DNA of 64,000 bases from Spirodela intermedia (lineage: Eukaryota; Streptophyta; Magnoliopsida; Alismatales; Araceae): positions 4,980,001 through 5,044,000 of the forward strand of contig LR746271.1 of NCBI GenBank assembly GCA_902729315.2, given 5' to 3'. The notes below the pieces were generated by a model that was not told the DNA's origin, did not search any database, and saw only the letters and a program-made list of their open reading frames with translations. Below are positions 1 to 64,000 of the stretch, in pieces. Made by a program: the position numbers and the translations under genes. The first letter of the stretch is position 1. Each line of letters opens with the position of its first letter.

Positions 1-230
1 GGAAGGCGGAGGCGAAGTAGGAGGAGAGGTGGGGGTTACACGAGGCGGTGGAGGAGAGGAAGGCGGAGGCGAAGTAGGAGGAGAGGTGGGGGTTACACGA
101 GGCGGTGGAGGAGAGGAAGGCGGAGGCGGAGTAGGAGGAGAGGTGGGGGTTACAGGAGGCGGTGGAGGAGAGGAAGGCGGAGGCGGAGTAGGAGGAGAGG
201 TGGGGGTTACAGGAGGCGGTGAAGGAGAGG
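1..230. repeat. 57-bp minisatellite, about 4 copies, inside the proline-rich coding region
   Basis: Copies begin at 1, 58, 115 and 172. Copies 1 and 2 are identical over most of their length; 3 and 4 differ from them at a few bases (for example GGCGAAG versus GGCGGAG, TACACG versus TACAGG). The period is a multiple of three, so copy number changes would not break the reading frame of the overlapping minus-strand gene. Confidence 0.93.
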
Positions 231-309
231 GGGGCTGGGCTGAGGGGGTGGTGGCGAGAACAGCGATGACGAGGAACAGAGAGAGAAGACGGAGGCCTGA
301 GGTGGCCAT
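1..309 (-). CDS. Secreted proline-rich (extensin-like) protein, N-terminal part, cut by window edge
   Basis: Reading the minus strand from the ATG at 309-307 gives an open frame running off the window at base 1 (103 codons). It begins with a classical signal peptide: MATSGLRLLSLFLVIAVLA, then TTPSA and a likely cleavage before QPP. From about residue 26 it becomes almost pure Pro/Ser/Thr/Val, with a 19-residue unit of the type PPPPPVTPTSPPTPPPPSS repeated about four times. Ser-Pro and Thr-Pro runs of this kind are typical substrates for proline hydroxylation and O-glycosylation in plant cell-wall proteins (extensins, arabinogalactan-like and hybrid proline-rich proteins). There is no Tyr cross-link motif and no SPPPP extensin repeat in the visible part, and the C-terminal domain that would decide the family is outside the window. 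The start is supported by the signal peptide directly after it and a TATA-like box about 185 bp upstream. The secreted proline-rich call is firm; the exact family is not. Confidence 0.72.
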   Translation of the reverse strand, partial: MATSGLRLLSLFLVIAVLATTPSAQPPSPSPPPVTPTSPPTPPPPSSPPPPPVTPTSPPTPPPPSSPPPPRVTPTSPPTSPPPSSPPPPRVTPTSPPTSPPPS

Positions 310-492
310 CTCCTTCTTCTCCTTCTGCCTCGGCTGCCGCTGGCCAAGTTCAGAACTCTCCTTCCTTGAGAAGGAAAGGAGGAGGAGCAGAGGGAGAGGG
401 AAAGGAAGAAGCTCTCTGGAGTTCAAGTCCTCTCTTTGTCTCTGCTCCTCTGAGGGAGAACCCTGCAAAACCCGAGGTGGCGAAGCACTCGG

Positions 493-500
493 TATTTAAA
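493..500 (-). promoter_or_regulatory. TATA-like box of the proline-rich gene
   Basis: On the minus strand this reads TTTAAATA, flanked by GC-rich sequence. It sits 184 bp upstream of the ATG at 309, which allows a pyrimidine/purine-rich 5' leader. Position and composition are the only support. Confidence 0.4.
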
Positions 501-552
501 GGGCCCCGCAGGCAGCAGGAAAGACGAGAGGAAGGTCGCCTCCGGAAGAAAG

Positions 553-607
553 TTGAACCTTCTCTCTCTCTTCTCTATATCTCGCTATTGCTCTCGCTCT
601 CTCTTTC

Positions 608-646
<39 letters not shown>

Positions 647-802
647 GTCTTGCGCCCTCTCGCTCTCTCTCTCTCCCTCTTTCCTGTCTTGCGCTCTCTC
701 CCACTCTCTTTCGCTCTCTATTTCTCTCTTTCTCTCTCTCCCTCTTTCTCTCTCTCTCGCTATTGCTTTCTCCCTCTCACTCTCTCTCTCTCTCTCCCCT
801 CT
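553..802. repeat. CT/GA-rich microsatellite
   Basis: About 250 bp of (CT)n with interruptions such as CTCG, TTTCTC and CCCTCT. It lies upstream of the proline-rich gene, where it reads as (GA)n on the gene's strand. Overlapping open frames made of Leu/Ser only are by-products of the repeat. Confidence 0.93.
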
Positions 803-3095
803 AAAACAGCAAAATCATCATAAATAATAATTATTAAAACGCCGCTAATCTGAGGAGTTTCAACAAAGTTGCCCCTCTCTTTAATGTGCCTACGACTCAG
901 ATTACTCTTCAAGTTTCTTCACCCGCACGATTTCCCGGCGCTATGATGTTAATATTTCTCCCGACCGTCCTATTCAAGACTAATTCTCCGAATACTGGTC
1001 AACGGGTCAGTGTCCTATTTCTGTTTTCAGAGAAAAAAGTTATCCTTTCTACTGACTGAACCCTGAAACGCTCTCAGTCAACGATCATCTCGGTTCTCTC
1101 TGCCCGTAAGTTTTACGATTACTTATCCAAAAACCCAAAGGAAATCAATACTTAGAATCTGACCCTCTCTGGTTATCGTCTTATGTCGTCTTCAAGGAAA
1201 TCCAAGCTGAAACACATCCACAGGACATTACCACAAGATAGTTATGCTGCGATTGTCTATAATTAAAAATATAAATCTCAAACCGGTAAAATTAAAACTT
1301 TAATCCTCAATGCCGATGGCTGCCTAATTCACGCGGTTCTTTAAAGAGCAGGGCTGCCACGTGTCATCTAGGAAGCTATCCAACTGTGGGGCCGAGGATC
1401 GATCGCCTTCTCCAGTGACCTGATCGACCGGTTTTTTGGGCCGCAGCTCTCATATTTATTATTTGGAGAATTTTCTTGGCGGAAAATTAAAAGGGGGGAA
1501 CCCTACTGAAAGCTATCCACGACCTCACCTCACTGTGTGGGAGAGGCCGTGCAACGGACGGACGGATCATCCAGGCGCTTCTCTCATCTTCGTCCCTCAG
1601 GACGCCACCTGTACTGGTGCATGTTGACCGAACCTACGTGATTTTCACTTCCCACCAATGCGTCCCAGTCAGCAGTCGAGCTGGAGCCCACCTGGCGGAC
1701 GTGTACACAGGCGACTGGGGGCACTTGACTGGATCAAACGAAATTATGCGACTTGAGAGAAGCGAAGAGAAGCGACAGTTGTCATTCTCCGGGATTTAAT
1801 TATGAGATAACACAACTCCATTAACCCCGTTTAAGGATGGTCAGCTCGGAAATTTCCACCTTCTTGAGCAGCTGCCATGTGGAATCCATCACTTTCTCGT
1901 TGACCCGGCCCAAACCTGAGTCAATCAGGTTCGAGCTGACCCAGTCATGTGAATCCTGTTTTCAACCCTCTATTGGGTTGTATAAAAACTCAACATATGA
2001 ACCCTCACCTGAAACACTTAGTGCCCATAGAAAATCAATCAATCGCTTATACTATTTTAATGTGGGTATGAAAACAACCCAACTATTCTAATTGAGCACT
2101 AGATGACTTTGGGTTGAATGCTTTGCTAAGTTGGGTTTTGGCAATTAGCGATGTGTGCAACTTTGTAAAAAAGATTATACTCTGATGCAAAAGGAGACTG
2201 ATAGTGGTATGCAGCGAGTTGATCTTACATCACTCAACACACCACATACCAAGCTCATTTGATCTTGCGGCTCTCAAAGCATCACGATACCAAGAACTTA
2301 AGTCTTCACACATATCACTATTAGGGATATAAAGATAATAATTGATTATTATTTGGTAAAATAGACATATCAATTATCTTTAAAATCCCGATGGTAGTCG
2401 TAAATACAACAATCTATTCTTCCTTCCTTTGTGTGATCGATGTCTCTAGTGATTGGCAAAGCTCATTCCTTCCTCCCTTGACTATACTCAAGGCCTCCAA
2501 TAACGGTGACAACATGTTCGACCCCTCTTCTGGCAAAACTCTCTAACAAGCAACATAGTGCTTTCGGACAATACTTCTATGATTTTCAACATGGTAGACA
2601 CATTTAGATGAAACCAAGCCACTACATCAGTGTCTCTAATTGCCTAGGAGGTAGACTAAACTTGGGCAATGATTTATTTCTTACTTTCAACATTTACTTA
2701 CTTGTTCTTGTGATTTATTTATATTTTACAATAAGTTATTATCATTTCATACACATTTCAATTGAAATGAGTAGAACTAATTTAAAACTTGATGAATGAT
2801 CTTCGTTCTTCTTCTGAATCCTCTGAAACTCATATAAGATTAAGCTAATATCATTTTCAACTTGTTTTCTATTAAGTTTTATTGTCAAATCTCGATGTAT
2901 TCTTGTTCTTAGCATTCTGCAAATGATGAGTATTTTTCTATTTTCGAGCATGAAATCACCGAGATTAATGATTGATTAATGAGCATTCAACAATTAAAAT
3001 AAGTTAGAGACATTCACGACTGACCTCATGTCATGTGTGTGAATACTCAAGCACACATTCATATGAGAAAATAGGTTGATCATATTTCTTTTTTT
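803..3095. other. Intergenic; no gene recognised
   Basis: Unique-looking, increasingly AT-rich DNA upstream of the minus-strand proline-rich gene. Short open frames here show no recognisable protein and no coding bias. One G-box core (CACGTG at 1358-1363, within GCCACGTGTC) is present; it matches the ABRE/bZIP and bHLH binding consensus but could be chance. I see no transposon termini, RNA gene or conserved exon. Confidence 0.5.
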
Positions 3096-3535
3096 TTATT
3101 TTCTTCTTATTCCTCTCTCTCCCTCTCTCATGAGACCTCTCTTCTCTCTCCATCTCCTATGAGATCTCTCTCTTCCTCTTCTTTTTGCAAGAGATCTCAT
3201 CTCTTCTCTCTCTCATGAGAGCTCTCTCTCCTCTTCTATCTTTTTCTCTCTTTCACAAGAGATCTCATCCCTTCTCTCTCCTGTGAGAGCTCTCTCTCCT
3301 CTTCTATCTTTTTCTCCCTTTCATGAGAGATCTCATCCCTTCTCTCTCTCATGGGAGCTCTCTCTCCTCTTCTATCTTTTTCTCCCTTTCACAAGAGATC
3401 TCATCCCTTCTCTCTCTTGTGGGAGCTCTCTCTCCTCTCTCTTTTTCTCCCTTCCATGAGAGATCTCATCCCTTCTCTCTCTCGTGAGAGCTCTCTCTTC
3501 TCTCTCTTTTCCTTCTTCCTTTTTTTCACTTCCCT
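3096..3535. repeat. CT-rich minisatellite, period about 68 bp
   Basis: The recognisable unit starts with TTTTTCTCCCTTTCA, continues with AGAGATCTCATCCCTTCTC and ends with GAGCTCTCTCTCCTCTTCTA. Good copies start near 3241, 3309, 3377 and 3442 (the last shortened), with degenerate copies back to about 3110. Each copy carries AGAGATCTC and GAGCTC palindromes. Confidence 0.85.
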
Positions 3536-3844
3536 TCCTTTATTCTTTTCACCTCACCCTTCTATTTTATTATTTCTATTAAATATAAATAAAATATTTA
3601 AATCACTTTATATATAAATTACATTCGTTTCATGATAGATTTATCAATCTCTCTGTGTTCGACTTGAGACTACTTTTATATTAGTATTTTTAAGTTTTAG
3701 TTCAAAATATTATTTGATAGTGTGCATTTAAATACAATGACAAGTGCACACCATAGAGCTCTTAGAAAACCATTCCCCTTTGAATTGATTCAAGAATCAA
3801 GGTGTTCCTTACAATAAGAGCTACCTCATAAATGTTTTTCCCCC
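3536..3844. other. AT-rich spacer; nothing recognised
   Basis: AT-rich DNA between the minisatellite and the first fragment of the gag-only LTR family. No open frame with protein similarity and no obvious element terminus. Confidence 0.4.
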
Positions 3845-4529
3845 AAATGTTGGATGATAGTCGCTGGAGATCAAAAACTCATTATTTTTTGCTCTGTCGA
3901 GTGACAACTATTGGAGATAGATTCATCAACTCACCTCATTGATTTTTAAACTTTGTAAAAAGATCTAAATATTGTCAACATTGTCTTTGTCAAAAGAGAG
4001 CCTTTGAGGCTATAGATATCACTCACTGATCTTTTTGAACATAGAATTTAAGCGATCCTTGTCGTAAAGTTAGAAGTTAATCTTTTCTAATTTAAACTTA
4101 ATATATGTGATTTCAAGTTTCAAAAATGTTCTCTATTTAATTATGATTCTTATCACTTTTAAAGATCTTAATTTAACCAATTTAATTGTTTTTAATAGTT
4201 TACGTAAGAATCACTAGATGGAACTCTATTTCTACCTTATTAACGTTTGTTAGGGTGTTGACATCATTTTGATGTTTGCACCCAAATTTCCCTTTCTCAC
4301 AAATTTTTAATAACAAAATTGTATGCTTTATGAAAAAGTCTAAAATATTACCATGTATTATCCCACATCCTTGTGATTGATATGAAAATTTCCTATTATT
4401 TTTGAATTTTTTATAAAATTAGAATTGATTTATTTTTTTTGAAATATTTTAAAAAAATTTAAAATAAAATTTTTAGTTTTATATATTTTAAATTTTTGTG
4501 ATTTATTATACAATGATTAGGTCATGTCA
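3845..4529 (+). mobile_element. 3' part of an LTR of the gag-only gypsy family (plus orientation)
   Basis: This aligns with the second half of the family LTR seen complete at 33656-35313 and 56669-58226. It shows the stretches GAGTGACAACTATTGGAGA, the CTTTGTCAAAAGAGAGCCTTTGAGG block and the terminal block GATTTATTATACAATGATTAGG ending in TCATGTCA at 4529. The 5' half is missing, and many C-to-T and G-to-A differences indicate an old copy. It faces the minus-strand copy starting at 4554, so the two 3' ends are head to head across a 24-bp spacer. Confidence 0.7.
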
Positions 4530-4553
4530 TGAAACAAAAATATGCAACCTTTG

Positions 4554-6251
4554 TGACATGACTTAATCATTGTAGAATAAATCATGTAAATTTAAAATTT
4601 ATAAACCTAAGAAATAATAATTTTTAGATTTTTAAAATATTTCAAATCAAATAAATCAATTATAATTCAATAAAAGGTCTCAAAAATAATAGGAAATTCC
4701 CAATTCAGTTGTAATGACGTAAAATAATACAATTACTATGAAAAAAAATCTTAGAAGAATATAATTTTTTATGATTTTTAAACTAAATAATAAATATAAA
4801 ATATATTTAAAAATTCACAAAAAAAAGAAATAAGGGTCAAGACATCATGATGATGTCAGCAGTCTGATGAATGGGAATCAAGTAGAAACATAGGGTCTTC
4901 TTAGATAAGGACAACATTGGTAATATCTAGGTGTTCTTAAAAATTAAAAATTAATGAAGTGGGTTGGTGAATTATCATCAGTAACTATCACTTAGTAGAG
5001 CAGAGAAATGGTAACTTTGTGGACCTTTGATAATTATGACCTAATAGAAATAACTTGAATGAAGTAGGGTGCATCTTAAAGAGCTTCATTCTCAAGTTTG
5101 CACAAAAAGAGGAGGCTTTTTGTCACATCTGATTTGCTCTCAAGAGATGACAACTCATCTTTTGATAGATTATCCTCTTTTTGACAATAGTTTTTTTGTT
5201 GATCAATTAAAGATGATTTACTTGATAGACTCATGATTCTTTTATCTAGAATCATTTAGTAATTTTAGTAATGATGCTCTGAAAATTACATTGATGAGAT
5301 TTTCACTAATGATTGAGTGATTCTAACATCTTAATAATTTACCAATAATCTATAAGAAAATTATGATTTAATCAGATAAAAATACGAGTTTTTACTCTAG
5401 TAAGATTCAAACCTTTGTGGGTTGCCTACTTATATGAGATAAAGTGAAATAAGTATATGAATACCTTTATAACATGATGTCATAAGAGCATCTCATTCTC
5501 ATAATAAGAAGTATTTTAGGTATTAAAATTATTAAAAGCTTTCAAAAGGTTATGATGTCGGCTTAGTCTTACATCAATTTTTTTTTGACTTTTGAGGTGT
5601 ATATATAATAACACAAGACTTTGTCATCAATGAGCCCCTCTCTCGCATGTGTACGACCACTCCTTTCCTCACACCTAGTTGGTCACTAGTGATGTGGAAG
5701 GGGAGTGACATACATGTGCTTATTGGTCCTTAGCTACTTGAGCCCCCTAATAAGTCTTCATTATCATGAGTTAATAATTAGTAAATAATATATTTTTAGT
5801 CTTAACTCCTGATAAATAGACTTATATTTATGTTAAGGTATGAAAAGTAGTTTTTAGTTGATTAACAAGAATTTTTGGGTAATTATGTGATTTTCTACGA
5901 ATTTATATGATTTTTATAATCTTATTTTTAAGATAAATAAAGAAAAAAAAAATATATAGCACCCCTTACTCGCAGCTTTGCCTGAGTATGCTTTTGACCT
6001 ACTTGCAGGCCCACTTGGCTAGTGGGTCCACCCTTTTTCCTATATTTTTATTTTATTTTATTTTTCTTTATTTATCTCAAAAATATGATTATAAAAATTT
6101 ACATAAATTCACATAATTAGCCAAAAAATCATATTAACTAAATGAAAACTATTTTTTATAATTTAATATAAATATAAGTCTATTTATCATGAGTTAAGGC
6201 TTAAAATATATTATTAATTAATTATTAACTCATGATAATAAAAATTTATCA
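4554..6251 (-). mobile_element. 3' LTR of a minus-strand gag-only gypsy element
   Basis: In minus orientation it starts TGATAAATTTTTATTATCATG at 6251, directly after a degenerate polypurine tract, and ends ...CATGTCA at 4554. The body matches the family LTR but lacks roughly 250 bp of the central GC-rich part near 4900. It is interrupted by a short plus-strand LTR fragment at 5748-5961. Its internal region continues at 6252-6410 and, beyond a nested insertion, at 10513-12553. Confidence 0.78.
5748..5961 (+). mobile_element. 214-bp LTR-start fragment nested in the minus-strand LTR
   Basis: It begins TAATAAGTCTTCATTATCATG (the family start TGATAAG with G to A) and runs through LTR positions 1 to about 214, ending ATATAGCA. 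It is bounded by CCCCC (5743-5747) and CCCCT (5962-5966), which look like a slightly mutated 5-bp duplication. Since it lies opposite to its host LTR, 5748-5945 and about 6020-6251 form an inverted repeat with arms near 200 bp. It may be a short LTR variant or a nested solo LTR with an internal deletion. Confidence 0.6.
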
Positions 6252-6415
6252 CACCTCCTAACTTAAATCATTGTTAGTCCTTTAGTAAAAAAATTAATAA
6301 AATTAATGAAGATTCAAAATTTTCAAACATCATCTTTCAATATGTAAAAATATCATTAAAAATGATGTAATTTTAGACATTTTGGAGTCTTATATCAAGT
6401 ATTTAAGAATGATAT
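6252..6415 (-). mobile_element. 3'-terminal internal region and polypurine tract of the minus-strand element
   Basis: On the minus strand it matches 18910-19071 of the plus-strand copy (ATTCTTAAATA, then ACTAACAATGATTTAAG) and ends in a degenerate polypurine tract AAGTTAGGAGGTG just before the LTR start. GATAT at 6411-6415 is the target duplication of the nested insertion 6416-10507; the same internal sequence resumes at 10513. Confidence 0.75.
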
Positions 6416-6912
6416 TGACGTGACTCAGTTGTTGTATATTAAATCACGCAAATTTAAAATTTATAAAACTAGAAAATACGAATTTTCGGATATTTAGAAG
6501 TATTTCAAAATAAATATATCAATTATAATTCAATACAAATCCCAAAAATAGTGGTAATTTTCCAGGTCGATCACAGGGATGTAATATAATATCTGGTAAT
6601 TATTCAGAATTTTTCTCAATGAGTACGATTTTCTTACAAATTTTATACTAGGAAATAAAAAGGAAATATATTTAAAATTCACAAAAAAAGAGGAAATAAG
6701 GGTGCGGACGTCAGGATGACATCAGCGCCCGGCGAACGCAAATCAGGCAGAAACAGAGTTCCGCCCGGCGATTCTTACGTAGGCGATTACAGACGACTCA
6801 ATTAATCAAATTAAGATCTATAAAAGCTGGAAGAATCGTAGTTGAACGAAGTATAGTTTGGTAAATAAAAATCAACAAAGTATCACTAAATGAAGCGTAA
6901 ATTAAATTGAAA

Positions 6913-7230
6913 GCAGGAAAACAGAGTTCCGGCGTCGTGACGGCGATGCGTCGGCGATGCACTGGAATCTTGAGCGTTCGGGAGGATCGTCGTGCAGTGT
7001 CCACGGCCTCGAAGGCTCTCCTTGGACAAAGACGACGTGGGCAATCTCTAGATAAAGCAGGAAAACAGAGTTCCGGCGTCGCGACGGCAACGCGTCGGCG
7101 ATGCACCGGAATCCTGAGCGTTCGGGAGGGTCGTCGTGTAATGTCCACGGCCTCGAAGGCTCTCCTTGGACAAAGACGACGTGGGCAATCTCTAGATAAA
7201 GCAGGAAAACAGAGTTCCGGCGTCGCGACG
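6913..7230. repeat. 144-bp tandem duplication inside the nested LTR
   Basis: The unit starts GCAGGAAAACAGAGTTCCGG at 6913, 7057 and 7201 (two full units and a 30-bp third). It covers the GC- and CpG-rich part of the LTR, which is single copy in the LTRs at 13876, 30215, 33656 and 56669. The period is divisible by three, so spurious open frames run through it on both strands. Confidence 0.9.
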
Positions 7231-7346
7231 GAACTCTTGTTTTATTTTCTTTTTGCCGATTAGAAAAAGGGAACGAAAAGAAGCACGGCAAGGACTGGAG
7301 CATCCTAAAGGAGGGTAATAGTTACTAACTTTTTCCCTCGAATTTA

Positions 7347-9851
7347 TTGATTTTTATGCATGGTAGAAGATCCTTGCATCCAAGGCTAGAAAATCCTTTC
7401 ATTATTTCATTCAAAAATAAAAATCCGAAAGAAAAATTAATTTTGATGGATCTTGAAGGAAGTACAGGTCAAACTGAGAACAATCCTATGGCCATGAAAA
7501 ATCATTATATCCCTGATTCATTTCAAAGAGCATCTAATATTAGAGTCCCATTAGCACCCACTGTTAAATTCGAAATAAATCCAAGAATTTTTCAAATGCT
7601 CCCTAATTTTCATGGATTGCCTTTAGAGGAACCTCATCAGCACTTAGAAAAATTTCATATGGTCTGTGATTTAGTTAATCTCCATCAAGTTACACCGGAA
7701 ATTATTAAGATGAAATTATTCCCTCATACACTTAGGGACAAAGCTAGTCATTGGCTATCCACATTAGATAGAGAATTAACTAGTTGGAAAGATATAGAAC
7801 AGGCCTTTCTTCGAAAATTTTATCCCTTAGGAAAAATTCAAAATATGAGAAAACATATATGGAGTTTTTCTCAAAGACTAGGAGAAACTTTGCATGAGAC
7901 ATGGGAAAAATTCAAGGATTTACTTAGAAAGTGTCCTCATCATGCTATACCCAAGTGGCAGCTCAATAGAATTTTTTATGATGGATTATTAGAACAACAT
8001 AGAAATATGGTTGATTCTATATGTGGAGGAGCTTTTATGGAGAAAACTCCTGATGAGATTTACAATCTTTATGAGAATTTAAGTGAAAATTCTAGAGATC
8101 AAGCCTCTTTTGAATTATATGACAGGGATAAGAAGAGAGGAATTTATGAATTGCATCATGATGATGATTCTAAACTTAGAAATGAGGTTAATCAGATTAA
8201 TCAAAGATTAGAAAAAATTAATTTACTTATTGATAATATTAGAAAGCCTTTTAACCCTCAACTTAATTCGAATAGTACATGTCCTATGTATGGTGAAAAT
8301 GATTATTCTGAACTTCAATGTTATAATTTAGATCAATCATTTCACCCTATGCAAGAACAAGTGCAAGTAGCTCACGGTTTTCATAGAAATAGGGAAAATT
8401 TTTCAAATTCTTATAATCCTAATTGGAGGAATAATTTTTCATGGAGAGACCCAAATAATATTCAAAATCCAGAAGCACTTAGACCCAATTCAAACTCTGA
8501 ATTTCGTCCAAAACAAGAAAATAGATTTCAGAAAAATCAGCCCTCTCAAACCCAACCTGATGCTATGGAAATGATGCAGCAAATGAGCCAAATGATGCAA
8601 CAAACTATGAATCAAATGATGCTTCATCAGAAACAAATTATAGAGGCTCTTGAGAATAAGAGAGAAGAGGGACAGCTACCTCGTCAGCCCATAGAAAATT
8701 CAGAAAACTGTCCAACAGTAAGATTTCAGCAAGAAGAGTCTAGCTGGATAAATTTAGAAAAAAACCCACGAAATGAAAATGTTAGGACAGTGAATATATT
8801 GAGTGAGAATATTTTACCTGAACCTTATTTTCAATTATTAGAAGAAATTGATGATCCATTAGAAGTAAATGAGAATATTAAGGCCAAGAATGTAGTAGTA
8901 GAAAGTTTGAATAAAATCATTTATTGCTCACAATTGATGAATGAATATAGTGAGGATGATGAGGAGAAAGAACCCTTAGATGAAGAAACAGCAACTGATC
9001 ATAGAAAAATCATCCAAATTTTAGTAGAAGGGAGTAAGGACAGAAATGAAGAAAAATATATTTCAAGTGAGGAAAAATCAACTGATTTGGGAGATGTAGG
9101 AGACGAAATTAATGAATCTAATCATAATTTTGCAGCCATGGATGTTGATTGTGAGGATGATGATGTATATCATATACCAAAATTTAAAGATAGCTCTTGG
9201 GAAGATGAAGAATTTGATGAGTTGAGAAACGAAAAGCTAGAAAAAGAATTGATTCAACTAATGGGAACAAGCGAAAATAATAGATATGAATATAGAGATA
9301 ATTTTGGAGGAGAAAATTTTAATTTTACTGAATTCATTAGATCTGAGATTAAAGAAGACAATCCTTCCATCCTTCAAAACCCACAGCCCATTAGAATTAT
9401 TTCTAACCTTGAAATATTTCACTCCTCACAAATTGAACAAATATGTATGGAAGATAAAATGGAGCAGGGGAAGATTATGCAGATAAAAGAAGACATTAAG
9501 AAATGGGTGAGTGGAAGAATTAGAGATACCAATTTAGATGAAAAAATTCTAGATTGGGCAAGAGCTAATCTGAAAATTATATGGCCTGATCACATTTTAT
9601 GGTTTATTAATAGAAAGTATTTATTAATGAATGAGAGCCTAACAAAACAAGATAGAAATAAGGAAAGATTCTTTTCAAAATGGAAATATTATTTTTGGGA
9701 AAATTTTGTTAATTTTCATTTTGTTTTGGCTGAAAGTATGTCAAGGTATATATATGAAGTATATGAATTTATGCTAAATCTGAAAAAGAATATCATAAAA
9801 CTTACCTTGGGATACAAATATATTTTGATGGCCATAGATCAGCTTATATGA
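7347..9851 (+). CDS. gag: Gag protein of an Athila/Tat-like gypsy element, intact gag-only ORF
   Basis: This 834-codon frame encodes a plant gypsy capsid (retrotransposon gag family, Pfam PF03732). The PF03732-like core lies at about residues 80-230: FHGLPLEEPHQHLEKF, LRDKASHWLSTL, FLRKFYPLGK, LHETWEKFKDLLRKCPHHA, IFYDGL and MVDSICGGAF. This motif order is typical of Athila/Tat gags. The CCHC knuckle expected near residue 312 is degenerate (CPMYGENDYSELQC), although the following YNPNWRNNFSW block is kept. From about residue 490 the protein is acidic and Glu/Asp/Asn-rich with no protease, RT, RNase H or integrase motif, and no pol follows. The natural start may be the ATG at 7446 (MDLEGSTGQ) rather than 7347. 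The product would form particles assembled with pol supplied in trans. Absence of stops contrasts with the degraded copies at 15780 and 12553. Confidence 0.85.
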   Translation: MIFMHGRRSLHPRLENPFIISFKNKNPKEKLILMDLEGSTGQTENNPMAMKNHYIPDSFQRASNIRVPLAPTVKFEINPRIFQMLPNFHGLPLEEPHQHLEKFHMVCDLVNLHQVTPEIIKMKLFPHTLRDKASHWLSTLDRELTSWKDIEQAFLRKFYPLGKIQNMRKHIWSFSQRLGETLHETWEKFKDLLRKCPHHAIPKWQLNRIFYDGLLEQHRNMVDSICGGAFMEKTPDEIYNLYENLSENSRDQASFELYDRDKKRGIYELHHDDDSKLRNEVNQINQRLEKINLLIDNIRKPFNPQLNSNSTCPMYGENDYSELQCYNLDQSFHPMQEQVQVAHGFHRNRENFSNSYNPNWRNNFSWRDPNNIQNPEALRPNSNSEFRPKQENRFQKNQPSQTQPDAMEMMQQMSQMMQQTMNQMMLHQKQIIEALENKREEGQLPRQPIENSENCPTVRFQQEESSWINLEKNPRNENVRTVNILSENILPEPYFQLLEEIDDPLEVNENIKAKNVVVESLNKIIYCSQLMNEYSEDDEEKEPLDEETATDHRKIIQILVEGSKDRNEEKYISSEEKSTDLGDVGDEINESNHNFAAMDVDCEDDDVYHIPKFKDSSWEDEEFDELRNEKLEKELIQLMGTSENNRYEYRDNFGGENFNFTEFIRSEIKEDNPSILQNPQPIRIISNLEIFHSSQIEQICMEDKMEQGKIMQIKEDIKKWVSGRIRDTNLDEKILDWARANLKIIWPDHILWFINRKYLLMNESLTKQDRNKERFFSKWKYYFWENFVNFHFVLAESMSRYIYEVYEFMLNLKKNIIKLTLGYKYILMAIDQLI

Positions 9852-10159
9852 TATAAGAGCTGTCCAGCTGGAGACATTAAATTCAGCGCTGCATGGGAGG
9901 CAACCCATGGTTTTTATTTCATTTTGTTTGATCTCTATTTTTCTTAGAATTTCGCAGTACTTGTTTCTGTGTTTGTTTTTCTTTCGAAAAAGTGCAGGAG
10001 GAGGAGTGTAAGATGAAGTGGAAAATTAAAAACAAGGTTGAGGTGATGTCTTTCAGAGCTTTATCATTTATGACAATATTTTTAATGCTTAACTTTGCAT
10101 ATATGCATGCTTTACTTGAAAATTATATTTTCTGCATATTCTGTTTCGATTTTTTGTGT

Positions 10160-10196
10160 CATTGGGGACAATGTCATTTTTAAGTTGGGGGGAAGT
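10160..10196 (+). promoter_or_regulatory. Internal polypurine-tract-like motif downstream of gag
   Basis: ATTGGGGACAATGTCATT followed by TAAGTTGGGGGGAAG. The same motif recurs in the second copy near 17813-17846. It resembles the polypurine tract at 19059-19071 but lies over 1 kb upstream of the expected 3' LTR position. Confidence 0.5.
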
Positions 10197-10512
10197 ATTC
10201 ATTATTAATTTATGCTGTAGGACGATTAAGAACATGTGTTTGCATTTTATTCAACTTAGAACAGCAACTAAAAAAATAAAAAAAAATCGCCGAATTCGGA
10301 AAAACTGCAACATCTATTTTCTGGTTTTTTATCAGGAACAACAGACTGTAAAAATCGTATAAAATCACATAATTACCCAAAAATTCACGTTAATCAACTG
10401 AAAACCACTTTTCATGCTTTAACACAAATATAAGTCTATTTATCATGAGTTAAGGCTAAAACTATATTATTTACTAATTATTAACTCATGATAATGAAGA
10501 CTTATCAGATAT

Positions 10513-12553
10513 CAAACACTTAAATCTTTAAGCACTCCTTAGAATAACAATCTAGACTTCACTTCTTTTATTTATGTTTTTTTCACTTCTTCACTTATAT
10601 ATATAATTCATAAGATGTTTTAATTATCAATATTTATCTGAGAATAATATTGATCCTATATTTCTCTATTTTCATGGCTTGATTTTTAAAGTTTGTAATG
10701 TATTTCTTCTATTTTGTTTATAGTGGATAAGTAATTTTTCTTGTAGATAAATTTCAATAATAAGAATGAAGTCTCACACCCTCCATGTGTACTCTTCATT
10801 TTCAAGGCTATCGTATTATCCACTTATTTTGAAGCATTTTTTTTCTATAGACAATTTTCGACGATGAGAATGATGTCTCACACCTTCCATATGTACTCTT
10901 TATTTTTAGATTTTTCACATTAAATTTTTTTCTAAATTATGAAATAAGTGATTTCTCTTCACAAGTCCTATAGATTAGGGTGTAAAAGTTTCAATTAAAT
11001 TTAAATGATCAAATAAAATTTCATATCAAGTGAATACTATCCATCAAGATCATGAAGTAAAAATATTTAAAATCAAATTCATGTTATCTATCATGTATCC
11101 ATGTAGTTTTCTAACATTTCATGCTACTAAATCATTCTTCTACTTCAATAATAGTCATCCTAATATCTTTTGATATCAACCAATCTAATTGATTTAATTT
11201 TTCATGCATACAATATGATATAAGAAATTTGTAAATTAAATAATTTCAATAGTTCTATTTTTTGTTTTCAATTTTATTTTCAGCAAGAATGAATTTGTCA
11301 AAAATAAATCAAAACTATCTTCTTTATAGCTGTAATTTTTAAATTTTAGTAATATATGCTTAGGAGATTATAATTTGATGAAAAAGTCTCTAAAATTTCA
11401 AATTTTGGACTGTTTTTTCTGTTTTTTTTGACAATCTGTAAATTATTTTCTATTGTTCTTGATAGAAAACCTAAAAATAGGTGTTATAGTTTTTCTATTT
11501 TTTTTTTTAGTTTCTCTTATAGGTGAGCATGAAAACGAATGCAAACACATGTTCTTAATCATTCTACAACAAAAATTAAGAATTAATACTTCAGCCCCCA
11601 AATTAAAAGTAATATTATCCTTAATGATATAGAAAAATCGAGACAAAATATACAAAAAATATAATTTTCAAGTGAAGTATGCATATATGCAAAGTCAAAT
11701 AGTAAGTGTTTTTTAGAAAGGATAAATTTCAGAAAGACATCACCTCAACTTCGTTTTTAATTTTCTACTTTATCTTACACTACTCTTGTACTTTTATTCA
11801 AAAAAATAAAAATAGAACATAATTAATGAAATAAAAATGATGAGTTACCTCTCATGCAATATTGAATCTAAAGTCTTCAACTAGACAACTCTTAGATCAT
11901 ATAAGATGATCTATTGCCATCAAAATATACTTGTATCTCAAGGTAAGTTTCACGATATTCTTTTTCAGATTTAGAATAAGTTAATGTACTTCATATATAT
12001 ACATTGAGATACTTTTAGCCAAAACAAAATAAAAATTAACAACAATTTTTCATAAATAAGATTTTCATTTTGAAAGAACTTCTCCGCATTTTTTTCTTTT
12101 TTTTAAGGCTCACATTCATCAGTAAATATTTTTTATTAATGCACCATAAAATGTGATCCATAATTCTAACAATTTTTCATCTAAAATGATATATCTAATT
12201 CCTCCACTCACTCATTTCTTAGTGCATTCTTTTATCTACATAATCTTTCCTTGCTCTATTTTATCTTCTCTACATATTTGTTCAATTTGAAAGGAGTGAA
12301 ATATTTCAAATTTAGACTTAATTCTAATAGGATGTGGGTTTTGAAGGATGAAAGAATTGTCTAATTCATTAAAATTCAAATTTTCTCCTAAAAAATTATC
12401 CTTATATTAATATTTATTATTTTTATTTCTCTCCATTAGTTGAATTAGTTCTTTTTCTAGATTTTTATTTCTTGAATTGTGAAATTCTACATCTTCCCAA
12501 GAGCTATCTTTGAATTTTTGTATATGATATGTATCATCATCATCATATTCTTA
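10513..12553 (-). mobile_element. Internal region of the minus-strand gag-only element, with gag remnant
   Basis: Read on the minus strand from 12553 it matches the C-terminal gag region of the intact copy (GATAGCTCTTGGGAAGATG, then the ILDWARANL region in degraded form). It continues through the post-gag motif and the 3' tail up to 10513. The frame carries many stops and frameshifts. The tail holds the duplicated TCTCACACC(C/T)TCCAT block at about 10771-10915. The 5' part of gag, the primer-binding site and the 5' LTR are missing: homology stops at about 12553 and plus-oriented LTR sequence follows. Confidence 0.72.
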
Positions 12554-12555
12554 AA

Positions 12556-12632
12556 AATTCAAAATTTAAAAATTTCTAGTTTCATAAATTTTAAGCTTAT
12601 GTGATTTATTATACAATGATTAGGTCATGTCA
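12556..12632 (+). mobile_element. Terminal 77 bp of a family LTR (plus orientation)
   Basis: It ends GATTTATTATACAATGATTAGG...TCATGTCA at 12632, as does the fragment ending at 4529. The following 20 bp (AACAAAAAAATGCAACATTGG) also resemble those after 4529, so about 95 bp is shared by both borders of the minus-strand element. Confidence 0.65.
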
Positions 12633-12637
12633 TGTAA

Positions 12638-13190
12638 CAAAAAAATGCAACATTGGTGAACTTAGGTCCACATGTTTTCATGAAAGTATTAGGTCTAATT
12701 ATTATTACTCTTATGGGATCATTTAATATGCTAAGGTTCCATTAATGTTCTAAATTAACCACCAAGTCATTCAAAAAGCTTTCAACATAAAAAGGAAATA
12801 TTTTAACTCATAGTTAAAAAATGTAAAATCTTTATGTAGGAAAATAAAAAAACTTAGGTAGTAGACATGCTACGTGCCAACTAAAAACCAATCTTGCCCA
12901 TCTTGGGTCAACCTATTTTCATTGAATATGTTAAGGTTTGATTAATGTTTAAAATGAGCCATCATATGACTTGTAAAACATTCAGCAATAAATGAGATTT
13001 TTTTTAATTCCAAGTGAAAAGAATACATAATCTATATATTTACAAAAATAAAATCTCCCATACCACAAGATACGTGCCCAATAAACAAGCAACCTTGATT
13101 ATCTACAGAGCACATTTTTTCATGAAAGGATTCAATCTAATTAGTATTATTCTTATGTGATTATTTAATATGGGGAGGTTTCAATATCTC
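12638..13190. repeat. Degenerate tandem repeat, period about 200-240 bp, three copies
   Basis: Shared blocks are TACGTGCC(A/C)A...AAC...AACC or GCAAC, followed by (C/A)ATTTTTTCATGAAAG and TTAATATG..AAGGTT. Blocks recur near 12670, 12910 and 13108. Divergence is high, so borders are approximate. No coding potential is seen. Confidence 0.5.
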
Positions 13191-13229
13191 CACCCATTGA
13201 TAGGTGTTAATTTGGTGCTACAACTTTGC

Positions 13230-13870
13230 TTATAATGGGCTTCTATAATGGGCTTAGTGACTAGCATGTCATAGTCAACAGTTTATTATCCAAAAATAGA
13301 ACCCATGATGCAGGCTTTTTGCACGTTAACTTATTTCTTTAATAGGGGCCCACAGTCAAAGAAAAATATTGAACTACAAAGTACCTGAAAAGATTGCACT
13401 GTTGGACTTGTTGTAGCAACTCTTTTCATTATGGTACTATAGAGAGAACAGGGGGGTGAACAATAGAGTAGTATGAGAGAAGAGAGAGAATATAAGATTG
13501 CAACAAATACACCAATAACATTGATCAGTTTTAGATTGTTGATATCCTCACATTTCTACTCTAACCACCCCCCCCTGCCCCCACCTATAATAACTATGAG
13601 TCTTCTTTTATACGAGAAAGGGTCTACCATTTTTATTACTTTAGTAACTTGGCAAAATTCTCATTATTAGTTTGTTTTATTGGATATAGTTGTGGGCCAA
13701 CCTTAATAAAATGGATATAATTATTACTTCATGATGATGAGCTCTTTTTCCTTTAGGTTGGGCCTAAAAGTTACAAGTCATTCATCAATGTTTCCCTCTA
13801 AGACTTTCACATTGTCTTAGAGTGAAATTTTAGAAACTATTGTTAGATAGTCTTCACTTATCCTAGGTGG
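13230..13870 (-). mobile_element. Probable 3' LTR and flank of the outermost antisense gypsy element
   Basis: The block 13403-13437 (GGACTTGTTGTAGCAACTCTT and following) and the GA-rich, CCACCC-rich and ACTTTAGTAACT segments after it recur in the same order at 39463-39720. Together with antisense integrase remnants beginning at 33211 this suggests the two LTRs of one old minus-strand element, now separated by nested insertions. The polypurine tract and exact termini are not resolved. Confidence 0.5.
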
Positions 13871-13875
13871 CATTG

Positions 13876-15620
13876 TGATAAGTCTTCATTATCATAAGTT
13901 AATAATTAGTAAATAATATAGTTTTAGCCTTAACTCATGATAAATATACTTATATTTATGTTGTGTGAAAAGTAGTTTTCAGTTGGTTAATGTGAATTTT
14001 GGTATAATTATATGATTTTATACGAATTTATATGATTTTTATAATCTTACTTTTGAGATAAATAAAGAAAAAGAAATAAAAATAAAAATATAGCAAAATA
14101 TAGGGGGACCCACTGGTCAGTCGGGCCTGCAAGCAAGTCAAAAGCATAGTAAGGGAGGCATCACGAGTTGGGGCTCAAGCGGTTAGGACCGATAGGGGCA
14201 TGTGTGCGCCACTCCCCTTCCACATCACTAGTGGTCAGTCGGCTGTGGGACAAAGAGTGATTGTACACGTACTAGAAAAAGACTTACTTGTAAATGTAAT
14301 AATATTATATATTCACTTGAAACTTTAACACATAAGTGATGTGGGACTAAACCTACATCACACTTTTCCTAGAAATGATTCAATGTTTTGAATACCTTAA
14401 ATACCCCTTATTTATAATAGAGATATATCATGATGACGTCATTTGATAAGAGCATTAGAGTACTTATGTCAATTTTTTTCATATAGGTGGGGGCAACTGA
14501 CGTGGGTTCAAATCCTTTGAGTCAAAACTCATATTTTTTATTTGATTATCGCGACTTTCTTACAGATCACTGGTGAAGGATTAAATCATCAGAATCACTG
14601 GATCATTGACAAAAATCTCATCAATGCGATTCACAAAATATTGTTACTAAAATTGGTAAATAATTCGTGATAAAAAGATCGCAAATCCATTGAGTGAAGC
14701 ATCTCCAATTGATCGACGAACAAGCCATTGTTAGGAAGAGGATGATCCTCCGGGAGACGAGTCGTCACCTCTTGAGAGCATACCGGATGCGATGAAGAGC
14801 CTCTTCTTACTACATGGACCTGACGATGAAGCTCCCTAACATGCGCCCCACCTCCATCCAATTCCTCTCCATCGAGTGACAACTATTAGAGAGCCCCAAA
14901 GTCGCCTTTTTTTCACTCCGCAGGGTGACAGCCACTAGAGATGATTTGATGACCCATTTTATTGATCTCTAGACTTTGCAAGGAGATCTAGAGATTACCA
15001 ATCTCATCCTTGTCCAAAGAGAGCCTTCGAGGCCGTGGACACTACACAATGATCCTCTTGAACATCTAGGATTCTAGTGCATTACTGATGCATTGCCGCT
15101 ATGATACCGAAATTTTGTTTTCCTAGTTTCAACTTAATTTCTGCTTCATTTAGTGATAATTTATGTGATTTAAATTTACTAAGATATATTTTATTTTATT
15201 ATAATTTTTCTACCTTTTACAAATCTTAATTTGATCAATTAAATTATCTGTAATTGCTTACGTAAGAATCGTCAAGTAGAACTCTATTTCTACTTGATTT
15301 ATGTTTGCTAGGCACTGACATTATCCTCACATTCATACCCTTATTTTTATTTTTTGTGAATTTTAAATATATTTAATTTTTATTTTCTCGTATAAAATTT
15401 ATAGAAAATAGTATTCTTTGAGGAAAATGCTGAATAATTACTTGATATTATATTACATTCTTGTGATTGACCTATTAAATTACTATTATTTTAGAAAGTT
15501 TTATTGAATTATAGTTGATATATTTATTTAAAAATATTTCTAAATATTTAAAAATTCATCTTTTCTAGTTTTATAAATTTCAAATTTGTTGATTTACTAT
15601 ACAACGACTAAGTCATGCCA
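13876..15620 (+). mobile_element. 5' LTR of the 13876-33205 element
   Basis: It starts TGATAAGTCTTCATTATCAT and ends AAGTCATGCCA, 1745 bp. It contains the near-perfect inverted repeat at its 5' end, a CpG-derived central block and a GGTTCAAATCC motif at 14505-14515. A tRNA-Asp-type primer-binding site follows after 5 bp. Small open frames inside it are not conserved between copies. Confidence 0.85.
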
Positions 15621-15625
15621 AATTT

Positions 15626-15643
15626 TGATGTCGTTGCTGGGGA
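15626..15643 (+). promoter_or_regulatory. Primer-binding site, tRNA-Asp type, degraded
   Basis: TGATGTCGTTGCTGGGGA differs from the tRNA-Asp 3'-end complement TGGCGCCGTTGCCGGGGA at four positions, all G-to-A or C-to-T. It is 5 bp downstream of the LTR end. This primer type is common among Athila/Tat-like gypsy elements. Confidence 0.8.
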
Positions 15644-15779
15644 TTTATTACATAATACTTAGTATTTTTCTGTTTTTCTCTTAGAGGACACAAAAAAAAT
15701 TAACTCTTATTTTATTTTCTTCTTACTGAATTTTGTTTTTTTTAAAAAAAGAAATCAAGAGAAGTAAGGCAAGGATTGA

Positions 15780-17505
15780 AGCATACTGAAGGAAGGGAGT
15801 TTTTCTCAAAAACCAGGAGAAACTTTACATGAGACATGAAAAAAATTTAAAGATTTACTTAGAAAGTGTCCTCATCATACTATATCCAAGTGGCAGCTCA
15901 ATAGAATTTTTTATGATAGATCATTAGAACAATATAGAAATATGGTTGATTCTATATGTGGAGGAGTTTTTATGGAGAAAACTCCTAATGAGATTTACAG
16001 TCTTTATGAGAATTTAAGTGAAAATTCTAAAGATCATGCTTCTTTTGAATTATATGATAGGGATAAAAAGAGAGGAATTTATGAGTTACATCATGATGAT
16101 GATTCTAATTTAAGAAATGAGGTTAACCAGATTAATCAAAGATTAGAAAAACTTGATTTACTTATTAAGAATATTAGAAAGCCTCCTAACCTTCAATTGA
16201 ATACACATAGTGCTTGTCCTATGTATGGTGCAAATGATCATTTGAAATTTTAATATTATAATTTAGATCAACCATTTCATCTTAGGCAAGAACAAGTACA
16301 GGTACCTCACGATTTTAGTAAAAATAAGGAATATTTTTCTAATTCTTATAATCCTAATTGGGGAAATAATTTTTCATGGAAAAACCTAAATAATATTCAA
16401 AATTCAGAAGCACTTAGATCTAATTTAAAATTTGGATTTCGTCTAAAATAAGAACATAGATTTCAAAAAAATCAGCCCTCTCAAATCTAACCTGATGCTA
16501 TGGAAAATGATGTAGCAAATGAGCCAAATGATACAACAAACTATGAATCAAATGATGTTACACCAAAAACAAATTATAGAGGCTTTTGAGAATAGGAGAT
16601 AAGAGGGTCAATCACCTAGTTAGCCCATAGAAAATTTAAGAAACTATCAAATAGTAGAATTTCAATAAGGAGAGTCTACATGGATAAAGTTAGAAAAAAA
16701 CCCACAAATAAAAATATTAGGACAGTGAATACATTGAGTGAGAATATTTTACCTGATCCCAATTTCTAATTATTAGAAGAAATCGATGAGCCATTAGAAG
16801 TAAATGAGAATATTAAGACTGAAAATATAGTAGTAGGAACTTTGAATAAAATGATTTATTACTCATAATTAATGAATGAATATAGTGAGGATATTGAGGA
16901 GAAAGAGCCCTTAGATGAAGAAATTTTAGTTAATCATAAAAAAATCATTTAAATTTTAGTAGAAGGGAGTAATGACAGAAATAAAGAAAAACATTAGCTC
17001 TAAGATCATCCTTCCATCCTTCAAAACCCACAGCCCATTAGAATTATTTATAAGCTTGAAATATTTTACTCCTTGCAAATTGAAAAAATATGTATGGAAG
17101 ATAAAATGGAGCAGGGGAAGATTATGCAGATAAAAGAACACATTAAGAAATTGGTGAGTGAAAGAATTAGAGATATCAATTTAGATAACAAATTCTAGAT
17201 TGGGTAAGAGCTAATTTGAGAATTATATGGCTTGATTACATTTTATGGTCTATTAATAGAAAGCATTTATTAATGAATGAGAGCCTTACAAAATAAGATA
17301 GAAATGAGGAAAGATTCTTTTCAAAATGGAAATATTATTTTTGAGACAATTTTGTTAATTTTTATTTTTTTTTGGTTAAAAGTATGTCAAGATATATATA
17401 TGAAGTATATAAATTTATGTTAAATCTGAAAAAGAATATCATGAAATTTACCTTGGGATACAAATATATTTTGATGGCCGTAGATCATCTTATATGATCT
17501 AAGAG
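15780..17505 (+). pseudogene. gag: Degraded gag of the 13876-33205 element
   Basis: Collinear with the intact gag at 7347-9851 but with many stops and frameshifts. The longest clean piece is 15942-16253 (MVDSICGGVFMEKTPNEIYS and onwards). Two deletions are visible by comparison: about 550 bp just after 15790, removing the N-terminal third of the capsid, and about 300 bp near 16998 in the acidic C-terminal region. Most substitutions are G-to-A or C-to-T, for example CAA to TAA. No pol coding sequence follows, which agrees with the family being gag-only. Confidence 0.85.
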
Positions 17506-19071
17506 CTATCTAACTAAAGACATTAACTTCAGCACTACATGAGAGGTAACCCATGGTTTTTATTTCATTCTGTTTAATTTTTTTAAAGCTCTATTTTTCT
17601 TAGAATTTCGTAGTACTTGTTTCTATATTTGTTTTTTCAAAAAAGTGTAGGAGGAGGAGTGTAAAATGAAGTGGAAAATTAAAAAAGAAGTTGAGGTGAT
17701 GTCTTTTTGAGCTTTATCATTTATGACAATATTTTTAATACTTAACTTTGCATATATGCATGCTTTACTTGAAAATTATATTTTCTGCTTATTCTATTTC
17801 GATTTTTCTATATCATTGAGGACAATATCATTTTTAAGTTGGGGGATGAAATATTAATTATTAATTTATGCTGTAGGATGATTAAGAACATGTGTTCACA
17901 TTTTATTTTTATTTTTTCATGCTCACTTAGAACAGAAACTAAAAAAATAAAAATAAAATAAAATTTAGAAAAACTACAATATCTATTTTCTAGTTTTCTG
18001 TCAAGAACAACAAACTGTCAAAAACAATAGACAAAAAATAGTCCAAAATTTGAAATTCTAAAGACCATTTTCTCACATTTCAATCCCCTAGACATATATT
18101 ATTTGAAATTCGAAATTGCAACTATAAAGAGGATAGTTATTGTTACTCAAAACATAACTAAAAATAGAAAACAGAATTGTTAGAACTATCTAATTTACAA
18201 ATTTCTTACATCATATTGCATGCATGAAAAATTAAATCAATTAAATTGATTGATACCAAAAGATATTAGAAAGATTATTATTAAGTCAAAAGAATGATCT
18301 AGTAGCATGAAATGTCAAAATACTCCTTGGATACATGATAGATAACATGAATTTTGATTTTACAGATTTTCACTTTATGATCTTGATGGATAATATTTAT
18401 TTGATCTGAAAATTTGATTGATCATTTGAGTTTAATAAAGATTTTTCACCCTTATCTAGAGGACTTGTGAGGAAAAATCACTTATTTTAAAAAAAAAAGA
18501 GAAAGCAATGTGAAAAATCTAGAAACGAAGAGTACATATGGAGGGTGTGAGACATCATTCTCATTGTCAAAAATTATGTATAAAAAACACTTGCTGTAAA
18601 ATAAGTGGATAAAGTGAAAGCCCTGAAAATGAAAAGTACACATAGAGGGTGTGAGACATCATTTTTTTTGTCAAAATTTGTTTATAAGAAAAGCTACTTA
18701 TCCACTATATATATAAAAAAAAGAAGAAGGAAGAAATATAGTGAAAACTTCAAAAATGAAGCCATAAAAAAAGGAAAATATAAGATCAATATTAGTTTTG
18801 GATGAGTATTGATAATTAGAACATCTTGTAAATATATCTATGAGTGAAGAAGTGATAAAGATGTGAATAGAAGTGAAGTCTAGATTGTTGTTCTAAGGAT
18901 TGCTTAAATATTTAAGTGTTTGACATCATTCTTAAATATTTGATATAAGAATCCAAAGTGTCTAAAGGTGCATCATTTCTAATTGTATTGAAATATGATA
19001 TTTGAGATTTGTAAATTTTTATTTTCATAGTTCTATTACTAAGAGACTAACAATGATTTAAGTTGGGGGTG
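17506..19071 (+). mobile_element. 3' tail of the element: internal purine motif, tandem repeat, polypurine tract
   Basis: Non-coding tail with three marks. First, the TTGAGGACAAT...AAGTTGGGGG motif near 17816-17847. Second, a duplicated block of about 105 bp (GAGGGTGTGAGACATCATT at about 18541 and 18646). Third, the polypurine tract TAAGTTGGGGGTG at 19059-19071, directly before the 3' LTR start TGATAAG at 19072. The same organisation is found inverted at 10513-11850. Confidence 0.7.
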
Positions 19072-19109
19072 TGATAAGTCTTCATTATCATGAGTTAATA
19101 ATTAGTAAA

Positions 19110-19716
19110 TGTAACCCTTAAAAGAAGCAAGAGACTCTAAGATAGGCAATTGTTGTTTCAATGAAGTTTATGATGCTTTATTCATCGTTGATCTTTTGAT
19201 CTTGTTGCCCCAACTTAGGACTCCATCACTCTTGATTTGGAGTATTTCCTTTTTTCCATTCATCCTTGTCGATACCTCATCGACTCGCATTTGCAACCCA
19301 ACTCTTCTTTTGACTCTAGATCCACACAAATCTAGGCTTCCTACACCAATGAACCTGCAGCCTAGTTTGTACCTTCACTAATAGATCACTTACCTTTCCA
19401 TGCCATCAGTAAATCTCTTCCCTCTGTCCATTTAATTTGTGTATTTAATATGTTCTCTTGCTCTCTCTCACCCTAGAGACTATGGGATAGTCAATCATAA
19501 TCGTTTGGCTGACCTTAGATCATGATGAGATTTTTTTCTGATGTGCTAAAATCAAGGTATCATATTAGCAATTTTCTTAAACTGTTAGATCCTTTTTTTT
19601 TTCAATTGTGGGAGTTTCTTGATAATTCTGTGATCCATTCATATTCATTTTAATGTTTGGGTAAGTCTACTTAATTTTATACTCTTCATCATATTCTCAT
19701 TTTTTTCTCTAACATC
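19110..19716 (+). mobile_element. 5' LTR of a second gypsy element inserted in the first one's 3' LTR
   Basis: After 39 bp of the first element's 3' LTR the sequence switches to TGTAACCCTTAAAAG. It runs 607 bp to CTCTAACA, and a primer-binding site follows within 5 bp. TG...CA termini and the primer site support an LTR. I found no matching 3' LTR in the window, so its other end is lost or unrecognised. Confidence 0.6.
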
Positions 19717-19721
19717 GTTTG

Positions 19722-19733
19722 TGGTATTAGAGT
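19722..19733 (+). promoter_or_regulatory. Primer-binding site, initiator tRNA-Met type, degraded
   Basis: TGGTATTAGAGT differs from the canonical plant TGGTATCAGAGC by two C-to-T changes and lies directly after the proposed LTR. Confidence 0.7.
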
Positions 19734-19739
19734 GAGGTT

Positions 19740-20240
19740 AGGATACCTTGTCAAGTTACATGAGCCTTTGATTTCAAAAGTGTTAGATCCACATCTGATT
19801 ACACCACTCAAGTCAATTTTATGCCTACCCATTCTAGGAAGTCTTATATTGTTGAGGAAGATCAATCCAACCCTCAAATGGACGAGAAAATTCCTTAAGG
19901 GGCAAAAATTCTTATGAAACAAATGACTATGATGAATCAAAGATTAGAGAGACAAAAATCCAATGAAAATCCTAGATTCCATCCTTCACAGCAAGATAAT
20001 CCTCAAAAAAATAGAAATCATGAGGAAACTATAGACGTTGACCTCTCACATTGGAAGGTCCAGATAGATGTCTTGGGAAGCAACAATGGATAGATATTTT
20101 GGACGCTATAATGCGTCTACAGCTAGAAAAATAAGACGTGTAGACCTTAAGCTGTTGGGATCACCTAAAACTTATTAGAGGAATATTATGGGTTTGCTGG
20201 AATTGAGGAGACAAAAATTGATCAGAACAAAAGAATAAAT
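19740..20240 (+). pseudogene. Gypsy gag N-terminal fragment, truncated
   Basis: Broken frames give a coiled gag leader (MMNQRLERQKSNENPRF) and then a capsid start with RYFGRYNAS, KIRRVDLKLLGSPKTY, a stop, and RNIMGLLELRRQKLI. This is the usual order in gypsy gags. Several stops and frameshifts are present and similarity ends near 20240. It belongs to the element whose LTR is at 19110-19716. Confidence 0.65.
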
Positions 20241-22783
20241 GATTGTTGCTTGGGATGGGTCAGTCCCAGATTTGACTTTTTACCACATCTGTTTGTATAA
20301 GATGTCAACTGGGGCTGGAGTCTCATTTTATATAGTTAAAATCTTTGAGTGTTTGATGGCTAGTCCAAGCACTCATGGAGCAAGAACTCATGGATGGGTG
20401 TGATAGACGTTTCTGTACGATTTCACTGCTGTTTATCTGCTTGATTATTCATCCTATCTTTTTTAAAGGTTGGTGCTTATTTCGGGATCCACACCTTTGA
20501 TGTTTGGTCCCTTTTCCGATATGACCTATGCTCCAATTATTTCTTCTCCTTGGATAATGCACATAATCTGGTACTAGATAATTTTTGTTTGATGAAAATT
20601 CTTATGTGAAGTTTTCACCCTAAGATGGAAATCATTAGTTGAAGTGAGTGGGGATACCAATGGGCCCTACATTTAAAAGGTTAAATTAGAAAGTACGCTC
20701 TGATTTGGAGCCAAATGTGTGAGGGATTGAAGAGGGTCTTTGATTACACCATTTGGTCACCTCTAATACTTTGACACAGTACAGTGTAAAGTCTATGACC
20801 TGAATTTTTTTAGGGCGAATATGAAGAAATGAACAAAGAAATTCTAAAGCTTGAAATAGAATTTTCGTGTTAAAAAGGAATGTAATTCCCTCATTGAGCA
20901 CTAGAAAATAACTTCATTAGGAATATGAAAAGTTAAAAAACATTCCCTATTCAGAAGATTACTCAACATGCCTTGCATTAACACTTTGCCTTGCTTTCTT
21001 CTTTGTTGATCACTCCTTTTCAATAATGACCAATCTGCTTGGAAGTGTCTTGATTTTATGGTAGCCAAAATATAAGACTTTTATTTATTTACATAGTTCA
21101 AGTCCTAAAGAAATTTTCAAAAATTTCTTATGATGCGTATCTGCTTTTTTGTTGGGTTATGGGTTAACTCAATAATGTTTTGAGAATTTATAAAACTATT
21201 TAGTTAAAATAAAGTCCAATGCAAAATCATGAAATTTATGACATGTAATATCCATCTAGCCTAAATAGAGTGAAAGGAGATGAACCCTTTGGCAAGGCTA
21301 AAAAGTCTTGATGATGACTATGGATAGAAAGGCATTTTTTATCATAAATAGGAGTACCAGTATTGTAATTTTGTGAACCATTTAACTTCATTGAGTAGGC
21401 ATCTGAGTAATCAGTTGGAAGTACCTTGGATGTGAGTCAAATGTAACTTTGCAAAAAAGTATCAGGATATTGAAATTGATATTAATTGTATAAAATTTTT
21501 GAACATAAGCATAGCTCATAACATAGGCCCTGAAATCTCTCAATTACAGTCGTCATCCAAATATTTTCAGCCAAGAACCAATCGACAAAGATGGACCAAT
21601 ATGGATCATCTTGCAACAAAGTATGTATGATGATTATTGTGTATGAAAGGGTTAGGAGCTTGAGACCAGAACCCATCAAGTCTTGTCCAGGTGTAGTTAG
21701 TTCAGCCCAACCCTCGATATGCATGCTTCTAGTAGAGCTAGAGGTATGGAGATGGGGCTTTAGTGTATATTTTAAATTATTATTTTCTCTCATGTGAGGA
21801 AAGCCGAGCAACAAAAGAGAAAATGTAATTTATGGTACAAAAAAGAAATTCTTTTAGAGGGTAAAAGTAAAATTGTAAATTAACTCGATATTCTCAGTAT
21901 GAAAATCTACATTTTTAGTAAAAAATGTTATTAAATTTAAGTAACCAAAATTTAGCAGTGAAGAGAAATAGGTTCAAAAGATCCAATGTTTTGAAGTCTG
22001 AGGTATAATCAACAGGAACAAATATCTTGCATCTGCTACGGAACGTTGTAATGATAATGGCTTAGTCAAGATTTTAAAAAAAAGAAAGTAATATCCAAAA
22101 AAATCCGCAAACTCCTTCAAATCTCCGCAGAGCTGTCGCATGGGTGAATCCTTGAAGAAAGCTGGCTTGGACCAGGCCCGATTCACCAATGAAACGGGCT
22201 CCATTGGGCGAGCTTTTATCCGTCAACCTTTCTTAGAAGAGCGCCTAATATAGCTCGATCTGTTCCTCAAAGTGGGCTTCAGTGATGGTCATGGATAGGT
22301 CGTCCAAGTTGGAAAACGGCTAAGGATTGGAAGGAGTAATTTCGATTTCCTAATCGACGTTGGGTACGACTAGGTGAGGAGTACGTTAACGGTGGTTAAC
22401 GCAAGGCTATTTCTGATTTTCAAGTTTCAGCAGAACTTGTGTAACGACGATCGTTTTTCTTAATATACAGAGTTTCTAGGGAGTGAAAGCCCTAGAAATA
22501 TCTCTGTACATGTGAAATTTTCTCGGAAGAGTAGACGAATGAAATATCTTTGTAGAGGTGACCAGCAACTTGAAGGCATCATGAGATGTGACGCCACAGG
22601 AAGCCGCTGAGAATAATATGACGTGAACCAAATGTGGGAGGTCCCATTTATATGTCGTTAGATAATAGAGTTGACTCTTTTTTGGCTTCGTTGACCTACA
22701 AGTGGCTAATATGGTTTAACATCTTCCTCGCTCACTCGTTCGTCAAAGCCACCGCGGGGGTTCGCGGAGTGATTTCATCGGCC
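20241..22783. other. No gene recognised; upstream region of the PLAC8 gene
   Basis: No protein similarity in any frame from 20241 to about 22200. From about 22250 base composition becomes more GC-rich toward the gene, consistent with promoter and 5' leader. An upstream in-frame ATG at 22634 exists, but the sequence between it and 22784 does not look like family protein. Confidence 0.45.
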
Positions 22784-23429
22784 ATGGTGGCTCCTGGGGG
22801 AAAGGCGGAGACCTACCCACCGGCGCCGTCAGTGGGCCTCCCGGTGAATCCGTTGCCGCTGCATGTGGAGACCCAAGCGGCGGCGCCGGCTGAGTGGTCC
22901 ACCGGACTTTGTGAATGCTTCGACGACGTTGGAAACTGTAGGCGCCTTCCCTTCTTATCCCTCTAACGCGGGTAACATGATAGAAGGAGAAAGAGGGAAG
23001 GAGACGAGAAGTAGGGAGGACGATCTTATCATTACCCCTTTCTCAAAGCTGTTCTTATTTCAGGCTGTATCACTTGCTGGTGCCCCTGCATTACCTTCGG
23101 CCAGGTCGCCGAGATCGTTGATCGGGGCTCCAGTTGTGATGTTCCATATTCCAAACCTTGATCGAGAAGTCCCAGCTACTCCTTTCTGATCCCTTACCAA
23201 TTCCTCAGCCTGCGGAGCAAGCGGAGCGCTGTACACGCTGGTCGCTTTCGTGACAGGGTGCCCCTGCATATACTCGTGCTTCTACCGGAGCAGGCTGAGG
23301 AGCCACTACTCGCTGCCGGAGTCGCCGTGCCCGGACTTCATCGTTCACTGTTGCTGCGAGGGGTGCGCCCTCTGTCAGGAGTACCGGGAGCTCAAGAATC
23401 GTGGCTTCGACATGAACATTGGTCAGTAG
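22784..23429 (+). CDS. PLAC8-family protein (plant cadmium resistance / cell number regulator type)
   Basis: Three exons: 22784-22937, 23064-23132 and 23209-23429. Both introns are GT-AG (126 and 76 bp), giving 147 residues. Residues 1-40 are a Pro/Ala-rich tail ([13 protein letters not shown]). The PLAC8 domain follows: [14 protein letters not shown], then CCITCWCPC, which fits the family signature CCxxxxCPC, then [16 protein letters not shown] hydrophobic second segment comes next ([16 protein letters not shown]), and the end is the conserved Cys-rich block [20 protein letters not shown]. Family members are small plasma-membrane proteins tied to divalent metal (Cd, Zn) efflux or organ and cell-number control; which applies here cannot be read from sequence. 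The ATG at 22784 sits in a good context (GCCATGG) and gives the usual length. The frame is intact although the gene lies between retroelement fragments. Confidence 0.9.
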
Positions 23430-23680
23430 TCCATGACCTTCCCGTTCGTTCAGTCGCCTCCCCTCTTGTTGTCTGCAATGTTTTAATCGGCATCGTCATC
23501 AAGTCTCGACAAGTTCTTTGTTCACCCCGATGTCAGTCGGTCGTAGAAACTCCAATCCTTATTGGAACCGGAAATCCTTATAGTAATCATCTGAAATCGA
23601 CAATGTGTAGAAAGAAAGAAGTCCGCCAGGCAAAACCCTTTACGGGGTCAGGCCAGCTGACGCATGATCACGTCTTTCTT

Positions 23681-23684
23681 TCTC

Positions 23685-23744
<60 letters not shown>

Positions 23745-23745
23745 A
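23681..23745. repeat. (CT)n microsatellite, 3' of the PLAC8 gene
   Basis: About 60 bp of almost pure CT starting some 250 bp after the stop codon, possibly inside the 3' untranslated region. Confidence 0.95.
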
Positions 23746-23779
23746 GATGCATTTTACTAAGGACCCATATTTCTAGCTT

Positions 23780-26700
23780 TCTTTCATACCTAGAGAAGGG
23801 CATGACCTTGCCAACAAAGAGCCAGGGCCAAGGAACGCACGGCCTGTTAACCCCTAGAATGACATATTGCATCGTCAATTAGGGAGTTGCAACGATAAGC
23901 ACTGTTTTTATAAAACTGATTTTAGACTAAATAAATTAGACCAAGCTATCAATTATATCCATTTTATTTGATCTTGAATCCTTGTGCAGGATGGCACGCA
24001 AACGTAGAGAAGCAGACTCGAGGGGTGACTGCACCGCCCCTGGTTGGGACTGGCATGGTTCGTTGAGAAGTTTCTTTCTCTCTTTTATCTCGCAAGTTAT
24101 CCGTGGTGTGGGTGTATTGACCTTGCAAGGTCAATGTTTCCCGCTGCTTTGTCCACTTCCCCGTTGAACGGGAGGCCCATGTCAGTAGCGGTTGGTAACT
24201 GAAGTTTTCTAATAAAAGGATGTGAAGTGTCGCTGGAATTCCCTTTAGTCTTTTATGCTAGATGTAAAATAATCAATAATTTCAGTAAATTATTATTTCT
24301 TCGCTGATTGGGTCACTGCTGAGATCAGACAAAGAAGAACTATGAGAGATGAGACGGGACAGAAAGGAGTGAAGTTATTGCCAACATGTATTCAGTTGCA
24401 GCAGTAGAGGTCGGTATGTCAATGGTTGGATTGGTTTTCTTGGAACATATATCCACATTAAGCATATCTCACTCTTTAGCCTGACTATAATTCAAAATTA
24501 CTGCCCTACTTTATTGAGATGAGCTGATGCCTATGTGGTGAGGCTATCGAATATAATGGCAATTCTGGTCTAAGTGGCCTCCTTTGGTACATTTCATGAT
24601 AAAGTAATCAGGGTGCGAAGGCCCACAACAACCCAGGCCCAATTAACTAGGTATAGAATAGCACAGAATGAAGGAATTAGTGATTCAAATTTTAAAGAAG
24701 AGAATGGATGAGAATCATAACTGATTTGGGCTAGTAGTCTATTTGTGGAATCAACAAAATCAAGGGCTACAATTGCATCTAATTTCGTTAGATTGCTATA
24801 TACTTAATAAATCTTGAGTCGTTTTAAGGGTCCAACTTCACATCTTGTAAGGATCTCCTTGGCTTTCTGGGAGGTTGAAATTGTGCTAATGTTATTGTGA
24901 GGCCTTTAGGACATTATTTTTCCATTCATTAACACAATTGCATGGTTAATACCTTACATGATATTATTTATGAAACAAGCAATTGGACACATGTAAACAC
25001 TAAAACCTAATGGCATAAAAGATCACAAACCAAGAACAAGCAGCAGTATAAACAAGTTAGATTAAGTAAATTTATCGTGGATTATCAAAAACCCAAGATA
25101 TTGTAAGAAGTGGAGATGGATTTCATGGTAAGTTTTCTTGGTCATCATATGAAATGACTGTGTGCATGTTTAAATACATTTCAGTAGTGTCAAGGAGCTT
25201 TTATTGGTTCATATGTTGCTCTTTATTTATGTGACATTATAAGGAAATATTAATAAACTATTATAATCCTATATGAATTACACAAATGAAATCATATCAA
25301 CTTTTGAAAGTGCCTTGAAAGTATGCTGAGACAGAACATAGGGTCTTATCAAAAGATATTTTTAAACATAAAAAGTGGGTTAAACTGAATTCAATGTTGG
25401 GTTGATATGTAAACATAGGACTATGATTGAACAATGAAATAATAAAAGATATATATAAAAAAATTTCTATTTATAAACCTAACTACTTGTAGGACTAGGA
25501 CCTTTCTATATATCATTTAGAAGATTGTTTCTAACCCATATTTTATATTTTACTTATGACATAATAGAGGACCAGCGATCACTTACGACATGAACCCAAT
25601 GTTTCTTTTTTTTAAAATACAGAATGTATGTCTATATTCTAAATCTAAATCATCGATAATCATTTTCTTAGGTATGATGAGATAAACTTAATACCTTCCA
25701 AAAAAAATGCTAGGGTGTGAACACTGTGAAATATTCTTTATATATTTTTAATATAGCATATTAGGTCATAATCAATTGACCATCACTCATGCAAATATTT
25801 AAGTATGCAAGACTTTGATACTATATTGTTTAGTCATTGTGCTTAAGAATAAAGTTGTCATTTATGTCCATCTCTTATGCCTTAATAAACTTCTCAGCAT
25901 TGATTTTCATATTCCACAATAGAATATTATTCATAAGGATATGAAAGTTTGATTAATCACCAAACTATTCTCTACAACCAAGTTTATACTCCAATAGATT
26001 ACACTAAACATCTTCACTACATTAGTTCATTTTCAAGAGATTGTTAAGGATCAAGTCAACAATCATGATTTATAACTTTATTGTTGTTGTGGATGTTGTT
26101 CATTGCATGCCAAAGGTTGAAATTTTGAAACCCAAAATGAACTTCATTATACATTCCAACATTTTCACTTTACATGTATTTCACATAATTTCATTTTAAA
26201 AGTAATTACAAACAAAATACTTGATCATAAGTTTCTCACAGTTACACTAATACTTGAAGGCCGATCTAAATTTCTAGATCGCACCTAATCATATTGAATT
26301 ATGTTTTGAAAGATAATTTTTTTAAAATTCGTCAATACATATTTCTAATAGAAGAAAATAAAAATAGCATGAAAGAACAATTATTTCAAGAATAGATATT
26401 GACTTGATTTCTTAGTAGATTAACCATTGGGTCAATCTAAATGAGTTGATTTAGCAAGTATAGAGTCAAAACGAAGAGAAACAAATCTCACAAGAGAGAA
26501 ACAAATGTTCATGAACAAAATTATGTTTGTGTCACTTTATTACTTAATGTTAGCTTAGATAAAGTAAACTCAATTTCTAACAACTCATGTGTGAGCTCAT
26601 TTACTACATGGTAAAGAAAAATAATTTAAAATATTGAAAAACAAAAGAATATTCTAAGGAGCTAATTCAACACTCCTCTTGGTATTTGCTCTTGTCCATG

Positions 26701-27560
26701 TTGGGAATGACAATAATAATTGACATTAAAATATATTTTGTTTGATAGTTACATGATGTCATATTTCTGACCACTCTATTCTCTATATTTTAAAAAAAAG
26801 ACAAGAAAGCTGATTTCTCATAAATGTAATTTTTTTGCATCATTTATTCATAGGATTGAAGGCTGACTATATAGCTTCATATCATCATTTATATCAAGTA
26901 CGTAGAAGTATAAATACCTATACATCATTAGGATGTTCTCGAACATGATCTACTAAATTGGTTTACTCAACTTGCTGCAATTTTCTGGGCTTGATTTCTG
27001 TGGTCAACTTAAAGGAGACCTTATGAGATGCCAAACAAGAAGGTAAATAATAAATATTTGAAAGAATAATTTTTGAGAGGCTGGTGAAACATCCTAAATC
27101 ATTTAATATTTTCAGATTTCACTTAGATTAAACCAATGACTTTCTCAATATCAAACAATTAAATGTTCCTTAACACTATGGCAATTTCTTTTCTTCAATT
27201 ATACTCTTCTAGGAAGCTGACTCATTATCAAAAGATTGTCATTTTCAGATATCAAAATGTACCTTGAATGATAACAATTCTTATTGCTTTCTATTGAATC
27301 TTCTCTGTGACTGACTCAGTCATGGGTTTGTTTGCTGTGGTAGTACTGTTATTGGCCCTCGTGCCAGTCAGCTCTCATGGTGTTTAAGTAAACACTAGCT
27401 CGATTAAATAAGCAACAGGCCATAAGTTAGGCTTCAGTGGGATTGAGGAAATGAAAATTTTGTTACCCTAGCCCGGACTGATCATTAACCAGCTATGATG
27501 CTACATATCTCAATTAGTACCTGATGATATATTGCTTGATATTGTCTAGCTATTCAACAA
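23780..27560. other. AT-rich DNA; nothing recognised
   Basis: No exon, RNA gene or transposase recognised on either strand. Short open frames lack similarity. The segment lies between the PLAC8 gene and a degraded gypsy element and may contain older unrecognisable elements. Confidence 0.4.
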
Positions 27561-29340
27561 TGCTGTAGCTATTGTTTGAAAACTGGGGTCCTACCAGTTT
27601 GGTAGTAGAGCCAAAGCCACCTCCCTATTTTGTGAACGGATGGCTCTCAAATGAGGTGAGAACTGTACTGAAGGAATTGGGAACGATATTGGTGAGGAGT
27701 AGGAGGTATTGGGTCACATACCATTCATCGGACGTCAAGTACTCCAACTACTGAAGATGAAAACTTGAGTTGACCAGCACCTCCAAACCCTAGAGCAAAG
27801 ATTTCTTATGGACCTTAAACAAGAAGTGAGCCTACTCATGAATCATTCCTCACCATCAGTTGGCATGAAGGAGCAAGGTCAAACATAAATCCTCTCCACT
27901 CTAGGCAAGATCATAGACTCTCCCCAATCTGGTCAGAAGGCAAGCCACTTCGCTCTCGTGACCAGATCATTGGAGGAAGACGTCTCAAGATGTAATGTTT
28001 CTTAGGACATAATCCCCATAGTTGGGTATATTGTGCGGAGCTATATTTCTCCATACATGAACTAATAGAAGTAAAAAACCTTATTGTAGTAGGCATAAAT
28101 TTTGAAGAAGAATGCACTTTTACATGATTTCACTTGATTTCACTGGATAGAAAATCATGAACTATTTTAAGAAGATATGTAGAGTTCAAACAACAAGGTT
28201 TTAAATCATAAGTCCTTGAGAAATTTAGATCATCACAAGAAGGCACCTTACTTGAGCAGCTTTTAATATCAAACAGCACAGTTCATAACAACTTTAAGCT
28301 AATGTTGAGAGTCGTAGAAGACCTCTTTGAAGATGTATTATATGAAATCTTTGTCGAAGGTCTTAACCCGGATATCCAAGTGGAAATACACCTTCTAGAG
28401 CCCACAGGACTCAAGGAAATCATGAAAATCACCCAATGTGTAGAAGGTACTGATTCCTTGACCACCAAGGTAGAACACATTATTAGGATCATTTTTGGTA
28501 ATCAACAATCACAGTAATTAAATAGAGACATAGCCTTGATCTTACAATTCAAAAATCATTGATGTTCTTGGTATAGGCCGACGATGACCTTGCACTTGCC
28601 AATACCTTAATCTTAGGGAGTTAGAGGTTTATGCATGACGTGCCAAAGGGCCATGTTTTTCGTGTGGTGAAAAATATGTTACTGGTCACATTTCCGAGGA
28701 GCTATAGGTCCTGCTGACACTATGGGAGGAGTAAAACTCTCTAAATTCTGTGATGGGCTTTAGTAACTGAAGGTTCAAGGTTGGCTAGGCATTCACAACA
28801 TCATAATCATTATTGATTCCGGTGCTACACATAATTGTATCTCATCCAACATCGACACAAGTATCTCTCTGTGTGGACAAGGCATATGTGAAGAAATCTA
28901 ACTAGAATTCCAACATATCACTATCTATGATAGTTTTCTTAGTAATGTTGACATCACCCTCGGAGTTCAATGGTTACATACTTTAGGGTAAGTGAAGTTC
29001 AATTATCGCCTCCTTGGCATGCAATTTATGCTTAGGGAATGAAAAATTCTCCTCAAAGGATACCTTTACCTAATTAAATTTGGTGTCTCACTTCAATTTG
29101 TGGAACACGTGCTAAATTGAAACATAGGTGTTATGATTGAACTCTTCAACCTTCTCAATACTCAGCCACAGTCTACAACATCACCGTCCTACCTTGCCTC
29201 TCTCCTTCAATATCAGTACCCATAGGGGTTTTGACCCTCCAAAAGGCTTACCACCTCCGAGAGTCATTGAGCACGGCATCAATTTGCAGCCAAGAACAAA
29301 ACCTGTCAAGATGGATCCATATAGGTAGCCACATATATAA
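27560..29340 (+). pseudogene. Degraded gypsy gag-protease-RT (N-terminal) polyprotein
   Basis: Successive broken frames show three domains in order. (1) Gag C-terminal part: LYEIFVEGLNPDIQVEIHLL and ITQCVEGTDSL at 28302-28517. (2) A CCHC-knuckle remnant, FSCGEKYVTGHIS, near 28650. (3) A retropepsin, IDSGATHNCISS, near 28813-28848, followed by the TLGVQWLHTLG block near 28960-28990. The start of RT follows at 29220-29327 (DPPKGLPPPRVIEH and KPVKMDPYR). The Asp-Ser-Gly-Ala catalytic motif is intact, but stops interrupt all domains. The RT core, RNase H and integrase are absent downstream, so the element is truncated as well as mutated. The LPPPR...PYR motif places it with chromovirus-type gypsy elements. 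Confidence 0.82.
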
Positions 29341-29414
29341 AAGGTAGAAATCAAAAATAATTAAAGAGATGTGTTTCATCAGAATTATTCAGCTCACTTT
29401 CAAGGGGGAAGCAA

Positions 29415-29985
29415 TGATTGATTCGTTGATCTTTGGCCCACTTTTCCTCACCTAGCACCCCCCAAGGGCCACCACCACTACAAGAGCACATCTGATATTT
29501 ATGGCTCTACGATGCCTCATCCTTCCAACCAAATCAGCACCAAATTTGTTGGATATCGTGAGCTTCAACCACATATCCTCCTGCTCTTCAGATCACACAA
29601 TCAAATGTAGGTGTGAAAACATCGTGGGCAAAAACATCATATTAATATGAGAAGGGATAGGATGGAAGGAAGAAAGAATTCAAGGTGCCAGGCCACTCAA
29701 GGTGCTTGTGTTATCCTTCGCTTGTTTGTTTGTCTCTCTCTCTTGATTGTCCTTAGAGTCCCCGAGTCTACAGCTTCTAGTCAAATCTCCTCTACTTTCT
29801 TCTCCTTAAGAGAGACTTGTCCAGTTGCATCCCTAGTTTTTCATCATCTATAGTGCCTAGTCATCACTTCTACCCCTCTCAACTTATTTTTTTATTCTCT
29901 CGTGCATCACCTAAACATCGAAAACTACTAAACATTTAATGTAGTTATTATTCTAAAATTGGGCTTCTACCAAGTTCACCATCTT
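29415..29985 (+). other. Possible 3' LTR of the preceding gypsy remnant
   Basis: A polypurine-like run CAAGGGGGAAGCAA at 29401-29414 is followed by TGATTGATTCG, and the segment ends TTCACCA near 29981, just before family LTR sequence resumes at 29986. No second copy is available to confirm an LTR, and it does not resemble the LTR at 19110-19716. Confidence 0.3.
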
Positions 29986-30214
29986 ACTTATATTTATGTT
30001 AAAGTGTGGAAAATGATTTTTAGTTGATTAATGTGAATTTTTAAGTAATTATGTGATTTTATACGAATTTATATGATGTTTTTAGTCTTACTTTTGAAAT
30101 AAATGAGGAAAAAGAAATAAAAATAAAAATCTACTAAAATATGGGGGGACCCGCCAACTAGTTGGGCCTGCAAGTGAGTCGGAAGCACAATCAGGGAGGA
30201 GTTACAAGTACGAG
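29986..30214 (+). mobile_element. 3' LTR piece 2 of the 13876-33205 element
   Basis: It starts at LTR position 73 (ACTTATATTTATG) and runs to the AGGGG target at about position 300, where the inner solo LTR is inserted. LTR positions 40-72 are missing between 19110 and 29986. Confidence 0.75.
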
Positions 30215-31791
30215 TGATAAGTCTTCATTATCATGAGTTAATAATGAGTTAATAATGAGTAAATAATATAGTTTCTTTTAGCCTTAACTCATGATAAATA
30301 GAATTAGATTTATATTAAAGTGTGAAAAGTGGTTTTCAATTGATTAATGTGAATTTTTAGGTAATTATGTGATTTAATACGAATTTATATGATTTTTATA
30401 ATCTTACTTTTGAGATAAATAAAGAAAAATAAATAAAAATAAAAATAAAACAAAATGGGGGGAACCCACCAGCCAACTAGGCCCGCAAGCGGGTCAAAAG
30501 AACAGTCAAAGAGTAGCCACAAGTAGGGGCTCAAGCAGCTTAGACCGATAGGGGCACGTGTGTGCCACCCTCCTTTCACGTCACTGGTGGCCAGGCGGCT
30601 GTGGGGCAAGGAGTAGTCGTACATGCACGAGAAAGGGACTTGATCAGAAATATATTATTATTATATATTCACTAGACACTTCATCACACAACTGATGTGG
30701 GACTAAACCCACATCACTGTCCAAAGAAAAGGCGGGCAACTAGCTTGGGTTTAAATCCTCTTAGAGCTAAAATTCATATTTTTTATCTGATTATCGCAGA
30801 TTTCCTACAGATTGTCGATGAAGGATTAAGCAACCATAATTGCTTAATCATCGGTAAAAATCTCATCAACGTGATTCGCGGAGCATTGTTACTAAAATTG
30901 TTAAACGATTGATGATAAAAAGATCACGAATCCATTGAGTAAAGCATCTCCGATTGATCGACAAACAAGCCGTCGTTAGGAAGAAGATGACCTGCTAGGA
31001 GATGAGTGGCCACCTCTTGCTGCGCGGAGCCTCCTCTTGCTGTGCGGACCTGAGGATGAAGCTCCCTAACACATGCCTCACCTCTATCCAGCTCCTCTCC
31101 GTCGAGTGACAGTCGTTGGAGAGCCGCAAAGTCGTTGTTTTTCTGCTTCGCCAGGTCACAGCAGTCGGAGATGATTCGACGACCCATTTCATTGATCTCT
31201 AGACTTCGCAAGGAGATTTAAAGATTGCCCACATTGTCTTTGTCCAAGAAGAGCTTTCGAGGCCATAGACACTACACGATGATCCTCCCGAATGCTCAAG
31301 ATTCCAATGCATCACTAACGCATTGCCGCCACAATTTGTATTCAATTAAATCTTAATTGAATACAATTTTAAATCTTAAATCTTAATTACAGATCTTAAT
31401 TTTATCAATTAAATCGTCTATAATCGCTTACGTAAGAATCACCAGGTGGAACCCTATTTTTACCCGATTTGTATTCACTGGGCGTTGACGTCATCTTGAT
31501 GTCCACACCCTTATTTTCTTTTTTTGTGAATTTTCAATATATTTCCTTTTCATTTTTTAGTATAAAATTCATAGAAAATAATATTCTTTGAGGAAAATTC
31601 TGAATAATTACTAGATATTATATTACATCCCTATGATCGACCTAGAAAAGTACTATTATTTTTGAAAGTTTTATTGAATTAGACTTGATATATTTGTTCA
31701 AAAATACTTCTAAATATCTAAAAATTCATATTTTCTAGTTTTATAAATTTTAAATTTACGTGATTTACTATACAACAACTAAGTTGTGTCA
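30215..31791 (+). mobile_element. Solo LTR nested inside an LTR of the same family
   Basis: Complete from TGATAAGTC to GTTGTGTCA, 1577 bp. Flanks are ACGAG (30210-30214) and AAGGG (31792-31796). Other copies read AGGGG here, so both can be derived from one AGGGG duplication. The outer LTR continues as GGGCTTGACGGCTAGGACC, with no internal element sequence. Confidence 0.82.
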
Positions 31792-33205
31792 AAGGGCTTG
31801 ACGGCTAGGACCGATAGGGGCACATGTACACCATTCCCTTTCCATGTCACCGGTGGTCAACCGATTGTGGGGTAATGAGTATTTGTACACACACGAGAAA
31901 AAGACTTGCTTACAAATGTAATATTACTATATATTCATCCGAAACTTCGACACATAAGTGATGTGGGACTAAACTCGTGTCACACCTTCCCCAAAAAAGG
32001 TTTGATATTTTGAATACATAAAATACCTCTTATTTATGATAAGGATATATCATGATGATGTCATTTGATAAGGGCATTAGAGTACTTATGTCAATCTCTC
32101 TCATATAGGTGGGCAACCACTATAGGTTCAAATCCTCCTAGAGCTAAACTCATATTTTTTATCTGATTATCGTAACTTTCTTACAGATCTTCAGTGAAGG
32201 ATTAAGCCGCCAGAATCACTAAATCATTGGCGAAAATCTCGTCAACATAATTCACAAAGCATTGTTACTAAAATTGTTGAACGATTCATAATAAAAGGAT
32301 CGTGAATCCATCGAGTAAAGCATCCCTAATTGATTGAGAACAAGTTGTCCTCTTGAGAGCATACCGAATGCTATGAAGAGCCTTCTCTTGCTGTGTGGAC
32401 GTGAAGATGAAGCTTCTTAACATGCACCTCACCTCCATCCAACTCTTCTCCATTGGGTGACAGTCGCTAGAGAGCTACAAAGTCATTATTTTTTCCACTC
32501 CACTAAGTGACAGTCGTCAATGACAATTCGACTACCCATTTCATTGATCTCTAGACTTCGCAAGGAGATCTAAAGATTACTCATGTCATCCTTGTCCAAA
32601 GAGAACCTTCAAAGCCATAGATATTGCATGACAATCCTCATGAATGCTTAAGATTCTAGTACATTGCCGACGCATCACCACCATGACGTTGGACCTTTGT
32701 TTTCCTATTTTTTAACTTAATTTCTACTTCATTTAGTGATAATTTGTGTGATTTAAATTTACCAAGATATACTTCGTTCCATTACGATTCTTTCAACTTT
32801 TATAGATCTTAATTTAATCAATTAAATTGTCAATAATCACTTACGTAAAAATCATCAGGTGAAACTTTATTTTTGCCTAATTCACATTCACCAGGTGCTA
32901 ACGTCATCCTAACATACACCCCCTTATTTCTATTTTTCATAAATTTTAAATATATTTAATTTTTATTTCCTAATATAAAATTTATAGAAAATAATATTCT
33001 TTGAGGAAAATTTTGAATAAATTACCCAATATTATATTACATCCCTATAATTGACTTGAAAAATTACCACTATTTTTGAAAGTTTTATTGAATTATAATT
33101 AATATATTTGTTTAGAAATACTTCTAAATATTTGAAATTTTGTATTTTTTAGTTTTATAAATTTTAAATTTACGTGATTTACTATACATCAACTAAGTCA
33201 CGTCA
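31792..33205 (+). mobile_element. 3' LTR piece 3 of the 13876-33205 element
   Basis: It continues the LTR from the AGGGG site to the terminal AAGTCACGTCA at 33205 and is followed by CATTG, matching the duplication before 13876. Confidence 0.8.
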
Positions 33206-33655
33206 CATTGGATTTTGAGAGATTTTGTCATTTAGTAAAGACTTTTAAATGTTGAAGGCAATGCCTAGAAGCAAGCATACTCTAAGTTGGCTATCAATAG
33301 ATATTTTCATCTAGAATCAATAAACTAGACTTCTCTAGAGAGACAATCTCAATCAGCCTTTGACTTATTATACATGAAACATAGCTAGATGCTAGTTGTG
33401 ACTAAATTTAATATCTGACCAAGCTAATATATTCTAAAATTTTGTATGGGCCACAAAAGTATGGCACAACTTTTACTACAATAGATAGTTGAAAGATTAC
33501 TAGATGTTAGGCCATAAATGCAAGAAGACAATATTGTTGATGCCAAATTTAATACTCTTCCATTTCTTATCCATGTAGCTCTTCATCTAGGCATGTGCTT
33601 GAGCTAAGTGACATTAGAATTACTTTAAGGTGAAATCTCAATCTAAATTGATAAT

Positions 33656-35313
33656 TGATGTCTTCATTATCATGAGTTAATAATTAGTAAATAATATAGT
33701 TTTAGCCTTAAATCATGATAAATAGACTTATATTTGTGTTAAAGTATGGAAAGTGGTTTTCAATGGATTAACCTGAATTTTTGGCTAATTATGTGATTTT
33801 TTATGAATTTATATAATTTTTATAGTCTTATTTTTTAGATAAATAAAGAAAATAAAATTAAAATAAAAATATAGCAAAATGAGGGAAACCCACCAGCCAA
33901 TTGGGCTCACAAGTGGGTCGGAAGCGTAGTCAGGGAGGAGTTGTGAGCAGGGGCTTGAGTGGTTAGGACCGATGAGGACATGTGTGTGCCACTCCCCTTC
34001 TATGTCACCGGTGGCTAATTGACTGTGGGGCAAGGAGTAATTATACACAAGGGAGAAAGAGACTTACTTGTAAATATAATATTATTATATATTTACTCAA
34101 AATTTCAACACACAAATAATGTGGGACTAAACCTTTTATTTATAATAGAGATATAACATGACGACATCGTTTGATAAAGTCATCAGAGTACTTATTTCAA
34201 TCTCTTATGTAGGAGGACAACTAGCAAAGGTTCTAATTCTCTTAGAGTCAAAACTCATATTTTTATCTGATTATCACAACTTTCTTCATTGTTGATGAAG
34301 GATTAAGTCTCCAAAATCAAGATCATCGGTAAAAATCTTATCAACGTAATTCGCAAAACATTGTTACTAAAACTGTTGAATGATTTGTAATAATAGGATT
34401 GCAAATTCATTGAGTAAATTATCTCTAATTGATCGATGAATAAGTTATCATTAAGAAGAAGACAATCTACCGAGAGACAAGTCATTACCTCTTGAGAGTA
34501 TACCAGATGCAATGAAGAGCCTCCTCTTATTGTGCAAACTTGAGGATTAAATTCACTAACACACATCCCACCTTCATCTAGTTCTTCTCTGTCGGGTGAC
34601 AACTGTTGGAGAGCTACAAAGTCACTATTTTTCCACTCCACCAGATAACAGCCGTTGGAGATGATTCGACAACCCATTTCATTGATTTTAGACTTTGCAA
34701 GGAGATCTAGAGATTGCTCACATTGTCCTTGTCCAAAGAGAGCCTTCAAGGCTGTAGACAATACATGACGATCCTCTCAAACGCTTAGGATTTTGGTATA
34801 TCATCAACACATCACCATTGTGACGCTAAAACTCTATTTTTTTACTTTCAAGTAATTTAAATTTAAATTTACCAAGCTATATTTTGTTCAATTACAATTT
34901 TTTTTACTTTTATAAATTTTAATTTGATCAATTAAATTATCTATAATCACTTAAATAAGAATTATCAAGTAGAACTCTATTTCTGTCTGATTTACATTCT
35001 CCAAGTGTTGACATCATCTTAACGTCTGGACCCTTATTTTCCTTTTTTGTAAATTTTAAATATATTTTATTTTTATTTCTTAGTATAAAATTTATAAAAA
35101 ATAGTATTCTCTGAAGAAAGTTTTAAATAATTACCTGAAATTTTATTACATCCCTATGATCAATTGAAAAAATTATTACTATTTTTGAAAGTTTTTGTTG
35201 AATTATAATTGACATATTTGTTCAGAAATACTTCTAAATATCTAAAAATTCATATTTTTTAATTTTATAAATTTTAAATTTGTGTGATTTATTATACAAC
35301 GAGTAAGTCACAT
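33656..35313 (+). mobile_element. Solo LTR of the gag-only family (TSD ATAAT)
   Basis: It starts TGATGTCTTCATTATCATG at 33656 and ends AAGTCACATCA at 35313 (1658 bp). ATAAT is present on both sides (33651-33655 and 35314-35318). Antisense integrase sequence continues on either side, so this is a clean insertion reduced to a solo LTR by LTR-LTR recombination. Confidence 0.92.
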
Positions 35314-36429
35314 CAATAATCAACTTTACCTACTCATGCCAAATTATGTTTATGTTAGAGGAGAGCTAGGGTATCTTATTTGTAGATGATTTTCAAAGGG
35401 TGTGGTTTTGGTTAATGAACTAAAATTAATATTGAACAAGTATTTTGTCCAATTATAAAACCACAAGTGAAACATCTTAGGCAAGTCTTGAGGCTATAAC
35501 TTAAAATTTTTTGTTGGATACCAAATTATGAATGATTAAAGCTTATTAATTGAAAGAGGGTCCAAATGATTCTCTTGCATAATCAACTTAGAATTGACTA
35601 AACAAGGTCATGATAATTCTATGGTTTATAGAGTGAGAAAATCTGATCATCAAGATAATGCATCAGCTGCCCTATTCTCAACTCTCACTTTGTGATTGAT
35701 CTCAAATTTGAAGCTAATAATTTTACAGAGCCATTTTTGGTAGTGTCAATGAATCTTCTATTGGTCTACCCTAAAGTTAAGGGGACATTGATTTTAAAAA
35801 TTATTATAAATTTATTTTCTAGCAAATACTATCATTTTAATGTGGTGAGGACAATTTTTATCAGCTCTTTTTCATAGTCAATCTTGTTTTTGACATTAGG
35901 AGCATAAACTTAATAGAAGAAAGTGATGATTTTTTTACTTTACATTTGCACCGCCCCTTACTCCTTTGTTGAAAGCACTAACTTTGAGTTTGAAAGATTA
36001 GAAAAATTCTATAAGAGCTAATATTGACATGTGATGAGAGAATTTTTTAGCAAGTAGAAGGTTTCTACTTCTGGATTCTATTTGAAGATAAGCATTTGAA
36101 GAGTTGGGTTAGCAGCCATGCAATAAACTCAAAGTTTTTGATGAAACCTTGTTCACATTTTTAGGTTAAAATAAAACACGTCAAATTCAATAATTATATT
36201 GCCCTTAAAAATCTATAAATTAGCTTTGAAATGTTGGTGTGTTCAAGTTGATCCTCTAGGAAAATAGTAAAATTCTTATTACCAAATTCTATTATGAAAT
36301 ACTTTTTGAGCAAAATGATTGATTTTAAGAAAGACTATGGAAAATAATTGTATCTAATTCTCAATTGTTGCTATTACATTTTCATTAAAAAGAAGACAAC
36401 ACTAACAAAATGTTTAAAGAAGGAGAAGG

Positions 36430-37550
36430 AAAAAGAGGAGAAAATGGATTAACAAGGTTTCTATGTACATCAGCATTTGAAATGGAAATTAAAATAGTTG
36501 ACACTATTTTGGTTGCAGGAAAATGAACTAAAATACTATATTGGAATTAGATTTGTTCGTGTATCACCCAAGGATGAAAAGAAGTACCATAAATGGAATT
36601 CAAAAAGATATTTACCAACTAAACCTAGAGCTGAAATAAGATTCAAAGTTGTCATGTGCATGTCACCAACATGAGTAAAATAAGAACTGAAATAAGATTC
36701 AAACAATTATTTACAGGTTCCCTTATTATGCTCCTACCTTGTCTCCACCTGTCACGTGGAGAGAGCTAAGCCACTAGAGATGAGGGTTTGATTCACATTG
36801 CCATCCTCAACTCATGGGAACATGTTGTTTACTGTAAGCTACAGGGGACACACCTTGTTGACCATAGCCACTACTGTGCTCACCTCCATTTGTCACTCAA
36901 GAAGAGAGCATGTCATCCCCATCACCACTGTCCTCATATCAATGCCACGCCACCATGCTCACACCAATGACATTTCCACCATCGCCATTGCAACAAGTCA
37001 TTGTTGCTGTTGCCACCAACCTCACACCCTCTGCCTATCAACTGGTGGACTACATGCCCTAGCTCCCATTGACCCTATTTCTCCATGATGGGCTGAGATT
37101 GGGTCTGATATATTCAGTCCACTATCAAGCCTGAGATTCCTCTAAAAATCTCAATAAATCTGTTCAAATTCTAATTTTCCTTTTTCTAGTATTCTCTACA
37201 CTTCTCTTGTCACTTAAAACTTCTCAAGGTATTAACCTTGAATATTCTGGTTAATATAAATTAAATCACAAAATAAACATTTCTCAAGAATGATATTCAA
37301 ATGAAATAACTTGGATGGAATATGTTCTAAAATCTATTTAATCTTTTCTATAATCTGATTAAATTTGACACTAATTAATATGGTATTAATTATCACTTTT
37401 ACTTGATTATCATATAAGAATAGGTATTATCAAATATCTAAAGTAATAAGTCAACTTGAGAAAGTCATGGAATTCTTCAAGTTGGTTGAAGGAGGCCAAT
37501 AAAGTAATACCTCTACTTTGTTGGTATCAGCAATCATCCTATTAGTGAAA
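36430..37550. other. Unrecognised insert-like segment within the antisense gypsy element
   Basis: It lies between RT core and RT C-terminal remnants, where a few hundred bases are expected. It includes a less AT-rich part with His/Pro-rich plus-strand frames (36788-37088) without recognisable protein. No termini or duplications identified. Confidence 0.35.
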
Positions 37551-39424
37551 TCTTTGACTCAAATATGTGATCTTTGATGACCCATTTTTTGTGTTAACAT
37601 CTAATCGATTGGATTGAAAATAATGAAAATAATGAAATTAAAAGGTACTCAAATGTACTTAAATATACACTAAAAATTAAAAAAATATCAAAAAGGATAA
37701 TAAATGTGTATGGAACTTTGCTGAAAATTTTGGTTCATAAGAGTTTGAAATAGAATTGGTGTCTTTGAAAGACCTAAGGACATTACAAGAAACTCATAAT
37801 ATCCTTCATTCATATAAAATATAAATTTTAAACATCATCTTTCATAAGCAAATCTGATGATATCTTTAAGCAGCAATCTAGCTTGAAAGATAAACTACTT
37901 TGTATAATTCATCATTTAGTTCTCAAAAACTAGAATAAGAAACCTATCTAACATCATGTCTTAGTTGGGAGTGAGGTAATCCACACAAAATTTCCATCCA
38001 ATGTCTTCTTTTCTTACATGCACAATTGGAGTTGAATAGGGACAATTAAATAACAAATAGCTTTAACCTCATACCTTTGTCTCACATGTTTCTCAATTTT
38101 AAAATTTTTTGAAAGTAAAAACATCAAAATTTGATGTTTATGGACCAACTACAGTCCTCTAATGGACTTGGATAATCTACTTCACATTTTGATATAAGGT
38201 TAATAATGCCCTTAAAATTTTTTAGAAAATTATCTCAAACTAAGCCTTTAAAGCAAATAGGTTACTGTTGATTGAATGGTCTAGTAGATAAAGTTTGATG
38301 ACAAAATCTCACTCCATTACTTTAGCTAATGCTTCAGGAGTCAGTCTTCTTGAACAACTAATACTTGTAATTCTTTGGGATGTCTATGCCCAGGGGGAAA
38401 TTTTTCATTATAGAAAAAAAATAGGCCATGCACTTGTTGTGTTTGAATCTTGGCCAACATGAAGTTGATCCTCTTGTTCTGTCTTGCAATGAGCTTTCTT
38501 GCAATGTTAAATGAGCCATTAGCCCATGGAGTCTTGTTGCTATCATCCCCTAGCCATGGATGAAATATTTTTGGTCCCTTCCTCCTATGTATGAGGTATA
38601 AAAGTTTTGAGACTTTTTAATATTGGTATTATTATTACTATCAAGATGTTTTAAAGTATTATTTTTCATTTATACTTTATTAGCAGCCTTCATTATTGCC
38701 TTAAACCTGACTAGCTCAAAGAGTAGTACCTCAATTAGAATCACTTCTTATAATCATTTGAAAAATATATTCTTGATGATATCTTTGAGAAGATCTCCCA
38801 TTACTACAACTATTAATTCAATTCCTCTTAATATTCTACAACCAATCCGTTCTACCTAATTTCTTGGAATGTCTAACTAAGTAATCCAATTTGATTGAAA
38901 GTGAAGAGCTCAAATAATTGGTGCCTTTATTGCACCCAATTGTGGAATATTTTTCATGTGTTTACTTACCTATTTAAACCACACTAGCTTTTCTTTCCAC
39001 ACTCAATCTTCTGTCATGAGCTTATCATCCTCTATGAACTACGACATTGAGAATAATAATTTTGTTGTGAAAACACATCCTTCTATTAAAAATAGACATC
39101 GTAAGGAAGGTTTGAGGTAGACTGGTGATTATTTCGAGATGATGTTGCTTGTTAGAATGTGTTTGATTTTTCGACTTGATTGTGAGTGGGCCAATCTCAA
39201 CTAATTCACTAAGATTTCAGTCTTCTTGGAGGCCCATTTGTGACATCAAAGAGCCTCCAACATCTTAAAAATAATTCTGAGGTGTCGTTTGTTCACCAAA
39301 GTCTTGTCATGATTTTTCTTGACAAGAATAATTCTGAGCCTTGAATAGTTTCATTTTCACATTGCTTGCATTAAGAGACTATGCAATGACATCAATTTGA
39401 TCAGGGATGATGATCAAAGAAAAG

Positions 39425-39537
39425 AACTAGACTGCAAAAGAGTTAGAACATCACACCAAAGTTGGACCTGCTGTAAGAACTCTTGTCACTATGGTAAATA
39501 GAGAGAGAATAGTGGAGTGGAAAGTAGAGGAGAGACA

Positions 39538-39577
<40 letters not shown>

Positions 39578-39790
39578 GGAGAGAATAATGGATAATGGCA
39601 AATACACTTCTGCTTTTACCCTTTTTTCCTCCCCTTTACCTACAATTATAAACCCACTTTTATAAGAGTAAGAGGGTTGCTTATTGCTCTTACTTAGTAA
39701 CTACCAATGGCCCACACCTGATTTGTATTATGATCCCTCTTAATCTTGGAAAGTATAGGGAGCATTTTCAAAAAAGCCCCTAGAGGGAGC
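39425..39790 (-). mobile_element. Probable 5' LTR of the antisense gypsy element
   Basis: The order GGACCTGCTGTAAGAACTCTT, GA-rich run, AATACAC...TTACC, CCTACAATTATAAACCC and TTAGTAACTACCAA matches 13403-13660. A (GA)n microsatellite at about 39538-39578 is embedded in it. Termini unresolved. Confidence 0.5.
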
Positions 39791-40114
39791 TTCAAAGTTA
39801 TACCCTCACATTCTGTATCTCAAGAGTCTTATAAAAAGATTCAAGCCCATCCGCTCTAATGAACCAGTTCCCCTAGACATAATAATCACAACCCCCACGA
39901 TAATTTTTCTCTAATTTTTTTGGAAATTATATTCCGATAGAAAGCCTCCATTCATTCATTCCATTAAGAAGGGACAGACCCAATGAGCTTAACTCGGTAA
40001 TTAACTCGGAACAGACCCAGTGAGTTGCAGACCACCCCATAAAAAAGAGAGAAGAGAGAGGAAGCCGACAAAAATCCAACCCAGAGGGGGTAGCGAGAGA
40101 GAGACCATAATTTT
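39791..40114. other. 3' flank of the PP2A A-subunit gene
   Basis: No coding sequence. It should include the 3' untranslated region and polyadenylation site of the minus-strand gene ending at 40115. An exact site is not evident. Confidence 0.4.
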
Positions 40115-43100
40115 CTAGGTTGACATCATGACGCTGTCACAGGCGTGGAGAGCCTGGCTGGCGAAGTACCTCACGTCCACATCGGGGTCCTCGCTCAGTT
40201 CCACCAGGGCTGGTCTCACAGTCTGCTCCACAACCTTCCAACATCCATTTGAACCACGAAATTAGAAAAATACGAGACTGACAACGCATTTTGTATGTAT
40301 GTATATATATATATATAAAGATATAATGAGACAGAGAGGGAGAGAGAGGGAGGGAGAGGGAGAGAGTCAGAGGGGGGGAGAGAGAGAGAGAAATTTACTT
40401 ACAGGTTGTTGAAGAATGGGAATAAGAGATTGCAAGACCTTTGCCACGTTAAACTTAATGTTAGGTACCCTGCAAGAAAGAGAGAGCGACCCTCATTCCG
40501 CAGAAACAGAAAGAATCAAGAAGACGACGACGATAAAGAAGAAGAAGAAGAAGAAGAAGTGTGATTTTTTTTCTGCTGAGTTAACCTATCCTTGGAAGCG
40601 GTGATGATCACTGGCAACAGCTTTTGGCATGTGATTTCCGAGCCCATGACGGGAGCAAGCAAGGAGATGGCGTGCAAAATGGTCATCCGATAGAGGTAGT
40701 GCGGGTTGTTTATCTTCTCCATAATCTGCACAACTTATTATCAGAAGATCCGCCAAGAAACATAAAAATAAAAAAAATAAAAAAATCATTCCCCGATCAA
40801 AATAACTCAGCAGGCTCTAAAGTAAGCAAACTACTAGCTCATCAAGTATGCAAAATATCACAACGGTATATGCCTTAATGGGAGGCTGATTCCTAGGTTG
40901 GGATTAGAGGAGGCTGGCCGGATATGCCCTCTCTCTCTCTCTCTCTTCCTGAGTAATGATGCTCTTTTTGCTTCCCCCATCAAGTAAATGCCTTGTTCCA
41001 TGCTCATTTTCGATCAGAAAAATCAAGTGAATGCCCTCATTTTAAGTCCTATTTCATGTCCCCAGGTATTTTTTTTACTGGAATTAGATAAATATTTAGG
41101 TGCCCACTTCATTCATACTTTTGACCGTACACTCTCATCTCGTCTACATCTGAGCTGTGATGAGAAGAAGACTTTTTCTCAATGCAGAAGCCGAAAACAG
41201 GGGAGAGGCCAAAGGGAAGTCAACCCCCAAGTCACAAAAAAAAAAAAAAAAGCAACATGAATGAGAGAGATGCAAAGGGAGACGGAGCGCCACAATTCAG
41301 TACCAGGTAAAATAAATATCATAGGCAGCCCTCGCAGCAAAACTACTCAGAAGGCTAGAAACTAATCCCAAGGACCTGGATTGGATCTAAATATAGCAAC
41401 ACCTGCAGCACAGCATACCACTTGTGGGTTTTACTCCTAAAAAGTTCATGGATTCGGTGTTCCTTGATCAATAATGAACAGCCTGAGGAAATTGCCATGT
41501 GGCATCCAATGGAATTGGGCTATTTAGAGTAAGTTGGAGGAGGCTTAGCTTGTCCCAGGAATTTAAAAAAAAAAAACCTTGCAACTCGGATCTAAACCAG
41601 TTAAAAAAGATTTGATAGCCCACAAGGGAACCTGTTATCTCTGCTGCAATCGAAATAATATGTTGCAGAAGTAACAAGTAAGAAGATCACCTGAGGAATA
41701 ATATGTTGCAGAGCCCAGTCTGGGCCAAATTCCTCGGCGAGACGCTTCAAGTTATTAGCAGCTGCATCGCGAATCGAGTAAACCTGTAGTTTTCCAAGAA
41801 CAGCTAATTGGTACTAGAGATGATTCTCAAAAAGCTTGGAATCTATCAACACAGGAGTTGAAAAGAAGCCTCCGGTTTATGTGGGATAAAAAGTGCGCAA
41901 ATAAGAATTTTCCCAAAAGAGCAAAAGATAAAGGAATTAGAGATGAAAGTATTTCAATAAAACGAATATGGAAGATTAGTCCGCCCATGGTAGGCAAGTG
42001 TATAAGCTTCTCCCTCTTTTAAGATAGAAAAAAAAAGATAGATAACTAGATAGAGAGAGAGAGAGAGAGAGAAAGAAAGATAAAGAGAGAGATAGAGAGG
42101 AGAGAGAAAGAGAGAAAGAGAGAAAGGGAGATAGACAGAGAGCAAAATAGATAGATAGAGAGGGATAGAAAGAGAGGAGAATCTCACTTCAACTGCTGAC
42201 ATTAACAAGCGAAAAAAGTTTTCTCATTAATCTAAATGAAACAAGCACTTGATTAACAACTGCTTTTCACAGTAAGTAACACACATGTCTTCAGAGACGT
42301 AATAATGGTATGATGAAACTCGTGCATCCAAAGGATGACATAATAATGGTTTTAAAGAAGCATACATATTGACATTTGATGTTGCAAACAAAGAGATCGT
42401 CACGTACCTTATCTTCCAACCAGTGCATACATAGTGTCCCAAGCTCGTCATTAAAAAAGCCTACGCCCAGCTGGCTTGCTAAAAGTGGGATGTACTCAAT
42501 TATAGCAAGACGAACACGCCAATGTCTATCCTCTGCAAGCTCCACAATGGCCGGCAACAATGACTGGGACAATAGGTCAACACCGATCACCTACAAAAGA
42601 TATCAGAAATTAATTGCTTCAAACTGTTCGAGAGTAAAATATAATTCGGGCCAGAAATATAGGCTTATACTTGGTAAGCCTAACTAATTAATTTATCTAT
42701 TAGGAACAGGAAATGTCCCAGATAGACACGGTCCACATCTTTAGTCCTCATCTGCACTGGCAACAGACTGGAAAACAAGAAAATCAGACACTTTGGGCAT
42801 GTTATAAAAACTTGTCACAAAAATGGATGGATCTCCAGAGTAAAGCTCCCCCTTCAAAAACCTCTCCTGATTCTTTCCTCTCCCCAAACAAATACATGGC
42901 CCTTCTTGCCAGGTTGGGGTGGAAGAAGATATAAATATCGAGCAGATGGCAGCAAAGAAAGCCGCATGTCAAGGCAGACAATGTTTTGAATTATCCATTT
43001 ATGCTTTGCACAATCACACCTGCCTCCCCTCTTCTTCTTCTTCTCCTTCTTCTTCTTTTTCTATTGATGAATATAGGTGGAAACCTCCTGCCCTTCTCCT

Positions 43101-46100
43101 TCTCTGGCTCTTCCCCTTAGCACAGAACTTAAGCCTGCTGCCAACCTTGGGACAAGTCAATTTTTTAGTCTTCCTCCACTTCAAAGGAAGATCAAGACGC
43201 CATCATTGCCACAAACCAAAGTGCTCTTACTAGGAAACCTCTCATTATAAGCGCATTGTAATCCAAGGGGTTCGTGTGAAATAAATAATCTATTTCATTA
43301 GAAGAAATGGTGTCAACGATCCGCCCAGAATTGCAAGCTAATCCCAATATTTGACTCCCCAAAGCACCAGATGTCCACACATTGCAGTGCAACTGATCCA
43401 AACGTCAATGCAGGCTGTAATCGTAGAAATAGTAATGTCTGCAACAAATTCAGGTAAAACGTCTACATTTATCTTGAACTATACATTTTTTCCATTTTTA
43501 TTCATGGAACAATGCTTCTGTCCCCTTTGTTTAAGAGTATAGGATTGCCTCCGGGATCTACTGGATAAATGAACGAAGCAAAGGTAGCATTGCCGATTTG
43601 CTTTCCCATAATTTTGACTGTAAAAACGTTAAAATTTATGAAAAACACAAAGCAAGCTAGCATCCACCGCGTATGTTTGTACGTTTTCTTGCTCGTTCCT
43701 GGGAAGAATCTTAAGAAAAAATAAATATAATACATTACTCTCAGTAGTTTATAGATGGTACTTGATATTAAAAACCCGTGAGAGAATGGCAATCGATGGC
43801 GTCAAATGTCTTCTGTTCTTTACAAGTCCCCACAGAACTATCTGCAACTACAACTATCCAAGCGACTACCAGATAGCACTACTTCCACCTTTAATATATT
43901 TAAAGGCATCATTTCATAACAAAAGTGCAGATCCAATGAGATATATCTGAATGCCACCTACATGATCTACAAAATACATATAAGATACCACAACATCCAC
44001 TTCACTTCCCTGCAGAATTTGATACTTGATTAAAAAAAAACATCACCAAGAGAAATGTACTTTATTAAATCAATTCATCTTACGATGTGGCCACAGTTAA
44101 CGAAAGCAAGGATAAAATGCATCAAGAAAAAGACTCCAAATAAACAATCAAGAAAAGTAAAAACATTATGTGCACGGGCAAGGGCAATAAACTGTTTAAC
44201 AGCAAAAACCAAAAGAAAAAAAAACTCAAACCTGATTCACTTGGTCGAGCTTGCTAATTATATTCAATCGAACATCAGGAAATTCATCTTTCAAAAGGGA
44301 GAGAAAGATTGGCAGAAGCTGCTCGATTGTGGCATCCTATAATATGCAAACCATTAATTTCGCTAGTAAATAAAGTTTCTGCGACAGGTAAATGTGTTAA
44401 ACATGATCACACGACAGAACAGTTTGACCGAGACCAATTTCGTACAAACAGAATCTTTGGTAATTTGTAAACACATGAAGACAAAACAACTTTGTAAGAT
44501 AATAAAAAATCAAAACAATAAGAATATCAATTCTGGTGACTTGTAACCGTATGCCTTACAGATGAAGAGATACTTGAGATAAGAATCATATCCACAAGAA
44601 AAATCAACAAAGAGGAATCCACGAGAAAGCAGTAGCAGTATTTAGAAGAGATTGAAGAAAATGAAAAGATATAGAACCAACAAAGAGGAAGCACACTCAT
44701 CTCTTTCGGTATCAATGGCCAGAAGACACATGACTCAGCTAAAACATTTCAAGAATGGATTTAGACATTTTTGACTCCGCTGTGTACCAGTAGTGATTTC
44801 CAGCACCCAACTAGAAAATATATCCACAAATTGGTATACAGCATTGTGCTCTTTTTATATATAAGTTGACATAACCCAGTCTGAATCATTCTAGCGGGAT
44901 TGACTTGATACTTCCAATTCCAAGTATAGACTGAGATCAGGTAACCAAAGGGAATATATTAACAGAATTCTATGGAAGTTGATGCAAGTAGCAGCCAGTC
45001 ACCACAATCAGATTTTAGTTTTCCCACTTTCCAGATTACCGTACAACACTGTGAAATGTGTTTCCATATCATTCCGAGGACAGTTGGTCGCATTAAGTTT
45101 ATGCACTGGGTCCGAAATCCTTATGCCCTAAATAAATCCTTATGCCCTACATATCATATCAGATTAGTTTTAGGTGAGTGACTACGAGAAGCCTATGGTG
45201 GTAATCAAGGCTGCCCAGCATCACTTAACTTATATGCGATTTTTTGGCCTAATAAAAGGTTTCCCTTTATAGCTGACCTTCATAAGATTATAATAACCTG
45301 GTCCACATGAGGAAAAAGTGAGTTGTGTTTGTCCTTGATGTTGAATCTCACTTATTGAATGTTCGTTCATTTAATCTAAGGAAATGTGCACAGAAGCAGA
45401 TTAGTCAGAAGATGAGTTCCCGCCTGAGAAAGCACTATTTTCTGCATTAAGTTGTGTCAAAGCAACAAAATATGTCCTATATTCAGCAAAAACCGCCAGA
45501 TAAAATGGATGTTATGCCAGAGTGCTTCGCTTTTAAGGATACAGTAATGATTGTTGCTTTCCTTAAGCAGACACCAAGAAAGCAGACAACCATATCAGAA
45601 GGTTCAGTAAGAAAACGACAAAAAAAAACCAGATAGATTATATTCCCCAGATAAAACATAAAGGACACCAAGAGAAATTGCATTAGTTTATTCTCTTAAA
45701 AGCATCATTTATTCTATAATCCTAACAACAGAACCTTCACCGAAGTTCACAAAAATGGAACATGATAAAGAAAAACCAGAAAAATTAAAATTAAGGGAAA
45801 AAATCAAATTAGGATGCATGACCAACGAAAAAAAGACAAAAGAGTATTACATTCACTTCAGATGTAAATCATGGAACACCTTAGAAACTACAAAGCAAAA
45901 GTTTCAACTGTTTTTCTTCTTTGTTTTTAAAGCAATTTCATTTCACAAAGTAAGCATATACATATACCTTTCCAAGAACTGGTGCCATTCCCATGATAAC
46001 TGATGCCAAGGCTGAACGAACATGCTGCGAAGAGTCTGATGACAATTCCTGCAGCCAAAAAGTTCCATACAAAAGAGATCAAAAGGGAACATTCAAAAAA

Positions 46101-49100
46101 TTAAAAAAAAACATGAAATACAAATCATGAGTGTAAGCAGATAGACCATATTGGACACTAAAAAGGATACGAAGCAGCTTCACAGTTTCACAGTACAAAA
46201 CTAAGCCACACAGGGGCCAGGTGTGAAGGAATAACAGTCAGAAATCCTAGTCAGCATCAGGTTTATAAGATATGCTTCATGAAATTTACAATGCACATGA
46301 AAAAAACATCAACGTACAGGGAGAAAATCACATGCGAGATCCAGCACATGAATTTGTGCCTTCATAAAATAACAGCACATTTTATTTCCTTCCTTTTGAA
46401 TAGAATTATCTTGATTCGTCATACAGAATGAACAACCTCTGAATAAATATAGCATATGATGATAGGGAAGTAACTTGAAACCGCAGCTTGATGACTTAAA
46501 GCAATGATTAACCAACGAAATGCAATTACAGATTCCATAAGTAGTTCATACGTTTCTTTCAAATAATTACCAAAAAATAACCTATGGTAAGAAAACTCAT
46601 GAAGAAACACGCATACATTAAAAGCGGGATGAAGCATGAGGAGACTGCCCCTACACTTCATCATTTGCATGCTGTAAGATGGGTAATAAACAAAATGGCA
46701 CGCAAAAAGGGTAGTCACTCATCTAGAAATATGTCACTGGCCTTGCATTTTCAAAACAAGATATATTTCGCAGTAGACAGTATCTGTACCTTCACACACG
46801 GAAGAATGTGTTGAATAGCAAGCTGAGGTTCCAAGATACGACAGAACTTTGTCACTTTTCCAGCAGCTGCTATCCTCACTTCTGCCTCATTATCACGAAG
46901 AAGCCGAACATATGCAGGCATCAAATCCGTCCTTGAAAACAAAAGCACTAATTAATCATTGACAAGAAATTTACCCTTAATATGGCCATTTGGATGAAGA
47001 TATATAATACATTGTTGAACCAAAAATATTCTGCATACTACAAGTGGCCAATCAATAGGTCACATTGATGAATCAGATGTATTTGTGCACAAACATTCAA
47101 TGCGACCGTAGGTAATATAATATTTCGCACAGGTATGAATGTCTCTCCCTCCTTTTTCCAAGGAGTATCAGGGAGACAAAAAACATGCCTGTTTGATCTC
47201 CACTTTATGGCCTTATTCCCCTGTTTTTCAACTAAAACAAAATAAATGTACGGATTTGATCTTTATGCTCGACATTTTTACTCAAATATGTAGCTTAGAG
47301 TAGGACATGTAAAAGTCAAATCAAACTTAAGTAAGATGATTCATAAAGTACCCTGCCATCTAAGATGTATCATTATGTTTATTTATAAAAAATCGGATTA
47401 GTCTACTTTACTATTATAATATGAATAGACCAATAAACTCAAAGAAAGATAAAAGAAATCAAGAAATATGTAAGAAGACATCTGTCAAAAAAATCTTATT
47501 ATTGGTTTACTGTATTAAATGTAAATAACACAGAAATAAATATCTGAAACTAATTAAATTATCCAAAAATTAACATCGACGTTTAAATATATAGTCCCGT
47601 TGTCTTGTACTTTAAAGGATTAGTAGAGTATCACATGCATCGTTTAGTTTGTATTTGTGACAAAAATGTGAACAAAAGTTAACAGAAATGGGAACTTGGA
47701 ATCAGATATTTAATCATAATAATATCAGATAATGAAAAAAAAAATTGTGTGATACCTAGTGGACTCAGGACCAACAGCTTCACAAAGCTCATATAACTGA
47801 TTAGCGACCATGTAGCGCACCCGCCACGATTTGTCCTATACAATAAGAAAAAAAAATGTAATTACAATTGAACCTAGAGTACGTGATGACAGTCATAAAC
47901 CATGATTTTGAGTTTCAGGGTAGACATGATATCCTCGATCAGATTAGAGACAGAATCTTGTGAAGAGAACATGATTCCATATTTTTTTCTTATTGAAACT
48001 AGAAGATGAACGCATGCAATGAGAGGAAAAACTTTCCTCAAACATCAGTATTAAAAGCTAGAAGCCTAATGCATACCTGTGAGAAACTAATGATAACAGG
48101 AAGAATGTGCGTGATACAGTCCTGGGATTCCAACAACTTTCCAAGTGCTGCACATCCTTCAACAGCCAGCAACCGCACAGAATCTTGATCTAGAACAAAA
48201 AAAATGAAAGTCCATGGCAGATGGAAATCAGTTGCCTTAAAAATAAATTCAAAGTATTTGGAATAAAATGTGAAATAAAAGAAAGACATAATGCAGAGAT
48301 CTTCGCAATAGGAACAAAATTGGGAATATGTTGTAAGAAAAAACCCATTTTCATTCCAAACGTTAAACAGAAGATAGTTTCCAAAAACAGACACTAATGT
48401 AAACTGGTTGAAATGGAAGTACATCAAAGCCAAACAACAAACTAATACATACCATCTTTGGTCAAATCCTCAAACATGGGAATGATATCTGCCTTTAGAT
48501 GACCTTGCTCAACAGTGGATGCGAACTTTCCTAAATTGGAAGCAGCAGATCTTCTAACCATTGGCATATCATCTTGGCATAGTTGCCCATATATGGACCT
48601 CAATTCAGTCTTCACAAGATCAGGAGCACTTGAATAAACGATATGAAACAGTCCACACGAAGAAACTCGAGCAGTAAACCACTCGCCAGCCGCAAGTCTC
48701 TACACAAGGAGCATACAGTAAGGAAAAAAACCCTGAAATGCAGATGTACCAGACCTAAGGTCATACATTTAGAAATAAAGAGAAGGGCAATGAAGATATG
48801 AAACCAAGAAAATAAATCCCACTTGCAGAACAAATATAATTAGTGTTACAGAATAAATCCTCAAACATGGGATGAATACTTTCAGTATCACATAAACAAA
48901 AGATTAGAAAATTTTCAGGGTTTCAACGTAAAATTCAAGATCCTTTGTGTTACGAGCTAATTAAACACGAAAAAATTTCAAATCCCAACGAGAAAATGAC
49001 TCATGAACCTAAAAAACAGCAATCCCTCAGATTGCGTGGGGCAAAAATATAATCACAGGCACATGAACGCAATGTTTTCCATTATCTTACCTTGACGAGT

Positions 49101-49483
49101 GGAACAAACCAATCCACTAAATCGCTTTCCTTCATTTGGGTTCCAATTCTGCACAATGATTCCACAGCCTTCTCTCTAACACAAGTTTCCTCCACAGTGC
49201 AAAGTGTCTCCAATGGGGGAAGCAGAACATGAGCATATTCAACACCACCAATGTAGGGAATAAATACCCCTAACTCTTCAGCCATCACAAGAAGCACCTC
49301 ATCATCATCATCATTGTTTTCACTAAGAAAAGGGATCAACTCTTTCCTAGTTCTTTCCTCGCCCAGAGCTCTTGCAATCGTAGAAAGTCTCCGAATGGAG
49401 TTCAACCGCAACTGAATATCTTCATTTTTCAGTTCATCTATCAAAATAGCTATAGGATACAGCGGCTCGTCGATCATAGCCAT
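40115..49483 (-). CDS. PP2AA: Protein phosphatase 2A 65-kDa regulatory (scaffold) subunit A
   Basis: Twelve coding exons in transcript order: 49091-49483, 48453-48699, 48077-48189, 47756-47835, 46790-46931, 45968-46048, 44232-44336, 42408-42590, 41691-41783, 40586-40725, 40403-40469 and 40115-40234. All introns are GT-AG, phases agree, and the sum is 1764 bp, or 587 residues plus stop, the normal plant length. The protein is an array of HEAT repeats. Recognisable blocks are [20 protein letters not shown] at the start, [18 protein letters not shown]-type sequence with [13 protein letters not shown], then [92 protein letters not shown] and [18 protein letters not shown]. It scaffolds PP2A catalytic C and variable B subunits, acting in auxin transport, ABA and other phosphosignalling. 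The C-terminal residues ([10 protein letters not shown]) are the least typical part. No stop or frameshift. Confidence 0.97.
40321..40391. repeat. (GA)n and adjoining (AT)n microsatellites in the last PP2AA intron
   Basis: A TATATATATATA run at about 40301-40316 is followed by GAGAGAGGGAGAGAG-type sequence up to 40391, only 11 bp from the splice donor of exon 11. On the gene strand this is a CT-rich intron start. Confidence 0.9.
42045..42180. repeat. GA/GATA-rich microsatellite in a PP2AA intron
   Basis: An impure GAGA and GATAGATAGA tract between exons at 41783 and 42408. Confidence 0.88.
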
Positions 49484-49500
49484 TAGACTCCCAAGTTGAT

Positions 49501-50120
49501 TCAAACTGAAACAAAACAAGTAACCAGATCAGTTTAAAGGCATACAGCGGACAAACCGAAACAAAATTCAATAGCAAACAGAAGACGAAGAGAAAAACAC
49601 GCAGCATTTCTTCCTGAGATTTTAAGATGTTAAATCCAGGGTATACTCTATAATAAGACCAGTCTAAGAGGCCAACTATTAAAAAAGAAATGTTCCTCGA
49701 GCATTACATGTTCATTGGTTAATATAAAGCTTATCCCATTAGAAGTGTTGAAGTTCTCTCTCTTGGCTAGATCGATTTTCTTCAAGGAACTCAGCATAAC
49801 ATGAAATCATCGGTTTCACCATGTCAAATGCAAATAGATGATTGACTGTAAGCTCCCCCCCCCCCTTCACGTCCATTGGAACCACAATTTTTTGCCTCAT
49901 CCATCCCGTCTTTCTCACGATGCCGAACTGGTTTGTCTTCGTTTTGCTCAAATTGCCTTCTTTTGTTCCCCTTTACAACGAGAGAAAAGGTCTGATTTTC
50001 ACGTGGAGAAAACAAGACGACGATGAAGGCGACGAAGCGGATGATTCTCCAGGTCTCGCACTCTGCGTCTCGAACGTTGTTCGCCGGTAAAGTTGCGGCC
50101 TCAAATAGTTGACTATAATC
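49501..50120 (-). promoter_or_regulatory. Probable 5' untranslated region and promoter of PP2AA
   Basis: Seventeen bases before the ATG the minus strand reads TTTTGTTTCAG|TTTGA, a convincing splice acceptor (boundary at 49505/49506), so a leader intron is likely and the first exon should lie upstream in 49.7-50.1 kb. The exact leader exon and start are not identified. A C-rich run at 49858-49865 and small open frames here are not conserved protein. Confidence 0.5.
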
Positions 50121-50365
50121 TTCAAACGACGCGTATTGTCCAAGAAAACGAAGTACAGCAGAAATTTGTACACGTCCAATGTTAAAAAGCTGGTTCCTAG
50201 GTTATGCGAGAACTGGTTCCCAAGAACAAAGCCAAAAATGGAGACGTCCGTCACCAGATCTACCCTAATTAACCCTCAGAACACAAAAACTGGTCCGATT
50301 ACGCACCCCCGACTACCCTTCACTCTGCGGAGGAATAAGGGAAAGAAATCTGACCGGCCAAGCGC

Positions 50366-50735
50366 ATGGATCGGGCTCCTGCAGCTGCAGGACGTCGCGA
50401 GGACTGCCGCCCACTGCTCCCGCCTTGCCCAACCGTGAGGGAAGAGGGAAGAGGGAAGAGGGAAGAGGGAAGAGGGAAGAGGGAAGAGGGAAGAGGAAGA
50501 GGGAAGAGGAAGAGGGAAGAGGAAGAGGGATATGGGAGACGTGATAGGGCTCCTGCAGCTCCGGGACCTCGCGAGGATGGCCGCCCACTGCTCCCGCCTG
50601 GCCTTACCTAAGGGAAGAGGGAAGAGGGAGACCGGAGGCGTGATAGGGCTCCTCCCGCTCCGGGAAATCACGAGGATGGTCGCCCACAGCCCCCGCCTTG
50701 CCCTACCGAGATGGAAGATGGAAGAAGATGGATGA
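50366..50735. repeat. GC-rich tandem repeat (three units) with a GGGAAGA minisatellite
   Basis: A GC-rich block (GGGCTCCTGCAGCT, GCGAGGA(C/T), GCCGCCCACTGCTCCCGCCT) occurs at about 50373, 50548 and 50645, the last more diverged. Between units are runs of the 7-mer GGGAAGA: about 100 bp at 50431-50530 and a short one at about 50612. A 264-codon minus-strand frame (50276-51070) runs through it and looks like a repeat by-product. Confidence 0.85.
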
Positions 50736-50783
50736 GAGAGAGAGAGAGAATCGCTGCGTGTTCCGGTAAGGGCAGTTCTGTCC

Positions 50784-50797
50784 AATATATAAAAAAA
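50784..50797 (+). promoter_or_regulatory. TATA box of a possible plus-strand transcription unit
   Basis: AATATATAAAAAAAC in GC-rich surroundings, about 145 bp upstream of the ATG at 50936. A good plant TATA match, with nothing else proven. Confidence 0.45.
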
Positions 50798-50935
50798 CCG
50801 CACGTTGACGGAGACGCGTAGACCGAGCCTCAGTAGCAGGAGCATAGACGTGGAGAAGAGAAAGCTCGGGAAGAGAAACGTGCGGAAACTCTGCACAAGG
50901 AGAAAAGAGCTCGAGAGGGGCCTGGAAGAGCAGAA

Positions 50936-51920
50936 ATGGCGGCGCCGGGGTTTACTCCGAGGAAGCGCTACCCTATTGTTGAGGCTCTCGCCACGACTCC
51001 CCTGCCACGCAGGCAAAGGAGTCAGGAGGGCAGCGGTCAAGGACCAGACATCGAGATACTTACCAGCCATACTGCATAAGAAGCTCGGTGACGAAGAAGG
51101 AAGGGGAGGAAGAAACTATCTGGAGTCTCTGCGGAGTCTTGGAGACCGTGTCTTGAACTAGCCACCCCTGTAACGGAAGAGTTACTCCGCTCTTGTTCTC
51201 TCTTTCTCCCTCTCGCTGACTCTCTCTCCCCCCCACTCTTCCTACTTGTCTGTTTTCCACCTACTGTTTGCTGGTGGCTGTTCGCAGCCCCATCTTTGTA
51301 AACTTGTGAATCCTTATTGAGAAGGGGAGGGGGGTACGGATCACCTATCTCTTGGCTACCTAAGAGTGGAAGGAGGACGTCTTGCCGGAGATCTCAGTTG
51401 TTCGCAGTGTGTGCGACTATGTCGATGAAGGAGATCTTGCAGAGGTTGGAGGAGAGAGAGAGAGTAGGGCCTTCGTTCTCGAGGACTAGGCTGAGGGTGA
51501 AGACGATGCGCTCGAGCACACAAAGCCCTGGAGGAGACCAAGAAGAAGAAGGAAATGCTGGTGCAAGATCACGCAGGTCAAGAAGAGCACTCAAACCCTA
51601 GAGCCGCCCACCGTGCCCAGGAAGTTCGACGAGGACAGATCTTCACCAGCCACAGGATGGAGAGGGAGTTCTTCACTCTGGGGCTGGACCCCTCCGCTGC
51701 TGTCAGTCAGGCTCGGAGCAAATGACGGGTTAGCCTGAGGGGAAGACGAAGCAGCACATGTTATGGACGTTGACCAATCTAACGGGGAGAAGAAGCTGAG
51801 GCTGAGATCGCGGTCCGGGTCGCTGCCTCGGGGCGGGGAAGTCAATGATCGCAACTACCCATTTGATCCTTTCCTTTTCTGTCTCTTTGTGGGAGCCCAA
51901 GCCAACATCTCTCGTGTTAC
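50936..51920 (+). other. Possible gene or gene fragment, product unknown
   Basis: An ATG at 50936 in strong context (AGAAATGGCGGCG) opens MAAPGFTPRKRYPIVEALA, but the frame stops at 51076. Further GC-rich segments have plausible coding composition in changing frames: DVLPEISVVRSVCDYVDEG at about 51375-51430, and KALEETKKKKEMLVQDHAG followed by MEREFFTLGLDPSAAVSQA at about 51520-51722. They do not join into one frame without introns I cannot place, and I recognise no family. It may be a short-exon gene, a pseudogene or a fragment. Its promoter would be divergent from that of PP2AA. Confidence 0.3.
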
Positions 51921-54720
51921 ATAAGCTTTTACTGATAAATACAGTAAGCATTAGACCTTTTCAAGTAGACTCAGTTGCCTAAACTTGGGCAAATAATTTG
52001 CACGTCTATTTTCAGTAAAGAACGTATGATTCGTCTCTTTTTCTGAAATAATTCTACGGCTCCCAGGCGTAAATGGCCATTTGGATAGAAAAAACAACCT
52101 TTTCAGTATAGCTCCTGCCAAAAAATTAAGCAAATTTCCTTATAAATAAAAGGTCTCATGTGTTTCAATTACTTGGTGTGGAGACATATAGTGCCTCATA
52201 TAATTCAGCTTGATCAAATGCGTACTCATAGGATTCATTTATCACTAGAAAACTGGATGAGATATGGGCTCTCTGATCCTGTTCAAAAACAGTATTTGAT
52301 GATGATATGATCATAATGATCTATAGATGATACTAATAAGGATTTGATGGTTGAAATAGTAGTTCAATCAGAGTGAGAGATCTCCTAAACAAGCTGTGCA
52401 TTTAGTAGCACCACTTTATAATTTGCCTTGGAAAGCTACTTTAAGATATACTTTCCAAACATAACTATCAACACTAAACCAATTTACTTATTTCATGGAG
52501 TATTGATATTTGAATATCATCAAAATGTCGCTAGGTTCATCAAGGTAGGCATACAATGGCATATATTGAGGCATGTGGTGATATGGGTGTGTTCACTAAG
52601 ATCCACAATCCTCACACAAAGATGTGCATGACTCATGTGGGAGAGATGGTTGTGTCATAGTGACGTGCACAATGAGTAGATATGAACCTCAATGAGTATG
52701 GACGTGTGTCACATCAATTGATACATGTGATAACACAAGTAAACATACGTGGAGGCACACGGCAACATTGACACATCACACACAAAGATAAGAGAATCAC
52801 ATGCATGACTTGAATAGGTGACACCACTAAGTAAGAGCAAGGTTCACATAATGCAATGGCAAACCTTGACATGCAGGGGTGTGCATTGTGTGCATTGAGG
52901 TGTGTGGCAGTACTAGTGGACATGCATGGCCTATGTAGAGCCAAATGACAGCATTTGTGCTAATGTGCAGAATCATAGTATTCACATGAAAAAAGTGCAC
53001 AATTTAGGGAGGTGACACAACCAAGTTAGAATGAGGTTCATAGGGAGTGATTGTAAACCTCAGTACACAGATGTGTAGTATGCTCATTGAGGCATGTGGC
53101 AGCATTGCTATCATATATTGTGTGGGCAGAGGCACCCAATGGGGATAGGTTGGCATGCATGATGTGCATAGAGACACATGGGGGCCTGAGCACAACAACT
53201 GTAGAGTGGCAAAGCTCACATCCAAACATGCGCAAGTCATATAGGTTGGATCACTGTGTTAGATGATGTTCATTAGGAGTGTTTGTGAACCTCAACCTAC
53301 CTCAATTCATATAGACAATGGAGAAGATACAATGGTCAATTCAATCGAAGGAAAAAATGAGAGAAAAGAAATAATTTCTCGGTAGATAGAGAATCAAGTA
53401 TTAGGGTCCAAGAGAATGTTATGGGAGAAAAAATACAACTATATAAGACCAGACCTAAAATAGAAGAGCCTTATAGATCCATAGTGAGAATGAATTAGAG
53501 CTACTACATTGAACTTTAGAGGGGAATAAAACAATTTGATTTCACATTATTCAATAGAAAAAATCTAAATAGATGGATTTTTCAATCAGAATTATATTTT
53601 ATTATGAACATAATGATGGATTTCACATTATCAATGTCCATAGAAAGATAATTCAAGTATTTCATAGTAGTTTTATCAAAAGGCTGAAAAAAAGACATTA
53701 TAGTAGAAATTAGATTTTACAAACTCATTGAGTTAAGATTAATAATGAATATAACTAATATAATAAAAAAATAACACTCTTAAATTGACCAAGGAACCAA
53801 GTGATGCAAGACATTCTCTATGAGGGGAGCAATACTCTCAAGGCCGGTGCAAGGATTAAGAATACTAATCACACTGCAAATAGAGGTAATGAATGGGACA
53901 AAGATACATGATTACTAACAAGTAAGGCTACAAATTTGGGAATATGTGCACCATTCATTAGTTGGAACAATTCCAACGTCTGCATAAGATAATGTAAAGG
54001 GGCAGCTCAATTTCCTAGAGGAGTCAAAATATGAAGAATAATAATGTTGTATTTTTTTCATCTACAAATTACCTTGGTACAAAAAGACAAATGGGAAGCA
54101 CCTACCAATTTAGAGGAGGTGATATCAAGAGCATCAAATGTAGAAGACTTAAAGATAGGGGTGTCATTAACACAAAGTATTGAATTATCAATTAACTCAG
54201 TGATAAAATTAACAAAACTAATTTTGATGAAGATAACCTAAAGAATACCCAAAAAATAAAAAAATTGATAGATTTGTAGAGTCATCCATAATTTTATCTA
54301 AAAAAAATAATAGGTCAAATTTAATTACCACCAATGACAACAATTAGCTACATATTGGTGACTAGAAATGGATTTGTGATGGTGACAAAAATATTTGCAG
54401 AAGAGTGATCATAGAAATAGAAGGATTGATAGTGAAAGAATATTAAATACTTCTTCAGCTAGGTAGCGCCAATGCAATTTGCATAATATGAGTAAGAATG
54501 GTAAGGACCATGAGGTAAATTGATGGCAACTAATTCTGAAATTCACTGTGGTCTCCTTGAAATTCACTGTGGTCTCCTTGAAAATAGAGCAATACCAATA
54601 ATTGACCATAAAATTAAGATAGTTTCTCTTGTCAGAAGAAAGAATAAAAATTGACAATTTTGTGTGGATTCAATAACACAACTAAGCAATGGTTCCACAT
54701 AGGTTTTTAGTTCTAATGGT
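51921..54720. other. AT-rich, probably decayed retroelement sequence
   Basis: No gene. The reverse transcriptase remnant just downstream makes a gypsy origin likely for at least the second half, but only weak gag-like text (KWEAPTNLEEVISRASN near 54090) is visible. A degenerate repeat occupies 52560-53300. Confidence 0.4.
52560..53300. repeat. Degenerate tandem repeat, period about 180-235 bp
   Basis: Landmarks such as AGGTTCA...TGTAAACCTCA, ATTGAGG(C/T)(A/G)TGTGGCAG and TGTGCAT...CA(T/C)GTGG recur near 52670, 52840, 53035 and 53270. It is rich in TGTGCA/TGCACA-like words. Strongly diverged. Confidence 0.5.
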
Positions 54721-54726
54721 GGTCAA

Positions 54727-54990
54727 CTTCTAGATGAACTCTATAGAATAATAGTATTCTCTAAATTGGATCTATAATCAATAAACTATCAAATCTAGAT
54801 GAAGAACCAAGATGTTCCAAAATGGTATTCAGGACATGGTAAATACTATGAATTCTTGATTATGCCTTTTGAATTTATTGATGCTCCAATTCATTCTAAT
54901 TAATAATAAATTAAGTGTTTTTGACTTTATCATCACAAATTTATGTGTTTTTCAATAATATTCTGGTCTATAGTAGAATAAAGTGAAATA
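54727..54990 (+). pseudogene. Gypsy reverse transcriptase core fragment
   Basis: In one frame with stops: LLDELYRIIVFSKLDL, MKNQDVPKWYSGHGKYYEFL, IMPFEFIDAPIHSN and VFFNNILVYSRIK. This matches the RT core order (FSKLDL, YEFLVMPFGL.NAP, VFFDDILVYS), with the catalytic Asp-Asp pair changed to Asn-Asn. Nothing of RNase H or integrase follows. Confidence 0.82.
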
Positions 54991-56668
54991 TAAGTAATAT
55001 TTGAATCAAGTATTTAAAATATTATCAAAATATAAATTTCACGAGTTAAAAGTCAAAGGAAGAAATAGTTGTTAACTAAATTTCATGAGGAGATAGGGGA
55101 GAGTATGAGAACATTGTAAATGAGATGAGGGAGAAATTGTTTGTCGAGTATCAAGGAGAGAGATAGTTTGACTCTCAAGTTCTTGTTCTAGAGTCCTCAT
55201 TAGAGCCATAATCTTTATTTTCTTCTAGTTTCTTTGTTATTTTCATTGTTTACCTTTCTTTTTAATTTCTCACCACCTTGCAACCTACCATGGTAATTTT
55301 TTTATGATTGTTATTATCTATTTGTATTTCATGGTTGAAATAATATTAGAAATATACCACTTTTGAATGTTGTTTGGAGCTTATTATTCTATTATAGACA
55401 CAAATTCCACATAAGAATTATCCTTAGAAGATGGATGAGGACATAAGAAGAATGTACAATAGATCTCACAAGAATGGAGACATTTCTAGGAGGTCAGATA
55501 TGCAACTGATCCCTTTAGTGCAATAAAATAAGGAGTAACTAGTTTAGGGATTAAAAAATATTTATGCATTTGAAAAACAAAAGTAATCAGATTTCTAACA
55601 AGGTGGAAGCTAACTAGGTAAAATAAAAATACTAGAATACATGCGAAAGTGCACTTTTGTTTTTCTCTAATGTCAAGGGATTAGGTTATGAGGTAATTAG
55701 CATTGATGGCAAATCTTTTTCCATTCTAGTTGAGGTTTGGATGATCCTAGTGTTGACTTGCTTAGCGAATGTTGCCTTCTTGAAGCTTGTAAAGATCATG
55801 AGAACCTTAATTCAATGGGAATAAACTTTCATGAAAAATGTTCCTTGATTCTTCTTTGGTTAAATCTTCATTTTATTTCTCTCTTTGAGCCCTTCGGAAA
55901 ATATTTTTTATAGTTCATCACTTCCATTTTTTGGCTTTCTAGAAAATTTTTTAGAAGTTAAAAAATCGAAATTGTAAACTTTAAATACATAAAGTAATTT
56001 TTGTAATTTTTAGTTCATAAAATATTGAAGATTTTGATATGTTATGAAGTACTACAATTAGTTTGGCTGAATAATAATTACGAGCATGTTACTTAAAACA
56101 CATTAATTAAGGCTTAGCTATTTACTCATTTTCTAATGAGAAATTCTTACATATAAAGTAATTTCTTTAATTTGTAGTTTTAAGACAGTAGCTTTATATA
56201 AGATATTGGGTGCTATAATTAGATTAGTTGAAGAGCCATTTCAAAGATGAAAACTTTATTGCTCTATATCCAATTTGATAAAAACCTAGGATACTTGGAG
56301 CTGCTCACTAGGAGCCCTCCTTCTTTTAATCTCACATGCATGTTACCCACAATCAACATGGCTTAATCTGGTTTGTTGGTGACATTCTAATCTCCCCCTG
56401 GAAAGTTTTTGATGGATTTCAAATTACTGGTGGTGTAATGCCTTTCCCCAAATGTTTGGATGCCAATTCTAATTGATTAGTTACTAGCTAACCTTGTTTG
56501 GCTGGCTCAAATGCTTGGCTAGATAGGGTTTAAGAGGCTTGGATAGGTCTTTGGCTCAAATCAGTAGTTCCCCACACAAATTAATTTTTAATATGAGAAA
56601 AGTATTTATATAGTATTCTTATTTGATTATTGATTTTCCTATTTGGTAACGACAATGTTGTCTCCCCT
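54991..56668. other. AT-rich DNA; nothing recognised
   Basis: No protein similarity and no element terminus before the solo LTR at 56669. Confidence 0.4.
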
Positions 56669-58226
56669 TAATAAGTCTTCATTATCATGAGTTAATAATT
56701 ATTAAATAATATATTTTTAGCCTTAACTCATGATAAATAGACTTATATTTATGTTAAAGTATGAAAAGTAGTTTTCAATTAATTAATATGAATTTTTAGA
56801 TAATTATGTGATTTTATATAAATTTATATGATTTTTATAGTCCTACTTTTGAGATAAATGAAGAAAAATAAAATAAAATGAAGGGGCCCAACAGGTCAAA
56901 AGTGTAGTCAGGGAGGAGCTGTGAGCAAAGGTTCGAGTAGCTAGGACTGATAGGGGCACATGTGTGCCACTCTCCTTCCGCGTCACTGATGGCTAGTAGG
57001 CTATGGGGCAAGGAGTGGTCGTACATGTGTGAGAAAGGGACTTGATTGGAAATGTAACATTACTATATATTTCTCAAAAATGTTGACGCACAATCGATGT
57101 GGAACTAAACCTGCATCACACCTTCCCTAGAAAGAGTGGACAATCGACGTAAGTTTGAATCCTCTCAAAGCCAAAACTCATATTTTTTATTTAATTATTG
57201 CGACTTTTCTACAGATCGCTGGTGAAGGATTAAGCAATTAGAATCATTGGATCATCAACAAAAATCTTGTCAACACGATTCGTGAAATATTGTTACTAAA
57301 ATTGTTGAAGGATTCGCGATAAAAAGATCATAAATCCATCAAGTAAAGCATCTTTAATTGATTAACGAACAAACTGTTGTTAGAAAGAGGACGATTTACT
57401 AGGAGATGAGTTGCCACCTCTTAAGAACATATCAAATGCAATGAAGAGCCTTCTCTTGCTACATGAACTTGAGAATGAAGCTTTCTAACAAGTGCCCCTC
57501 TCCATCCAACTTCTCTCCACCGAGTGACAACCACCAGAGAGCTATAAAATTGTTATTTTTCCACTCTATTAGATGATAGTCGCCAGAGATAATTCAACAA
57601 CTTATTTTATTAATCTCTAGACTTCGTAAGAAGATCTAAAGATTGCCCACGTCATCTTTGTCTAAGGAGAGTCTTTGAGACTATAGATACTATATGATGA
57701 TCCTCTCAAATACTTAAAATTTCGATGCATCACTAACACATCACCACTACAATATTAGAACTTTGTTTTCCTACTTTCAACTTAATTTTTACTTTATTTA
57801 CTAATAATTTATGTTATTTAAATTTATTAAAATATATTTTATTCAATTATAATTCTTCTAACTTTTATATATCTTAACTTGATCAATTCAATCATTTATA
57901 ATCACTTACAAAGAATCATCAGATATAACGATATTTTTCGCACCCTTATTTCCTTTTTGTATAAATTTTAAATATATTTTCTTTTTATTTTCTAATATAA
58001 AATTCATAAAAAAATAATATTCTTTGAGAAAAATTCTAAATAATTACCAAATGTTATATTACATCTTTTGATCAACTTGAAAAATTACTATTATTTTTGG
58101 AAGTTTTATTGAATTATACTCAATATGTTTATTCAAAAATACTTCTAAATATCTAAAAATTCATATTTTCTAGTTTTATAAATTTTAAATTTACATGGTT
58201 CACTATACAATGGCTAAGTCACGTCA
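56669..58226 (+). mobile_element. Solo LTR of the gag-only family (TSD CCCCT)
   Basis: It starts TAATAAGTCTTCATTATCATG (family TGATAAG with one G-to-A) and ends AAGTCACGTCA at 58226, 1558 bp. CCCCT occurs at 56664-56668 and again at 58227-58231. The 14-bp inverted repeat at its 5' end is perfect (56682-56695 and 56723-56736). Confidence 0.92.
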
Positions 58227-58231
58227 CCCCT

Positions 58232-59041
58232 ACCATTGATAACCTCTATTTGTGACAAAAATGGTAATAAATAAATACATGCAACAAGGCTGCCAACACA
58301 AACTTGGAGCAAAACATGAAGAATTAGTGTCAACTCTAAACCTAGAAATAAACCTAGTTTTGAAGTCGACAAGAAGGTTTTCTAAAACATGAACACCTCT
58401 TTGTTCTCTACTATCTGATTAAGAATTTCATAAAACATGCAGCAATCATTTTCTATGAACATTCCAACCTCTCCAAAAGTGAATGTTCATAGTTGACAAT
58501 CTTTCAACATGATCAAACCACAATCAAGAATTTTCTACTCAAAGCAATTCATTGACCGACATCATAAGTTGTTGTTTTGCTTCATTCAAGAGTTATCTTG
58601 TGCTATTGCTTAAGTTATTGTGGAAAGGCAAATCATGGGTTACATCAACCGAATAAAAATCCAAGGATATAGACACAAAGAGTGGAGTAGCTTTGTGGTT
58701 GAAAGAGTGGAAACTAACTAAATAGTATGAGTTATTTTTCTATTGATCATTATTGATTTCATGATTCTAGGTAATTTACATAAATAAAAAACTGATCACA
58801 GCCATAAGGAAAGAAAATAATCAAAACGATAGTAAGAAAATGAACTGCCATAGTTGATCTTTTGTTAATCACCCTTTATTTCCAATAATAGTAACAAAAT
58901 GAATTTCCCATACTAAAAGCTGGGGAGTTTATCCCTCCTTCCCTCCCACCACATTGATGATTAACAAAGGACAGGAACTTACATGTATCAATCTGCAAAC
59001 AACTGATGGTGATTTTATTTGTTGCGCTTGATGATGACTTC
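58232..59041. other. Intergenic, 3' of the isoamylase gene
   Basis: No coding sequence or repeat recognised; it should contain the 3' untranslated region of the minus-strand gene ending at 59042. Confidence 0.4.
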
Positions 59042-62000
59042 TCATTTTGGCTTTGCCTGGAGAATTATCGAGGAGAACGGGGCCACATTGTACACGGTTT
59101 CACAGAAGGGGATACCTTCAGCGATGAAATCATCTGGGGATTCGAGGTTTGTGTCGGCCTGCACTGAAGCTTGGTCAGTCTCACCTGCTTAGAACTATCC
59201 ATTTATGAAGTGTAGATTCCCACTCCGATGAACTAATGCACGCTTCTCTCATAGGATTAATTTTTTTTTACCGAAAATAATTATAAAAATATAATAAATA
59301 GCACCAAAATATAGAAATCAATTGATTATAAGCAACATATTCCTGAATATTGCGGGCCTACTCTGATACACCAATCCTATAAAAAGCCAACAGTTTGTTG
59401 ACACTGTTATGTGGAGAATGCACACATATTATAAAACCTAGGGTGGAGCATTAATATCATGAGAAACTTAGCATTGGCCAATCCATCCATTCATATATTC
59501 TATTGTACAACTTGACTATTTGGGACTGATTAATGCGATCTCCCTGGTGAAAGAGGGAAACATGTAAGTACCAGCTACAAACGCTGTCATGTTAATTAGG
59601 GTTGGGAATGTGTTTAGTTCGAAATAACATGACCCTAAGGGAGATGAATCGTCCATAGATACACCATAAAAACATTAGGTTTTATGCCCAAAAATGGCAA
59701 TGAAAACAGGCTTCATCAGGCCAGGTTAGCTTTCGTTTGGAAGAGGATTCGTCGTGCCATTCTGGAAAGGGATGTCGAAGATTTCATGCATTAAGCATCC
59801 ATTTTCTTTGTTTTAATCAATTTTTTGGTTTCGGATCCAATTCGGGTTCGAGTATTGAATGGTTTATCTAGTAGAAACATGACAATGGCATGACAAAGAG
59901 GAACAAACAGGCAGCATCACTAGTTGGGGATGACGACATGAAGGGCACAAACCTTTTGATCATGTAAACAAGGGGGTAAGAAAAATCTATGCAGAACTCT
60001 TGTTACTTCAAGCTTAGAAACTGATTATTGTCAACGGCATGCAGGGTAGAGATATAAGAAAGGATATAGATATATATATATATATATAGATAAAGCCTTT
60101 TGCCTTGCACCATTGTAAAATGATAGCATTCTGATGGTAGTAGTGCTACTTGGGAGGAATAGACAGCAGGTATGGAGCACCGTTCACCTGTTTTCTCCTA
60201 AGGTCTAATAGCTTGAGCCTCTTACATCTCGTGCTGGATGGGAGAAGGGTCCCAAGCAAGGTTCAGCTAGTATTTTTGGTCAGCAGCCTCCTCTTGTGTT
60301 CCAAAGAGGGTAGGAGTCTCCATGATCCGTGGAAACATGGCACCTAGAACTCTAGTTACCCAACACATTACTTCTAGGATCGGCTAAAAAAACTCAAAAA
60401 TAACTTATTAAGGAATCTACCTTGTAAAAACTATCCCAAACTTAAGGTTTAAAGGTTCTCAGAAAAAAAACATTTAAATGAAGGGTACCACAAATTAAAA
60501 AAAAAAGCGATTTGATGGAGCTAAAATGATTTCAGCGAAATTCAACATATTCTGGAGAGAATCGTTGATAACTTATGAAATTTTTTATTCATGTTGTGAT
60601 GATACTCGTTGTATCAATAATTACCAGGACTTCTGACCATTCGTGAAAAAGATTTGCGATATTCTCAATGGAGAGGAGTTAATGAAAGATAAAATAGTAA
60701 ATAAATAAATCAATTATTCAAAAATAGTCCATGAATTAATTTTAAAAACGGCATCACCATGAGTATGATTTACATAACTTTCAATGTTGAAGACGTTGAA
60801 AAAAACGAAAGCCTACCCAGAAGGGTCTTCTCCTCATAATCCTCTTTATATAAAAAAAGAACGCATCTAGCGTCAAAACAGAAGATTTACCTTAAAAACC
60901 TGGAAAACATGATAACTAATCCTATAAATACGTCAAATCAGACCTCAATGAGTTTGAGCCCAGTTCATTTCTGGGGTTTCCTTTTCTCTCTTTATCTAGT
61001 CGTGATTTTTCAGTGTTTTGTATAGACACAAGCCAAATAGGGGCCATAGAATAATGTAGGCCAAACTTAATCCATGGACTAGCTGACTACACAACTCTAT
61101 TAGTTGAGTAAATTTGTGTATGTGTACGTAGAATCAATGTAATCTCAAAGAATGAGTGTTGCATAGGCTGGTTTAATAGATACCTTGTGTATAAAAAGTT
61201 CAAAAGAGTTGGAGATCTAGTACTTCATATTTTGTTCACCCGCTGCCAACTATTCATGAAAGTAAATGTAAAAAAACTTACTACTACGTTTTTCTTCCTA
61301 CTATCTATCTTTACCCTTTCTCCATAAGTTCTTTGTGATCAAACAATCAGAAATTTCTACCAATCTAGTTCATATGACAACAGCAGTGAAATGTGAACTA
61401 AAACTGAAATGGAGAGAATGCAGGGGAAAGAAAAAAAGAGAAAGAAAGGGAGACTTTACCACTCGATGCCAGCCTTTGTTATTAGGTGCTGAAGGTATCG
61501 TAGCTTTCACGACATAGTCATGTGCATTGAATGCCAAATAGATGTCATTTCCAAGTTTTTCGTCATGAAGCCTAGGGGAAAAAACATACGTTATAAGAAT
61601 TGTTTTATTTAAAGAGTACATGGTATTCCCATCTAAGAAGACCAGAACATCAGGAGAAGTGAATTCGAACAATCAATATCAAAGCATCAAGTTGAAGCAG
61701 AGAACACAGGCCCTCTTACGTAAGTGCAAGGAACTTGCTCTCAGGGTTGTCCCAATTGTCCTCATGCCAAGTGACGTCCTTCTGCGGTGGCAGTTGAATG
61801 AAAACAATGACAGACTAAATATGTCAAACTTGAAAAAAAACAATTGCTGATTGAAAATGTTTTCAGAAAGATATATAACCATGTTTTTTTTGCATTTGTC
61901 TTCAAGTGGGCACCAACATAAGACCAAACACTTGCAGGAAAGAGCTAACAAAAAATTAAGTTTGGAGAGGACAGAGGCCCTCGAAGTGATAAAACAATTG

Positions 62001-62820
62001 GAATGTAAACTTCACTTAACTTTCCATGCATGCTAAGATAATTAGGGTGAGGAAGGAACACATTTCCACAAATTAAGCACGCGCAATCGTAGAAGCAGGA
62101 CAATCCGTATTCATTCTTTCACATATCAGCGTTTCAAAGTTTTCCATTAAAAGGATCCATGTGTCTGTCTATGGTGTGTTATATTGATTTCAATGGATCA
62201 AAAGTCCCTGACATGAACCACTAAAGCCCAAAACATTACAAATTTTGTATTCGATTCAAAAAAAAAATATCTCCCAATCTTGAAGTTATCAAGCAGATGA
62301 AAATAAAAATAAGTCATAGACTGTTTAACTAGTTAATTCGCTTAGTATTTATCAATATTATCTATAAATCGTTCATTAAAAACGATGAAGCACTACTCAT
62401 AAGTATGAATTACATGTGTTATTCTTGCGTTACTCATCAGATCACTAAAATGACCCATTTCTTTATTTATTGGAAAAAGGGACGACCAAAAATTTGTAAT
62501 AATTTTATCTGAGTCAGTCAAGCATCTGTAAGAATAGCAGAGGGACATAATTACCTTTCCCAGGAACCTATCGCGACCAAGTATGCAATGCTTCTGCCGA
62601 AACTTATTCATTTCTGAAAAGAATCTGAAGTGGGTGCTTCTTCTCTCTTCCATCTATTCCGAAGAACAGTCACTAGCCTGAATCGTTGGTAAACACAGTA
62701 AAATGAAATCGTTACCTGATGCCATAGGAAGTGATTTATTGCAGTATCATGTCCATAGCTATTGTTGTTTCCATAGCGAGTATGACCATATTCATCTCCC
62801 ATAAGCATCATTGGTGTTCC
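59042..62820 (-). CDS. ISA3: Isoamylase-type starch debranching enzyme (ISA3-like), last five exons
   Basis: Exons in transcript order: 62716-62820, 62555-62653, 61720-61781, 61460-61571 and 59042-59158. All introns are GT-AG and phases agree, giving 164 residues plus stop. Visible blocks are [19 protein letters not shown] and [16 protein letters not shown] (end of the GH13 catalytic barrel), [55 protein letters not shown], and the C-terminal [17 protein letters not shown]. These are closest to isoamylase 3, the plastidial alpha-1,6-glucosidase that removes short branches during starch breakdown. The C-terminal beta-sandwich exons are complete. The transit peptide, N-terminal module and catalytic Asp/Glu/Asp exons lie beyond 64000, as no upstream exon is found in 62821-64000. 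The intron before the last exon is 2.3 kb. No disabling mutation in the visible part. Confidence 0.93.
60069..60089. repeat. (AT)n microsatellite in the last ISA3 intron
   Basis: About ten TA units in non-coding DNA. Confidence 0.9.
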
Positions 62821-64000
62821 CTATTTCAGTTTAGCCACAAGAGGTTATTTAATAGCTACCACAAGCATCAAATCCGCTCATAAAAATTATAAAACGCGAA
62901 GTGGTTATAGACTAAAAGCTGAACAGATTATAATAATAATGGACTGTGATGTGTAATCAAGTGTGAGCCAAGTCTCCCATCGTTATCGGTTTTCCTTACA
63001 AGGATGGCCCAATTCCCCTATCATTATATCAGAGCTAATGGCTGTGATCTGGGGTTTGTACAATTCTCTATATGCCTGTTTTCCGCACAATATGATGAGA
63101 TTTATCTCTTCTTGGATAACCAAGCAAAGCAAGAAAAGAAAATAAGAACGAGAAAAATAGAAATAAACAGCACAAGAGGATTCATGTAGTCCCGAGGAAA
63201 ACTCTTATGTTCACTGTAGTTCAGACATGAAAAGATCAATCAAGGTAAAGTTCAAGAAAAGAATAGCATCTCCTCTCCACTTTAACTTTTCATTCCTTCA
63301 AAAATTTTCCTAGCAAAACCAGAACTTGAAACATGGTAAGCTGTTAGAATCTTTGATAATCCCGGATAGAAATCCTAGACAATTTCAAATTCAAAACAAT
63401 TCTTACTGGGGGGGTGTGACCCTCAAAAGCAATGTGAGTTTTTAACAAATCATCAACAACTTGTATCTCAAATGTGGGTCCACTATCAGGCTGTATCTGA
63501 TGAGGGTTTGCAAGATTTGAGACATACAATAAAATAGAGTCGGAGGATCATGTTGAAATACTGCCACGTAAAACGATATAAATTAAGCAAAGTGATTAAA
63601 CATAGGAACCTTCTGTACTCAATTGCAATTGATTTCTGAATTGGACAGTCGAATTTTCTAATAGATATGACTCAAGTTTCAGCCAGTCTGGTTTAGGTAG
63701 TCAGAAAAATGGAACCAGCATTAAACTTCACACCGTGCTTTGGAAATTCTAGGGGAACGGGGTCCAGCATCAACACTCTCAAAAGATTCGACCTTTTCAC
63801 GCTAGAACTGAGAGACAATGGCAATGAAAGTGCTCCATGTATGAATAATGACTTTGATGGTAGATGTCATAAAATTTACTCACTTAAAGAAATTGGCAGT
63901 CTGGCTTGAATACCTGAGATCAAGATACAACTACGTACCAGCCAAGATCATGCAGAAGCTTAGACACTACTTTACCACCATTTTTCCATGTTCCTTTCCG
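62821..64000. other. Probable ISA3 intron; no exon recognised
   Basis: The splice acceptor (CTGAAATAG) before exon 62716-62820 is at 62821. I find no minus-strand sequence matching the preceding isoamylase block (the NFxxALMxSQ and WNCGxEG regions), so this intron exceeds 1.1 kb. A minus-strand open stretch at 63920-64000 (NGGKVVSKLLHDLGWY) is not assignable. Confidence 0.45.

Follow-up and report, generated by a model that had tools for sequence, protein, structure and literature searches.

An LTR retrotransposon insertion of Spirodela intermedia with its internal region inverted inside a split LTR

In a 64,000-nt stretch of Spirodela intermedia DNA (contig LR746271.1, positions 4,980,001 to 5,044,000; hereafter the window), LTR ends of one orientation enclose internal retrotransposon DNA of the other. 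Can such an arrangement be a single insertion and, if so, was it rearranged before or after integration? Window positions 6416-10507 are one LTR retrotransposon insertion with a perfect 5-bp target-site duplication (TSD). On the minus strand it begins with TGATAAGTC at 10507 and ends with CACGTCA at 6416, and identical copies of GATAT flank it on the left (6411-6415) and on the right (10508-10512), i.e., it has the TG...CA ends and short TSD of an integrase-type insertion. It sits in an older, minus-oriented copy of its own family, whose internal 3' region is found at 6252-6413 (78%) and continues at 10508-12545 (77%). When the insertion and one TSD copy were removed, the 396 bp of joined flanks aligned in one unbroken piece to the internal 3' regions of relatives (81% to L062 and 81% to L063, with 8 gaps each). 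The minus-oriented ends with GATAT on both sides and the uninterrupted host sequence, both claimed in the initial annotation, are thus confirmed.

The single LTR of the insertion is split. Its 5' part (LTR positions 1-165, beginning with TGATAAGTC; 10343-10507, minus strand) is 100% identical to the full-length copy L062. Its 3' part of 816 bp, with the CACGTCA end (6416-7231, minus strand), aligns without a break to the LTR L072 (97.4%); up to 7197 it is also 97% identical to L062, and the remaining 34 bp belong to a further 144-bp tandem unit, of which array repeat analysis found 2.2 units left at 6910-7231. Between the two parts lies an internal-region fragment of 3,117 bp (7233-10349, plus strand) that is inverted relative to the LTR ends, corresponds to internal positions 87 to ~3214 of L062 at 97.9% identity and lacks the primer-binding site (PBS), the polypurine tract (PPT) and the final 1.1 kb of internal sequence. 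This core contains an open gag frame that spans 834 codons when the count starts at a mechanical TTG (7347-9851, plus strand; Retrotrans_gag PF03732, E 2.7e-19). The plus-oriented, gag-bearing internal DNA described earlier is therefore real, with its limits refined from 7231-10350 to 7233-10349, and the split LTR and missing PBS bear out the reported absence of the central LTR portion and primer-binding region. The break of the LTR 34 bp into a further tandem unit and the missing 1.1 kb at the internal 3' end, PPT included, are additions to that description. With one split LTR and neither PBS nor PPT, the window copy is not an intact LTR retrotransposon.

The parent family has LTRs, a PBS-like TGGCGCCGTTGCCGGGGA and, in L063, a gag frame only; a longer form, L114, has RT, RNase H and integrase. 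The LTRs of L063 are 99.1% alike over 1,600 bp (the second LTR is cut at 1595 by the end of the retrieved sequence), its borders bear PBS-like and PPT-like stretches, and its one long internal ORF carries gag. The ORFs of L114 match, in order, PF03732, PF00078, PF17919/PF17917 and then PF17921 and PF00665, which is the gag, protease, RT, RNase H and integrase order of Ty3/gypsy elements, with protease models matching only below their curated cut-off. TR-GAG elements are gag-only, non-autonomous LTR elements that are full-length, with two LTRs, PBS, PPT and gag alone. By this definition L063 is of this type, with a pol-bearing Ty3/gypsy partner in the same family; the window copy differs from it in having no PBS, PPT or whole LTR and in the inversion of its core inside the LTR.

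The two inner joints of the window copy narrow down how it could have been made. At joint 1, one base (7232) is assigned to neither side and there is no microhomology when L062 stands in for the parent. At joint 2, the comparison with L062 revealed that the 7 bp AGACTGT (10343-10349) are common to the LTR and internal sides; for LTR/internal joints drawn at random from L062, an overlap of 7 bp or more has a chance of 0.0007 per joint. An LTR terminus (TG or CA) was not found at either inner joint. Ty autointegration circles are circular and have LTR termini at their joints, whereas the window copy is linear and its joints lie inside the LTR and the internal region. Self-integration of cDNA before insertion, which one study describes as a source of inverted Ty-element circles, with inverted element segments like that of the window copy (PMC4751563), places an LTR terminus next to an inner site, which is seen at neither joint. 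A later homologous inversion between inverted LTR copies requires long shared sequence, and the joints share only 7 and 0 bp. Both routes had been put forward in the initial annotation; neither is supported, and we regard them as scarcely credible. Each joint pattern was found once, at up to 3 mismatches, in the assembly searched (136.5 Mb, with 18 contigs of 3.8-13.4 Mb making up about 135.7 Mb). One locus per joint, rather than multiple loci with different TSDs, gives no support to the earlier suggestion of a mobile subfamily sharing these joints.

A second chimera, independent of the first but built alike, was identified on another contig, of 13.4 Mb (C9:4721236-4729361), with its own TSD, GCTGT. 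One of its joints has 5 bp of shared sequence and the other is blunt, their positions differ from those of the window copy, and each joint pattern was again found once at up to 3 mismatches, so that the two chimeras have only singleton joints, four patterns in all, and define no mobile chimera subfamily. Its inverted core extends from internal position 4311, a PPT position lying 9 nt short of the LTR, to internal positions 1-3 at the LTR/PBS border, and these ends are natural discontinuities of reverse transcription. Its LTR 3' end is TA, not CA. No inverted LTR remnant was found beside the core in either chimera. This independent recurrence at another locus suggests that chimeras of this kind arise occasionally, as one-off accidents of copying or repair, and are not a new mobile kind. 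The second locus also bears on assembly artefact, to which a young and highly repetitive family could be prone; given this locus, the perfect TSD, the read-through empty site and the joint microhomology, we consider an artefact very unlikely.

We then considered how often inverted joints occur in the family, using the copies closest to the probes, since the genome searches scored the best 40 of 1578, 2553, 584, 562 and 593 candidates. Among 57 other internal 5' ends (39 of 39 other matches in the best 40 of 584 and 18 of 39 in the best 40 of 593, the other 21 of the latter being 20 duplicates of the first set and L038, which has a normal 5' joint), 55 were normal, one was the second chimera and one was a shortened border with LTR and internal region in the same orientation. 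The other internal 3' ends, i.e., all other matches in the best 40 of 562, were normal in 39 of 39 cases. None of the inverted joints among these ends was one-sided, most surveyed copies being seen at one end only. This two-sided loss of LTR sequence speaks against nesting followed by separate deletions, in which a minus solo LTR would have received a plus full-length element and both LTR/LTR palindromes would then have been deleted; two separate deletions per case would be needed, yet the 57 5' and 39 3' ends hold no inverted joint of the one-sided kind. Opposite-orientation LTR-in-LTR joints, the raw material of such a route, are common, with 15 readings in a joint census of the fetched loci, some of them from overlapping loci and three of them being flanks of the second chimera. 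The host sides of nested LTR pairs are, however, mostly 83-94% identical (the exceptions are L015 at 98% and a short piece of L022 at 97%), whereas the outer LTR parts of the window copy look as young as its core. A further point in favor of nesting comes from the older surrounding element, in which minus internal DNA is joined to a plus LTR 3' end at 12545/12552 with no LTR terminus. This opposite-orientation joint is one-sided and lies outside the survey, and it weakens the argument that the LTR losses are coupled on both sides. Taken together, we judge nesting plus deletions improbable.

The same census, which covered loci other than the window, those cut from it and seven loci around the joints of both chimeras (L001, L002, L031, L061 and L150-L152), contained 123 same-orientation joints, a figure that includes overlapping loci and is not an element count. 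Besides the second chimera, an opposite-orientation LTR/internal joint was present only at L053, where, unlike in both chimeras, an LTR terminus is at the joint.

Do the LTR parts and the core have the same age and parent? Compared with eight comparators, the window core has 21 private substitutions in 3,075 positions, and its LTR parts have an average of 5.0 in 485 and 0 in 161; against a set of 37 LTRs, 2 are counted in 494 positions of the LTR 3' part. Many copies share the 165-bp LTR 5' part without a difference. Among the copies compared, the closest relatives are 98.2% (494 bp) or 98.1% (816 bp) identical in the LTR and 97.9% in the long core. Judged from the private substitutions, the core and LTR parts appear compatible with one age. 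The 21 private substitutions of the core nevertheless exceed those of each of the eight comparators (2-12). In the second chimera, the LTR has 11.0 private substitutions in 978 positions and the core has 3 in 1,195 and 38 in 1,626, i.e., its ages are uneven, which may reflect either a scarcity of pol-bearing comparators or a mixed origin of its parts.

We put at about an even chance that the window copy arose once, as an aberrant insertion of a plant LTR retrotransposon of Ty3/gypsy type, in its gag-only form, whose cDNA was rearranged before integration. In the particle, DNA synthesis from the LTR 5' end would have left its template at LTR position 165 and switched, via the shared AGACTGT, to the opposite-sense internal strand at about position 3214; it would then have run to internal position ~87 and from there back to an LTR strand ~0.8 kb from its 3' end. 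End-joining of cDNA pieces could have made the same joints. Its one TG end and one CA end would have been correctly placed relative to each other, allowing integrase to insert the product with a 5-bp duplication. Without a PBS, a PPT or a whole LTR, the product is probably inert and a dead end. The TSD with its read-through empty site, the 7-bp microhomology, the second chimera, the survey and the substitutions compatible with one age all favor a cDNA origin, without tipping it beyond even chances; the two switches onto opposite-sense templates that are needed count against it.

The main competitor is rearrangement in place, by which an ordinary full-length minus element would later have had its internal positions 87-3214 inverted by a template switch during replication or by multi-break repair, with deletions on both sides of ~1.8 kb and ~2.2 kb (arithmetic based on L062 plus one more LTR unit). 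Such a deletion-inversion-deletion would keep the same duplication, and the clean TSD, offered earlier as evidence for an object inserted in chimeric form, is thus not compelling by itself; the general direction of that proposal is strengthened by the second independent chimera. The core of the window copy ends 86 nt and 1.1 kb away from the PBS and PPT borders, so that this copy alone cannot separate cDNA switching from in-place rearrangement. One in-place event would account for the TSD, the microhomology, the singleton joints and the two-sidedness, and LTR deletion in situ exists in the family, as the 5' LTR of L038 has a deletion with ~78 bp of filler that is absent from L171, taken as its 3' LTR. 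This in-place damage, the 12545/12552 joint, the excess private substitutions of the core, and the uneven ages and TA end of the second chimera are all counted against a cDNA origin. Rearrangement in place would, on the other hand, make it a coincidence that the core of the second chimera stops within 9 nt of one LTR border and within 3 nt of the other, it has to contend with the absence of inverted LTR remnants next to either core, and the census offers as a parallel only L053 with its LTR terminus. Strand switching or end-joining of cDNA is favored over the in-place route, which we consider rather unlikely.

Related arrangements are known in other systems. Proviruses with inversions usually keep both LTRs, whereas only a split single LTR remains in the window copy. 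As a precedent for the cDNA route, in a study of HTLV-1c 1.9% of sequenced proviral genomes have an inversion, which like that of the window copy is an inverted segment inside the provirus, and 58 of 185 deletion joints have 4-10 bp of microhomology, for which template switching or end joining are named as possible causes (PMC13427564). For the in-place route, another report names delINVdel as a class of deletion-flanked inversions, which shares with the window copy an inverted segment with deletions on both sides; these are chromosomal, whereas in the window copy both breaks are inside one element and the insertion TSD is intact (PMC5338099). An inverted core in a split LTR was not described in the titles and abstract openings of the literature searched, which mostly lay outside subscription papers.

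The window chimera is probably a rare variant of a known insertion type. If it was born as cDNA, copies like it form a fossil record of reverse-transcription errors in plant LTR elements, their frequency could be counted in any long-read plant genome, and they would serve as a warning to annotation that outer LTR ends with a clean TSD do not guarantee a solo LTR or a nest between them. A rearrangement after insertion would make it no more than a complex structural variant of the ordinary sort. Either way, the copy itself is probably inert. We tentatively raise the broader possibility that plant LTR retrotransposons regularly, perhaps in 1-2% of insertions, integrate molecules with the internal region backwards in a split LTR; the cause might then be, as a similarly tentative proposal, that cDNA switches strands or is end-joined near the plus-strand start and the second-strand transfer. 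Were this so, some of what annotation records as solo LTRs, nested elements or fragments would form a class of dead-end insertions born as cDNA.

The older element around the insertion (4554-12632) was itself considered as a third chimera. This was dropped, as an ordinary minus LTR border is present at 6251/6252 and a 107-bp stretch at the right end of the element, which extends past the LTR into the flank, is shared with 4453-4556. It is read as a local duplication in an old, damaged copy.

The window (G000:C8:4980001-5044000, from an assembly of 136 Mb in 32 contigs) carries a single insertion of 4,092 bp at 6416-10507, with the target-site duplication (TSD) GATAT present on either side. With the flanks fused and one GATAT removed, the empty site aligns unbroken (81%) to relatives of the family within their internal 3′ region. 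Thus, the host of this insertion, the window chimera, is itself an older family copy. Alignment to family copies revealed an 816-bp LTR 3′ part on the minus strand (6416-7231), an internal fragment, or core, on the plus strand (7233-10349) and an LTR 5′ part on the minus strand (LTR positions 1-165; 10343-10507). The minus-oriented LTR ends, GATAT duplication and plus-oriented core of the initial annotation were borne out and refined. The gag frame is open in the core (834 codons, counted from a mechanical start) and matches PF03732.

Two full-length copies of the family, L062 (minus strand) and L063 (plus strand), served as references. L062, the main reference, has a 1,764-bp LTR with two 144-bp tandem units and a 4,320-bp internal region. 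The LTR pair identity over aligned stretches is 97.7% for L062 and 99.1% for L063, whose second LTR is incomplete in the stretch compared. Both copies carry a G-rich polypurine tract and the PBS-like TGGCGCCGTTGCCGGGGA, which we take to be of the tRNA-Asp type. The parent of the window chimera is a gag-only Ty3/gypsy-type element; it also has a pol-bearing form, in which protease models score below the cut-off. In L062 terms, the window chimera consists of LTR 1-165, the inverted internal region from ~3214 to 87 and the LTR remainder to its end. Relative to L062, three stretches are gone: the central portion of the LTR, the PBS together with the initial 86 nt of the internal region, and the final 1.1 kb of that region, polypurine tract included. 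Its LTR break lies 34 bp into a further tandem unit that some genomic LTRs contain, and the 816-bp LTR 3′ part aligns whole and unbroken to L071, L072 and L073 (96.3-97.4%). The tandem units occupy L062 LTR positions 982-1269, and their copy number differs among L026, L028 and L071-L073.

At joint 2 (10343-10349), AGACTGT is common to the LTR and internal sides, and the chance of an overlap of at least 7 bp at a random LTR/internal joint is 0.0007. At joint 1 (7231/7233), one base is assigned to neither side and no sequence is shared. Circles formed by self-integration carry LTR termini at their joints. An LTR terminus is absent from both joints of the window chimera, which argues against the self-integration route suggested initially; the suggested inversion between LTR copies was not supported either. 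The proposal of a mobile subfamily sharing these joints did not hold, as a search of the assembly with each joint pattern (≤3 mismatches allowed) gave a single occurrence. Likewise, joint probes of 151 and 161 bp, close to the 150 bp proposed for this check, matched at full length only the window itself among the best 40 candidates per probe. Chimeras of the window type are probably inert.

For a base rate, ~300 bp upstream of 39 other internal 5′ copies, all best-scoring matches, were inspected. The LTR 3′ end was properly oriented in 38 of the 39, while in the remaining one (L107) a minus internal region joins a plus LTR end. Seventeen of 18 further best-scoring 5′ ends were normal and one (L156; G000:C11:6588210-6588570) had a shortened border; its LTR and internal region have the same orientation, with ~0.5 kb of border apparently missing, as judged from spacing. 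Overall, the best-scoring matches included one chimera among 57 other internal 5′ ends, and all 39 internal 3′ ends (34 and 5 from two sets) were normal.

Comparison of the full locus of this second chimera (C9:4721236-4729361; L115 637-821 and L114 1-7962) revealed plus LTR 1-1006, an inverted internal region from 4311 to 1 that includes pol, and plus LTR from 1727 to the end. Two long ORFs with gag-RT and RNaseH-integrase domains remain in its core. The TSD GCTGT is found on both sides, within an old minus LTR (positions 924-928 duplicated), and the LTR 3′ end is TA, not CA. The joint of LTR 1006 with internal 4311 is blunt; at the other, ATTTG is common to both sides (chance of at least 5 bp, 0.006). 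Both of these joint patterns are likewise unique in the assembly. Given that the two chimeras have a common build and no common joint, the build is not inherited from one chimera to another but is rare and recurrent.

Retrotransposon cDNA can undergo alternative end joining. With moderate confidence, we place the rearrangement in cDNA, before integration, mainly because the core of the second chimera ends at the LTR borders and polypurine tract: one end falls within the polypurine tract, at a distance of 9 nt from the LTR, and the other ≤3 nt from the opposite LTR border. These positions are meaningful in reverse transcription and meaningless for random breakage, which counts against deletion, inversion and deletion in place, a lower-ranked and rather doubtful alternative. 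LTR damage after insertion does occur in the family: in L038 (1627-1704), the 5′ LTR lacks positions ~204-1480 and has a ~78-bp filler instead. L171, assigned by position as the 3′ LTR of L038, is without the filler and undeleted over 1-795, so this damage probably postdates insertion. In the window chimera, the distances from the core ends to the LTR borders are 86 nt and 1.1 kb, and this copy alone does not discriminate. Insertion as a preformed object, as initially suggested, is plausible and our first choice, but not proven. Inversions are a minor class (1.9%) among sequenced proviruses (PMC13427564), chromosomal inversions flanked by deletions have been named as a class of their own (PMC5338099) and self-integration yields inverted circles (PMC4751563). 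In the mostly open-access literature searched, no description was found of an inverted internal region lying within a split LTR and bounded by a clean duplication.

Nesting followed by deletions would be an improbable origin, common as nesting is in the family (15 joint readings, some overlapping). The element hosting the window chimera does contain an old opposite joint at 12545/12552, where the other side of the element has an ordinary minus LTR and the joint is therefore one-sided; we read it as local duplication, although it slightly raises the odds of nesting plus deletions. LTR loss is, however, two-sided in both chimeras, and one event accounts for this more readily than a nest that suffered two independent deletions. 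Moreover, host-side identities in nested pairs are 83-94% (exceptions: L015, 98%; a short piece of L022, 97%), whereas the outer LTR and core of the window chimera are similarly loaded with substitutions. No one-sided inverted joint was found among the 57 5′ and 39 3′ ends surveyed, most copies being viewed at one end.

Against 8 comparators, private substitutions of the window chimera were 21/3,075 in the core and, on average, 5.0/485 and 0/161 in the LTR parts. Equal age of the outer LTR parts and core is compatible with these counts but not proven, because the 21 in the core exceed those of every one of its comparators (2-12) and the LTR 3′ part had 2/494 against 37 comparators. Private substitutions of the second chimera were uneven (LTR, 11.0/978; core, 3/1,195 and 38/1,626).

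The one-sided joint at 12545-12552 connects the minus internal region of the old element to the 3′ end of a plus LTR, and no LTR terminus is present where they join. A repeat comprising an LTR 3′ end and its flank brackets the old minus element (4453-4556 and 12553-12659); its two copies are 87% alike over 107 aligned bp, far exceeding TSD length. Within 4554-6251, a ~200-bp plus LTR 5′ fragment (5750-5951), starting near the LTR start, lies in the old minus LTR and forms an inverted pair with it. Family members have repeatedly inserted into their own LTRs in opposite orientation (L004-L007, L015, L022, L036, L046, L047 and L054), with three loci hit at LTR positions 1160-1193 and single loci at ~248, 439-447, 775-779 and 1020. 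A cluster at 29986-35315 consists of several older LTR pieces of the family on the plus strand (74-81% to L062), and short tandem arrays with periods of ~57 and ~68 bp are found at 1-285 and 3167-3503.
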